IMG/VR virus record: IMGVR_UViG_3300044612_001208
Span: 1-38,534 of that record
DNA from: a virus
Reading direction: 5' to 3' (one strand)
DNA length: 38,534 nt
Program-made: the position numbers and the translations under genes
Shown here: in pieces, positions 1 to 38,534 of the stretch
How the letters are laid out: the number at the start of each line of letters is the position of its first letter
How positions within the stretch are numbered: position 1 is the first letter of the stretch
Notes under the pieces: model-generated
Told to the model about the DNA's origin: nothing
The model's input: only the letters and a program-made list of their open reading frames with translations
Database searches by the model: none

Positions 1-2166
1 AGCTACGCGCTGCACGACGAAACGCCGTCTTCGGCTGCGACGATCTGGAGCGGGAAGATCACGGCTTACGGCTTCCGCGTAGCGCCGCCGGGGGCCGATG
101 CGGTTGAGCCTGGAGCGGCAAGCTGGACCGGCGCGACGGTCACGGTCATGCAGGGCGAAAGCGTCCCCACGGTCGTCGTCACCTACATGGGCGCGACGGG
201 ATACGGCGTCCCGACCGGCGGGACGGTCGGGCAATACATCCGCAAGGCATCTGCGACCAACTTCGACACGGCGTGGGATACCATCACGGCTGACGACGTG
301 TCAGGCCTGTCGGCGAGCCTGTCGACGCTCACCTCGGCAGACGCCTCGCTGACAAGCCGGGTGTCGACCGAGGAGACCACCCGCGCCACCGCCGACACCT
401 CGCTGACCACGCGGCTTTCCACCGAGGAAGCGGCCAGGGGCTCAGCCGACACGTCTATCGTCACCCGCTTCTCGACCGCTGACACGAGCCTGGCGACCGC
501 TGCGGCGGCAACGTACCTGCCCTTGGCGGGCGGCACCATGTCCGGCGTCTTGGCGACGATTGCCGGCACCGCCGCGCTCCCCGGCCTTGCGGTGGCGGGC
601 GATCTGAACACCGGCATCTATGCTCCTGCGGCTGACACGCTGGGCCTGTCGGTGGGTGGCGTCGAGGCGCTGAGAGTAGCGTCCGGTCTGGTGACGGCCC
701 CGACCAAGCTGGCGGTAAGCAACTCTGCACTGGGTGGCACTGCGCTCGACGTCTTCTCCGCCTCTGCTGGCAACCTCGCGGTCTTCCAGCATAATGCTGT
801 CGCCAATGGCGGAAACATCCTCGCGATCACGATGGGCAATGCCCTGACGGGCTCCGCCTACGGGATCAACCTCAGCGGTTCGTCGACTGGCGGCCTGTTT
901 CACTATGTACAGCAGAACGGCGCGGGCAACGCCGGGTTCTACGGCCTTGTGATTGGCGCTGGTGACGCGCTCTTCCGGGCGGAGGTCAACGGCGCCACAT
1001 CATGGGCGTTCGGCCTCGACAACAGCGACAGCGATGCTTTTGTCGTCAGTCAGGCCTCGGCCCTCGGCACGAACAACCGCCTGCGGATCGCGACCGACGG
1101 CGTCGCGACCCTCTACAACAACCTGCTGTTCTCGGCGGATGCGACCTACAACATCGGCGCTGCTGCCGCGAACCGACCGAACAACATCTACGCGGCGGGC
1201 CTGATTGGGTTCGACGGCAGCAACTATCACATCATCCGGAACAGTTATGTCACGACGTTCGTAAACGGCGGTGCGCGCTTGGCGGTCGGCCCCTCGGGAC
1301 AGGCGTCTATGACCTCTACCGGGTGGATACAGTGGGCCTCGTCCAGCGATCCGGCAGCCACCGGTGACACCTTTATCTATCGCGATGCCGCTAACACTGT
1401 AGCCCTCCGCAACACCACGACCGCTCAGACCTTCAGGGTCTACAACACCACGGACGGGACGAACCTTGAGCGCGGCTTCATGCGCTGGGCGGGCAACGAG
1501 TTCCTGATCGGCACCGAGAAGGGTGGCACAGGCACCGCCCGCATCATGGTGTTCCAGACGGACGGCGTGTCGCGCTGGTTTATGAGCACCGGGGGCAACT
1601 TCGTCGCTGCCGCTGACAACACCTACGACATCGGGGCGTCGGGCTCAAGCAGACCTAGGCACATGTTCTTAGGCAGCGACCTAAATGTCGGCGGCCAAAT
1701 TGTCGGTGACTATAGCGCCCGCATCGGTGCTATCGAGAGCTACCGCTTTAATGGTCGGGCGCGCATCTACAGCCCGGCTGACGGCATTCTCCTCCTACAA
1801 AATAACGCTGCCTCCGACTTTACCCGTCTCCAGTTCGGCGGGACGACGAGCGCGTTCCCCGCCCTGCGCCGCACCGGCACGTCGGTCGAAGCCGTCCTTG
1901 CCGACAACAGCGCTTACACCGGGTTCAACGCCGACAACATCACGGCGGCGACAAACCGGGCCATCGCGGCGGGTGGCATTGCCGGGGTGGGCTTCAAGTT
2001 GTCGACCACCGCGAACTTCGGCGTCTTTTTCGGTTCTGGCGCGCCGACGATTTCAGCCGCCAAGGGCTCGCTCTACCTCCGCTCGGACGGCTCGGGAACT
2101 AGCGACCGCATGTACGTCAACACCGATGGCGCGACGGCTTGGACCGCCGTGACCACAGCAGCCTAA
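1..2166 (+). CDS. tail fibre protein, C-terminal 721 residues (5' part at right end of window)
   Basis: The frame is open from base 1; the first internal ATG is at 148, but the upstream 49 codons continue the frame that starts at 38277. The product is a long Ala/Gly/Ser/Thr-rich protein. An N-terminal head domain is followed by heptad-like STEE/TADTSL repeats (about codons 105-165), typical of a trimeric fibre shaft. A YLPLAGGTMSG motif follows, as in many tail fibres, then two copies of a module with ADxTYxIGA...RP (near 1135-1200 and 1610-1680), suggesting duplicated beta-rich receptor-binding domains. It lies downstream of the tail-tip genes, as expected for a host-recognition fibre. The exact receptor is unknown. 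Confidence 0.85.
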   Translation, partial: SYALHDETPSSAATIWSGKITAYGFRVAPPGADAVEPGAASWTGATVTVMQGESVPTVVVTYMGATGYGVPTGGTVGQYIRKASATNFDTAWDTITADDVSGLSASLSTLTSADASLTSRVSTEETTRATADTSLTTRLSTEEAARGSADTSIVTRFSTADTSLATAAAATYLPLAGGTMSGVLATIAGTAALPGLAVAGDLNTGIYAPAADTLGLSVGGVEALRVASGLVTAPTKLAVSNSALGGTALDVFSASAGNLAVFQHNAVANGGNILAITMGNALTGSAYGINLSGSSTGGLFHYVQQNGAGNAGFYGLVIGAGDALFRAEVNGATSWAFGLDNSDSDAFVVSQASALGTNNRLRIATDGVATLYNNLLFSADATYNIGAAAANRPNNIYAAGLIGFDGSNYHIIRNSYVTTFVNGGARLAVGPSGQASMTSTGWIQWASSSDPAATGDTFIYRDAANTVALRNTTTAQTFRVYNTTDGTNLERGFMRWAGNEFLIGTEKGGTGTARIMVFQTDGVSRWFMSTGGNFVAAADNTYDIGASGSSRPRHMFLGSDLNVGGQIVGDYSARIGAIESYRFNGRARIYSPADGILLLQNNAASDFTRLQFGGTTSAFPALRRTGTSVEAVLADNSAYTGFNADNITAATNRAIAAGGIAGVGFKLSTTANFGVFFGSGAPTISAAKGSLYLRSDGSGTSDRMYVNTDGATAWTAVTTAA

Positions 2167-2183
2167 CGCAAGGACCCCTACCC

Positions 2184-2540
2184 ATGCTCATCACCTATTC
2201 CATGAAGATCGACAGCCTCGACTGCGTCCCATCGCTCGACGGCCTGTCCAATGTCGTCACCCGCGCCATCTGGACCATGACCGGGACCGATGGCGACCTG
2301 ACCGCCTCGACCAGCGCCAGCACGGAGTTCCCGGCGCCGACGCCCGAGCAGCCGTTCATTTCTTTCGATGACCTGACCGAGGAAACCGTCATCGGCTGGG
2401 TCGAGGACTGCGCTGACGCGGCCTACCTCGAAAGCCGCCGCGAGGTCATCGCCGGCATGATCGCCGCCCAGATCGCCCCGCCGGTTATCACGCCGCCCCT
2501 GCCGTGGGCCGAGCCCGCCGCCCAAGAAACCCCGGAGTAA
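2184..2540 (+). CDS. small tail-fibre-associated phage protein (DUF7936-like)
   Basis: A protein of 118 residues. The start at 2184 is preferred over an upstream in-frame codon at 2139 because AAGGA lies about 10 bases before it and 2139 falls inside the fibre gene. It has an N-terminal beta-rich part with a TGTDGDL turn, a DLTEETVIGWV motif and a C-terminal PPVITPPLPW tail. This pattern recurs in small phage proteins encoded next to tail fibres (DUF7936 by recollection). The role is unknown; a fibre chaperone or decoration protein is possible from position. Confidence 0.75.
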   Translation: MLITYSMKIDSLDCVPSLDGLSNVVTRAIWTMTGTDGDLTASTSASTEFPAPTPEQPFISFDDLTEETVIGWVEDCADAAYLESRREVIAGMIAAQIAPPVITPPLPWAEPAAQETPE

Positions 2541-2545
2541 GACCT

Positions 2546-2737
2546 ATGGAACCCGCTGCCCCGACCCTTACCATCACCTTTGACCCCCGCGAGACCGACA
2601 TGCTGATGGAGGCAATTAACGTCGCCATAAAGGCCGCGCCCAACGCCATTGAAGCGTCCCTGGCCCTCAACCCGGTGGCCGTGAAGATCGCCCAGGCGCG
2701 GCAGGCCCTCGCGCAAGACGCCGCCCCGCCCACCTAG
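2546..2737 (+). CDS. small hypothetical phage protein
   Basis: 63 residues, ATG six bases after the preceding stop. A beta-strand-like start (PTLTITFDPRET) is followed by a mostly helical, Ala-rich body. No recognised domain. It lies between fibre-associated and membrane-protein genes on the same strand and is probably co-transcribed with them. Confidence 0.6.
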   Translation: MEPAAPTLTITFDPRETDMLMEAINVAIKAAPNAIEASLALNPVAVKIAQARQALAQDAAPPT

Positions 2738-2770
2738 CCCCTCCTGATATTTCCAGAGCGAGTGATCCGA

Positions 2771-3067
2771 ATGCCGGTCTCGGGTGAACTGATTACGATT
2801 GGTCTGGCTGCGGTCGCGGCCATCGTCTGGCTGGTCCGCTTAGAGGGCCGGGTAAACACGTCAGAGAAGGTCGCCGCCGCTATGGAGCGTGACCTTGCTG
2901 CGGCCAACGCCCGCGCCGACGCCGAGGCTGTTGCCCACCGGGCCACCGCTGACAGCCTGATCAGGGTCGAGGAGCGGCTGAAATACGTCTGCGAAATGCT
3001 CGAACGTCACTTCGTCATCGAGGAGCCTAACTCTCGCCGTCGTCGCACTGGTGGCACGGCGTCGTGA
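2771..3067 (+). CDS. single-TM coiled-coil protein, possible lysis-associated
   Basis: 98 residues from ATG 2771; a GTG at 2762 would add three residues. One hydrophobic segment (about residues 6-23) is followed by a charged, Ala-rich helical stretch likely to form a coiled coil (about 30-80) and a basic tail. The layout is that of a membrane-anchored coiled-coil protein. Its stop overlaps the GTG start of the next membrane protein, so the two are probably made together. It could be a holin-associated protein, but there is no diagnostic motif. Confidence 0.65.
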   Translation: MPVSGELITIGLAAVAAIVWLVRLEGRVNTSEKVAAAMERDLAAANARADAEAVAHRATADSLIRVEERLKYVCEMLERHFVIEEPNSRRRRTGGTAS

Positions 3068-3345
3068 GTGGGGTTGACGACACGCCCGCTGAAGTCAGCT
3101 TCAAGTGGCGGCGGATCTACACATTCGGACTAGGCGGGCTCACCGCTATCGGCGTGGGCGTTATCATCGCCAAGCTGACCGATGCGGATGCGCTTAAGTG
3201 GGTGGCGATAGCCTTGGTCGCGCAGAACGTCGTGGTCATGGGCTTCTATATGGCTGGGGCGTCGCTGGTCGATTACGCCAAGCTGGCCGCCGGTTGGCGC
3301 GGAAGCCCGACACCGCCCCCGCCTGTCGAGCAAGCCACTCCCTAA
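3064..3345 (+). CDS. two-TM membrane protein, candidate holin
   Basis: 93 residues from a GTG that overlaps the preceding TGA. A short charged N-terminus is followed by two hydrophobic segments (about residues 21-36 and 44-64), with a Pro-rich tail. Size, two TM helices and position upstream of the endolysin fit a class II holin, but the endolysin is 1.5 kb away and other small membrane ORFs lie closer (4719, 4772). The holin call is inference. Confidence 0.65.
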   Translation: MSGVDDTPAEVSFKWRRIYTFGLGGLTAIGVGVIIAKLTDADALKWVAIALVAQNVVVMGFYMAGASLVDYAKLAAGWRGSPTPPPPVEQATP

Positions 3346-3373
3346 ACGGCAAACCCTGAAACCTTCGGCCACT

Positions 3374-3393
3374 GGCCCAAGGGCCGGGCCTTT
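3374..3393 (+). terminator. weak hairpin, possible terminator/attenuator
   Basis: GGCCC at 3374-3378 can pair with GGGCC at 3386-3390, followed by TTT. It sits in the 64-base gap between the candidate holin and the phosphoesterase gene. The U-tract is short, so termination would be partial at best. Confidence 0.3.
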
Positions 3394-3409
3394 CGATAGG
3401 TGATCCCGC

Positions 3410-4558
3410 ATGAGTACGCCTTGGAGCCGGGAACGGTTCGAGCATCTGTGTGAGACGATCAACGAGTGCCTGGAGGAGGGCTTTCCCCTTGATCCGGGTC
3501 GGGGGTCGTTTGAGGGCAGCGCCATCCGAGAGGCTGCCGACCGGCTCGGCGTCAATCGCAACGGCGTCTATGACCGGCTCAAAACAGCCAAGTGCAAATA
3601 TGGACTAGAGCCCGATCCTGAGCGGTTCAAGCCTCGCCAGAACGCCCCGATATTTGAGGTCGATAGCTTGCCTGACGATGGCGAGCCGAACGCGCGCGAG
3701 CTGATTGATCAGTTGAAGGTCCGGCACCTGAAGCGCAAGGCGTTTGACGACGCCGCCAAGCTCCAAACCCTTCGCGTCTCCATGCCCGGTCCCATAGCCG
3801 TGGCGTTCTTTGGCGATCCCCATATCGACGATCCCGGTTGCGCTTGGTCCGACCTAGAGCGGGACATCGCCACCTGCCGCGACACGCCGGGCATGATGGC
3901 GGTCAACATCGGCGACACCACGAATAACTGGGTCGGGCGGCTCATGGGCCTGTACGCCAATCAGGAGGTCACGAGCCGGCAGGCGCTGACCCTGATCGAG
4001 TGGGTGCTGACAGAGATCCCGTGGCTGGTGACGGTCGGCGGCAATCACGACACCTGGAACACACAAAAGGGCGACGTGTCGGAGGTTATCCACCGGCTGA
4101 AAAAGCTACCGGGCCTGTACGAGAACGTCGGCGCCCGGATGCGGGTGTGCCTGCCCGGCGGCGCGGAGTTCACGATGAACGTCCGCCACGACTTCCCCGG
4201 CGGTTCGCAATTCAACCCGGCTCACGCGCTTGTGCGTCAAACGCTGTTTGACCATCGCGACCACATCCTTGCGTGCGGCCACCGCCACACGAGCGGCTAC
4301 ATCCCGATCTGGCACAACGACCCGGCCCGGCTCTGCCACGGATTCCGGGTCGGCACCTACAAGGACTTCGACCACTACGCGAAGGAGAAGGGCTTCAAGG
4401 AGTCCAACTGGGCGCGGTCAATGGCCGCTGTGATTGACCCTGACTATGCCGACGATCCGGTGCGCTACATCAAGCCGTTTTTCTCGCTGGAGGAAGCGGC
4501 GGAATATCTGACCTGGCGCCGCACAAAGTGGGACGCTGGAAAAAGCGCCGCCGCATGA
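3410..4558 (+). CDS. HTH-metallophosphoesterase (calcineurin-like)
   Basis: 382 residues. The N-terminal ~75 residues look like a helix-turn-helix (AIREAADRLGVNRNGVYDRL), then a linker, then a calcineurin-like phosphoesterase core. The metal-binding signatures are in order: GDPHID (about 135), NIGDTTNNW (about 166), GNHDTW (about 212) and GHRHTSG (about 290), so both metal sites look intact. The family cleaves phosphomonoesters, phosphodiesters or nucleotides; the substrate cannot be read here. A start at 3410 is supported by GGTGATC about 7 bases upstream. Position between tail fibre and lysis genes suggests late expression. Confidence 0.85.
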   Translation: MSTPWSRERFEHLCETINECLEEGFPLDPGRGSFEGSAIREAADRLGVNRNGVYDRLKTAKCKYGLEPDPERFKPRQNAPIFEVDSLPDDGEPNARELIDQLKVRHLKRKAFDDAAKLQTLRVSMPGPIAVAFFGDPHIDDPGCAWSDLERDIATCRDTPGMMAVNIGDTTNNWVGRLMGLYANQEVTSRQALTLIEWVLTEIPWLVTVGGNHDTWNTQKGDVSEVIHRLKKLPGLYENVGARMRVCLPGGAEFTMNVRHDFPGGSQFNPAHALVRQTLFDHRDHILACGHRHTSGYIPIWHNDPARLCHGFRVGTYKDFDHYAKEKGFKESNWARSMAAVIDPDYADDPVRYIKPFFSLEEAAEYLTWRRTKWDAGKSAAA

Positions 4559-4719
4559 CCCCTGAAGAAGCCAAGCGCCGTCACGACGAATGGTACGCCA
4601 AGCGCGCCGAATGGGTGCAGGCGATGGTCGATGCAGGGTTCCGCGTGAAGCCCAAGCGTCTCGGCAAGGGCAAGCATCCCGCGCCCGCTGCGCTGCCGGT
4701 CGATCCTGAGCCGGGCTGA
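4555..4719 (+). CDS. small basic hypothetical protein
   Basis: 54 residues, ATG overlapping the preceding TGA (ATGA). Strongly basic and helical (EEAKRRHDEWYAKRAEWVQ), with a Pro-rich end. No domain recognised. A GTG at 4528 would extend it by nine residues into the previous gene and is less likely. Its stop (4717-4719) overlaps the ATG of the next small ORF. Confidence 0.6.
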   Translation: MTPEEAKRRHDEWYAKRAEWVQAMVDAGFRVKPKRLGKGKHPAPAALPVDPEPG

Positions 4720-4859
4720 TGTGGCCGCTAGTCCACGTCGCTGAGGGCGTTCTGATCGGGGTGGGTGTCGCATGGCTCTGCTGGCGTTCGCGTGCGGCTA
4801 CGCGCTGGGCGTCGGCTCTGTTGTCGCGGGCGGCGTCGTTCTGGCGCGGTGGGCGATGA
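4719..4859 (+). CDS. 46-residue single-TM peptide, possible holin/antiholin component
   Basis: ATG at 4719 overlaps the previous stop (TGATG). It encodes a short hydrophobic N-terminal stretch (VLIGVGVAWLCW) and an Arg/Ala-rich tail. A second hydrophobic ORF (4772-4888) is nested in another frame. Just upstream of the endolysin such overlapping membrane peptides could be holin parts, but neither has a family signature. Confidence 0.45.
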   Translation: MWPLVHVAEGVLIGVGVAWLCWRSRAATRWASALLSRAASFWRGGR

Positions 4860-4888
4860 GGCGGGCGGTCGATCCGTCGCGCCGGTAA
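4772..4888 (+). CDS. 38-residue single-TM peptide, nested
   Basis: ATG 4772 to TAA 4886. The product begins MALLAFACGYALGVGSVVAG, one hydrophobic helix ended by RWAMRRAVDPSRR, a cytoplasmic-type positive tail. It overlaps ORF 4719-4859 in a different frame and ends 20 bases before the endolysin ATG. Whether one or both nested ORFs are used cannot be decided by eye; codon use fits either. Confidence 0.4.
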   Translation: MALLAFACGYALGVGSVVAGGVVLARWAMRRAVDPSRR

Positions 4889-4908
4889 TCTCAACACAGG
4901 AACAGTCT

Positions 4909-5421
4909 ATGACGGATCGCTTTGACGCGTGCCTGCCTCACATCCTGCACCATGAAGGCGGCTGGGCGGATCACCCGAAAGACCCCGGCGGCGCGACCAT
5001 GAAGGGGATCACCCTCGCCGTGTTTCGCGAGTGGACCGGCAAGCAATCGACCAAGGCCGAGCTAAAGGCGATTTCTGACAATACCGTCGCCGCTATATAT
5101 CGAAAGAACTATTGGTTTCCGTCGCATTGCGACAAGCTGCCGGCGGGCGTTGACCTGATCGTCTTCGACCTGGCGGTGAACAGCGGGCCGGGGCGGGCGC
5201 GTCGGTTTCTTCAGGAGGCGGTCGGCGCCGAACCTGACGGCGTGATCGGGGCCAAGACGCTCGCCGCTGTCGCCGCCCTGCCGCCGCGAGAGGTCATCCT
5301 TCGCCTGCGGAACCGTCGCGAACGGTTCTACAAGAGCCTCAACACCTTCGGCACGTTCGGCAAGGGCTGGATGCGCCGGCTGTCTGAGGTCGCCGTGGCT
5401 GCTGATCGGATGGCGAAATGA
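4909..5421 (+). CDS. endolysin, GH108-type N-acetylmuramidase
   Basis: 170 residues. The start is set by AGGAACAG before ATG 4909; an open upstream extension to 4765 is rejected. The N-terminal part has HEGGWADHPKDPGG with the expected catalytic Glu (residue ~15) and the GGxTMKGIT segment of GH108 lysozymes. A C-terminal peptidoglycan-binding region contains VFDLAVNSGPGRARRFLQ and PDGVIGAKTLAAV. It would cut the glycan strands at lysis. No signal peptide is visible, so it needs a holin. Its stop overlaps the i-spanin ATG. Confidence 0.9.
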   Translation: MTDRFDACLPHILHHEGGWADHPKDPGGATMKGITLAVFREWTGKQSTKAELKAISDNTVAAIYRKNYWFPSHCDKLPAGVDLIVFDLAVNSGPGRARRFLQEAVGAEPDGVIGAKTLAAVAALPPREVILRLRNRRERFYKSLNTFGTFGKGWMRRLSEVAVAADRMAK

Positions 5422-5780
5422 CCCAAGCCCGCGCCATCATCGCCGCGCTGGCCGCCCTCGCGCTAGCCCTGCTGTTGGCCGTCGGCTGGTTCCAATGGCG
5501 AGCGGCCAAGGATGCCAAAGCCCGCGCCGTCGTGGCTGAGCAGGGTCAGGAACTTGCCGAACAGACCACGGGCATCATTGAGCGGACGGTTCGCACGGAA
5601 GTTGTCGTGCGTCAGGAAGCGGAAAGGCAAGTCGATGTCGTCCAGTCAGCACCGGGGGCCGATGCGCGCCTCGATCCCGCTTTCACTGATGCTCTGCGCG
5701 GGTCTCTTAGCGTCATGCGCGGGGAGCCCAAAGCCCCTGACGATCAACGTGCCGCCGATCCTGCGGGAAGCCTGCCCTAG
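5418..5780 (+). CDS. i-spanin (Rz-like inner-membrane lysis protein)
   Basis: 120 residues. An N-terminal membrane anchor (about residues 7-26, Ala/Leu-rich) is followed by a long charged helical region (28-75) able to form a coiled coil. ATGA overlap with the endolysin. The o-spanin lipoprotein gene begins inside it in the +1 frame, the classic Rz/Rz1 arrangement, so the spanin call rests on both topology and nesting. Confidence 0.85.
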   Translation: MTQARAIIAALAALALALLLAVGWFQWRAAKDAKARAVVAEQGQELAEQTTGIIERTVRTEVVVRQEAERQVDVVQSAPGADARLDPAFTDALRGSLSVMRGEPKAPDDQRAADPAGSLP

Positions 5781-5946
5781 GGCCGACGTAGGGCCGCTGG
5801 AGACCGTTGGCGACCTTGGGGCGCTAGCACTACGCCAAGAGGCCGCGTTGACCGTGTGCGATGGCCGTAGAGCCGCAGCCGTGGCTATCGTTGACGCTCA
5901 CCGGGAAACGGTAGACCCCCGGCCCTGGTGGAAGCTGTGGAAGTGA
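5635..5946 (+). CDS. o-spanin lipoprotein (Rz1-like)
   Basis: 103 residues from ATG 5635 (AAGG 7-10 bases upstream); an internal ATG at 5662 is the alternative. It has a hydrophobic signal peptide and lipobox LLASC (Cys28), with Ala at +2 favouring the outer membrane, then a Pro-containing periplasmic part. The first 146 bases overlap the i-spanin gene in another frame and the rest extends beyond it. With the i-spanin it should span the periplasm and fuse the membranes at lysis. Last gene of the late block. Confidence 0.85.
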   Translation: MSSSQHRGPMRASIPLSLMLCAGLLASCAGSPKPLTINVPPILREACPRADVGPLETVGDLGALALRQEAALTVCDGRRAAAVAIVDAHRETVDPRPWWKLWK

Positions 5947-5947
5947 T

Positions 5948-5977
5948 GGCCCTCGCTGGAAACGGCGGGGGCCTTTT
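5948..5977 (+). terminator. rho-independent terminator of the late operon
   Basis: A 9-bp stem, GGCCCTCGC (5948-5956) with GCGGGGGCC (5965-5973), one T-G wobble, 8-base loop, followed by TTTT. It begins two bases after the o-spanin stop and separates the rightward late genes from the leftward early operon ending at 6008. Confidence 0.85.
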
Positions 5978-6007
5978 CTGCGTTTGAAGGGTGAGACACT
6001 ATCCCCG

Positions 6008-6712
6008 CTACTTGATCCCGCGCGCGTCTTTGTAGGCGCGCAAGGTCGGGCTTTCATATCGTCGCCCGGCCCTTGGCTCCGCTTCCGGCGGCGCGGGCAA
6101 AGCCGGGCGCGCAACGTCCTGAAGCGCCTCACCGGCCCGCCATTGTGCGACCAGCTCATTGTATTTTGGCATTAGGTCGGTCACGCCCTGAAGGCGCCAG
6201 AACAACGTTGAAAGGTGGCACGCTATCGCCACGTCCTCGGGAACTGCGTTTTCGTCGATGAACTTGACGAGCGCGGGGTCCGGGGAAAACCACTCGCCGT
6301 GTTGCCTATGCCGCGAAAACCGGCTGTGGAGATGGCGCTCTAAATCGGCGTGGTCCCTGGCGCGGATCAGGCCAATGATCTCCAGCTTGTCAGGCGACCC
6401 AACTTGAAGCGCGTTCAGGCGGCGCCGAGGCAGGTTCGCGATACCGATCTTGATAAGCCCGACCGTTTTAGCGCGAACAAAGTAGACCCAGCTAGGTTCG
6501 GGAATGGTGGACGCGGTAGGGATTGAACCTACGACCCCGCCCGTGTGAAGGGCGTGCTCTCCCGCTGAGCTACGCGTCCCCGGTTCAAGCGAACCAGACT
6601 CCCGATCCGAAAGCGTTGATTCCACTAGAGAGCCCTCATCCGTGTGAACGAGGTTGCGCACCCCGCAAGCGTTGAAAAGATACGCAAATCCCGCGTTCTC
6701 ATTGGCGAACAA
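6008..6712 (-). CDS. GIY-YIG-like (T5orf172/Mug113 type) protein; N-terminus uncertain
   Basis: The open frame is 234 codons, but the recognisable domain starts only at about 6490. It shows WVYFVRAK, LIKIGIA, RRRLNALQVGSP, a conserved Glu/His region and GEWF, as in T5orf172-type GIY-YIG proteins. The upstream part (6505-6579) is a tRNA gene on the same strand, so the first ~70 codons are doubtful. No ATG, GTG or TTG lies between tRNA and domain; the options are ATT at 6505, GTG at 6625 or ATG at 6712. It resembles the product at 20727-21374. It could be a nuclease or homing-type element; function unproven. Last gene of the left operon. Confidence 0.7.
   Translation of the reverse strand: MFANENAGFAYLFNACGVRNLVHTDEGSLVESTLSDRESGSLEPGTRSSAGEHALHTGGVVGSIPTASTIPEPSWVYFVRAKTVGLIKIGIANLPRRRLNALQVGSPDKLEIIGLIRARDHADLERHLHSRFSRHRQHGEWFSPDPALVKFIDENAVPEDVAIACHLSTLFWRLQGVTDLMPKYNELVAQWRAGEALQDVARPALPAPPEAEPRAGRRYESPTLRAYKDARGIK
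6505..6579 (-). tRNA. tRNA-Val (anticodon CAC)
   Basis: Full cloverleaf on the minus strand. The acceptor GGACGCG pairs with CGCGTCC. The D arm is GCTC/GAGC, the anticodon stem CGCCC/GGGCG with loop TTCACAC (anticodon CAC, reads GTG). The variable loop is 5 bases and the T arm is GTAGG-TTCAATC-CCTAC. A discriminator A and encoded CCA follow (75 bases in all). It is transcribed with the integrase, just downstream of it. It could be a functional phage tRNA or an attP that carries the whole target tRNA; both are consistent. Confidence 0.95.
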
Positions 6713-6779
6713 GCGCCGAACACGACAGGAACGTCAGGACATAATAGACCACGCGGGCGAAAGAGCAACTAACTACCAC

Positions 6780-6798
6780 GCCCTTACCAATCAAGGGC
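6780..6798 (-). repeat. inverted repeat at the integrase 3' end
   Basis: GCCCTT and AAGGGC with a 7-base spacer overlap the integrase stop. There is no U-tract, so it is a weak terminator or mRNA-end hairpin at best. Confidence 0.35.
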
Positions 6799-7752
6799 TT
6801 GGGCGGCGGTGCGCAGATGTTCGGGTGACAGGTGCGCGTAGCGCCGCTCCGTCACCCTGGTATCGGAATGCCCGGCCATGCGGCTGATCTCGAACATGGG
6901 GACGCCGCTCATCGCCATCCACGAAATGGCCGTGTGGCGTAGGACGTGCGGGGTTACACCCTCAACGCCAGCCCGGCGGCAGGCTGCGGCAAACCCCTTC
7001 TTGATTGAGAAGACCCGATGGCCTCCCCACTCGATGACGTGTTCGCACGTCCGGGCGGCATAGAGGACGCGGAGATAGCGATAGGCCCGGCGGTTCATGG
7101 GGACGCGGGCGCGCGCCTTCATCTGCGCATCGACAGCCTCGCCGCGCGGCAGGTGGATCACCCGGCGCTCGAAATCCACCCGCGCCCATGTCAGCTCCAG
7201 AAGGGCGCTCTGGCGGGCAGCGGTGGCCACTGACAGGGCGATGAAGGCCCGGACGTGGGAAAACCGCCGCGTGGCCTTGATGAGCCCGCGCACCTCGTCT
7301 TTCGTGAGGTAGCGATCCTTCGGGGGTGGCGGGGCCGGAAGCTCGAAGATTGCCACGGCGCCGCGCTTGTGGAAGTTCAGCGCCGCCCGGACCACTTCCA
7401 GTTCCTTGCGCACGGTGTTCGGCTTGCGCCCTGCCTCATAGCGCATGGCCGCGTATTGGCGGCAGAGGTCGCGGCTGATCTGGTCAGGCCGCAGATGCTC
7501 GAAGGTGTCCTTGGCCTGCTTCCAGGCGCCGCGCAGGTCTTCGGCCCGGATGGCGGTCTTGTCCTTGTCGGTCAGGTACGCATCGACCAGCTCGCCCACG
7601 GTGTCGCCCGCTGGCTTGGCGGTCCAGTCCTTTAACCGGCGCTTGGCCTCTTGAAGATCGGCTGTGCGGAGCGAGGTGCGTTCCGTGCGGCCATCCTTTG
7701 TTCGGACGGCGGCATAGTTTCCCCGGTAGAGTTTAACCCGCCATTCTGACAT
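6784..7752 (-). CDS. int: tyrosine integrase
   Basis: 322 residues from ATG 7752; a longer open frame to 7863 is only overlap with the excisionase gene. An N-terminal arm/core-binding region (1-140) is followed by a catalytic domain with all expected residues: Arg180 (AARQSALLEL), Lys212, His269-x-x-Arg272 (HVLRH), His295 (GHSD) and nucleophile Tyr305 (RRYAH). It should catalyse site-specific integration and excision; the tRNA-Val 200 bases downstream is the likely attachment target. The start lies 121 bases inside the preceding gene, so translation is probably coupled. Confidence 0.95.
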   Translation of the reverse strand: MSEWRVKLYRGNYAAVRTKDGRTERTSLRTADLQEAKRRLKDWTAKPAGDTVGELVDAYLTDKDKTAIRAEDLRGAWKQAKDTFEHLRPDQISRDLCRQYAAMRYEAGRKPNTVRKELEVVRAALNFHKRGAVAIFELPAPPPPKDRYLTKDEVRGLIKATRRFSHVRAFIALSVATAARQSALLELTWARVDFERRVIHLPRGEAVDAQMKARARVPMNRRAYRYLRVLYAARTCEHVIEWGGHRVFSIKKGFAAACRRAGVEGVTPHVLRHTAISWMAMSGVPMFEISRMAGHSDTRVTERRYAHLSPEHLRTAAQALDW

Positions 7753-7904
7753 TCGTATTCCTCGACGGCCTCGGGCCGGATGCGGATTTGACGACCTACG
7801 CGGAAGGCCCGCAAGGCTCCAGCCCGGACAAGGTTGCGCACGGTGGCGGAGGACACCTCCCATCGATCGGCAAGCGTCTCTGCGGTGTAGGCGGCCCGGC
7901 TCAT
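7632..7904 (-). CDS. xis: excisionase-like MerR/HTH_17-type DNA-binding protein
   Basis: 90 residues from ATG 7904, preceded by AGGGGGAG. Residues 5-50 form a short winged helix-turn-helix of the excisionase type (TAETLADRWEVSSATVRNLV, then RAFRVGRQIRIRP). The C-terminal 40 residues overlap the integrase start in another frame. The position directly upstream of int supports a directionality factor. The symbol is by role and context, not by close homology. Confidence 0.75.
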   Translation of the reverse strand: MSRAAYTAETLADRWEVSSATVRNLVRAGALRAFRVGRQIRIRPEAVEEYECQNGGLNSTGETMPPSEQRMAARNAPRSAQPIFKRPSAG

Positions 7905-7960
7905 GCGAACAACTCCCCCTGCTGGCCTCTCTCGGCCTCTGTGGCGCGGTGTTCGGTCAT
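7901..7960 (-). CDS. 19-residue coupled mini-ORF
   Basis: ATG 7958-7960 overlaps the stop of the DpdA-like gene (ATGA), and its TGA (7901-7903) overlaps the ATG of the excisionase gene (ATGA). It thus fills the gap exactly and would pass ribosomes from one to the other. The product is polar (MTEHRATEAERGQQGELFA). It may be a true microprotein or only a coupling device; no family recognised. Confidence 0.45.
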   Translation of the reverse strand: MTEHRATEAERGQQGELFA

Positions 7961-8655
7961 GCGGCGGCTTCCTCATAGAGATCGACCTGCACCGGGCGGC
8001 CAACCCATCGCGGCGGGCATTGCGCGGCGTCCCAACGGTCAGCCATCGCGCGGGCCGTGTTCTGCGGGCGGTTGTGGTTGCGGGCGACGTCGGTGCTGTC
8101 CACGCTCGCGAACGGCCACTCCCGCCCGGCAAGCTGCATCCCGCGCAGCATGTGAACCGTCGGCGTCCAGCGGTGACGCTTGGCCAGCTCGTTCCAGGCC
8201 TGATCCATGCGGGCCACCCACGCGGGCGCCAGGATCGTCGCATACTCAGCTGTCGAGCCGATGCAGATGCGGGGCCATTCATCGGCGAGGCGAAGCGCCC
8301 GCTCTATCGGTTCGTCCATATGCCAGACCGGGGCGCCCTTGTGGCCGTGTGGCCATTCGCGGATGAGCGCGTCCTGCTCCTGTGACCCGGCGTCGATCAC
8401 GTCGGGGATGACGGCCCAGGTTGTCGGGTACTCAAGCCACCGTTCGGCCCATGCGTAGTAAGCTGGCCAGTCCGTCGGCCTGCCCACCTTCCACGCGCTG
8501 AAGGCCCCGTTGTCCAACATGACAGACTGGCCGATTTGGTGAACCCGCCCGACATGCGCAGGGTAGGCGTGCGAGACGCAGAAATGCTTTCCGGCCAGAG
8601 AATAGAACTCTGGAAGCGGCCAGATGTCGGCGCCATGGTAGTGGATCACCCGCAC
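7957..8655 (-). CDS. DpdA-family deazapurine DNA modification protein (TGT-like)
   Basis: 232 residues from a GTG at 8655. The pattern follows the tRNA-guanine transglycosylase fold in a short form: LDNGAF (Asp48, like the DSGGF base-pocket Asp), IPDVID (Asp85), RICIGS (about 129-134), VHMLRG (about 167-172) and FASVDSTDVARN (Asp186, in the place of the nucleophilic Asp). The CxCxxC...H zinc site of classical TGT is absent. Phage DpdA proteins exchange guanine in DNA for preQ0 or related 7-deazaguanines. The adjacent QueD-like gene supports that pathway. Whether DNA or RNA is the substrate here is inference. Confidence 0.75.
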   Translation of the reverse strand: MRVIHYHGADIWPLPEFYSLAGKHFCVSHAYPAHVGRVHQIGQSVMLDNGAFSAWKVGRPTDWPAYYAWAERWLEYPTTWAVIPDVIDAGSQEQDALIREWPHGHKGAPVWHMDEPIERALRLADEWPRICIGSTAEYATILAPAWVARMDQAWNELAKRHRWTPTVHMLRGMQLAGREWPFASVDSTDVARNHNRPQNTARAMADRWDAAQCPPRWVGRPVQVDLYEEAAA

Positions 8656-8963
8656 GCCCCCACCTTCGCCCGGAGCCGCTCAACCGGCCGGCTGATCTGG
8701 ACGCCGTCGCAGTCCATCACCTGCATGATCGCGGCGGCCAAATCCTCGGCGCGCGACAGGTCGTCGGGAAGCGTCGTGTGGTCCCAGGCGGTCAGGATGA
8801 CGCGGAGCTTTTCCTGCAACACCACAGCATCGCGCCCGTCGGCATCGAACCAGCACACAACCTCATAGCTGTGGCCGTGAACCTCGCGGCGCACCGGGTC
8901 GCGGTGGGACGCGCTGAAAAACCAGCCGACGCCGATCATGGCCCTCTCTGACGGGCCGGCCAT
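8646..8963 (-). CDS. QueD/PTPS-like 6-carboxytetrahydropterin synthase homologue, catalytic Cys missing
   Basis: 105 residues, start in a TAATG overlap with the previous gene. It has the three zinc His of the PTPS/QueD fold (FSASHR His20; HGHSY His29 and His31), the Asp61-His62 pair (WDHTTL) and Glu73 (RAEDLA). The Cys normally four residues before HGH is Arg25, and the C-terminal substrate Glu also seems replaced. QueD makes 6-carboxy-tetrahydropterin on the way to preQ0. The paired DpdA-like gene (10-base overlap) ties it to deazaguanine modification, but the missing Cys means the classical reaction is doubtful. Confidence 0.75.
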   Translation of the reverse strand: MAGPSERAMIGVGWFFSASHRDPVRREVHGHSYEVVCWFDADGRDAVVLQEKLRVILTAWDHTTLPDDLSRAEDLAAAIMQVMDCDGVQISRPVERLRAKVGACG

Positions 8964-9295
8964 TAAGCTGCCTTCCCATCACATACCGGCCCGCTCGGGA
9001 ATGTGTCGGGACAAGCCTCAATTGCAGCGTGACCGGCCTCCGTGACCTGCCAAGCCATCATCGGCCCGCTCGACCTAAACGGCATCGCCTCGCCGGGCTC
9101 GCAGACGGGGACGGCCTCAATCCAACCAGCGACTCGCAAGCTCTCCATGGTTGGCCCGGTGCCGGCAATCATACGTCCCCTGCGCCCTCCGGCGTAGATC
9201 AACTCCCGCGCCAAAAACGGGCGGCGGCGCAAGGCGATAGAGGCTTTCAGCGCCTTCAGTGCGGCCCAGCGCGTAAGGGTTAGGGTGGGCTTCAT
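8963..9295 (-). CDS. hypothetical protein, possible winged helix
   Basis: 110 residues. The N-terminal half is basic and helical (TRWAALKALKASIALRRRPFLARELIYAG), followed by GPTMESLRVAGWIEAVPV and WQVTEAGHAAI, a pattern seen in winged-helix proteins. No family can be named. It sits between ninB and the QueD-like gene with overlapping stops and starts on both sides. Confidence 0.6.
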   Translation of the reverse strand: MKPTLTLTRWAALKALKASIALRRRPFLARELIYAGGRRGRMIAGTGPTMESLRVAGWIEAVPVCEPGEAMPFRSSGPMMAWQVTEAGHAAIEACPDTFPSGPVCDGKAA

Positions 9296-9687
9296 GCTGC
9301 CTCTGTCTGGTTGAGGGCGACGCCTTCACGGGCGGCAAAGGCGTGGAGGAGTTCGAGGAGATCCGACATCTCGGGAATGGTCAGGCGCGAGGAGCGGAAC
9401 CCCAGCGGAAACACGCCGTCGCCGTCCAGGGTCGGGATAAACCGCGTCTCGTGGCCAAGGGCGTGCATGAGCATCGCCTTGTAGGTGTCGGGGCTCATCT
9501 TGACGCCTTGGTGAAACGGGCGCTGCCGGGCGAGGTCAGTAAGGCTTGCCCACATCTTTCGGTTCTGATCGTCCGTTCGAAGGCGCTCGCGAAACTCAAC
9601 CTGCGTTCCCTCCGGGGCGTTCATGCACCAGTTGGCGGCGGTCTGCCGGTTGGCCTTGGTGTTGAGGATGACGAGGGAGCGGCTCAC
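9292..9687 (-). CDS. ninB: NinB/YbcN recombination protein
   Basis: 131 residues. The NinB core is clear: NRKMWASLTDLARQ, the MSPDTYKAMLMHALG block, and the conserved end in which a phenylalanine-rich RFIP..PLGFRSSRL is followed by MSDLLELLHAFAAREGV. NinB (Orf) of lambda helps RecA/RecBCD-type or Red recombination by acting at ssDNA and SSB. It stands next to gp157 and the Rad52-type annealase, so the three form a recombination module. Confidence 0.85.
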   Translation of the reverse strand: MSRSLVILNTKANRQTAANWCMNAPEGTQVEFRERLRTDDQNRKMWASLTDLARQRPFHQGVKMSPDTYKAMLMHALGHETRFIPTLDGDGVFPLGFRSSRLTIPEMSDLLELLHAFAAREGVALNQTEAA

Positions 9688-10202
9688 TACTTCACGCGCA
9701 CCGCCAGCGAGGTTCCGCCGTTGGAAAGCGTCAGGCCCGGCACTTCCTCGCCGGCCAGCATGGCGTCCTTAATCGCGGCCTTGTCGGCTTCGCAGGTCCA
9801 GCGCCTGAACTTCTCGGGGAGCGTTTCAGGGTCCAGGTCCGCCGGGTAGATGACGGACGGCGAGCCCTGCCGCATGGAAAGCGTCGCCTCGGGGCGTTCG
9901 ATCTTCGTCAGGCCGGTTTCGTCCATGAACCGGGCGAGGGCGCCGCGCGCGGATTTAACCGCCTCCTCGTAGCGTTTCTTGCGGGCGCCGTAGTTGCTAA
10001 CCAGATCGCCAAGGATGGCGGCGTGCGACTGCTTTTCAGCCATCCACCGGAGAAGGCGGGAGACGGCTTCCATCGCGTCGGATTCCCCCTCAATCACGTC
10101 CGCGATCAGGTCCTCATCATCGGCGAACCCGCGCTCCCGAAGGGCGTCAGCGAGGCCCTTGGCGGTGATGGTGTGGCGGTCCAGGTACGGGGCGGCGGTC
10201 AT
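9687..10202 (-). CDS. siphovirus Gp157 family protein
   Basis: 171 residues from ATG 10202. The longer open frame upstream lies inside the annealase gene and is rejected. A helical N-terminal half with an acidic DLIADVIEGESD motif is followed by a coiled region (KKRYEEAVKSARGALARFMDETGLTKIERPEATLSMRQ) and the WTCEADKAAIKDAMLAGEEVPGL end. This is the Gp157 pattern, a phage family usually found beside single-strand annealing proteins. Biochemical role uncertain. Confidence 0.85.
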   Translation of the reverse strand: MTAAPYLDRHTITAKGLADALRERGFADDEDLIADVIEGESDAMEAVSRLLRWMAEKQSHAAILGDLVSNYGARKKRYEEAVKSARGALARFMDETGLTKIERPEATLSMRQGSPSVIYPADLDPETLPEKFRRWTCEADKAAIKDAMLAGEEVPGLTLSNGGTSLAVRVK

Positions 10203-10816
10203 GCGGCGTCCTTCCACCTGCGGGCTTCCGACTGCATAATGGTGACGACGCGGGCGTAATCGACGTCCGACATAACCGCCTTCCAGTTGGCGCGGTTGGC
10301 CTCCCATGTCGCCTTGAAGTCGTCGGCGCTGGTCGCGGCCTTTAGGCCCTTGATGGCGAAGTCGGCGGCGCTGGGGGCGGCTTCCACGTTCGCCTGCGTC
10401 TTGTCGTACAGGGCGAGGCCGAACGGGTTGCCGAAGGTCATGAGGGCGCGCTTCATCGCGTCCGTCTCGGCTTCCTTGAGGGCGCTTTCGTGGGCTTGGT
10501 CCACGTCCTTGTCGATGCCGGAACCGAACCCGCAGCCCTCGCGGATGATGGTGCGATCTCCGGCCCGAACGGTGATGCGGACACGGCAGGAGTAGCCGAC
10601 GCGGGCCTTGTCGCCGACCATGCGCGGCTCGCCGAGTTGGCGAAGTTCCACCGTCTCGCGGTCCCACTCCCCGAACCCGAAGATGCGGTTAGCCTCGGCG
10701 ATGGCGTGCCAGCCTTCAATGTAGGACAACTCGCGCCCGGCTTGCGTGCGCGTGGCAACAACGGCCTTGTTAAGCGGGGCTGACAGGTCGGCGGTCTGTT
10801 CGGGCGTGAAGGTCAT
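10199..10816 (-). CDS. Rad52-family single-strand annealing protein
   Basis: 205 residues. The Rad52/22 core occupies about residues 12-135: SYIEGWHAIAEANRIFGFGEW, then beta strands with VGYSCRVRITV, REGCGFGSG, and the ESALKEAETDAMKRALMTFGNPFGLALY helix-turn. The C-terminal 70 residues are a variable tail. The fold anneals complementary single strands during phage recombination. It is encoded with gp157 and ninB, and its ATG overlaps the stop of the 51-residue ORF upstream. Confidence 0.9.
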   Translation of the reverse strand: MTFTPEQTADLSAPLNKAVVATRTQAGRELSYIEGWHAIAEANRIFGFGEWDRETVELRQLGEPRMVGDKARVGYSCRVRITVRAGDRTIIREGCGFGSGIDKDVDQAHESALKEAETDAMKRALMTFGNPFGLALYDKTQANVEAAPSAADFAIKGLKAATSADDFKATWEANRANWKAVMSDVDYARVVTIMQSEARRWKDAA

Positions 10817-10968
10817 TGCGGCTTGTCCTTGGTCGGATTGAGGCGTTCGGCTAGGTCGTCGGCCTGCTGGCGAAACATCGCGGCCACGCTAGGGTCATGG
10901 GATTGGGAGAGGCGGCGAAGCCACGCCAAATGGTCGGCGGCGGCTTTGCGCTCGAAGTAAAAAATCAC
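10813..10968 (-). CDS. 51-residue helical protein
   Basis: GTG start at 10968 overlaps the TGA of the preceding gene (GTGA), and its TGA overlaps the annealase ATG (ATGA), so it fills the gap exactly. The product begins MIFYFERKAAADHLAWLRRL and is an amphipathic, charged helix with a basic end. No family recognised. The perfect coupling on both sides is the main support. Confidence 0.65.
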   Translation of the reverse strand: MIFYFERKAAADHLAWLRRLSQSHDPSVAAMFRQQADDLAERLNPTKDKPQ

Positions 10969-11162
10969 GCGCTCGCTCCCTGCGGCCAGACCTTCCGCGC
11001 CCTGCCATCAGGTCCGACACGCTGAACGATGACCTGAGCCGGGTACGTCGGATGATCGAGGCGGTTGCGATGCCACTCGGCGCGCTGTTTCGCCCTGGCG
11101 AAAACGTCCAGCGCCTCAATGACGTGGCCGGTGTTGGGGATGACGATGCGGTAAGCGGCCAT
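10965..11162 (-). CDS. small hypothetical protein
   Basis: 65 residues from ATG 11162. Predicted beta-alpha-beta order: YRIVIPNTG, a helix with ALDVFARAKQRAEWHRNRL, then QVIVQRVGPDGRARKVW. It has no Cys and no known motif. The start overlaps the upstream stop by one base. Confidence 0.65.
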   Translation of the reverse strand: MAAYRIVIPNTGHVIEALDVFARAKQRAEWHRNRLDHPTYPAQVIVQRVGPDGRARKVWPQGASA

Positions 11163-11341
11163 CAGACAGGCGCTCCATTCAGGAATTGACAGTCGGGGCA
11201 GGGCGAGCCGTCGTGGTCCTCGGCGGCCACGACTTCGAAGGGTCGGCCCGTCGGGATCGGCTCGCTGCAATCGGGGCAAGTCGCCGCGACCAGGCAGGCG
11301 TCAGGGCCTCCGATCTGGTCGGGGTAGCTGGACGGGTTCAC
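11162..11341 (-). CDS. zinc-ribbon-like small protein
   Basis: 59 residues from GTG 11341 (GTGA overlap with the preceding gene). Two CPDC motifs about 27 residues apart, with a third Cys near residue 15, suggest a two-knuckle zinc ribbon: CPDCSEPIPTGRPFEV and SPCPDCQFL. Probably a small DNA- or protein-binding accessory factor of the early operon. Confidence 0.65.
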   Translation of the reverse strand: MNPSSYPDQIGGPDACLVAATCPDCSEPIPTGRPFEVVAAEDHDGSPCPDCQFLNGAPV

Positions 11342-11661
11342 GACGCGCTCTCCATCATGTTGCGGTAGGTGTTGATCCGGCGGACGGACCACGACAGCGG
11401 CGGCTCGCCCTGCGGCATCCCGCAGCGGGTCGCGGCGTCTCTCATGGCCTCGTATGCCGGGCGTCCCCACGTCGAGCGGTAGCGGTCCACGGCGTCGGCG
11501 AGGGCGTCATAGTCGGCCAGTGAGCCGGTGAGGGGTCGGGCGGACGCTGGGGAGAGGTCAGCGTCCGCCCTGCCGCGCGGGGAGCCTCCGTCGCCGCTTA
11601 CTGGGCGGCTGCACGGTTCGCGCGGGGTTCTGTTGATGGGCGACCAATCGAGAACGGTCAT
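11338..11661 (-). CDS. hypothetical protein
   Basis: 107 residues from ATG 11661. The N-terminal half is low-complexity, Pro/Ser/Arg-rich. The C-terminal half is a predicted helical region (DYDALADAVDRYRSTWGRPAYEAMRDAATRCG) followed by LSWSVRRINTYRNMM, possibly DNA-binding. No family recognised. Confidence 0.6.
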   Translation of the reverse strand: MTVLDWSPINRTPREPCSRPVSGDGGSPRGRADADLSPASARPLTGSLADYDALADAVDRYRSTWGRPAYEAMRDAATRCGMPQGEPPLSWSVRRINTYRNMMESAS

Positions 11662-11744
11662 GACGTGATGATCCAGATGAGCGCCGCCCAAACGATCAGG
11701 ACGACGGTGAGGTAATTGGCGGCGGAGCGGCTGGGGCGGGTCAT
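11658..11744 (-). CDS. 28-residue single-TM peptide
   Basis: ATG 11744 overlaps the preceding TGA and its own TGA overlaps the next ATG (ATGA on both sides). After a basic start (MTRPSRSAAN) the rest is one hydrophobic helix (about residues 11-27, rich in Val, Ile, Leu, Trp). Size and topology fit a membrane micropeptide. Its early expression suggests an effect on the host envelope, which is inference. Confidence 0.55.
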   Translation of the reverse strand: MTRPSRSAANYLTVVLIVWAALIWIITS

Positions 11745-12022
11745 CGACCGCTCGCCATTTCCCAGCGGTGTTCCGCTGCCTGTTCGGCGTGGTCGGTGTC
11801 GGCGTCGGCGAGGGCATCCTCGGCTTCCGACAGGAAGTGCTGAAGGATTAGCGCCGACAGCTCCGGCGAAACCGGAACCATGCGCGTCGTCTTGTGACGC
11901 AGGCCAATCGGGGCGGCGCGGTCATAGACGATCAGGCCGATCTCGGTGATCTCGGCTTCCGCGTGACGGTCGAGGGCTTCGACGATCACTTCAACTTCAA
12001 AGCTGATGGTCGCGGTCTGCAT
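11741..12022 (-). CDS. first gene of the left early operon, hypothetical
   Basis: 93 residues. ATG 12022 is preceded by GGGAGACACC, a good ribosome site, and lies about 20 bases after the predicted PL start. The sequence begins MQTATISFEVEVIVEALDRH (beta then helix), has IGLIVYDRA and RMVPVSPELSALILQHFL, and ends in an acidic helix. No family recognised. The longer open frame to 12100 would run through the promoter and is rejected. Confidence 0.75.
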   Translation of the reverse strand: MQTATISFEVEVIVEALDRHAEAEITEIGLIVYDRAAPIGLRHKTTRMVPVSPELSALILQHFLSEAEDALADADTDHAEQAAEHRWEMASGR

Positions 12023-12046
12023 GGGGTGTCTCCCGTTTGTGGAAAC

Positions 12047-12075
12047 ACTATGCGCAACGCATAACAGCATGTCAA
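12047..12075 (-). promoter_or_regulatory. PL, early leftward promoter
   Basis: On the minus strand, -35 TTGACA (12070-12075) and -10 CATAGT (12047-12052) are 17 bases apart. Operator OL1 lies between them. The predicted start is about 12040, giving a leader of some 18 bases with the GGGAG ribosome site of the first gene. Confidence 0.8.
12049..12063. promoter_or_regulatory. operator OL1 (perfect palindrome)
   Basis: TATGCG-CAA-CGCATA on the plus strand: 6-base arms, 3-base centre. It sits between the -35 and -10 of PL, so a bound repressor would block polymerase. The same half-sites occur at PR and at the repressor promoter. Confidence 0.8.
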
Positions 12076-12088
12076 CGCAAAACGCATA
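12074..12088. promoter_or_regulatory. possible operator OL2 (one good half-site)
   Basis: The right arm CGCATA (12083-12088) is perfect; the left arm matches only 3 of 6. It is 25 bases from OL1, just upstream of PL -35. Another single TATGCG half-site is at 12114-12119. Confidence 0.4.
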
Positions 12089-12155
12089 GCAGCGCGCCAC
12101 TTGTTTTCACGGCTATGCGACAGCGGAAGTTATTGGGGGGAGGGCGGCATAGCCG

Positions 12156-12959
12156 CTAGGCGTCGTCGTCCGTGACCGGCGAAAACAGAATCGGCGGGCG
12201 CTCGCGTCGGGCGTAGTCCGCGACGACAACGCCAATGATTTTTGGGGCCGTCTGGTCATAGTCGCCAGCGGCAGAGAGGATGAACGGCTCCTGATAATCC
12301 GGGTGCGAACTGCGCGGCATTAGCGCGTTCTTTCCGTCAATCGTCATCAGCTCTTTAAGCGTGATCTCGATTAGCCCGTTTTGCTGGCGTTCGCAAACGA
12401 CGTGATCGCCGACACGAAGCCCGGCCTCCGCAGGCGAGGCGACGATGACATATCGCCCAGGGGGATAGAGGAGGTCCATCGACGGGCCGGCGACGCGAAG
12501 CGCCCAAAGCGCCGCTCTTTCATAGCCCGGCACGTCAACCGAAAGGCTTTCACTAGCGTCAATCGTCGCACTCACGCCAATCTCCCGCCAAACTCCGGCG
12601 GCAACTTCACCCATTATGGGTACGCTACGCAAGGTGGATTGTGGACGTTTTTCGCGGCTGACCGGTCCATTTTTGACCCAAAGCCGCATTTCCGCAGCCG
12701 GAATCGGCCTTCCGTCGTCTGGCGATTTTGTCGGAGGAGGGGTCATTTTCGCCCCCGTTCCGGTGCCGAATAGCAGCCACTGCGGCGTCACCTTGAACAT
12801 CTTGGCGTAGCGTTCAGCTGACTTTGTAAATCCGCGGCTGCCGTTCTCGTGGGCCATGTAGGTCTGCTGGGGAATGCCCATAGCGTCCGCCGCCGCTGGC
12901 GCTGTTTCAAATCGCGCGGCTATGCGGGCGGCTTTAAGGCGGGCGGCGGAACTGGACAT
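12156..12959 (-). CDS. phage repressor, XRE HTH + S24 self-cleaving peptidase (CI-like)
   Basis: 267 residues from ATG 12959. The N-terminal XRE helix-turn-helix is at about 17-65 (AADAMGIPQQTYMAHENGSRGFTKSAERYAKMF). A linker and a LexA/S24 C-terminal domain follow: cleavage site Ala121-Gly122 (GEVAAGVW), nucleophile Ser160 (VAGPSMD) and general-base Lys202 (ITLKEL). Autocleavage on RecA activation would induce the prophage. It is divergent from the Cro-like gene, with operators between them. The open frame to 13193 upstream crosses the operators and is rejected. The leader is short, with no clear Shine-Dalgarno. Confidence 0.9.
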   Translation of the reverse strand: MSSSAARLKAARIAARFETAPAAADAMGIPQQTYMAHENGSRGFTKSAERYAKMFKVTPQWLLFGTGTGAKMTPPPTKSPDDGRPIPAAEMRLWVKNGPVSREKRPQSTLRSVPIMGEVAAGVWREIGVSATIDASESLSVDVPGYERAALWALRVAGPSMDLLYPPGRYVIVASPAEAGLRVGDHVVCERQQNGLIEITLKELMTIDGKNALMPRSSHPDYQEPFILSAAGDYDQTAPKIIGVVVADYARRERPPILFSPVTDDDA

Positions 12960-12980
12960 TTCGCACAGATATAGAAACTC

Positions 12981-12986
12981 ATTATG
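12981..12986 (-). promoter_or_regulatory. candidate PRM -10 for the repressor
   Basis: Minus-strand CATAAT, five of six bases of the consensus, 22 bases upstream of the repressor ATG. The -35 position 17 bases further (TAGCGT) is poor, as for an activator-dependent maintenance promoter. Operator OR1 (13008-13022) would place the repressor at that -35. Confidence 0.5.
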
Positions 12987-12997
12987 CGTTTCGCCTT
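12983..12997. promoter_or_regulatory. operator OR2
   Basis: TATGCG-TTT-CGCCTT: the left arm is perfect and the right arm matches 4 of 6 bases of CGCATA. It overlaps the candidate PRM -10 and touches the PR -35, so occupancy could shut off the repressor promoter, as the third right operator does in lambda. Confidence 0.6.
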
Positions 12998-13024
12998 GCA
13001 TTAACGCTATGCGCGATGCATAGT
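12996..13024 (+). promoter_or_regulatory. PR, early rightward promoter
   Basis: -35 TTGCAT (12996-13001), 17-base spacer, -10 CATAGT (13019-13024). The design copies PL: the same -10, the same spacing and the same operator position. The predicted start is about 13031, so the Cro-like mRNA would be leaderless or nearly so (ATG 13033). Confidence 0.75.
13008..13022. promoter_or_regulatory. operator OR1
   Basis: TATGCG-CGA-TGCATA, 11 of 12 arm bases matching OL1. It lies between PR -35 and -10, exactly where OL1 lies in PL. Confidence 0.75.
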
Positions 13025-13032
13025 GCTCACCC

Positions 13033-13254
13033 ATGACAACACATGCTGACATCATTAAGCGAGCGGGCACCGCAGCGGCGATCCTCGACAAGATCGGGAA
13101 TGTCGTCTCGGTCCATACTGTCACCTCCTGGCGCCAGCGGAACAGCATTCCAGCGGAACACTGGAAGGCGTTTTGCGATACCGGCCTCGCCACACTGGAC
13201 GAACTCGCAAACGCTGCCGCTGAGCGTCCTGCGCGAGCAAGGGACGCCGCCTAG
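13033..13254 (+). CDS. Cro-like HTH regulator (YdaS/Cro type)
   Basis: 73 residues. A small helix-turn-helix: IIKRAGTAAAILDKIG, then VVSVHTVTSWRQRNSIPAEHWKAF, typical of Cro/YdaS proteins that open the early right operon opposite the repressor. A disordered Ala/Arg tail follows. It should bind the shared operators and promote lytic growth. Little or no 5' leader is predicted before its ATG. Confidence 0.8.
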   Translation: MTTHADIIKRAGTAAAILDKIGNVVSVHTVTSWRQRNSIPAEHWKAFCDTGLATLDELANAAAERPARARDAA

Positions 13255-13584
13255 ATGGCCGCCCCCAAACCCGCGCCTCGGCGCCACAATTCAGAGGGTA
13301 ACCCGCTCCGGCTGGTCCTCCCTAATCAAGACACCCCGGAGGCGACTAGCACTCGCCTGTCCGGTGAACTTCCTCCCCTGGAAGGCCAACTCCCCTCGCC
13401 GCAGTCGAGCGCGGCGGGGGGCCTTTTGGGGGCCGATCTGGTCGCACTGGCCAACCGCCGTGAGCATGACGCGCTCGTTGCCGATGCCCTGCGCCTTCGC
13501 CGTGTGCAGGTCGGTAATCCTGAGGCCCGCCGGAAGCTGGCCGTTGCTGTTCGCCGGATGCTGGAACTGGAGCGCCGGGCATGA
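13255..13584 (+). CDS. hypothetical protein with disordered N-terminus
   Basis: 109 residues; the ATG follows the Cro-like stop with no gap. Residues 1-60 are Pro/Ser/Arg-rich and probably disordered. Residues 60-105 are a charged helix pair (GADLVALANRREHDALVADALRLRRV...RRKLAVAVRRMLELERR). No family recognised. Its stop overlaps the helicase ATG. Confidence 0.65.
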   Translation: MAAPKPAPRRHNSEGNPLRLVLPNQDTPEATSTRLSGELPPLEGQLPSPQSSAAGGLLGADLVALANRREHDALVADALRLRRVQVGNPEARRKLAVAVRRMLELERRA

Positions 13585-14981
13585 GCCTTGCCGATTATCG
13601 CGGCTTGATCGCCGCCAAGCGCATTGCCTTTGTTCCGCGCGGGATGGCGACGATCCCCAGCCTGAACCCGGCGCTAAAGGATCACCAACGCCACGCGGTC
13701 GAGTTTGCGCTTAAGGCCGGTTGCGCTGCGCTGTTTCTCGATACGGGCCTTGGCAAAACGCTCTGCGCTTTGGAATGGGGCCGCATCGTCGTTGAACACA
13801 CAGGGCGCCCGGTCCTGATGCTCGCCCCGCTGGCCGTCGCCGCTCAACACGAGCGCGAAGCGGTCAAGTTTGGCATCGACGCCAAGGCGGTTCGCGAGCC
13901 CGACGAGATCACCACGCCGCGCGTCTACATCACCAATTACGACCGGCTGGCCAAGTTTGACGCCGAACAGTTTGCGGGCGTCATCCTGGACGAAAGCAGC
14001 ATTCTAAAGAGCTTCCACGGCGCCACGACCAAGGCCCTGATTGCCACCTTCAAGCACACGCCGTTCCGCCTTTGCTGCACCGCGACCCCGGCGCCGAACG
14101 ATCATGCCGAACTAGGCCAGCACTCCGAGTTTCTGGGCGTCATGTCGCAAAGCCAGATGCTCACGCGCTGGTTTATCCATGACAGCGCCGACACTGGCAA
14201 CTGGCGCATGAAGGGCCACGCCGTTCAGGACTTCTGGAATTGGGTGGCGAGCTGGGCGCGCTGCGTTTCCAAGCCCTCTGACCTTGGATTTAGCGACGAA
14301 GGCTATGACCTGCCCGCGCTCGATCTGAAGCGCCACATTGTCGAGGCGGATCGCTCGCTTGACGCGGGCGCCGAGAAGGACGGCCAGGCACGGCTGTTCC
14401 GTATGCCCGATACGTCCGCAACCTCGATCCACCGCGAGAAGCGGATGACCACTGACGCCCGCGCCGACGTTATTGCGGCCCTGGTGGCGCAAGAGCCGGG
14501 CGAGGCTTGGGTGGTCTGGTGCGACACCGACTATGAAGCCGACGCGCTGGCCGACCGCATCCCCGGCGCCGTTGAGGTTCGCGGCTCGATGAGCCCCGAC
14601 GTCAAAGAGGCTAACCTGACCATGTTCTCGACGGGACAGGTTCGGGTGATCATCACCAAGCCGTCAATCGCCGGGTTCGGCCTTAACTGGCAGCACTCCG
14701 CGCGCATGGCGTTCGTGGGCCTCTCGTTTTCGTATGAGAGCTTTTATCAGGCCATCCGCCGCTGCTGGCGTTTCGGCCAGTCGCGCCCGGTTAGCGTTCA
14801 CGTCGCCTGCGCTGATACCGAAGAAAGCATCTGGCAAATCGTCAGCCGCAAGGCGGGCGACCATGACGCCATGAAGGCTGAGATGACCGCTGCGATGGCC
14901 CGCGCGTCGCACAGCGTCCCCGAACAAGCACCCTATCAACCGGCCAAGCCTTTGGCCCTTCCGCAATGGATTGCCGCATGA
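13581..14981 (+). CDS. SNF2-type DEAD/DEAH helicase
   Basis: 466 residues. Walker A is DTGLGKT (about 54-60). Motif II is LDESS (about 136-140), with DESS in place of DEAH. Motif III is CTATPAPND, and motif VI QAIRRCWRFGQ is near 388-398. The C-terminal helicase lobe holds VWCDTDYEADAL and ITKPSIAGFGLNWQ. Such short SNF2 ATPases are common in phage early regions. Here the gene overlaps a DNA methyltransferase gene (ATGA), so the two may act together, as in translocating modification systems. Confidence 0.9.
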   Translation: MSLADYRGLIAAKRIAFVPRGMATIPSLNPALKDHQRHAVEFALKAGCAALFLDTGLGKTLCALEWGRIVVEHTGRPVLMLAPLAVAAQHEREAVKFGIDAKAVREPDEITTPRVYITNYDRLAKFDAEQFAGVILDESSILKSFHGATTKALIATFKHTPFRLCCTATPAPNDHAELGQHSEFLGVMSQSQMLTRWFIHDSADTGNWRMKGHAVQDFWNWVASWARCVSKPSDLGFSDEGYDLPALDLKRHIVEADRSLDAGAEKDGQARLFRMPDTSATSIHREKRMTTDARADVIAALVAQEPGEAWVVWCDTDYEADALADRIPGAVEVRGSMSPDVKEANLTMFSTGQVRVIITKPSIAGFGLNWQHSARMAFVGLSFSYESFYQAIRRCWRFGQSRPVSVHVACADTEESIWQIVSRKAGDHDAMKAEMTAAMARASHSVPEQAPYQPAKPLALPQWIAA

Positions 14982-15883
14982 CCGCTGTTCTTGACAGCAA
15001 CCAAGGCGAACGCTTCGCCGCCTATAACGCCGATTGCGTGGAGTTTGCCACTAACCTGCCTGACAACTCGCTCGACTTTTCCGTCTACTCGCCGCCGTTC
15101 GCTCACCTGTTCGTCTACAGCGACAGCGAGCGGGACATGGGTAACGTCAAGGACGAGGCTGAGTTCAAGACGCTGTACCGGCATCTGGTCCGCGAGAAGT
15201 TTCGCGCGACCAAGCCGGGCAGGCTGACAGCGGTTCACTGTTCGGACATTCCGCGAACGAAGTCGATGCATGGCGCCGTCGGGCTCTATGACTTTCCGGC
15301 GGATATTCGGGAGGTTCACGAGGCTGAAGGCTGGACCTACCACAGCCGCGTTACGATCTGGAAAGATCCCGTTGTTGAGATGACGCGGACCAAGGCGCTG
15401 GGGCTGCTGTACAAGCAGCTCTGCACCGACGCCACGCGCTCCCGCCAAGGGATGCCCGACTATCTGCTGGTGTTCCGCAAAACGCCTGCCGATGAAAGCG
15501 AGGCCGATAAGGTCGGCCAGGATCGGACGCTGTTCCCGGTCACGCAATGGCAGCAATGGGCCTCGCCGGTCTGGATGGATATCCAGCAAACGAACGTCCT
15601 TAACGTCAAGGTCGCCCGCGAGGACAAGGACGAGCGCCACCTTTGCCCGCTGCAACTCGACCTGATCGAACGCGCGGTGCGGCTCTGGACCAACCCCAAT
15701 GACGTCGTGTTTAGCCCGTTCATGGGCATCGGCTCGGAAGGCTGGGCCTCGCTCAAGGCCGGGCGCCGGTTCATCGGGACCGAACTGAAGCCCGCCTATT
15801 TCCGACAAGCCGTCCGCAACCTGACGGAAATGGAAGCGCAATCGACCGGCCCTTCGCTGCTTTCCGTGGCGGGTGTTGCATGA
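14978..15883 (+). CDS. DNA methyltransferase (N4-cytosine/N6-adenine class)
   Basis: 301 residues from ATG 14978; an ATG at 14966 also exists. Catalytic motif IV is SPPF (residues 38-41) near the N-terminus. The SAM-binding FxGxG-like motif, SPFMGIGSEGWASL, is near the C-terminus, so the order is that of beta-class enzymes. FIGTELKPAYFRQA follows. SPPF fits N4-cytosine or N6-adenine transfer. No partner restriction gene is visible except a small HNH downstream, so it is most likely an orphan that masks phage DNA. Recognition site unknown. Confidence 0.85.
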   Translation: MTAVLDSNQGERFAAYNADCVEFATNLPDNSLDFSVYSPPFAHLFVYSDSERDMGNVKDEAEFKTLYRHLVREKFRATKPGRLTAVHCSDIPRTKSMHGAVGLYDFPADIREVHEAEGWTYHSRVTIWKDPVVEMTRTKALGLLYKQLCTDATRSRQGMPDYLLVFRKTPADESEADKVGQDRTLFPVTQWQQWASPVWMDIQQTNVLNVKVAREDKDERHLCPLQLDLIERAVRLWTNPNDVVFSPFMGIGSEGWASLKAGRRFIGTELKPAYFRQAVRNLTEMEAQSTGPSLLSVAGVA

Positions 15884-16239
15884 CCGGCCGCACCGGTCCC
15901 GAGTGGTCCAGCAACAATCCCAACGCCGTTATTCCGAAGACGGTCAAGGCGCGCGTCTGGCTGAAGTGCGAGGGCCGTTGCGCCTTGACCGGCCGCAAGC
16001 TGGGGCCGGGCGATGCCGTGGACTTTGACCACATCACGCCTCTGTCGATGGGCGGCAAGCACGCCGAGAGCAACCTGCAATTGGTCAGCCGCGAAGCTCA
16101 CCGGGCGAAGACCGCCAAGGAAGCCGGGCCGCGTTCGAAGGCTGATCGGATGCACGCGAAACATTTTGGCTACTGGCCGCCTTCGCCCCGCAAGCTCCAA
16201 GGCCGTTCGTTTGCCAAGCGCGGGGATGTGCGGTCATGA
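15880..16239 (+). CDS. HNH endonuclease
   Basis: 119 residues, ATGA overlap with the methyltransferase. The HNH core is at about 27-75: RCALTGRKL, DFDHITPLSMGGKH, ESNLQLVSREAHRAKTAKE, with the paired Cys replaced by one Cys. The basic C-terminus may bind DNA. It could be a nicking or restriction-like nuclease protected by the adjacent methylase, or a homing-type passenger. Confidence 0.85.
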   Translation: MTGRTGPEWSSNNPNAVIPKTVKARVWLKCEGRCALTGRKLGPGDAVDFDHITPLSMGGKHAESNLQLVSREAHRAKTAKEAGPRSKADRMHAKHFGYWPPSPRKLQGRSFAKRGDVRS

Positions 16240-16646
16240 GGTCTTACCCCGAAAAGCGGCGCCGCGTGTTTTTCGCTGAGCATGACGCGATCCTGCGCGA
16301 GCAATACGCGGATGCGTCCAGCGAGATGATTACGAGCTGGGCCAAGGCCTGGAACGTGTCGCGCGACGCTATTCGCAACCGCGCTCTTGTTCTTGGCGTG
16401 CGGCGTTCGCAGGCGGCTAAAGAGGCGGCGTTGGCGCAAGGCCAGCACGACCGCAACGGCACTGTCGGGATTTACGAGATCCCGGCGCCGAACCGTGACG
16501 AGGACTATTCCGCCGCCTGCCTCGCTGAAGGCGGGTTCGGGCGCTTCCTCGAAACCAGAGGCCGCAACGGCGAACCGCGCCTGACTGGCCCCTATGTGCC
16601 CTACACCGCCGAACGCAACGCCAGACGCTCACAGGTGGCCGCATGA
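16236..16646 (+). CDS. helix-turn-helix protein
   Basis: 136 residues. The N-terminal 55 residues resemble a Myb/GcrA-like helix-turn-helix: EHDAILREQYADASSEMITSWAKAWNVSRDAIRNRALVLGV. The C-terminal part is acidic-polar with no motif. It stands directly before the GcrA-family gene, with overlapping stop and start, and may be another small transcription factor of this operon. Confidence 0.7.
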   Translation: MRSYPEKRRRVFFAEHDAILREQYADASSEMITSWAKAWNVSRDAIRNRALVLGVRRSQAAKEAALAQGQHDRNGTVGIYEIPAPNRDEDYSAACLAEGGFGRFLETRGRNGEPRLTGPYVPYTAERNARRSQVAA

Positions 16647-17248
16647 CCAAGGGTTTAACTGCTGGCGCATGGGCAAACCCCGAGGCGGTCACTTACGCGA
16701 CAGAGCGTTATATGGCGGGCCGCAGCGCCGCTGAAGTCGCGCGCGAGCTGCGCGCCAAGTTCGGCATTATCGTCACGCGAAACGCCGTCATCGGCAAAAT
16801 GAACCGCACCGGCGTCGCCCAAATACGGGCGCTGGAGCCGACCGCCCCAAAGCCGTCGCGGACAAACACCCGCTACACGGCGCCCGACGGCGTCAGGGCT
16901 CCCTCAGTGCGACGTACGCACAAGCGCCAGCCGAAGGCGCCGCACCAGCCTACGTTTAAGGTCGTCGTCGCTGGCAACGGCGCGACGTTCGTTCACGACA
17001 CCCGGCCCGCCCGACTGAAGGTGACAACGCCCCCCGCTGACATCGCAGCCGCCCCCCGCCATTGGGAAAGCCGCCGATTCGGAGAGTGCGCCTTTCCGAT
17101 CAACGACGACGTGACGGCCATTCAGTCCTGCTGCAACCCGTGCGGCGATGCGACCTACTGCCAGCAGCACAAGGCCATCATGACCGGCTCTATGCCGAAG
17201 TCTTGGGACAACTTCACGAAGCAGAAGTTCGCCAAGTGGGTGGCATGA
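16643..17248 (+). CDS. GcrA-family cell cycle regulator
   Basis: 201 residues. The N-terminal GcrA motif is present: AGRSAAEVARELRAKFG then IIVTRNAVIGKMNRTGV, close to the TRNAVIGK segment of GcrA. A basic linker of about 85 residues follows. The C-terminal signature CAFPIN...CCNPC...YCQQH matches the Cys/His end of GcrA. In alphaproteobacteria GcrA recruits sigma70 RNA polymerase at promoters bearing methylated GANTC. A phage copy next to a DNA methyltransferase could redirect host or phage promoters; that link is inference. Confidence 0.85.
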   Translation: MTKGLTAGAWANPEAVTYATERYMAGRSAAEVARELRAKFGIIVTRNAVIGKMNRTGVAQIRALEPTAPKPSRTNTRYTAPDGVRAPSVRRTHKRQPKAPHQPTFKVVVAGNGATFVHDTRPARLKVTTPPADIAAAPRHWESRRFGECAFPINDDVTAIQSCCNPCGDATYCQQHKAIMTGSMPKSWDNFTKQKFAKWVA

Positions 17249-17424
17249 CCGAGCCCGCTAATTCCGCTTCGTCTTGTCGGGGGATTTGCCAAGCTAATGG
17301 CATGACCGCTTCCCCAACTTCCCCCGGCTTGCCTGCCAATCCCCCCGCCCCGTGGGTCAGTGTCGGTACAGCCGCATGGGCCGTCATCGCCAAGCTGAAG
17401 GTGGTTCATGATCCACGCGCTTGA
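17245..17424 (+). CDS. small hypothetical protein
   Basis: 59 residues from ATG 17245 (ATGA overlap). Ser/Pro-rich first half, then WVSVGTAAWAVIAKLKVV. It overlaps the DnaB start by 17 bases. No motif; supported by coupling and position only. Confidence 0.5.
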   Translation: MTEPANSASSCRGICQANGMTASPTSPGLPANPPAPWVSVGTAAWAVIAKLKVVHDPRA

Positions 17425-18823
17425 AGCCGAGCTAGCCCTGATCGGGGCCGCGCTGTCTGACGCCGAGGCTTGCGTCGAGGAAATCGAGCGCGTTCGCCCG
17501 GAACACTTTTTCGACCCCGTGCATCAGCGGATCTGGGAAGCGACCCGGCGTCTATCGATAAATGGTCGGGCTGATGTCGTTTCGGTCGCTGAGCATCTCT
17601 CGCAGGATGCGGGTTTCGCCGAATGGGGCGGGCTTCCCATGTTGGGCGAGCTGTATGAGCGCGGCGCGGTGTGGACCGCCCAGGCTCACGCCGAAATCAT
17701 TCTCGACCGCGCCGCACGCCGGGCAATTTCGTTTCTTGCCGAGGACGTTTCCAAAGCCGCGTTTAACACCGGCGAGGGGACTGCTGAGGAGGTTCTGGCG
17801 AGCCTTGAGCGCGGCGCCGCAGACATCGCCCGTGACGGCGTTTCGCGGGAGGCTTGGAAGCCTCTCGCCTTCGTGGCCAACGAAGCCGTCAGGATCGCCC
17901 GTGAGCGCCGTGGGATGCCCGGTTTGTCCATCGGGCTGTCCGAGGTGGACCGGATCACTGGCGGGCTTCGCAAGGGCCAACTGACGCTCCTCGCCGGTCG
18001 CCCCGGCATGGGCAAGTCCACCGCCGCCCTTCAGATTGCCAAGGCCGTTGCAGAGCAGGGGAAGGGCGTCGCGTTTTTCTCGCTGGAGATGACCGAGCCC
18101 GAGCTTGGCCTTCGCATGGCCTGCGATATGGCGTTTGACCCAATGCGCCCGGTTTACTCTGGCGAGGACGATAACCCGTCCTACTACAAGGCCGAATGGG
18201 GATCGCTGGACGACGCCCAATGGGGACGGCTGGAAAGCGCGCAGAGGGCCATGAGCAGCCTTCCCGTGCTGTTCGATACCCGCCCCGCGCTTACGTCCGC
18301 CCAGATCATGTCAGCGGCCCGCCGCATTGTTCGCAACTGGCGCAAGGCTGGTATCGAGCCCGGCTGCATCATCGTTGACCATCTGGGCCTCATCCGCCCC
18401 GACCGCCAGACCGGGAACAAGGTCTCGGAAGTCGCCGAGGTGTCGGGCGCCCTGCGCGAGATGGCCAAGGCACTAGAGGTTCCGATGGTGGCCCTTTGCC
18501 AGCTTTCCCGCGACGTCGAGAAGCGCGAGAGCAAGGACCGCCGCCCCGGCCTGAGTGACCTTCGCTGGGCCGGTGAGCTGGAGCAGGACGCGCATGTGGT
18601 CATGTTCCTGTATCGCCCGGAATACTACCTCAAGGCCCCCGAGCCGACCGGCGACGAGATCAACGACGACAACGCCTATGGCGCCTACGTCCGCAAGCTG
18701 GACCAGGTGCGTAACAAGCTGTTCTGGATCGTCGCCAAGAACCGCCAAGGCCCGACTGCCGAGGCTGAGACGTTCTGCCGGATCGATTGCAGCGCCATCC
18801 GCGACATTCGGAGGGCCGCATGA
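17408..18823 (+). CDS. dnaB: replicative DnaB-type helicase
   Basis: 471 residues. The N-terminal DnaB domain (1-105) holds HFFDPVHQRIWEATRRL. The RecA-like ATPase has Walker A GRPGMGKS (about 197-204), FFSLEMTE, the IIVDHLGLI Walker B and LCQLSRDVEKR, with the typical D-L-R-W-A-G-E-L-E-Q-D segment. It unwinds DNA at phage forks and is ring-forming in this family. The initiator/loader gene follows with an ATGA overlap, so it probably acts with it. Confidence 0.95.
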   Translation: MIHALEAELALIGAALSDAEACVEEIERVRPEHFFDPVHQRIWEATRRLSINGRADVVSVAEHLSQDAGFAEWGGLPMLGELYERGAVWTAQAHAEIILDRAARRAISFLAEDVSKAAFNTGEGTAEEVLASLERGAADIARDGVSREAWKPLAFVANEAVRIARERRGMPGLSIGLSEVDRITGGLRKGQLTLLAGRPGMGKSTAALQIAKAVAEQGKGVAFFSLEMTEPELGLRMACDMAFDPMRPVYSGEDDNPSYYKAEWGSLDDAQWGRLESAQRAMSSLPVLFDTRPALTSAQIMSAARRIVRNWRKAGIEPGCIIVDHLGLIRPDRQTGNKVSEVAEVSGALREMAKALEVPMVALCQLSRDVEKRESKDRRPGLSDLRWAGELEQDAHVVMFLYRPEYYLKAPEPTGDEINDDNAYGAYVRKLDQVRNKLFWIVAKNRQGPTAEAETFCRIDCSAIRDIRRAA

Positions 18824-19671
18824 GCGCACCGCCCTACATGCCCTTCTACGTCGGCGACTATCTGGCCGACACCGGCCACCTGACGACCATTGAACACGGG
18901 GCCTATCTGCTGCTGCTTTCGACGATGTGGCGAGCGGGCGGAAGCCTTCCCGCCGATGACGTGAAGCTGGCCAGGTACACGCGCATGACCGCCGGTCAGT
19001 GGAGCCGCGTGAAGGGGACGATCCTGTCGTTCTTCGACCTCGAAAACGGGGAGATTACGCAGCGCCGTTTAACCCGCGAACTGACGAAACATAGCGAAGT
19101 CGTCAGACAGCGACGCGAAAGTGGTTCTCGCGGCGGGAAGGCTAAGGCGTTGAAAAATAACGATGTGCCTCTAGCAAATGCTGTAGCCGAGCTAAAGCAA
19201 CCAGAACCAGAACCAAAGGTAGCTAAAGCTACCATATCGGATGCTAACGCATCCTCAGTCGCTGGAGGCGACGTTGAGGCGGCGTTTGCGGGCTGGAACC
19301 AACTTGCCGGAAGGCTTGGTTTGCGGGTGGCCAAGGATTTGACCCCCGAACGTCGGCGACACATCCGGGCTCGCCTAGCCTCTTGCGGCCTTGAGGGCTG
19401 GCGGGAGGCGTTGAGCGGCGTCGAGCGCAGCAGCCATTGCCGGGGCGAGAACGATCGAGGCTGGCGGGCCGATCTGGATTTTGTCTGCCAACCCAAGTCG
19501 TTCCAGCGGCTCCGCGAAGGCTTCTACGGCGGCGACGCGGCGACCGAGACCGCCCCCGACTGGGAAAACTTCCTCGCCACCTGGAGGGCCACGGGCCGCT
19601 GGCCCAAGTCGCTAGGCCCGCCGCCTGACCATCCCGAAACCCAAGTCCCCGAAACCCTGAGAGCAGCCTGA
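18820..19671 (+). CDS. DUF1376 replication initiator/helicase-loader-like protein
   Basis: 283 residues. The N-terminal DUF1376 domain (about 1-100) has PYMPFYVGDYLADTGHLT, EHGAYLLLLSTMWRAGGSLPADD and a winged-helix-like stretch. A hydrophilic low-complexity linker follows (about 108-148, Lys/Asn/Glu/Pro/Ala-rich), then a C-terminal domain (150-283). The linker DNA carries palindromic iterons, as in lambda O, where the origin lies inside the initiator gene. The gene is placed between dnaB and the SSB-tail gene. Initiation is inferred; DUF1376 proteins themselves are poorly characterised. Confidence 0.8.
   Translation: MSAPPYMPFYVGDYLADTGHLTTIEHGAYLLLLSTMWRAGGSLPADDVKLARYTRMTAGQWSRVKGTILSFFDLENGEITQRRLTRELTKHSEVVRQRRESGSRGGKAKALKNNDVPLANAVAELKQPEPEPKVAKATISDANASSVAGGDVEAAFAGWNQLAGRLGLRVAKDLTPERRRHIRARLASCGLEGWREALSGVERSSHCRGENDRGWRADLDFVCQPKSFQRLREGFYGGDAATETAPDWENFLATWRATGRWPKSLGPPPDHPETQVPETLRAA
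19141..19256. other. putative replication origin with palindromic iterons
   Basis: An AT-richer stretch inside the DUF1376 gene. Two perfect palindromes stand 21 bases apart centre to centre (two helical turns): GGTAGC-TAAA-GCTACC (19218-19233) and GGATGC-TAAC-GCATCC (19239-19254). Two weaker copies lie upstream: TCTAGC-AAAT-GCTGTA (19170-19185) and CCGAGC-TAAA-GCAACC (19187-19202). An AAAAATAA run (19154-19161) flanks them. Layout and position match a lambda-type origin. Confidence 0.55.
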
Positions 19672-19672
19672 C

Positions 19673-19924
19673 ATGGCCTACGAACAACGCCCCGGCGACA
19701 TCGCCATCTTTTTCGAGAAGTCCAAGACCAACGACAAGGCCCCCGACTGGAAGGGAACGGTCGTCACCCCCGATGGCCAGAAGCTGCAAGTGGCGCTTTG
19801 GAAAAAGTCGGAGACCATGTTGGCCGGCAAGGTCGAGGAGCCCCGCCAGCGTCAACAGGACGACGTGAGCCCGCGCCGCGACGCCCCGGCCAGCCGCGAC
19901 CTCGACGACGAGATTCCGTTCTAG
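19673..19924 (+). CDS. small protein with SSB-type acidic C-terminal tip
   Basis: 83 residues. A compact beta-rich first half (IAIFFEK, DWKGTVVTPDGQKLQVALWKK) is followed by a disordered, charged linker and ends in DLDDEIPF, the conserved tip of bacterial SSB that binds partner proteins. It is too short for a canonical OB-fold SSB of 110+ residues. It may be a minimal ssDNA-binding protein or a mimic that recruits SSB partners to phage forks. ATG one base after the preceding stop. Confidence 0.65.
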   Translation: MAYEQRPGDIAIFFEKSKTNDKAPDWKGTVVTPDGQKLQVALWKKSETMLAGKVEEPRQRQQDDVSPRRDAPASRDLDDEIPF

Positions 19925-19927
19925 GCC

Positions 19928-20146
19928 ATGACCCGCCCCGTCCCCGCTATCATCTTCCGCATGTCTGAAGCCCTCGACGCTGAGATCATCCGCCAGCGCC
20001 GGGGCGTGACCGGTCGGCCTTTCGATGCCCGGCTGGATCTCGACGCTGAACGGCTCGCCCGCGTGGCCTTTGACGTCTTTTGCGAGTGGATCGGCAAGGA
20101 AGGGTTCGCTCACGTTCACACATGGCTGAGGAGCCTTTTGCGATGA
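19928..20146 (+). CDS. small hypothetical protein
   Basis: 72 residues from ATG 19928; ATG 19961 is an alternative. Mostly helical, with a central charged region and FDVFCEWIGKEGFAHVHTWLR at the end. No family recognised. Its stop overlaps the next ATG. Confidence 0.6.
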   Translation: MTRPVPAIIFRMSEALDAEIIRQRRGVTGRPFDARLDLDAERLARVAFDVFCEWIGKEGFAHVHTWLRSLLR

Positions 20147-20778
20147 CCCGCACGCCCCGCCGCAAGAGCCGAGTGGCCGACGCGCGACGCCTCAAACAGC
20201 TTCGAGAGCCTGCTGCCGAAAAGGAACAAGCTGAAGCCTTAGAGGTAGACCGGGGCATTCGCGAGACGATGCTTCTGGAACAAGGGCGCGGCCATGAGTT
20301 TGAGGCGCCGGTTGCCCAGCGAGGCGACGCGGGCCGCAAGCCCTACCGCCGCAAGTCCGGTCTCGATTGGCTGCTGTTCAAGGGGCGCCTGTCTGCGATC
20401 CAGATGCAGGCCGCCCTTCGCTATGGCGACGACTGGCGATCCGCCAACGACATCACGGTGCGGTCCTGCCTAAACGATGTGCGGGGAGGCGGCGACGAGA
20501 CTACGCCGCAGCATATTCGGCTGTTTGCGGGCAACCGCCTCACGCGAGCCAGGATCGAAGGGCTTTGCGCTCACAAAACTCTAATTGCCCTTTGCGACCG
20601 GGTTTGCGGTCAAGGGGATCGCGTGCGGGACATCGCGCAAGGTGATGACGAAGTAACCGCAAGATATGAGGCCGCGCTTTGCATCGGCCTAGACCTTTTG
20701 GCCGCGCATTATGGTATGGTGACGACATGCGAAACACGCGATTCATTTACGTTATTGGCGATGGCGGCCCAGCCGTAA
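20143..20778 (+). CDS. DUF6456-like protein, possible late regulator by position
   Basis: 211 residues from ATG 20143 (ATGA overlap); an in-frame ATG at 20122 also exists. A basic N-terminus and helix (to about 60) precede a domain with SGLDWLLFKGRLSAIQMQAALRYGDDW and, near the C-terminus, LCDRVCGQGDRVRDIA and ALCIGLDLLAAHYGM, as in DUF6456. It ends the early right operon, where lambdoid phages keep their late antiterminator. The regulatory role is guessed from position only. Confidence 0.6.
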   Translation: MTRTPRRKSRVADARRLKQLREPAAEKEQAEALEVDRGIRETMLLEQGRGHEFEAPVAQRGDAGRKPYRRKSGLDWLLFKGRLSAIQMQAALRYGDDWRSANDITVRSCLNDVRGGGDETTPQHIRLFAGNRLTRARIEGLCAHKTLIALCDRVCGQGDRVRDIAQGDDEVTARYEAALCIGLDLLAAHYGMVTTCETRDSFTLLAMAAQP

Positions 20779-21374
20779 AGATCGGCGTCACGGATCGTTT
20801 AGCGGTTAGGCTTTCAAGCCTTCAGGTGGGCAACCCCAACGAGCTTGCGATCCTGTACGACAAGCGCGTGCTGTATCGGCTTGCGGAGTGCACAGAGTCA
20901 AAGGTTCACCAAAAGCTTAAGACGGCGCACCGTCGCGGCGAATGGTTCGAGGTGAGCGTCGAGACCGCAACGGCGACCATCGACGAGGTTTATCAGCACC
21001 TCTTGGATACGGTGGAGCCGCCCAAAGAGCCGGAAGGGCTTTTGGATTTGTCGCGCAATTCCGATTACGACATCGACGCGGCGGCGCCCGAAGCCATTGC
21101 CTGGTTCCGCACCTTGATGAATGAGCCAACCGGCAAAGAGTTTGCGGCCAAGATTTTGCAGGCCATCCAACGCGCCGACGGTAAGGCCGCTGCAATGGCG
21201 TTTCAGTACGAGATCGTCTGGCGTTCGCCGGTCTCGCGTGTCCTGCACCTTCGCCCCGGCGATCTGCGACAGGCCCACGCGGCGCTTTCCAAGGCGATCA
21301 ACACGCTCTGTGATGTTTTCCGCGCCAGACGCGAACAATCGCTGCTTGACAAAATCCGGGGAATTGCTGCATAG
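20727..21374 (+). CDS. GIY-YIG nuclease-like protein (T5orf172 type)
   Basis: 215 residues from ATG 20727, overlapping the previous gene by 52 bases. The GIY-YIG-like domain spans about 5-85: FIYVIG, VKIGV (18-21), RLSSLQVGNPNEL, Glu57/His61 and GEWFEV (71-76). A helical C-terminal half (100-215) has no motif. It is related to the protein at 6008-6490, with the same LQVGxPxxL and GEWF signatures. It could act as an endonuclease; catalytic residues are only partly visible. Confidence 0.75.
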   Translation: MRNTRFIYVIGDGGPAVKIGVTDRLAVRLSSLQVGNPNELAILYDKRVLYRLAECTESKVHQKLKTAHRRGEWFEVSVETATATIDEVYQHLLDTVEPPKEPEGLLDLSRNSDYDIDAAAPEAIAWFRTLMNEPTGKEFAAKILQAIQRADGKAAAMAFQYEIVWRSPVSRVLHLRPGDLRQAHAALSKAINTLCDVFRARREQSLLDKIRGIAA

Positions 21375-21545
21375 AAATACCAACCTCCGGTCTTGCGCCT
21401 GTAGCGCAGCCCCGTTGAGTTTCGCGCCAACGCGCAACCCCCATCGCCCGACCCAGTACCGATCATCCCAATCACGCATCTGCACCTTGGCGGTCAGCGG
21501 CGGGCGAGACCCCATCAACACCCGACCATGCGCGGAGATGCGTCA
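21375..21545. other. 171-base gap before the packaging module
   Basis: No convincing ORF. A 5-bp hairpin TGCGC/GCGCA (loop CTGTA) lies near 21395-21410 with no U-tract. It is a candidate region for the late promoter or part of cos, but nothing specific was found. Confidence 0.3.
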
Positions 21546-21848
21546 ATGGCTGGCTTGGGTAGCAAATGGGGCGACAAGGGCGGAACACCCCGCCTGCGAG
21601 GCCGAAGGGCCGTTGAACAGCGTAAGCGGCGATTGGCTTTTGAACCGCTCTGCCGAGACTGCAAGGCCAAGGGGCGCACCACCGCCGCCACGGTCCCTGA
21701 CCACATCAAGCCCTTGGCACTAGGCGGGCCTGATACAGACGACAACATCCGCTGCCTTTGTGGCCCATGCCACGAGATCAGAACGCGGGAACAGTTCGGC
21801 TACAGGCAACGGCAGGCCATCGGAACCGACGGCTGGCCGCTCGACTAG
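21546..21848 (+). CDS. packaging-associated HNH endonuclease
   Basis: 100 residues from ATG 21546 (GGAG about 10 bases upstream); an ATG at 21528 is the alternative. HNH domain with zinc knuckles: LCRDCKAKG (two Cys), PDHIKPLALGGPDTDDNIRCLCGPCHEI with the HNH His, Asn and the second CxxC. HNH proteins encoded next to the terminase take part in cos cleavage in many HK97-like phages. The stop shares CTAG with the convergent lipoprotein stop. Confidence 0.9.
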   Translation: MAGLGSKWGDKGGTPRLRGRRAVEQRKRRLAFEPLCRDCKAKGRTTAATVPDHIKPLALGGPDTDDNIRCLCGPCHEIRTREQFGYRQRQAIGTDGWPLD

Positions 21849-22219
21849 GGACAGGCGATCACCGCCTCCCATGCCGAGTGATTGAGCTTGTAGACTGACG
21901 AGACCGTGCATCCCTTGGGATCGGCCCACTTGCGGGCAACGGCCATAAGCTCCTCCCGCTCAGCTTGTTCCATGCTGTAGTCCAGACCGCCAAGCGATAG
22001 GTCAGACTTAAGCGCGGCGGAGAAGGCGCGAGACGCAGGCGGAACGATAAGCACGGATTGATCTACCCGGTGGCGGATCACCTTGAACCGACCGCTAGGC
22101 ACATCAACCAGCACAACGTCGGGACCAATCTGAGGCGGGTAAGAACCAACCCGACTAACGCCAGTCATGCACCCTGACAGGGCAAGGCAAGACAGGCCAA
22201 CAACGACAACAGACCGCAT
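21845..22219 (-). CDS. lipoprotein moron
   Basis: 124 residues from ATG 22219, the only minus-strand gene in the rightward late block. It has a signal peptide with lipobox LSGC (Cys17), then a beta-rich mature part (PDVVLVDVPSGRFKVI, SVLIVPPASRAFSAAL) and a C-terminus with two further Cys (KGCTVSS, VIACP). It lies between HNH and the small terminase gene. The +2 residue is Met, so outer-membrane targeting is likely. It could be a lysogenic-conversion or superinfection-exclusion lipoprotein; no family recognised. Confidence 0.75.
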   Translation of the reverse strand: MRSVVVVGLSCLALSGCMTGVSRVGSYPPQIGPDVVLVDVPSGRFKVIRHRVDQSVLIVPPASRAFSAALKSDLSLGGLDYSMEQAEREELMAVARKWADPKGCTVSSVYKLNHSAWEAVIACP

Positions 22220-22340
22220 GGGCTTTTCCTCAACCGCGTGTGTGCATACGCGCATAAGGGGAGGGGGAGGTCAAATCTCTGCGACTTTCGAGACGGAAAC
22301 CGGCGTGCTTCCTGCGCAACTACAAACGGCCAGAAAAAAG

Positions 22341-22353
22341 GTTACAAGGTAAC
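22341..22353 (+). promoter_or_regulatory. inverted repeat at the small terminase ribosome site
   Basis: GTTAC-AAG-GTAAC ends three bases before ATG 22356 and contains the AAGG ribosome site. It could hide or expose the start, or bind the terminase. Only the sequence symmetry supports this. Confidence 0.3.
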
Positions 22354-22355
22354 AC

Positions 22356-22772
22356 ATGGGAACGCGCGGCAAGAAGTCCGTGGCGGCCCTTTCGGTCGCG
22401 ATGCCGGTTGGCGTTACGCAGAGGCCGGACGCGCCCTACGACCTGACGGACGAGCAATCGGAAGAGTGGTGGGCGGTGGTCAACCGGATGCCGGCTGACT
22501 GGTTTCCGCGAGAGACCCACGCCTTGCTGGCGCAGTACTGCCGCCATGTGGTGACGGCTCGCCGGGTGGCGCAGTTGATCGCTGACGCCGAGAACCCGAA
22601 GGCGAAGGGCGCGGGCCTGGACGTTGATGCTTACGACAAGCTGCTAAAGTTGCAGGAGCGGGAGGGCAGGGCGATGTCCTCGCTTGCCACGCGGATGCGG
22701 TTGACCCAGCAAACCACCTACGACCCGAAGCGCAAGAAGCCCATTGAGGCGAAGCGGCCTTGGGAAGCCTGA
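22356..22772 (+). CDS. terS: terminase small subunit (P27-like)
   Basis: 138 residues. AAGG stands upstream of ATG 22356. It has the P27-family pattern: LTDEQSEEWWAVVNRMPADWFPRETHALLAQYCRHVV, then VDAYDKLLKLQEREGRAMSSLATRMRLT and a basic end. It recognises the packaging site and hands DNA to the large subunit, whose gene starts 12 bases before its stop. Confidence 0.9.
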   Translation: MGTRGKKSVAALSVAMPVGVTQRPDAPYDLTDEQSEEWWAVVNRMPADWFPRETHALLAQYCRHVVTARRVAQLIADAENPKAKGAGLDVDAYDKLLKLQEREGRAMSSLATRMRLTQQTTYDPKRKKPIEAKRPWEA

Positions 22773-24304
22773 CTAGAGGTCAGCGCAATGTGGCCTGGAT
22801 TCAGGAGCATTGCCGCATTCCCGAGGGCAAGGACGTAGGCAAGGCGGTTCGGCTTCGCCCGTGGCAGGTTGATGCCATCTGCCGGATCTACGACAACCCG
22901 AACGGCACCCGCCGGGCCATCCTGTCGGTCGGACGCAAGAACGCCAAGACGACCTTGGCGGCGTTCCTGTTGCTGCTGCACACCTGCGGCCCGGAGGCCC
23001 GGCCTAACTCGCAGCTTAACAGCGCGGCGCAGTCCAAGGAGCAGGCGGCGATCCTGTTCAAGCTGGCAGGAAAAATCGTTCGCCTGTCGCCGACCTTGCA
23101 GCCTGTCGTGGTGATCCGCGACACCATCAAGGAGCTTTTCTGTCCCGAGTTGGGGACGCTCTACAAGGCGCTTTCTGCGGAGGCTTCTACCGCCTACGGC
23201 CTGTCGCCGGTGTTCATCGTCCACGATGAGCTTGGGCAGGTTAAGGGGCCACGCTCGGAGCTGTACGACGCGCTCGAAACGGCGGTCGGGGCGCATGAGG
23301 CGCCGCTGTCTATCGTCATCTCGACGCAGGCGCCCACGGATGCCGATCTGCTGTCGGTGCTGATTGATGATGCGCTGGCGGACAACGACCCTCGCGTGGT
23401 CCTGGTGCTGCACACGGCGGACCCGTTGGCGGACCCGTTCGATGAGGAGACGATCAAACAGGCGAACCCAGCTTACGGGGACTTCCTGAACGCGACCGAA
23501 GTGAAGGCGATGGCGGAAGACGCCCGCCGAATGCCGTCGCGAGAGGCTGAGTACCGCAACTTAATCTTGAATCAGCGGGTTGAGGTCAACAGCCCGTTCG
23601 TCAGTCGGGCGGTCTGGCAGGCCGGCGCGCGGCCCGTCAGTAGCTTTCAGGATCGCCCCGTGTACGGCGGGCTCGACCTGTCCGAGTGCAACGACCTGAC
23701 CGCTCTGGTGCTGATGGCGCCGAACGATGACGGCAGTTGGGACGTAAAGCCGACGTTCTGGCTACCGGGCGACGGTCTGCCGGAACGGTCGGCTAAGGAC
23801 CGCGTGCCTTACGACCAGTGGGCAAAGGAACGCCACCTGGAGACGACGCCGGGCCGGTCGATTGAATACGAGTTCATTGCTGCCCGGCTGCGTGAGGTGT
23901 TTGACCTGTACGACGTTCGGGCGATTGCGTTCGACCGTTGGGGTTGGCGCCATCTGAAACCGTGGTTGGCAAAGGCGGCCTTTTCCGAAGAGGAGCTGGC
24001 CCGGTTTGTTGAGTTTGGGCAGGGCTTCCAGTCGATGAGCCCGGCGCTGCGTGACCTTGAAGGCGACCTGTTGAACGAGCGGATCGCCCATGCGGGTCAT
24101 CCGCTGCTGACCATGTGCGCGGCCAATGCGGTCGTGCAGAGCGATCCAGCGGGAAACCGCAAACTCACCAAGGCGAAGTCAAGAGGGAGGATTGACGGCA
24201 TGGTCTCCCTGACGATGGCCCGAAGTGTGGCCGCTACCTTTGAGCCTGAGTTCAGCGCCCTGTCCCCTTGGGATGACCCCTCTTATTCGTTGGCGGTCGC
24301 ATGA
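22760..24304 (+). CDS. terL: terminase large subunit (HK97/Terminase_1 type)
   Basis: 514 residues from a TTG at 22760; GTG 22790 with AGAGGT upstream is an alternative, but the earlier start keeps the conserved LTRGQRNV segment. The ATPase has Walker A SVGRKNAKTT (about 56-65) and Walker B VFIVHDELG. The nuclease half shows YGGLDLSECNDLTAL (the first metal Asp), AFDRWGW and the late DGMVSLTMA block. It is the motor that cuts and packages concatemeric DNA. Its stop overlaps the portal ATG. Confidence 0.95.
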   Translation: MGSLTRGQRNVAWIQEHCRIPEGKDVGKAVRLRPWQVDAICRIYDNPNGTRRAILSVGRKNAKTTLAAFLLLLHTCGPEARPNSQLNSAAQSKEQAAILFKLAGKIVRLSPTLQPVVVIRDTIKELFCPELGTLYKALSAEASTAYGLSPVFIVHDELGQVKGPRSELYDALETAVGAHEAPLSIVISTQAPTDADLLSVLIDDALADNDPRVVLVLHTADPLADPFDEETIKQANPAYGDFLNATEVKAMAEDARRMPSREAEYRNLILNQRVEVNSPFVSRAVWQAGARPVSSFQDRPVYGGLDLSECNDLTALVLMAPNDDGSWDVKPTFWLPGDGLPERSAKDRVPYDQWAKERHLETTPGRSIEYEFIAARLREVFDLYDVRAIAFDRWGWRHLKPWLAKAAFSEEELARFVEFGQGFQSMSPALRDLEGDLLNERIAHAGHPLLTMCAANAVVQSDPAGNRKLTKAKSRGRIDGMVSLTMARSVAATFEPEFSALSPWDDPSYSLAVA

Positions 24305-25563
24305 AGCTGTTCGGCTACGAGTTCGGCGGCGGCGATGGCCGTAAGGATGAGGAGCGCGTCATCACGTCGGTGACGGGCATGGAACGCCCTGGCTCCAGCA
24401 TCCTGCAACTGATCGGCGTGACGAGCGCCACGCTGCCCACCGTCACGATTGACAGCGCGCTTTCGGTTCCGGCTGTGTCGGCGGCGGTGTCGTTCCTGTC
24501 TGGCAGCATGGCGAATCTTCCGCTGCACGCCTACCGCGCCAAGAAGGGCGGATCGGAACGGCTGAAGGACGGCGTTCAACGCCTCATGAATGAGGCGCCG
24601 AACCCGGAGTGGACGTCCTTTGGGATGCGCAAATACCTGTGGCAACAGGTGTTCACGGGCGGTCGAGGGCTGGCGTGGATCGAGCGCGACGGTTCCAAGA
24701 TCGTCGCCATTTGGCCGATGGATCCCGGCGAAACGCAGATCACCCGCCTCGGTGGCCGCAAATTCTACAACTACGGCGGCAAGCGATACGAGGCTGCCGA
24801 CGTAATCGACATCCCGTTTATGCTGAAGATCGACCAGCTCGGGTCTTATAGCCCGATCACGATGGGCGCGAAGGCTATCCAGCTCGCGCTGGCGATGAAC
24901 GACTATGCGTCAGGGTTCTTTGCCGGTGGCGGTGTTCCTCCGTTGGCTCTGGTCGGGCCGATGCCTGCCGGGCCTGAAGCGGTCAAGCGGGCGCAGGCGG
25001 ATATCAAGCGCGCGATCACGGCGGCTAAGTCCAGCGGCGATGCAGTGTTTCCGATCCCTGCCGGGTACGATCTCAAGCCGGTCGGCTTTGACCCCGACAA
25101 GGGCCAGATGACCGAGGCCCGGCGCTTCCAAATCGAGGAGTTCGCCCGGATTTGGAACCTTCCGCCGGTCTTCCTGCAAGACCTGACGCACGGGACGTTC
25201 AGCAACACCGAGCAACAGGACTTGCATTTGGTCAAGCACCTCATTGCTCAATGGGCCAAGGCTTTTGAGGAAGAGTGCAATCTTAAACTGTTCGGCCAGC
25301 GGCCCGGCGGCCTCTACGTTGAACACAATCTGGACGGCCTGATGCGCGGTGACTTCAAGTCGCGGATTGAGGGGCTGGCCCGTGGCGTTCAGTCGGCGAT
25401 CCTAACGCCTGACGAGGCCCGCGCGCTGGAAAATCGTCCGCCGATGCCAGAAGGCGGCAGGCTCTACATTCAGGGGGCGACCGTCCCGCTCGGCTTGCAG
25501 CCGGTCACGAACAACGGAGGGGCGAATGACCCTGGAAACTCGGACGCTAACCCGTCCGGTTGA
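24301..25563 (+). CDS. HK97-type portal protein
   Basis: 420 residues. Typical landmarks: VPAVSAAVSFLSGSMANLPL, GRGLAWIERDG, IWPMDP, DVIDIPFM, SGFFAGGGVPPLAL and RIWNLPPVFLQDLTHGTFSNTEQQ. It forms the dodecameric entry ring at one capsid vertex. The C-terminal ~25 residues are Gly/Asn-rich. It overlaps the protease gene by 38 bases. Confidence 0.95.
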   Translation: MKLFGYEFGGGDGRKDEERVITSVTGMERPGSSILQLIGVTSATLPTVTIDSALSVPAVSAAVSFLSGSMANLPLHAYRAKKGGSERLKDGVQRLMNEAPNPEWTSFGMRKYLWQQVFTGGRGLAWIERDGSKIVAIWPMDPGETQITRLGGRKFYNYGGKRYEAADVIDIPFMLKIDQLGSYSPITMGAKAIQLALAMNDYASGFFAGGGVPPLALVGPMPAGPEAVKRAQADIKRAITAAKSSGDAVFPIPAGYDLKPVGFDPDKGQMTEARRFQIEEFARIWNLPPVFLQDLTHGTFSNTEQQDLHLVKHLIAQWAKAFEEECNLKLFGQRPGGLYVEHNLDGLMRGDFKSRIEGLARGVQSAILTPDEARALENRPPMPEGGRLYIQGATVPLGLQPVTNNGGANDPGNSDANPSG

Positions 25564-26104
25564 GGTCCGCGCCGCTGGTGACAGTGGGCGGACCATCGCC
25601 GGTTACGCAGCCGTTTTTAACAGCACGGCGGATATCGGGGATAGCTTCCGCGAGATCATCGCGCCTGGGGCCTTCGCGGGCACGCTGGGCGGGGATGTGA
25701 TGGCCCTGATTGGCCATGACCGCAACCGCGTGCTGGGCCGCACCACGGCGGGAACCCTGCGGCTCCGCGAGGACGACATGGGGCTGGCGGTCGAGATTGA
25801 CCTTCCCGACACCACGGACGGGCGAGACCTTGCAGTGCTGATCGAGCGCGGCGACGTGTCGGGAATGTCGTTCGGGTTTGTCGTCACGAAACAGCGGTGG
25901 GATGAGACCGGCCCGGTTCCGACGCGGACCATTGAGGCGGTTGATCTTCGGGAGGTCACGGTCACGGCGTTCCCCGCCTATGACGACACCTCCATTGCGC
26001 TGCGCTCGCTGGACGACGCCCGCAAGGAACACCGCAAGCATCACAATCAGTCGGGCTATTCCCTTCGGAAAGCCCGCACCGAGATGACCCTTCGGGGTCT
26101 GTAA
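25526..26104 (+). CDS. HK97 prohead protease (peptidase U35)
   Basis: 192 residues from ATG 25526. The family core is clear: GYAAVFNSTADIGDSFREII, catalytic His in LIGHDRNRVLGRT, catalytic Ser in VSGMSFGFVV, then VDLREVTVTAFPAYDDT. It matures the capsid by removing the scaffolding delta domain of the downstream capsid protein. Confidence 0.95.
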   Translation: MTLETRTLTRPVEVRAAGDSGRTIAGYAAVFNSTADIGDSFREIIAPGAFAGTLGGDVMALIGHDRNRVLGRTTAGTLRLREDDMGLAVEIDLPDTTDGRDLAVLIERGDVSGMSFGFVVTKQRWDETGPVPTRTIEAVDLREVTVTAFPAYDDTSIALRSLDDARKEHRKHHNQSGYSLRKARTEMTLRGL

Positions 26105-26127
26105 CCTCCCACGCGACCGCGTGAGGC
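26105..26127 (+). other. hairpin after the protease gene
   Basis: CACGC-GACC-GCGTG with CCT/AGG outside it. It has no U-tract; it may be a processing or attenuation hairpin before the capsid leader. Confidence 0.35.
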
Positions 26128-26151
26128 CGGGCCGGGCTAGATCGGTCAACC

Positions 26152-26197
26152 GCAGCGTCGAGACGACGCCGCACCTCCCATAGATGGAAATTCTACC
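26152..26197 (+). promoter_or_regulatory. capsid leader element (hairpin + TCCCATAGATGGA)
   Basis: A 21-base hairpin (26152-26172: GC, one mismatch, 5-bp stem GCGTC/GACGC, loop GAGAC) is followed by TCCCATAGATGGA (26176-26188) and the capsid ATG. Its near copy stands before the major tail gene (30569-30613). Confidence 0.65.
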
Positions 26198-27445
26198 ATG
26201 AGCACTGAACTGCACGAGAAGCGCGGTCGCCTCGTTACCGAAGCGCGCGCCGCCCTGGACGAGATCAAGGGCAACACTGACGAAAGCCGCGCCGCCGAAC
26301 TGGAAGCGCGTCACGACACGATCCTGGCCGAGTTCGACAAGACCGAGGCCCTGATCGAGCGTGAGCGCAAGGTGGCCGCTCTTGAGGCCCGCGCCGAAGA
26401 GCAGCGCGCCGCGCAACGCCCGATCCCCGGTGACGCCGAGGCCCGCGCGCAAGACGTTCAGGGCAAGCCGGAATATCGTGACGCCTTTGTCGCGCTGGCC
26501 CGCGCTGGCTTTGACCCGCAGGAAATCTCGCCGGAACTTCGCGCCGTCCTCAAGGCCGGTGTGACGGAACTTCGCGCTCAGACCACCACGGTCGGCGCCG
26601 GCGGCTACACCGTCCCCACCGATCTGGCCAACGCAGTTGACAAGACCCTGAAGGCTTGGGGGCCGATGTACAACGAGGACATCTGCACCGTCATCACCAC
26701 GTCGAGCGGCAACCCGCTGGACTTCCCGAAGGTCGATGACACCGCCGTGGCCGTTGCCCAGCACTCCGAAGCTGCGGCGATGACCGACGACGGCGGCGTG
26801 GACGCCACGTTCACCAAGCTGACCCTCGGCGCCTTCGCCTACGACACCGAGTGGGTGCAGATTTCGATGGAACTGCTGCAAGACAGCGCCATCAACATCG
26901 AGCAATTCCTCGGCGAACTGCTGGGCGAACGTCTCGCGCGCCGCGTCAACAGCGAACTGACCGTGGGCGACGGCACGGGCGACCCGCTCGGCATCGTCGC
27001 GGCTTCGACCTTGGGTGTTACCGCCGTTTCGCAGACGGCGGTGACGTTCGATGAACTGCTGGACCTCTACCACTCGGTGGACCCGGCCTATCGCGCCTCC
27101 CCGAAGGCGCGCTGGATGTTCAACGACACCACCCTGAAGGCTATCCGCAAGCTGAAGGGCGGCGACGGCCAGTACATCTGGCAGATGGGCGATGTCCGCA
27201 CGGGCGCCCCCGGCACGCTGTTCGACAAGCCGTACTCGGTGAACCAAGCCTGCGTGAACGGCGCGACCGGCACCAAGCCCATCGTGTTCGGCGACTTCGG
27301 CAAGTACTACGTCCGCAAGGTCGGCGCTCCGGTGATCGGCGTGCGGCGTGAGTATTACTGGCCGAACATCGGCCTGGCTGGCGTGGTTCGCCTCGACGGC
27401 GATCTGATCCAGACCGGCGCCGTGAAGCACTTGATTCAGGCGTGA
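26198..27445 (+). CDS. HK97-type major capsid protein
   Basis: 415 residues. A coiled, charged N-terminal region (1-~110) is the likely scaffolding delta domain. The mature fold follows, from about GGYTVPTDLANAVDKTLKAWGP through WVQISMELLQDSAINIEQFL, GDGTGDPLGI, and the YWPNIGLAGVVRLDGDLI end. The U35 protease upstream would remove the delta domain. The gene has a special leader and is followed by a strong hairpin, both fitting high expression. Confidence 0.95.
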   Translation: MSTELHEKRGRLVTEARAALDEIKGNTDESRAAELEARHDTILAEFDKTEALIERERKVAALEARAEEQRAAQRPIPGDAEARAQDVQGKPEYRDAFVALARAGFDPQEISPELRAVLKAGVTELRAQTTTVGAGGYTVPTDLANAVDKTLKAWGPMYNEDICTVITTSSGNPLDFPKVDDTAVAVAQHSEAAAMTDDGGVDATFTKLTLGAFAYDTEWVQISMELLQDSAINIEQFLGELLGERLARRVNSELTVGDGTGDPLGIVAASTLGVTAVSQTAVTFDELLDLYHSVDPAYRASPKARWMFNDTTLKAIRKLKGGDGQYIWQMGDVRTGAPGTLFDKPYSVNQACVNGATGTKPIVFGDFGKYYVRKVGAPVIGVRREYYWPNIGLAGVVRLDGDLIQTGAVKHLIQA

Positions 27446-27453
27446 TCCTAACC

Positions 27454-27475
27454 GGGGCGGGCTTCGGCCCGCCCC
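27454..27475 (+). terminator. UUCG-capped hairpin after the capsid gene
   Basis: A perfect 9-bp stem GGGGCGGGC/GCCCGCCCC closed by a TTCG tetraloop, with no U-tract after it (TCCATCTCC). Most likely a partial terminator or 3'-end stabiliser that lets the capsid be made in excess over downstream genes. Confidence 0.6.
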
Positions 27476-27501
27476 TCCATCTCCAGATGAAAGGCTAGGA
27501 C

Positions 27502-27873
27502 ATGTCCTACATTCAAACCGGCTACCGGAACGAAGACGGCGTGATCGTCACCCAAGGCCAGACTGCGGTGACGCAGGCGAGCAGCATCACCACGGGCGTC
27601 ACGTGCGACGCCTACACGGGCGTTATCACCACCGTCTCGCAGACTGTGGCGGGCGGCGCTGAAGCTGAGTTCACCGTGACCAACGCCAAGGTTGCGGCGA
27701 CTGACGTGGTTGTCGCTTCGATCAAGACGCACACCTCGGCGGGTGACTTCATCGTGGCGGTTTCGGCCATCGCGGCGGGCAGCTTCAAGCTGCGGCTGAC
27801 CAACCTTCACACCTCGACGGCGGGCAACAACGTCCTCGTCATCAACTTCTTGGTGTTGAAGGCCACGGCCTGA
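27502..27873 (+). CDS. small head protein, possible decoration protein
   Basis: 123 residues directly after the capsid gene, AGG before ATG 27502. Ser/Thr/Val/Ala-rich and beta-rich, with repeated V-x-T patterns and ending in VLVINFLVLKATA. No family named. Position and composition suggest a capsid decoration or head-fibre protein. Confidence 0.6.
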   Translation: MSYIQTGYRNEDGVIVTQGQTAVTQASSITTGVTCDAYTGVITTVSQTVAGGAEAEFTVTNAKVAATDVVVASIKTHTSAGDFIVAVSAIAAGSFKLRLTNLHTSTAGNNVLVINFLVLKATA

Positions 27874-28064
27874 TGCGACTGCGGATGCTGACGGGCATTG
27901 CCGGGGCCGATTTTGTCGTCAACCCCGGCGAGGAGACCGAGCGTTTCAGCGGTGATGAGGCTACGCGCCTTGTCGCCGCTGGATACGCGGTTCCTGTCAG
28001 CGACGAGATTGTGGAGCGCGCGGTAAAGGCTATCGCGCCGGAACGTCGGAAGGGGAAATCCTGA
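27873..28064 (+). CDS. small head-region protein, paralogue of 29013-29267
   Basis: 63 residues from ATG 27873 (ATG overlapping TGA). GEETERFSGDEATRLVAAGYAVPV matches the start of the protein at 29013, so the two are related by duplication. A domain of this kind is often seen as a small head protein between capsid and connector genes; role unknown. Confidence 0.65.
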   Translation: MRLRMLTGIAGADFVVNPGEETERFSGDEATRLVAAGYAVPVSDEIVERAVKAIAPERRKGKS

Positions 28065-28642
28065 TGTGGCGTCCGGTTATTGTCAGCACGGCGGCGACTG
28101 AGGAGCCGGTTCTTTTGGCCGAAGTGAAGCAGGCGCTTCGCATCGACGCCGAAGACGAAGACACGCTGATCGAGCGTCACATCAAGGCGGCCCGCGCTTA
28201 TGTCGAGAACTACACCGGAACGCGGCTGGTCACGCAAACGCTGACCTTGCGGACGGATGACTGGGCGGATCTGGAAAGCCTACAGATTGCGCCACTGTCG
28301 AGCGTCACCAGCATCACTTACGTTGACGTAGACGGCGCGACGCAGACCCTAGCGACGTCGGTCTATGAGGCCCGGCTATACGGGTTGGAGCCGTCTATCG
28401 TCCTCAAGTACAATCAAACGTGGCCGACAATTCGGGTCGGCTCGCAAATCACGGTGACGGTCGTGGCGGGCTACGGCGCCGCAGCCGCAACGCCGCCGGA
28501 AATCTTCCACGCTATTTGCCTGCTGGTGGGCGACTTTAACCGCTTCCGCGAGACGGCGCAGGTCGGCAGCGTGTCGGGCAAAATCCCGATGGCGGCAGGC
28601 GTTGAGGCGCTCCTCGAAAATCATCGAAAGCACCTGATCTAA
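28064..28642 (+). CDS. head-tail connector adaptor protein (gp6-like)
   Basis: 192 residues. It has the adaptor pattern LAEVKQALRIDAEDEDTLIERHIKAARAYVENYTGTRL and VTVVAGYGAAAATPPEIFHAICLLV, with the bulk of residues in helices and the C-terminal tail interacting with the portal in homologues. It starts directly at the preceding stop. Confidence 0.85.
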   Translation: MWRPVIVSTAATEEPVLLAEVKQALRIDAEDEDTLIERHIKAARAYVENYTGTRLVTQTLTLRTDDWADLESLQIAPLSSVTSITYVDVDGATQTLATSVYEARLYGLEPSIVLKYNQTWPTIRVGSQITVTVVAGYGAAAATPPEIFHAICLLVGDFNRFRETAQVGSVSGKIPMAAGVEALLENHRKHLI

Positions 28643-29004
28643 TGGACGCTGGCGCAATGGATCGCCGCCTCGCGATCCTGCAACCCGTCGAGACGACCAA
28701 CAGCTCTAACGAGGTGGTGGACACGTTCACGGCGCTGACGACGGTGTGGGCCGAAAAGCACGACATCAGCGACGGCGAGAAGCTGCGAGCGCAGGAGGTC
28801 GGGTCTTCGATCACGACGCGCTTTCGCATCCGGTGGTCTGAGGCGCTGTCAGCCATGACGCCGAAGTGGCGGGTGCGGCTAAAGGGTCGGACTGCCGCGC
28901 AGGATCGGGACTTCGAAGTTACCGGCCTGAAAGAGATCAACCGCCGCGAGGGTCTGGAGATCACCGCGACCGCGAGGACCGATCAGGTCAAGCTCTACGA
29001 ATAG
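28642..29004 (+). CDS. head-tail joining/closure protein (SPP1 gp16-like stopper)
   Basis: 120 residues. Family features: MDRRLAILQPVETTN, FTALTTVWAEKHDISDGEKLRAQEV, RFRIRWSEAL and the FEVTGLKEINRREGLEITA end. It closes the head after packaging and joins the tail. Start and stop are tightly packed between neighbours. Confidence 0.85.
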   Translation: MDAGAMDRRLAILQPVETTNSSNEVVDTFTALTTVWAEKHDISDGEKLRAQEVGSSITTRFRIRWSEALSAMTPKWRVRLKGRTAAQDRDFEVTGLKEINRREGLEITATARTDQVKLYE

Positions 29005-29012
29005 GCGACGCC

Positions 29013-29267
29013 ATGAAAATCTGCATGACCACGGACCTGATGGGGCCGGAAGAAACCTTGCGCGCTGGCGAGGAATACGAACTCGCGGACCAACGGGGCG
29101 TCAGCCTTGTCAACGCCGGTTACGCGGTGGCGGTGCATCCGCCGTCCGAAGACGACGAGGCGCCGGGCGAGGTGGTCGAGGACGCCCCGGAACCCGCCCC
29201 GGAACCCGAGACCCCGGCTGAAGAAGAAACTCCTCCCCAGGCCCGCCGCTTTAAGCCGCAAGCCTGA
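29013..29267 (+). CDS. small protein with acidic Pro/Glu tail, paralogue of 27873-28064
   Basis: 84 residues from ATG 29013. The first 43 residues (GEEYELADQRGVSLVNAGYAVAV) resemble the 27873 product. The rest is a Glu/Pro-rich disordered tail ending in a basic patch. Role unknown; both copies lie among the connector genes. Confidence 0.65.
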   Translation: MKICMTTDLMGPEETLRAGEEYELADQRGVSLVNAGYAVAVHPPSEDDEAPGEVVEDAPEPAPEPETPAEEETPPQARRFKPQA

Positions 29268-29293
29268 CCCCTGCATCACGAAGGATATAACCG

Positions 29294-29704
29294 ATGGCTG
29301 ATCTGAGCGTTACGGCAGCGAACTGCGTTCCGGTCGCGGGCGCCCGCATCGATTACGGGATTTCGGGCGGCACGCTTGCCGCTGGCAAGCCCATCTACCT
29401 CGAAGCCTCCAGCAACACCTGGAAGCTGGCGGACAACAACGCCGCGACCGAAGAGGTGCGCTGGGCGCGGGCTCTGTGCCTGACCGGCTCCTCGGCTGGC
29501 CAGCCGGTCGCCTACATGCGCGAGGGCGACGTGACCCTCGGCGCCACGATGACGGCGGGAACAACCTACTTCCTGTCGGACACGGCGGGCGGCATTTGCC
29601 CGGCGGCTGATCTGGCCTCTGGCGAATACCCGTGCGTGGTCGGCGTCGCGAACTCAGCGACCGTTCTGCGTCTCGGGTTCAACTACTCCGGCGTCTCGCT
29701 CTGA
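29294..29704 (+). CDS. hypothetical head/decoration-like protein
   Basis: 136 residues with AGGATATAACC before ATG 29294. Ala/Gly/Thr-rich and beta-strand-rich, with TLAAGKPIYLEAS, VAYMREGDVTLGATMTAGTTYFLSDTAGGICP and YPCVVGVANSATVLRLGF. It resembles small capsid-decoration or head-fibre proteins in style only. Confidence 0.6.
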   Translation: MADLSVTAANCVPVAGARIDYGISGGTLAAGKPIYLEASSNTWKLADNNAATEEVRWARALCLTGSSAGQPVAYMREGDVTLGATMTAGTTYFLSDTAGGICPAADLASGEYPCVVGVANSATVLRLGFNYSGVSL

Positions 29705-30147
29705 TGAAGTTCAAGGTCGAGGGGCTGCGTGAGTTAGACGCAGCCCTTATGACCATGAAGCAATCGACGGCGCGTGGCGTTGTTCGCCGCACGCTGTTGA
29801 CGGCGGCGCAACCGATAGCCGACGACATGGCTAAGCGGGCGCCCTCGCCGGGCAAGTACGGCACGGGATACCTGGGCGACCACATCGACACCGGCATCCG
29901 GCTTTCCCGTCGCCAACGCAGCGTGAGCCGCAAGGAAAGCGACGTGGAGGTCTATGCCGGGGCGACGCGGGTAGATCAGGCGGTGTTTCAGGAGTTCGGG
30001 ACCATCGACCACGCGGCGCAACCGTTCGCCCGTCCCGCATGGGATGCCGGCAAGCGACAGGCCCTTGAAGACGTGAAGACCGGGCTTGCGGAAGAGATCG
30101 CCAAGACGGCGGCGCGGGCGGCCAAACGAGCGGCGAGGGGCAAATGA
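29704..30147 (+). CDS. HK97 gp10-like tail component
   Basis: 147 residues from ATG 29704. Gp10 pattern: VEGLRELDAALMTM, RTLLTAAQPIADDMAKRAPSPG..., RKESDVEVYAGATR, VFQEFGTIDHAAQPFARPAWDAGK. The family acts at the head-tail junction or tail completion. The open frame before 29704 is shadow. Confidence 0.9.
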   Translation: MKFKVEGLRELDAALMTMKQSTARGVVRRTLLTAAQPIADDMAKRAPSPGKYGTGYLGDHIDTGIRLSRRQRSVSRKESDVEVYAGATRVDQAVFQEFGTIDHAAQPFARPAWDAGKRQALEDVKTGLAEEIAKTAARAAKRAARGK

Positions 30148-30545
30148 TAGACGCGCTCATCGCCTACCTGCTGGCCTATACGGCAATCACTACTTTGACC
30201 GGCCAGCGTATCCGGCCTGTCGTGCGTAAGCAGGGCGACATCCCGCCTTGCATCGTGGTGGCCCCTATTATCTCGCTGGGCAACTACTCCACGAACGCGC
30301 CGACGGATCTTTACGAAACCCGCGTGCAGATCGACTGCTACGGGCTGACGTTCAACCAGGCCGACACGCTGGCAAAGGCTGTCCGGCGCAGGCTGAACGG
30401 CCAGCGGTTCACGACCGGCGGCGTAGATTTCCAAGGGTTGTTCCTAACCTCGCTCCGCAGTTCTTACGAGGCGGCGGACGCTGACCAGCGCATTCACCGC
30501 GCGAGTATTGATTTTCGGGTCTGGCACTCAGAACCGAACGCCTGA
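30144..30545 (+). CDS. DUF3168 tail terminator/completion protein
   Basis: 133 residues, ATGA-type overlap. DUF3168 landmarks: LTGQRIRPVVRKQGDIPPCIVV, TDLYETRVQIDCYGLTFNQADTLAKAVRRRLNG. It caps the growing tail tube. Confidence 0.85.
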   Translation: MIDALIAYLLAYTAITTLTGQRIRPVVRKQGDIPPCIVVAPIISLGNYSTNAPTDLYETRVQIDCYGLTFNQADTLAKAVRRRLNGQRFTTGGVDFQGLFLTSLRSSYEAADADQRIHRASIDFRVWHSEPNA

Positions 30546-30568
30546 ACCGCCCTTTGGCAAGGCGATCC

Positions 30569-30613
30569 GCCCCGTCGTGAAGACGCGGCCATCCCATAGA
30601 TGGAGCCTACCCA
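30569..30613 (+). promoter_or_regulatory. major-tail-protein leader element (hairpin + TCCCATAGATGGA)
   Basis: A 21-base hairpin (30569-30589: GCC/GGC, one C-C mismatch, CGTC/GACG, loop GTGAA) is followed by TCCCATAGATGGA (30592-30604) and ATG 30614. It matches the capsid leader in 16 of 21 hairpin bases and in the whole 13-base block. Confidence 0.65.
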
Positions 30614-31027
30614 ATGGCCACTACTGCCATCGTCGGCAACGGCACGACGGTCCTGCTGGACAACGCCGCCGGAAGCCCTACCTCCGTTGGCGAAGTCGTC
30701 GCCGTGACCCCCATCGCCGTCAGTGGCGGGACCGCTGATGCGACCCATCTGGGTTCGGGCGGCTGGCGCGATTTCATCGCCACGATCCGCGATGCGGGCG
30801 AGGGCGCGCTGACCCTGAACTGGATTCCGGGCGATGCGACCGACGTGCTTCTCCGCACCGCTGCCGGCGATGGTCTGGTCCGCACGCTGAAGGTCACGGC
30901 GCCAAACACGAAGTTCATCCAATGCGAGTGTTTCGTGACCGCCTACGAGCCCGGCGAGATGACCCCTGAGGGCAAGATGGAAGGCTCCATCTCCGTCAAG
31001 TTCACCGGCTCGCCGACCTACGGGTGA
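30614..31027 (+). CDS. major tail tube protein
   Basis: 137 residues. Small beta-rich tail tube pattern with LLDNAAGSPTSVGEVVAVTPIAVSGGTADATHL, DFIATIRDAGEGALTLNWIPGD and the late ECFVTAYEPGEMTPEGKMEGSISVKFTGSP. Preceded by the leader element. It lies between the tail terminator and chaperone genes, which is the standard place. Confidence 0.9.
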   Translation: MATTAIVGNGTTVLLDNAAGSPTSVGEVVAVTPIAVSGGTADATHLGSGGWRDFIATIRDAGEGALTLNWIPGDATDVLLRTAAGDGLVRTLKVTAPNTKFIQCECFVTAYEPGEMTPEGKMEGSISVKFTGSPTYG

Positions 31028-31030
31028 TAG

Positions 31031-31381
31031 ATGGCTAACCCCGTGAAAGGCGAAGTGGCGTTTGAGGTCGAGGGCCGGGATTACAAGCTGGTCCTCGACT
31101 TCAACGCGCTCTGTGAGGTCGAGGACGTGCTTGGCGCGGACGGCATGGACCTCGCGCGACCCAAGGCCATTCGCGCGATCTTTTGGGCGTCCCTGCTGCG
31201 GCATCATCCAGACGTGACGGTGCAGGACGCGGGCGACCTGATCGGCGCGCTCGGCCTGGAGCGTGCTGGCGAGGTAGTTGCCGAAGCCATGAACCGCAGC
31301 GGCCTTGCGGGAGGTGACGGCCAAGCCGCCGCAAACCCTCAGAAGGTGGCGGCGCAGGCTTCGACTTCGAAGAGGCGCTAG
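31031..31381 (+). CDS. tail assembly chaperone, G part (GTA gp10-like)
   Basis: 116 residues ending in TAG 31379-31381. It follows the gene-transfer-agent family layout: GEVAFEVEGRDYKLVLDFNALCEVEDVLG and a helical end. It contains the slippery heptamer A-AAC-CCT at 31333-31339 in its own frame, so a minority of ribosomes should slip to -1 and add the downstream part. It binds tape measure and tube subunits during tail assembly. Confidence 0.85.
   Translation: MANPVKGEVAFEVEGRDYKLVLDFNALCEVEDVLGADGMDLARPKAIRAIFWASLLRHHPDVTVQDAGDLIGALGLERAGEVVAEAMNRSGLAGGDGQAAANPQKVAAQASTSKRR
31333..31339 (+). promoter_or_regulatory. -1 programmed frameshift site (AAACCCT)
   Basis: Fits X-XXY-YYZ exactly in the zero frame: A AAC CCT. 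After the slip, reading continues with TCA at 31339 and stays open to TGA 31657. This is the normal mechanism for producing the long chaperone in long-tailed phages. Confidence 0.8.
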
Positions 31382-31659
31382 GGCTCTGGATCGAGCTTGG
31401 CGGGGATAGCGACGCCTTTTGGCGTCAGACCCCCCGCCGCTTTCGTCACTGGCTGGATAGCCGCCTCAAAGCCTCCATCGCCGATCACCGCCACAGGGCG
31501 TGGATGGTCTGGACCGGCGAGCATTTGGCGCGGGTCAAGACGCTCCCTGCGTTTGAGCGGTTCGTCGGGAAAGACCCGATGAAAAAGAAACAAACCCCCG
31601 AGGAAATGATGGCGATCCTGTCTGAACTCGTGGGTGGACCACCGGAGGCCGAGGCATGA
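31339..31659 (+). CDS. tail assembly chaperone, T part (reached by -1 frameshift)
   Basis: A -1 frame with no start codon of its own near its beginning. It encodes 106 residues including GFDFEEALGLWIELGGD, AFWRQTPRRFRHWLDSRL and HRAWMVWTGEHLARV, then a Lys/Glu helix; the FW..TP motif recalls GTA-linked chaperones. Joined to the first 103 codons of the preceding gene it gives a fusion of about 209 residues. The stop TGA overlaps the tape measure ATG. The ORF at 31397-31582 in another frame is shadow. Confidence 0.8.
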   Translation, partial: SEGGGAGFDFEEALGLWIELGGDSDAFWRQTPRRFRHWLDSRLKASIADHRHRAWMVWTGEHLARVKTLPAFERFVGKDPMKKKQTPEEMMAILSELVGGPPEAEA

Positions 31660-33971
31660 CGAACGCCGTAATCGGCGCGCTCCGTGTGGTCCTCGGGGCC
31701 GATACCGCAGCTTTTGAAAAGGGGCTGGACGGCGCGCAACGCACGCTTAACCGCTTCAATAAGGACATGCAAAAGCTGTCCGCGAAGTTTGCGGGCGTCG
31801 GGCAGTCGCTCACCATTGGGCTGACTGTCCCGATTGCGGCGCTGGGCGCCACGCTTATGCAGGGGGCCAAGGACGCGGCGCACGCTTCCGGTCAGGTCGA
31901 GGCCGCGCTGAAGTCGATGGGCGCCGGCGGCGGCAAGTCGCTAGAGGGGCTGAAGAAGCAGGCCGAAGACCTTTCGGCGACCTCGCTGTTCGACGACGAC
32001 GCCATTCTGACGAAGGTGACGGCCAACCTGCTCACCTTCGGCAACGTGGCCGGGGATGTGTTTGACCGGGCGCAACAGGCGATTCTTGACGTGTCGGCGC
32101 GCATGGGCGGCGACCTTCAGTCTGCAACGCTGCTGGTCGGCAAGGCGCTCAACGACCCGGCCAAGGGTCTCACGGCGCTTCGTCGCACGGGCATCCAGTT
32201 TACCGCCGAACAAGAGAAGATGATTAAAAGCATGGTCGCGGCGGGTGACGCTGCGGGCGCGCAAGCGGTCATGCTGAGCGAGCTTGAGCGGCAGTTTGGG
32301 GGCGCGGCCAAGGCGGCGCGCGACGCTGACCCGCTGGCCGGCGCGATGCTAGATTTGAGCCGCGCGATGGGCGTGCTTGAGGTGGCCATTGCGCCCCTTG
32401 CCGTGAAGCTGGCCGGGTTCGTTACCGGCATTGCAAACGCCCTGAACGCCATGTCCCCGGCGGCGGCTAACTTCGTCCTGATCGGCGGCCTGATCGCAGC
32501 CGCTATAGGTCCGATCATCATCGGCGTTGGGATGCTGATCTCTGCTGTCGGGACCATCGCCGGCCTTCTCGCCGGGCCTGCGGTCGCGGCGCTGGTCGCG
32601 TTCCTGGCGCCGTTTGCTCCGGTCATTCTCGCGGTCGGCGCGCTGATCGCGGTGTTCGTCCTGTTCCGCAAGCAGATCATGCCGGTTTTGGAGGAGTGGG
32701 GCGCGACGGTCGCCGAAGTCCTCGGCCCGAAAATCACGCCGTTGATCGAAGCAGCCAAGGCGCTGTTCGCCTCCCTTGGCGCGGCGCTAGTCGGGCTGTT
32801 CGGAAAGGGCGGTTCGCTCGAAGGGCCGATGCAGTTTTTCCTCGATGTGGCGACGCGCGTTTTTAATGGCGTGGTGTCTATCGTCGGGACGCAAATCGAC
32901 GTCCTGACCGATATCCTGAATGCGCTCGCCGCTCTGTTCCGTGGCGATTTCTCGGCCATGTTTGGGTATCTGAAAGACGCCGCCGTGACGATGGCCACGG
33001 GCATTGTGCGCGCCTTTGCCGCCATGTTCCCCGACGTCGTGTCGTGGGTCCAGAAGACCTGGCAGGGCGTCAAGACGTGGCTGGTCGATAAGTTCTCGGA
33101 GATCGTCGGAGCGGTTCAAAAGAAGATCGCCGCTGTCACCGGGTTCTTTAAGGACATGTGGGATGCGGTGGTGGGGCATTCCTATGTCCCCGACATGGTG
33201 GACGGGATCGCCGCTCACTTCTCCCGCCTCGATAAAGAGATGGTTAAGCCCGCTCTGGATGCCACGGCGAAGGTCGAGGCGGCGTTCGGCAAGATGCAGG
33301 ATCACGTCGGCATTACCCTGCCCGGCATCGGCGGCAAGCAAAACCCGCGCGGCCCTAACGCGCCGGTCAACGACAACGGCCACGGCGGCGCTTCGCCTGA
33401 TGTGAGCATCTTCGGCGGCAAGGTCATGTCAACTGAGCGGGTCGAGGAGCTTCGCGCTCAGTTCGTGTCGTTTGGTCAAAGCTTCACCGATGCTGTCCGC
33501 GCCGGTCGGCTCAAGGATTTCTTTGCCGACGTGGCTAATCAGTTCGTTGATAAGCTGATTAACCAGGGTCTCAACAGCCTGTTCAACGCGATGGGCTCCT
33601 CCGGTGGTGGCGGCGCGGGCAACTGGATCAGCGCCATTGCCAGCATCTTTACGGGCGGCAACGCTCCGGGCTTTGCGACCGGCGGCTCATTCACGGTCGG
33701 CGGATCGGGCGGGACCGACAGCCAGCTTATGCGGTTCTGGGCGACGCCCGGCGAGATGGTCAACGTCTCCCACGGCGACGCGGCTAACGACCGTGGCGGG
33801 CGAAGCACTAACGTCTTCGACATGCGCGGCGCCGTGGTTACGCAAGACCTGCTCAACCAGATGAACCAGATCGCCGCGCAGGGTGATGCCCAAGTCCTCG
33901 GCGCCGTCGCCCGTGAGAAACAACGCGGCGACAAGGCCAGCCGCTACACGGTGGCGAGGGCGCGGCGATGA
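31656..33971 (+). CDS. tail tape measure protein
   Basis: 771 residues. The N-terminal part is coiled (AFEKGLDGAQRTLNRFNKDMQKLSAKF). A hydrophobic block at about 260-340, several Ala/Gly/Ile-rich segments, is typical of tape measures. A C-terminal Gly/Asn-rich region precedes the end. Its length sets tail length; at about 0.15 nm per residue, roughly 115 nm is expected. Starts in the ATGA shared with the frameshift product. Confidence 0.95.
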   Translation: MTNAVIGALRVVLGADTAAFEKGLDGAQRTLNRFNKDMQKLSAKFAGVGQSLTIGLTVPIAALGATLMQGAKDAAHASGQVEAALKSMGAGGGKSLEGLKKQAEDLSATSLFDDDAILTKVTANLLTFGNVAGDVFDRAQQAILDVSARMGGDLQSATLLVGKALNDPAKGLTALRRTGIQFTAEQEKMIKSMVAAGDAAGAQAVMLSELERQFGGAAKAARDADPLAGAMLDLSRAMGVLEVAIAPLAVKLAGFVTGIANALNAMSPAAANFVLIGGLIAAAIGPIIIGVGMLISAVGTIAGLLAGPAVAALVAFLAPFAPVILAVGALIAVFVLFRKQIMPVLEEWGATVAEVLGPKITPLIEAAKALFASLGAALVGLFGKGGSLEGPMQFFLDVATRVFNGVVSIVGTQIDVLTDILNALAALFRGDFSAMFGYLKDAAVTMATGIVRAFAAMFPDVVSWVQKTWQGVKTWLVDKFSEIVGAVQKKIAAVTGFFKDMWDAVVGHSYVPDMVDGIAAHFSRLDKEMVKPALDATAKVEAAFGKMQDHVGITLPGIGGKQNPRGPNAPVNDNGHGGASPDVSIFGGKVMSTERVEELRAQFVSFGQSFTDAVRAGRLKDFFADVANQFVDKLINQGLNSLFNAMGSSGGGGAGNWISAIASIFTGGNAPGFATGGSFTVGGSGGTDSQLMRFWATPGEMVNVSHGDAANDRGGRSTNVFDMRGAVVTQDLLNQMNQIAAQGDAQVLGAVAREKQRGDKASRYTVARARR

Positions 33972-34558
33972 GCGTCACGCTTCCAACTAGCCCGCCGCCC
34001 CGGTCCATCACGCCCCGGCTGGTCACGGTTCGGGCTGACCTTCGCCCGGCTTTTGGCGGGGCTACGCAGCGCATCGCGCGGGCGGGCTCCCATTGGGCGT
34101 TCGACGTCGAGATGCCGCCCATGTCCCACGCTCAGGCGCTGGATTGGGTCAACATTCTGGACGAAACCGACACCTGCATCCTTCGGCTCCCTGAGCCGGG
34201 CATCACCATCGGATCTCCGGGAACGCCGCTGGTCAACGGTGCGACGCAGACCGGGACGTCGCTCATCACCGATGCCTGGACGGCGAGCTACCCCATCCCC
34301 AAGGGCAAGTTTATCGGCGTGTCGGTGTCGGGGCTTCAGTACCTCTACCAGACCACGACGGCGGTCACGGCGAGCGGGGCGGGGGCGGCGACGCTGGCAC
34401 TGCGTCCGATGCTTCGCGCGTCACCGGCTGACAACGCCGCGCTGATTATCAACCCCGCCACGGTCGAGGGGTTCGTAAGCCTGCCCGACGGGGCGATGAA
34501 CATTAGCGTTAACCGTCTGGTCGAGGGTCTGACCTTTACGCTTGAGGAGCGGCGATAG
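33968..34558 (+). CDS. distal tail / tail-tip protein
   Basis: 196 residues. It has the phage tail-tip pattern: PRSITPRLVTVRADLRPAFGG, HWAFDVEMPPMSHAQALDWVNILDE, then a beta-rich domain with FVSLPDGAMNISVNRLVEGLTFTLEER. It sits between tape measure and hub genes, as distal tail proteins do. Confidence 0.7.
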   Translation: MSVTLPTSPPPRSITPRLVTVRADLRPAFGGATQRIARAGSHWAFDVEMPPMSHAQALDWVNILDETDTCILRLPEPGITIGSPGTPLVNGATQTGTSLITDAWTASYPIPKGKFIGVSVSGLQYLYQTTTAVTASGAGAATLALRPMLRASPADNAALIINPATVEGFVSLPDGAMNISVNRLVEGLTFTLEERR

Positions 34559-35175
34559 TGGACGCCACACTCAAAACCGAGTTTCAGGCGGCGGGCCTCA
34601 CGACCTTCACCGCCGTCTCTATCGCGCTATCCGGTGGGACTATCTACCTCGTTTCGGGCGGGGCTGACATCACCATCGCCGCGCAACTCTACAGCGCATA
34701 TAACACGACCTACGGCGCCCTTGGTGAAGTGGACATCATCAACGACGGCATCGACGGCCAGACCACGCGGGCGACCATCACCCTGCACCCGCCGTCGTCG
34801 GCGGCAATCGCGGCACTTGCGGCGACGGCAGAGCAAGACGCACGGGTGTTCGTGTACCAGGGCGCGGTCAACACCGCGACCGGCGCGAGCATCGGCACGG
34901 TCGAAACCCTGTTCCGGGGCGAGCTGGATTATCCGTCGCTGTTCGTCGGCGAGGCCGGTTACGCGCTGACCCTGGAATGCGGGACTGAAGAGGCCCGGCT
35001 GCTAGAGCGCAACGAAGAACGCAAGCTGGTAAACACGTTTCATCAGGCGTGCTTCTCCGGCGAGCTGGGGCTGGAGAAAGTCACGGCGCTGGTCCGCAAG
35101 GTTTACTGGCGAGCGACGGCCCCTACCACAGTTGTCGCCACAAGCCGTCCGCGCGGGCCTGGTGGGCGGTCCTGA
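34558..35175 (+). CDS. tail hub-like protein (DUF2163-like)
   Basis: 205 residues from a GTG at 34558. Beta-rich, with VSIALSGGTIYLVSGGADITI, the GEVDIINDGIDGQTTRATITL segment and TLFRGELDYPSLFVGEAGYALTLECGTEEARLLERNEERKL near the end, as in small tail hub proteins. Followed by the NlpC-like gene, the usual neighbour. Confidence 0.7.
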   Translation: MDATLKTEFQAAGLTTFTAVSIALSGGTIYLVSGGADITIAAQLYSAYNTTYGALGEVDIINDGIDGQTTRATITLHPPSSAAIAALAATAEQDARVFVYQGAVNTATGASIGTVETLFRGELDYPSLFVGEAGYALTLECGTEEARLLERNEERKLVNTFHQACFSGELGLEKVTALVRKVYWRATAPTTVVATSRPRGPGGRS

Positions 35176-35618
35176 TGACGCCTCCTATCGTTCTCCGCAG
35201 CGAGGCCGCGCAAGCCTGCATTGACCGGTTCAGCGGAAAGGCGATGGCGTGGGGCAAGGTCGATTGCGCCAAGATCGCGGCGCATAACCTGCGTCATCTC
35301 GGCATCGCTACGTCATTGATGAAGGGCGCCGTCTACACGTCCGAGATGGGCGCGGCGAAGGAATTGCGGGCGCGCGGGTTTAACGGCCTTGGCGACGCGA
35401 TGGACGCGATCGATCGGGTGTTTCGCATTCCGCCTGCGATGGCCACAACGGGCGATGTGATCGGGCTGGCGTGCGAGGGCTCGCTTTGGGACATGGCGCT
35501 GGTCGTGTCGGTGGGCAACGGGCGCGTGCTAGGGATTAAAGACGGGCTTTGCGCTGTCATGCAGCCCGACATGAACCAGGCGCTTGCGGCGTGGAGGTGT
35601 AACCCATGCCGCAGGTAG
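35175..35618 (+). CDS. NlpC/P60-like tail peptidase (DUF6950-like)
   Basis: 147 residues from ATG 35175. The likely catalytic Cys is in AWGKVDCAKIAAHNLRHLG. The later GDVIGLACEGSLWDMALVVSVGNGRVLGI segment carries the turn usual for this fold, but the expected catalytic His is not obvious. Tail peptidases of this kind cut peptidoglycan during DNA entry. The stop overlaps the start of the tip protein gene. Confidence 0.75.
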   Translation: MTPPIVLRSEAAQACIDRFSGKAMAWGKVDCAKIAAHNLRHLGIATSLMKGAVYTSEMGAAKELRARGFNGLGDAMDAIDRVFRIPPAMATTGDVIGLACEGSLWDMALVVSVGNGRVLGIKDGLCAVMQPDMNQALAAWRCNPCRR

Positions 35619-37888
35619 CTGCCGCCGCTGCGGCGTTTATCGTTAGCGCCGTGGGCGCAACTGGCGCCACCGCTGCGATTATCACGGCAGGCGTTAACTT
35701 GGCTGTGGCCGCCGCAACGCAGGCCATCATTTCGTCAATAACTCAGGCCATCACCAAGCCCGACGTTGCGGCTGCGGAGGGCCGTCCTACCGAATGGGCG
35801 GCAGACCCTAACGCGGCTATCCCGTTCGTTCTGGGCCGTCGCGGCCTGTCGGGCGTCATCGTTCACCGCGACACCTACGGCGCCGACAATCGCTTTCTGG
35901 CCAACGTCACCGTCTACAGCGGCGGCGGTCCCATCAACGCTTATGGCGACTTCCTGGTGGACGGGGCGACGGTCTCATTCACCGGCGAGGCCATGAACGG
36001 CTCGCCCGCCGGTCGCCTGTATCGCCAGACCAAGTTGGGCGACCAGCCTGACACCGCGTTGACCTCGCCGACTGTCTCGCCAGCCGCATCGCTGAGTGAC
36101 TGGGGAGCGTCGCACAAGCTGTCCGGCTACGCCTGTTCGATGATTACGTTGCAGCAGGACGGCGACTTCAAATACTGGCCTGCCGGTATCCCGAGGACGT
36201 TGCAGGAAATACAGGGGATCAAGTCGTGGGACCCCCGGCTGGATAGCACGTGGCCGGGCGGGTCGGGCTCCTGTCGCCTCGCTACGCCGTCAACCTGGGT
36301 CTATTCGACTAACCCCATCATCAACGCTCTGAAGTGGGCGCTGGGCATCAAGCACAACGGCGTGCTTGTCGGCGGCATCGGCTCGTCGGTGGACGGGATC
36401 GACGTGGCGGCGTTTATCGCGGCGGCCAACGTGGCGGACACCAATAGCTGGACGGTTTCGGCGGTCGCCTACTCTGACGCGCCGTCGGGCGACGACAAGT
36501 ATCAGGTACTTGAGGCGCTGTTGCAGGCGGGCGGGGCGGTTCCCTCTCGCAAGGCTGGCAAGATCAGTTGCGTCTCTCGTGCGGCTAACCCGTCGTCGGT
36601 CGTCACCATCACGGCGGCGGACACGGCGGGGCCGTTTGACTTCCGGGCTGGGGCGTCCCGTGAAGGCCGCATCAACACCATCATCCCCCGGTGCGTTCAG
36701 GAAGCGCACGAGTGGGAAATGGTCGATCTAGAGCCTGTCACCAGTTCCACCTACGTCACCGAAGACGGCGGGGCGACGCGCTCGCGTGGCGTAACGTATG
36801 CCTATGTGGCCAACGCCGACCAAGCCGCTCAGCTTGCCGCCTACGACATCGCCGACAGCCGCGAGGGCATCACCGGGACCATCACGCTAAAGCCCTACCT
36901 TCGCGACCTGGAGCCGGGCGACGCCTTCACCATCAATGAAGACGGGTTCGCGCTGGCCTCTCAAAAGTGCCTCGTTCTGTCGCGGTCTTATGACCCGGCG
37001 CGGGATGTGGTGACGGTCACGTTCCGCAGCGAAACGGCTGGCAAACATGCGTGGGCGCTGGGCAAGACGGGCGTGGCGCCGTCCAGCCCGACGCTCGGGA
37101 CGGTTGACCCCGCGACGGTCCCGACGCCGGATGTCGCGAACTGGTCTGTAACTACCCCGACCAATAGCTCGCCGGTTCTGCTGTTGAGCGGAGCGGTTCC
37201 CACGTCCGTAAACGTCAGCAAGGTCATAGTCGAGTACCGCGAGGACGGGTCAACGGACTGGCGGACGTTTGGCGAACTGGGGCCGTCCACCATCGGGGCG
37301 GAACTGGCCGGGCTTACGGCGAACACTGACTACGAGATTGCGGTTTCATACCGCAACACCTTCGGTGCGCTCGGTGATCGCCTTGTCCTGGCGCCGGAAA
37401 CTACCGGCTACCTTGCGGGCGGCGACTTGGCCGATAGCAGCGTCAACTCACCGTCCGTCAATACGGGCGCACTCACCCGCATCACCGCTGACCAGTCCGT
37501 GGGTACGTCGGTCACGATTATTTCGGCGGGTGGCAGTCCAAACAGAGTACTAATCAAGACGATGGATTTCACCATTGACCGCAGTGACAGCAAGATCACG
37601 GCGATGATTAACTTCAACTACGAATCCAGCAACTCAAACATTTCAAACGTCTACGTCAAGGTCGGAACGACGGCTCCAACGTGGAGCGGGTCGGTTATGA
37701 CAAACGCGGACCTGACGTATCCGGTCTCTGCCTACAGCGGACCAGCAACGACGTTCATCATTCTCACTGGCCTATCGACGGGAACCAATACCCTTGAGGT
37801 ATGGGCCAACTCGGTTGGCTCGGGCTCGCACAGCAACGTGGCCGTGAACCCATACTTTCAGGTCATTGAAAACAAGAGGTCGGCGTGA
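35606..37888 (+). CDS. tail tip attachment protein (gpJ-like)
   Basis: 760 residues. The N-terminus is hydrophobic (about 1-45), as in many tip proteins that touch the host membrane. A central hub-like region follows (about 60-470). A fibronectin-type-like beta region is near 510-610 (VSKVIVEYREDGSTDWRTFGEL...TANTDYEIAVSYRNTFG), and the C-terminal part is Ser/Thr/Asn-rich. It forms the tail tip that binds the fibre and host. Confidence 0.85.
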   Translation: MPQVAAAAAAFIVSAVGATGATAAIITAGVNLAVAAATQAIISSITQAITKPDVAAAEGRPTEWAADPNAAIPFVLGRRGLSGVIVHRDTYGADNRFLANVTVYSGGGPINAYGDFLVDGATVSFTGEAMNGSPAGRLYRQTKLGDQPDTALTSPTVSPAASLSDWGASHKLSGYACSMITLQQDGDFKYWPAGIPRTLQEIQGIKSWDPRLDSTWPGGSGSCRLATPSTWVYSTNPIINALKWALGIKHNGVLVGGIGSSVDGIDVAAFIAAANVADTNSWTVSAVAYSDAPSGDDKYQVLEALLQAGGAVPSRKAGKISCVSRAANPSSVVTITAADTAGPFDFRAGASREGRINTIIPRCVQEAHEWEMVDLEPVTSSTYVTEDGGATRSRGVTYAYVANADQAAQLAAYDIADSREGITGTITLKPYLRDLEPGDAFTINEDGFALASQKCLVLSRSYDPARDVVTVTFRSETAGKHAWALGKTGVAPSSPTLGTVDPATVPTPDVANWSVTTPTNSSPVLLLSGAVPTSVNVSKVIVEYREDGSTDWRTFGELGPSTIGAELAGLTANTDYEIAVSYRNTFGALGDRLVLAPETTGYLAGGDLADSSVNSPSVNTGALTRITADQSVGTSVTIISAGGSPNRVLIKTMDFTIDRSDSKITAMINFNYESSNSNISNVYVKVGTTAPTWSGSVMTNADLTYPVSAYSGPATTFIILTGLSTGTNTLEVWANSVGSGSHSNVAVNPYFQVIENKRSA

Positions 37889-38259
37889 AGTGGTTTCGCG
37901 TCATGGCTGACGATGGGCGCATCGTCGGCATAAGCGAGATGTCAGAAGGCGATGCCATTCGCAATCTTCCGCGCGGCCAGCTTCTCATTCCGCACGATCC
38001 GGCGGTTCCGCTTCATCATCAATGGCGGGACGGCCAGTGGGTCGAGATTGCCGCACTCGAAGATCGGGCCGGTGATTATCTGTTCATGCGGCGGTCTGGT
38101 TACGACCTTGGCGCTCAGGTCGGCGCGCTGATGAAAGTTGTCGAGGCGTTGCTGTCCAAGCCCGATCTGGCGGCGGCTTTGCCTGAAAACGTCAGGGCCG
38201 AGTTTACGGCTCTGGCTGCCCATAACGCTGCCCTCAAGGCCGCGCATCCCAAGCCCTAG
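37885..38259 (+). CDS. small tail protein
   Basis: 124 residues from a GTG overlapping the preceding stop (GTGA). MKWFRVMADDGRIVGISEM start, a PAVPLHHQWRDGQWVEI segment, then a helical C-terminus. Found between tip and fibre genes; possibly a chaperone or connecting protein. No family recognised. Confidence 0.6.
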   Translation: MKWFRVMADDGRIVGISEMSEGDAIRNLPRGQLLIPHDPAVPLHHQWRDGQWVEIAALEDRAGDYLFMRRSGYDLGAQVGALMKVVEALLSKPDLAAALPENVRAEFTALAAHNAALKAAHPKP

Positions 38260-38276
38260 CCCGGTAGGAATCCGTT

Positions 38277-38534
38277 ATGACCGCTACTCAGCGCGCCGTG
38301 GTCGATGATTTCGGCAACATCAACGTGCATGGCCGATCGGCTCTACAGGTCGTCTGGAAAGTTAAGGACGCGGAAGGAGCGTTCTTAAACATCTCAGCAA
38401 GCGATCTGTTCATCGAGATTGCGGGCTCAATTCGCGTTGCGCTGACCGCTGGTGAGGATGATTACAGCCGCAAGCTTAGCCTTACGCGCGCCCAGATCGC
38501 GGCGCTGCCCCTAAATCAGCCGTTGAGCTACGCG
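38277..38534 (+). CDS. tail fibre protein, N-terminal 86 codons (continues at base 1)
   Basis: ATG 38277, 17 bases after the previous stop, with GGTAGGAA before it. The frame is open to the window end and reads VVWKVKDAEGAFLNISASDL...LTRAQIAALPLNQPLSYA. The last three codons repeat the first three of the window, and the join then reads on into LHDETPSSAATIWSGKI. The merged gene gives about 804 residues. This N-terminal domain should attach the fibre to the tail tip. Confidence 0.85.
   Translation, partial: MTATQRAVVDDFGNINVHGRSALQVVWKVKDAEGAFLNISASDLFIEIAGSIRVALTAGEDDYSRKLSLTRAQIAALPLNQPLSYA

Follow-up and report, generated by a model that had tools for sequence, protein, structure and literature searches.

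A predicted paired operator within mirror-image early promoters flanking an S24 repressor gene, recurring in phages of Alphaproteobacteria

The DNA analysed here, referred to as the window, is the whole 38,534-nt stretch of the IMG/VR virus record IMGVR_UViG_3300044612_001208 (positions 1 to 38,534). It holds a gene for a lambda CI/LexA-type repressor between two predicted promoters that point outward from it, PL and PR, the latter facing a divergent Cro-like gene. The features discussed below are the following:

6820..7311, minus strand: tyrosine integrase domain, PL side
10199..10816, minus strand: Rad52-family annealing protein, among the PL-side genes
11741..12022, minus strand: first gene of the PL operon, 93 aa, no family match, with a Shine-Dalgarno-like GGGAG
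12047..12075, minus strand: predicted promoter PL, with TTGACA at 12070-12075, a 17-bp spacer and CATAGT at 12047-12052; equivalents occur family-wide
12049..12063, minus strand: OL1, TATGCGTTGCGCATA, perfect 15-bp predicted operator in the PL spacer, overlapping the -10
12074..12088, minus strand: OL2, TATGCGTTTTGCGTT, weaker predicted operator over the PL -35, 25 bp upstream of OL1
12156..12959, minus strand: repressor, 267 aa, with an XRE helix-turn-helix (TYMAHENGSRG, Arg42) and an S24 autoprotease domain (PF00717, PHROG 4, alignment A4, AlphaFold model)
12981..12986, minus strand: CATAAT, possible -10 of the repressor's own promoter PRM, inside OR2, with no convincing -35 and weak family-wide support
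12983..12997, plus strand: OR2, TATGCGTTTCGCCTT, weaker predicted operator over the PR -35 and the possible PRM -10, 25 bp from OR1
12996..13024, plus strand: predicted promoter PR, with TTGCAT at 12996-13001, a 17-bp spacer and CATAGT at 13019-13024
13008..13022, plus strand: OR1, TATGCGCGATGCATA, predicted operator in the PR spacer, overlapping the -10
13033..13254, plus strand: Cro-like early gene, 73 aa, with a homologue in one of the related loci (L073)

Besides the integrase and the Rad52-family protein, the leftward genes encode NinB, while the PR side encodes a helicase, a methylase and a DnaB-like helicase. Lambda has the same order, PL serving recombination and integration and PR serving replication, and the phage in the window is probably temperate. 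The methylase gene amid the rightward early genes (14966-15883, plus strand) is of the N6/N4 DNA methylase type (PF01555).

The repressor is recognised from both of its halves. Its S24 domain scores 34.4 bits against PF00717 (cut-off 23.3), and in alignment A4 the catalytic dyad Ser160 and Lys202 is invariant and the Ala121-Gly122 cleavage site is in place. The N-terminal XRE-type helix-turn-helix matches the 434 repressor and ImmR in profile searches. An AlphaFold model, with a mean pLDDT of 76.7 and built on only six sequences, finds its best match in the lambda CI C-terminal domain (Z 13.3), and its residues 1-66 match ImmR, P22 c2 and 434 (7t8i, Z 12.0; P22 c2, Z 10.9).

An earlier note on this DNA had proposed that PL and PR each combine a -35, a 17-bp spacer and an identical CATAGT with a palindrome, TATGCG-N3-(C/T)GCATA, at the same offset between the boxes, and the coordinates bear this out. 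Exact matches to this pattern on both strands of the 38.5-kb window are two, OL1 and OR1. Near matches with up to three mismatches number 30, against 38 expected from shuffled sequence; what stands out is therefore the two perfect sites and where they are placed, not how many matches there are. The weaker copies OL2 and OR2 start exactly 25 bp from their respective strong sites; OL2, the equivalent of OR2 at PL, did not figure in the earlier description. PL and PR can thus be read as copies of one 42-bp cassette, ordered O2, -35, O1 and -10, in which 29 of the 42 positions are identical; the best place for the PL cassette elsewhere in the window reaches 25/42. The identity of the two -10 hexamers is partly explained by the GCATA arm of the operator, which supplies the CATA of CATAGT. 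This hexamer departs from consensus at both promoters, as does the TTGCAT at PR. In the near-identical relatives L001-L003, the PL cassette changes only in the 6 nt between the -35 and the operator.

When viral contigs were scanned for the operator pair or for the promoter-operator pattern, the sites recurred next to S24-type repressors in many unrelated phages. The phage collection has few direct homologues of the window repressor, and these are distant; a search of genome contigs with this repressor alone returned no relatives, which were then found with a tighter alignment. Profile A1, used for the protein search, derives from repressors that had come to notice through neighbouring operators, and the limits of the family are therefore partly operator-defined; the later loci were not chosen by operator. 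These were collected by the repressor protein motif only, and comprised 80 viral-contig and 50 genome loci, 113 after removal of redundancy, with the genome loci almost all alphaproteobacterial by record title.

All 3,840 palindromes with a 4-base arm and a gap of 0-14 were scored in the 160 bp before the repressor gene of the 113 loci. ATGC-N5-GCAT ranks first, being present in 70 of them where control windows from the same loci predict 1.5, and it is also top-ranked in the viral and the genome subset taken separately. Of the 113 upstream regions, 64 contain core pairs spaced 24-26 bp apart, compared with 1 of 1079 control windows. A weight matrix finds at least one site in 99/113 loci and at least two in 81/113, at centre-to-centre distances mostly of 24-26 bp and next of 22 bp; since this matrix was trained on those same loci, the weight rests on the de novo palindrome test. 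The relatives with the operator, phages and prophages alike, belong to Rhizobiales, Rhodobacterales, Sphingomonadales, Hyphomonadales and others. The window repressor carries the TYxxHENGxRG segment with Arg42 and has ATGC-N5-GCAT sites upstream, the features by which the operator family is defined. The new operator consensus put forward in the earlier note is thus supported by the relatives, in a broader form, (T/A)ATGC-N5-GCAT(A/T), and with a different unit, two operators spaced about 25 bp apart and sometimes three. A third operator is present in 28 of the 56 relatives with a clear O1 and O2.

The exact ATGC core is missing in 38 of the 113 Arg42 loci. One subclade (L207, L209, L214, L219, L222, L225, L271 and L272, mostly with YGTYSGHE..SRGI) is without it upstream of the gene. 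The HENG-type repressors of Synechococcus phage Ssp-JY40 and Microcystis phage Mwe-JY08 have no core, even allowing one mismatch, just upstream of the gene. Nor is the core present immediately before the repressor in three loci with a loose HENG motif (L243, L245 and L246), which were excluded from the family claim. Operator pairs of the same type are found in L007, L017, L063, L065, L076, L103 and L109, where no family repressor is recognisable among the translated frames; the site in L007, L017, L103 and L109 is located at a Cro-like gene with a helix similar to that of the repressor (LGIPYxTIAxxCNGxRGIGR). Family helix-turn-helix domains also occur in very short frames of 103-112 aa, apparently devoid of an S24 domain (L012, 5069-5407; L048, 1750-2061). 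A record titled Frankia sp. RB7 (L193), an actinobacterium, contains the switch in a typical alphaproteobacterial form, and its assembly is possibly contaminated or misnamed.

The promoter boxes recur together with the operator. A TTG -35 with a spacer of 15-19 bp is present in 69 of the 99 loci with an O1 (17 bp in 45 loci, 16 bp in 19), the commonest -35 being TTGACA (26/69) and the commonest -10 CATAGT. Downstream of the repressor gene, a second O2/TTG/O1 pair was found in 36 loci and in none of an equal amount of upstream control DNA, making the mirror arrangement of PL and PR a family trait. The proposal that outward PL and PR promoters hold the operator of the S24 repressor in their spacers is therefore borne out beside relatives found by protein, which show the same palindrome and promoter register and a second outward pair after the gene. 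A second operator-like cluster away from the upstream region of the repressor was also seen in L028 (3566-3631), L016 (3726-3791), L054 (6923-6972) and L095 (279-344), perhaps representing the PL side or additional promoters controlled by the repressor.

The start codon of the divergent small gene is also held in register. Among 68 loci, its ATG lies exactly 6 nt past the -10 in 44, and within the range of 6-9 nt in 58, against a background of 1.4% per position; in the window, the ATG of the Cro-like gene follows the PR -10 by 8 nt. If the -10 is correctly placed, transcription would start at or beside the start codon, and the cro-like mRNA would probably be leaderless. The first PL gene, unlike the cro-like gene, has the ribosome-site-like GGGAG. 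Leaderlessness here would be no new principle, as the cI and cro mRNAs of phage PY54 have been found to be leaderless (PMC4488713).

A residue in the recognition helix covaries with the operator. Repressors with Ser42 (HENGSSGF and close variants; 22 non-redundant) have ATG(A/G)-N5-(T/C)CAT sites at 22/22 loci and the ATGC core at none, while the ATGC core accompanies 75 of the 113 Arg42 repressors, one of the 75 also having a chance ATGA match. Among approximately 630 residue-operator pairs, residue 42 and operator position -3 share the highest mutual information. The Ser42 repressors form one clade, so that this covariation counts as a single event and not a repeated one. Residue 42 aligns with Asn55 of lambda CI (mature numbering) in a profile alignment of low probability that is gapless through the recognition helix. 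The lambda co-crystal shows Asn55 in contact with the base pair at operator position 6, likewise 3 bp away from the centre.

Related helix-turn-helix repressors with other helices were noted in two further phages. In Ruegeria phage 45A6 (L242, approximately 2380-2470; TYRAAENGAR), TTGACA lies between or beside TTGTGCGATACAA-like palindromes, and in Rhizobium phage RHph_I3_18 (L283, approximately 2400-2460; TYRAHENGQN) between or beside ACACGATGCATGT-like ones. In both, the O2/TTGACA/O1 layout is seemingly kept while the palindromes differ, a pattern suggesting that the frame of promoter and operator predates its specificity.

The window holds a lambda-type CI/Cro switch, and the layout itself is ordinary. 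As in lambda, an S24 repressor gene and a cro-like gene are divergent, PL and PR point outward, one operator lies in the PR spacer and a second one over the -35, and the operator centres are similarly spaced (23 and 24 bp in lambda OR, 25 bp here at both promoters). The differences concern the sequence and length of the site (17 bp in lambda, 15 bp for the ATGC-N5-GCAT site), the number of operators (three per side in the lambda type, two clear sites per promoter in the window) and the probable lack of a leader in the cro-like mRNA. The 434 and P22 repressors share the helix-turn-helix fold, by profile search for 434 and by structure for both 434 and P22 c2, but the window repressor has a TYxxHENGxR recognition helix and another operator. 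The telomere phages N15, PY54 and phiKO2 also hold lambda-like operators between the repressor (cB/cI) and cro; these phages, however, are enterobacterial, and PY54 Cro binds a single 16-bp OR3.

Closer in host, the alphaproteobacterial Rhizobium phage 16-3 has a C repressor that controls PL and PR (PMC3694467; PMC12429752); it is described as having its own operators, oL1-2 and oR1-2. For the phiLM21-like prophages of Sinorhizobium, a 2025 study reported lambda- or 16-3-like operators to be absent (PMC12429752). The isolated Caulobacter phage DMCA (PQ480021) offers a likeness in detail: it has a HENGTR repressor, a PR cassette of TTGCCA and CATTAT with the ATG 8 nt further on, and a PL cassette with the same O2/-35/O1 order as the window. 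It differs in the outer arms (AATGC...GCATT), and its repressor is 25% identical over the aligned part. We found no functional study.

Taken together, the sequence evidence makes it very probable that this locus serves as the immunity region of a temperate phage organised like lambda, whose S24 repressor would act on (T/A)ATGC-N5-GCAT(A/T) at O1 and O2 of both PL and PR. At each promoter, a repressor dimer would bind the strong O1, in the spacer and over the -10, and another the weaker O2, 25 bp upstream and over the -35. In lambda, dimers at the neighbouring OR1 and OR2 cooperate. We infer that the filling of O1 and O2 is probably cooperative here as well, as they are paired at about two and a half helical turns, like lambda OR1-OR2. 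The bound repressor would cover the -10, the spacer and the -35, shutting both PL (recombination and integration) and PR (the Cro-like protein, the helicase and DnaB-like replication), and self-cleavage upon DNA damage would release both promoters.

Other readings of the same sites have to be weighed against this one. Matches with two or three mismatches are common in the window, as they would be if sites and boxes were chance resemblances in AT-rich intergenic DNA, yet the family-wide enrichment far above control and the fixed spacing and promoter register already refute such a reading, to which we assign virtually no weight. It is very unlikely, too, that the palindromes serve mainly the Cro-like protein while the S24 repressor binds elsewhere. 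In favour of this, PR drives the Cro-like gene, and in lambda the CI operators are shared by Cro; however, the operator is kept beside repressors with the same helix, whereas the divergent small proteins vary widely (MTTHADIIK, MDAQLIRK, MTTPDDIV, MIRIADIF and others), and the covariation of an operator base with repressor residue 42 also counts against it. The Cro-like protein may still share the sites of the repressor.

The promoter calls themselves could be wrong, if the early genes were driven by an alternative sigma factor or by a host regulator, for instance CtrA, and the palindromes only silenced nearby DNA. Alphaproteobacterial promoters can deviate from the E. coli consensus, and the imperfect TTGCAT and CATAGT would fit such a driver; one report describes CtrA control of Alphaproteobacteria phages (PMC9437464). 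Against this, TTGACA is the -35 most often found in relatives at this offset from O1, 64 of the 69 loci with a TTG -35 have a spacer of 16 or 17 bp, and the early ATG stands at a fixed distance from the -10; we regard such a driver as unlikely.

The weakest part of the preferred reading, repression of PL and PR by the S24 repressor, concerns the repressor's own promoter. The earlier note had predicted autoregulation from a further copy of the palindrome over a CATAAT -10 facing the repressor gene; the copy is indeed present (OR2), two mismatches off the consensus. In 29 of 56 relatives, the sixth base of a CATNNT -10 at O2 is T, approximately twice the chance rate, and a family-wide search for a conserved -35 of a repressor promoter at O2 found none. 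Autoregulation through a -10 inside OR2 is accordingly a less certain proposal. In lambda, OR3 covers the PRM -10. If CATAAT is the -10 here, OR2 would act as a repression site for the repressor gene and activation could come only from OR1, in contrast to lambda.

On the scale of the family, we consider it somewhat more probable than its converse that these loci form a large, undescribed immunity family of Alphaproteobacteria phages with one operator code, in which Arg42, at the position of lambda Asn55, would set the -3 base, so that the immunity group could be read, and switched, at a single residue, and in which operator, -10 and start codon are compressed and the cro-like mRNA is leaderless. 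The family-wide operator code and the residue-base covariation appear to be new. A literature search found no description of the operator, of its spread among Alphaproteobacteria phages or of the residue-42 switch, a weak negative, given that subscription journals were thinly covered; the text of a paper on phiCbK and the XRE factors of Caulobacter offers no motif for comparison.

We know of no operators for most non-enterobacterial phages. Here, an operator predicted from one phage held in relatives across several alphaproteobacterial orders. Such a code would let immunity groups, prophage promoters and cross-immunity be predicted from sequence, the Arg42/Ser42 difference offers a natural residue-to-base specificity switch, and DMCA, an isolated phage with both cassettes, provides a practical test case.
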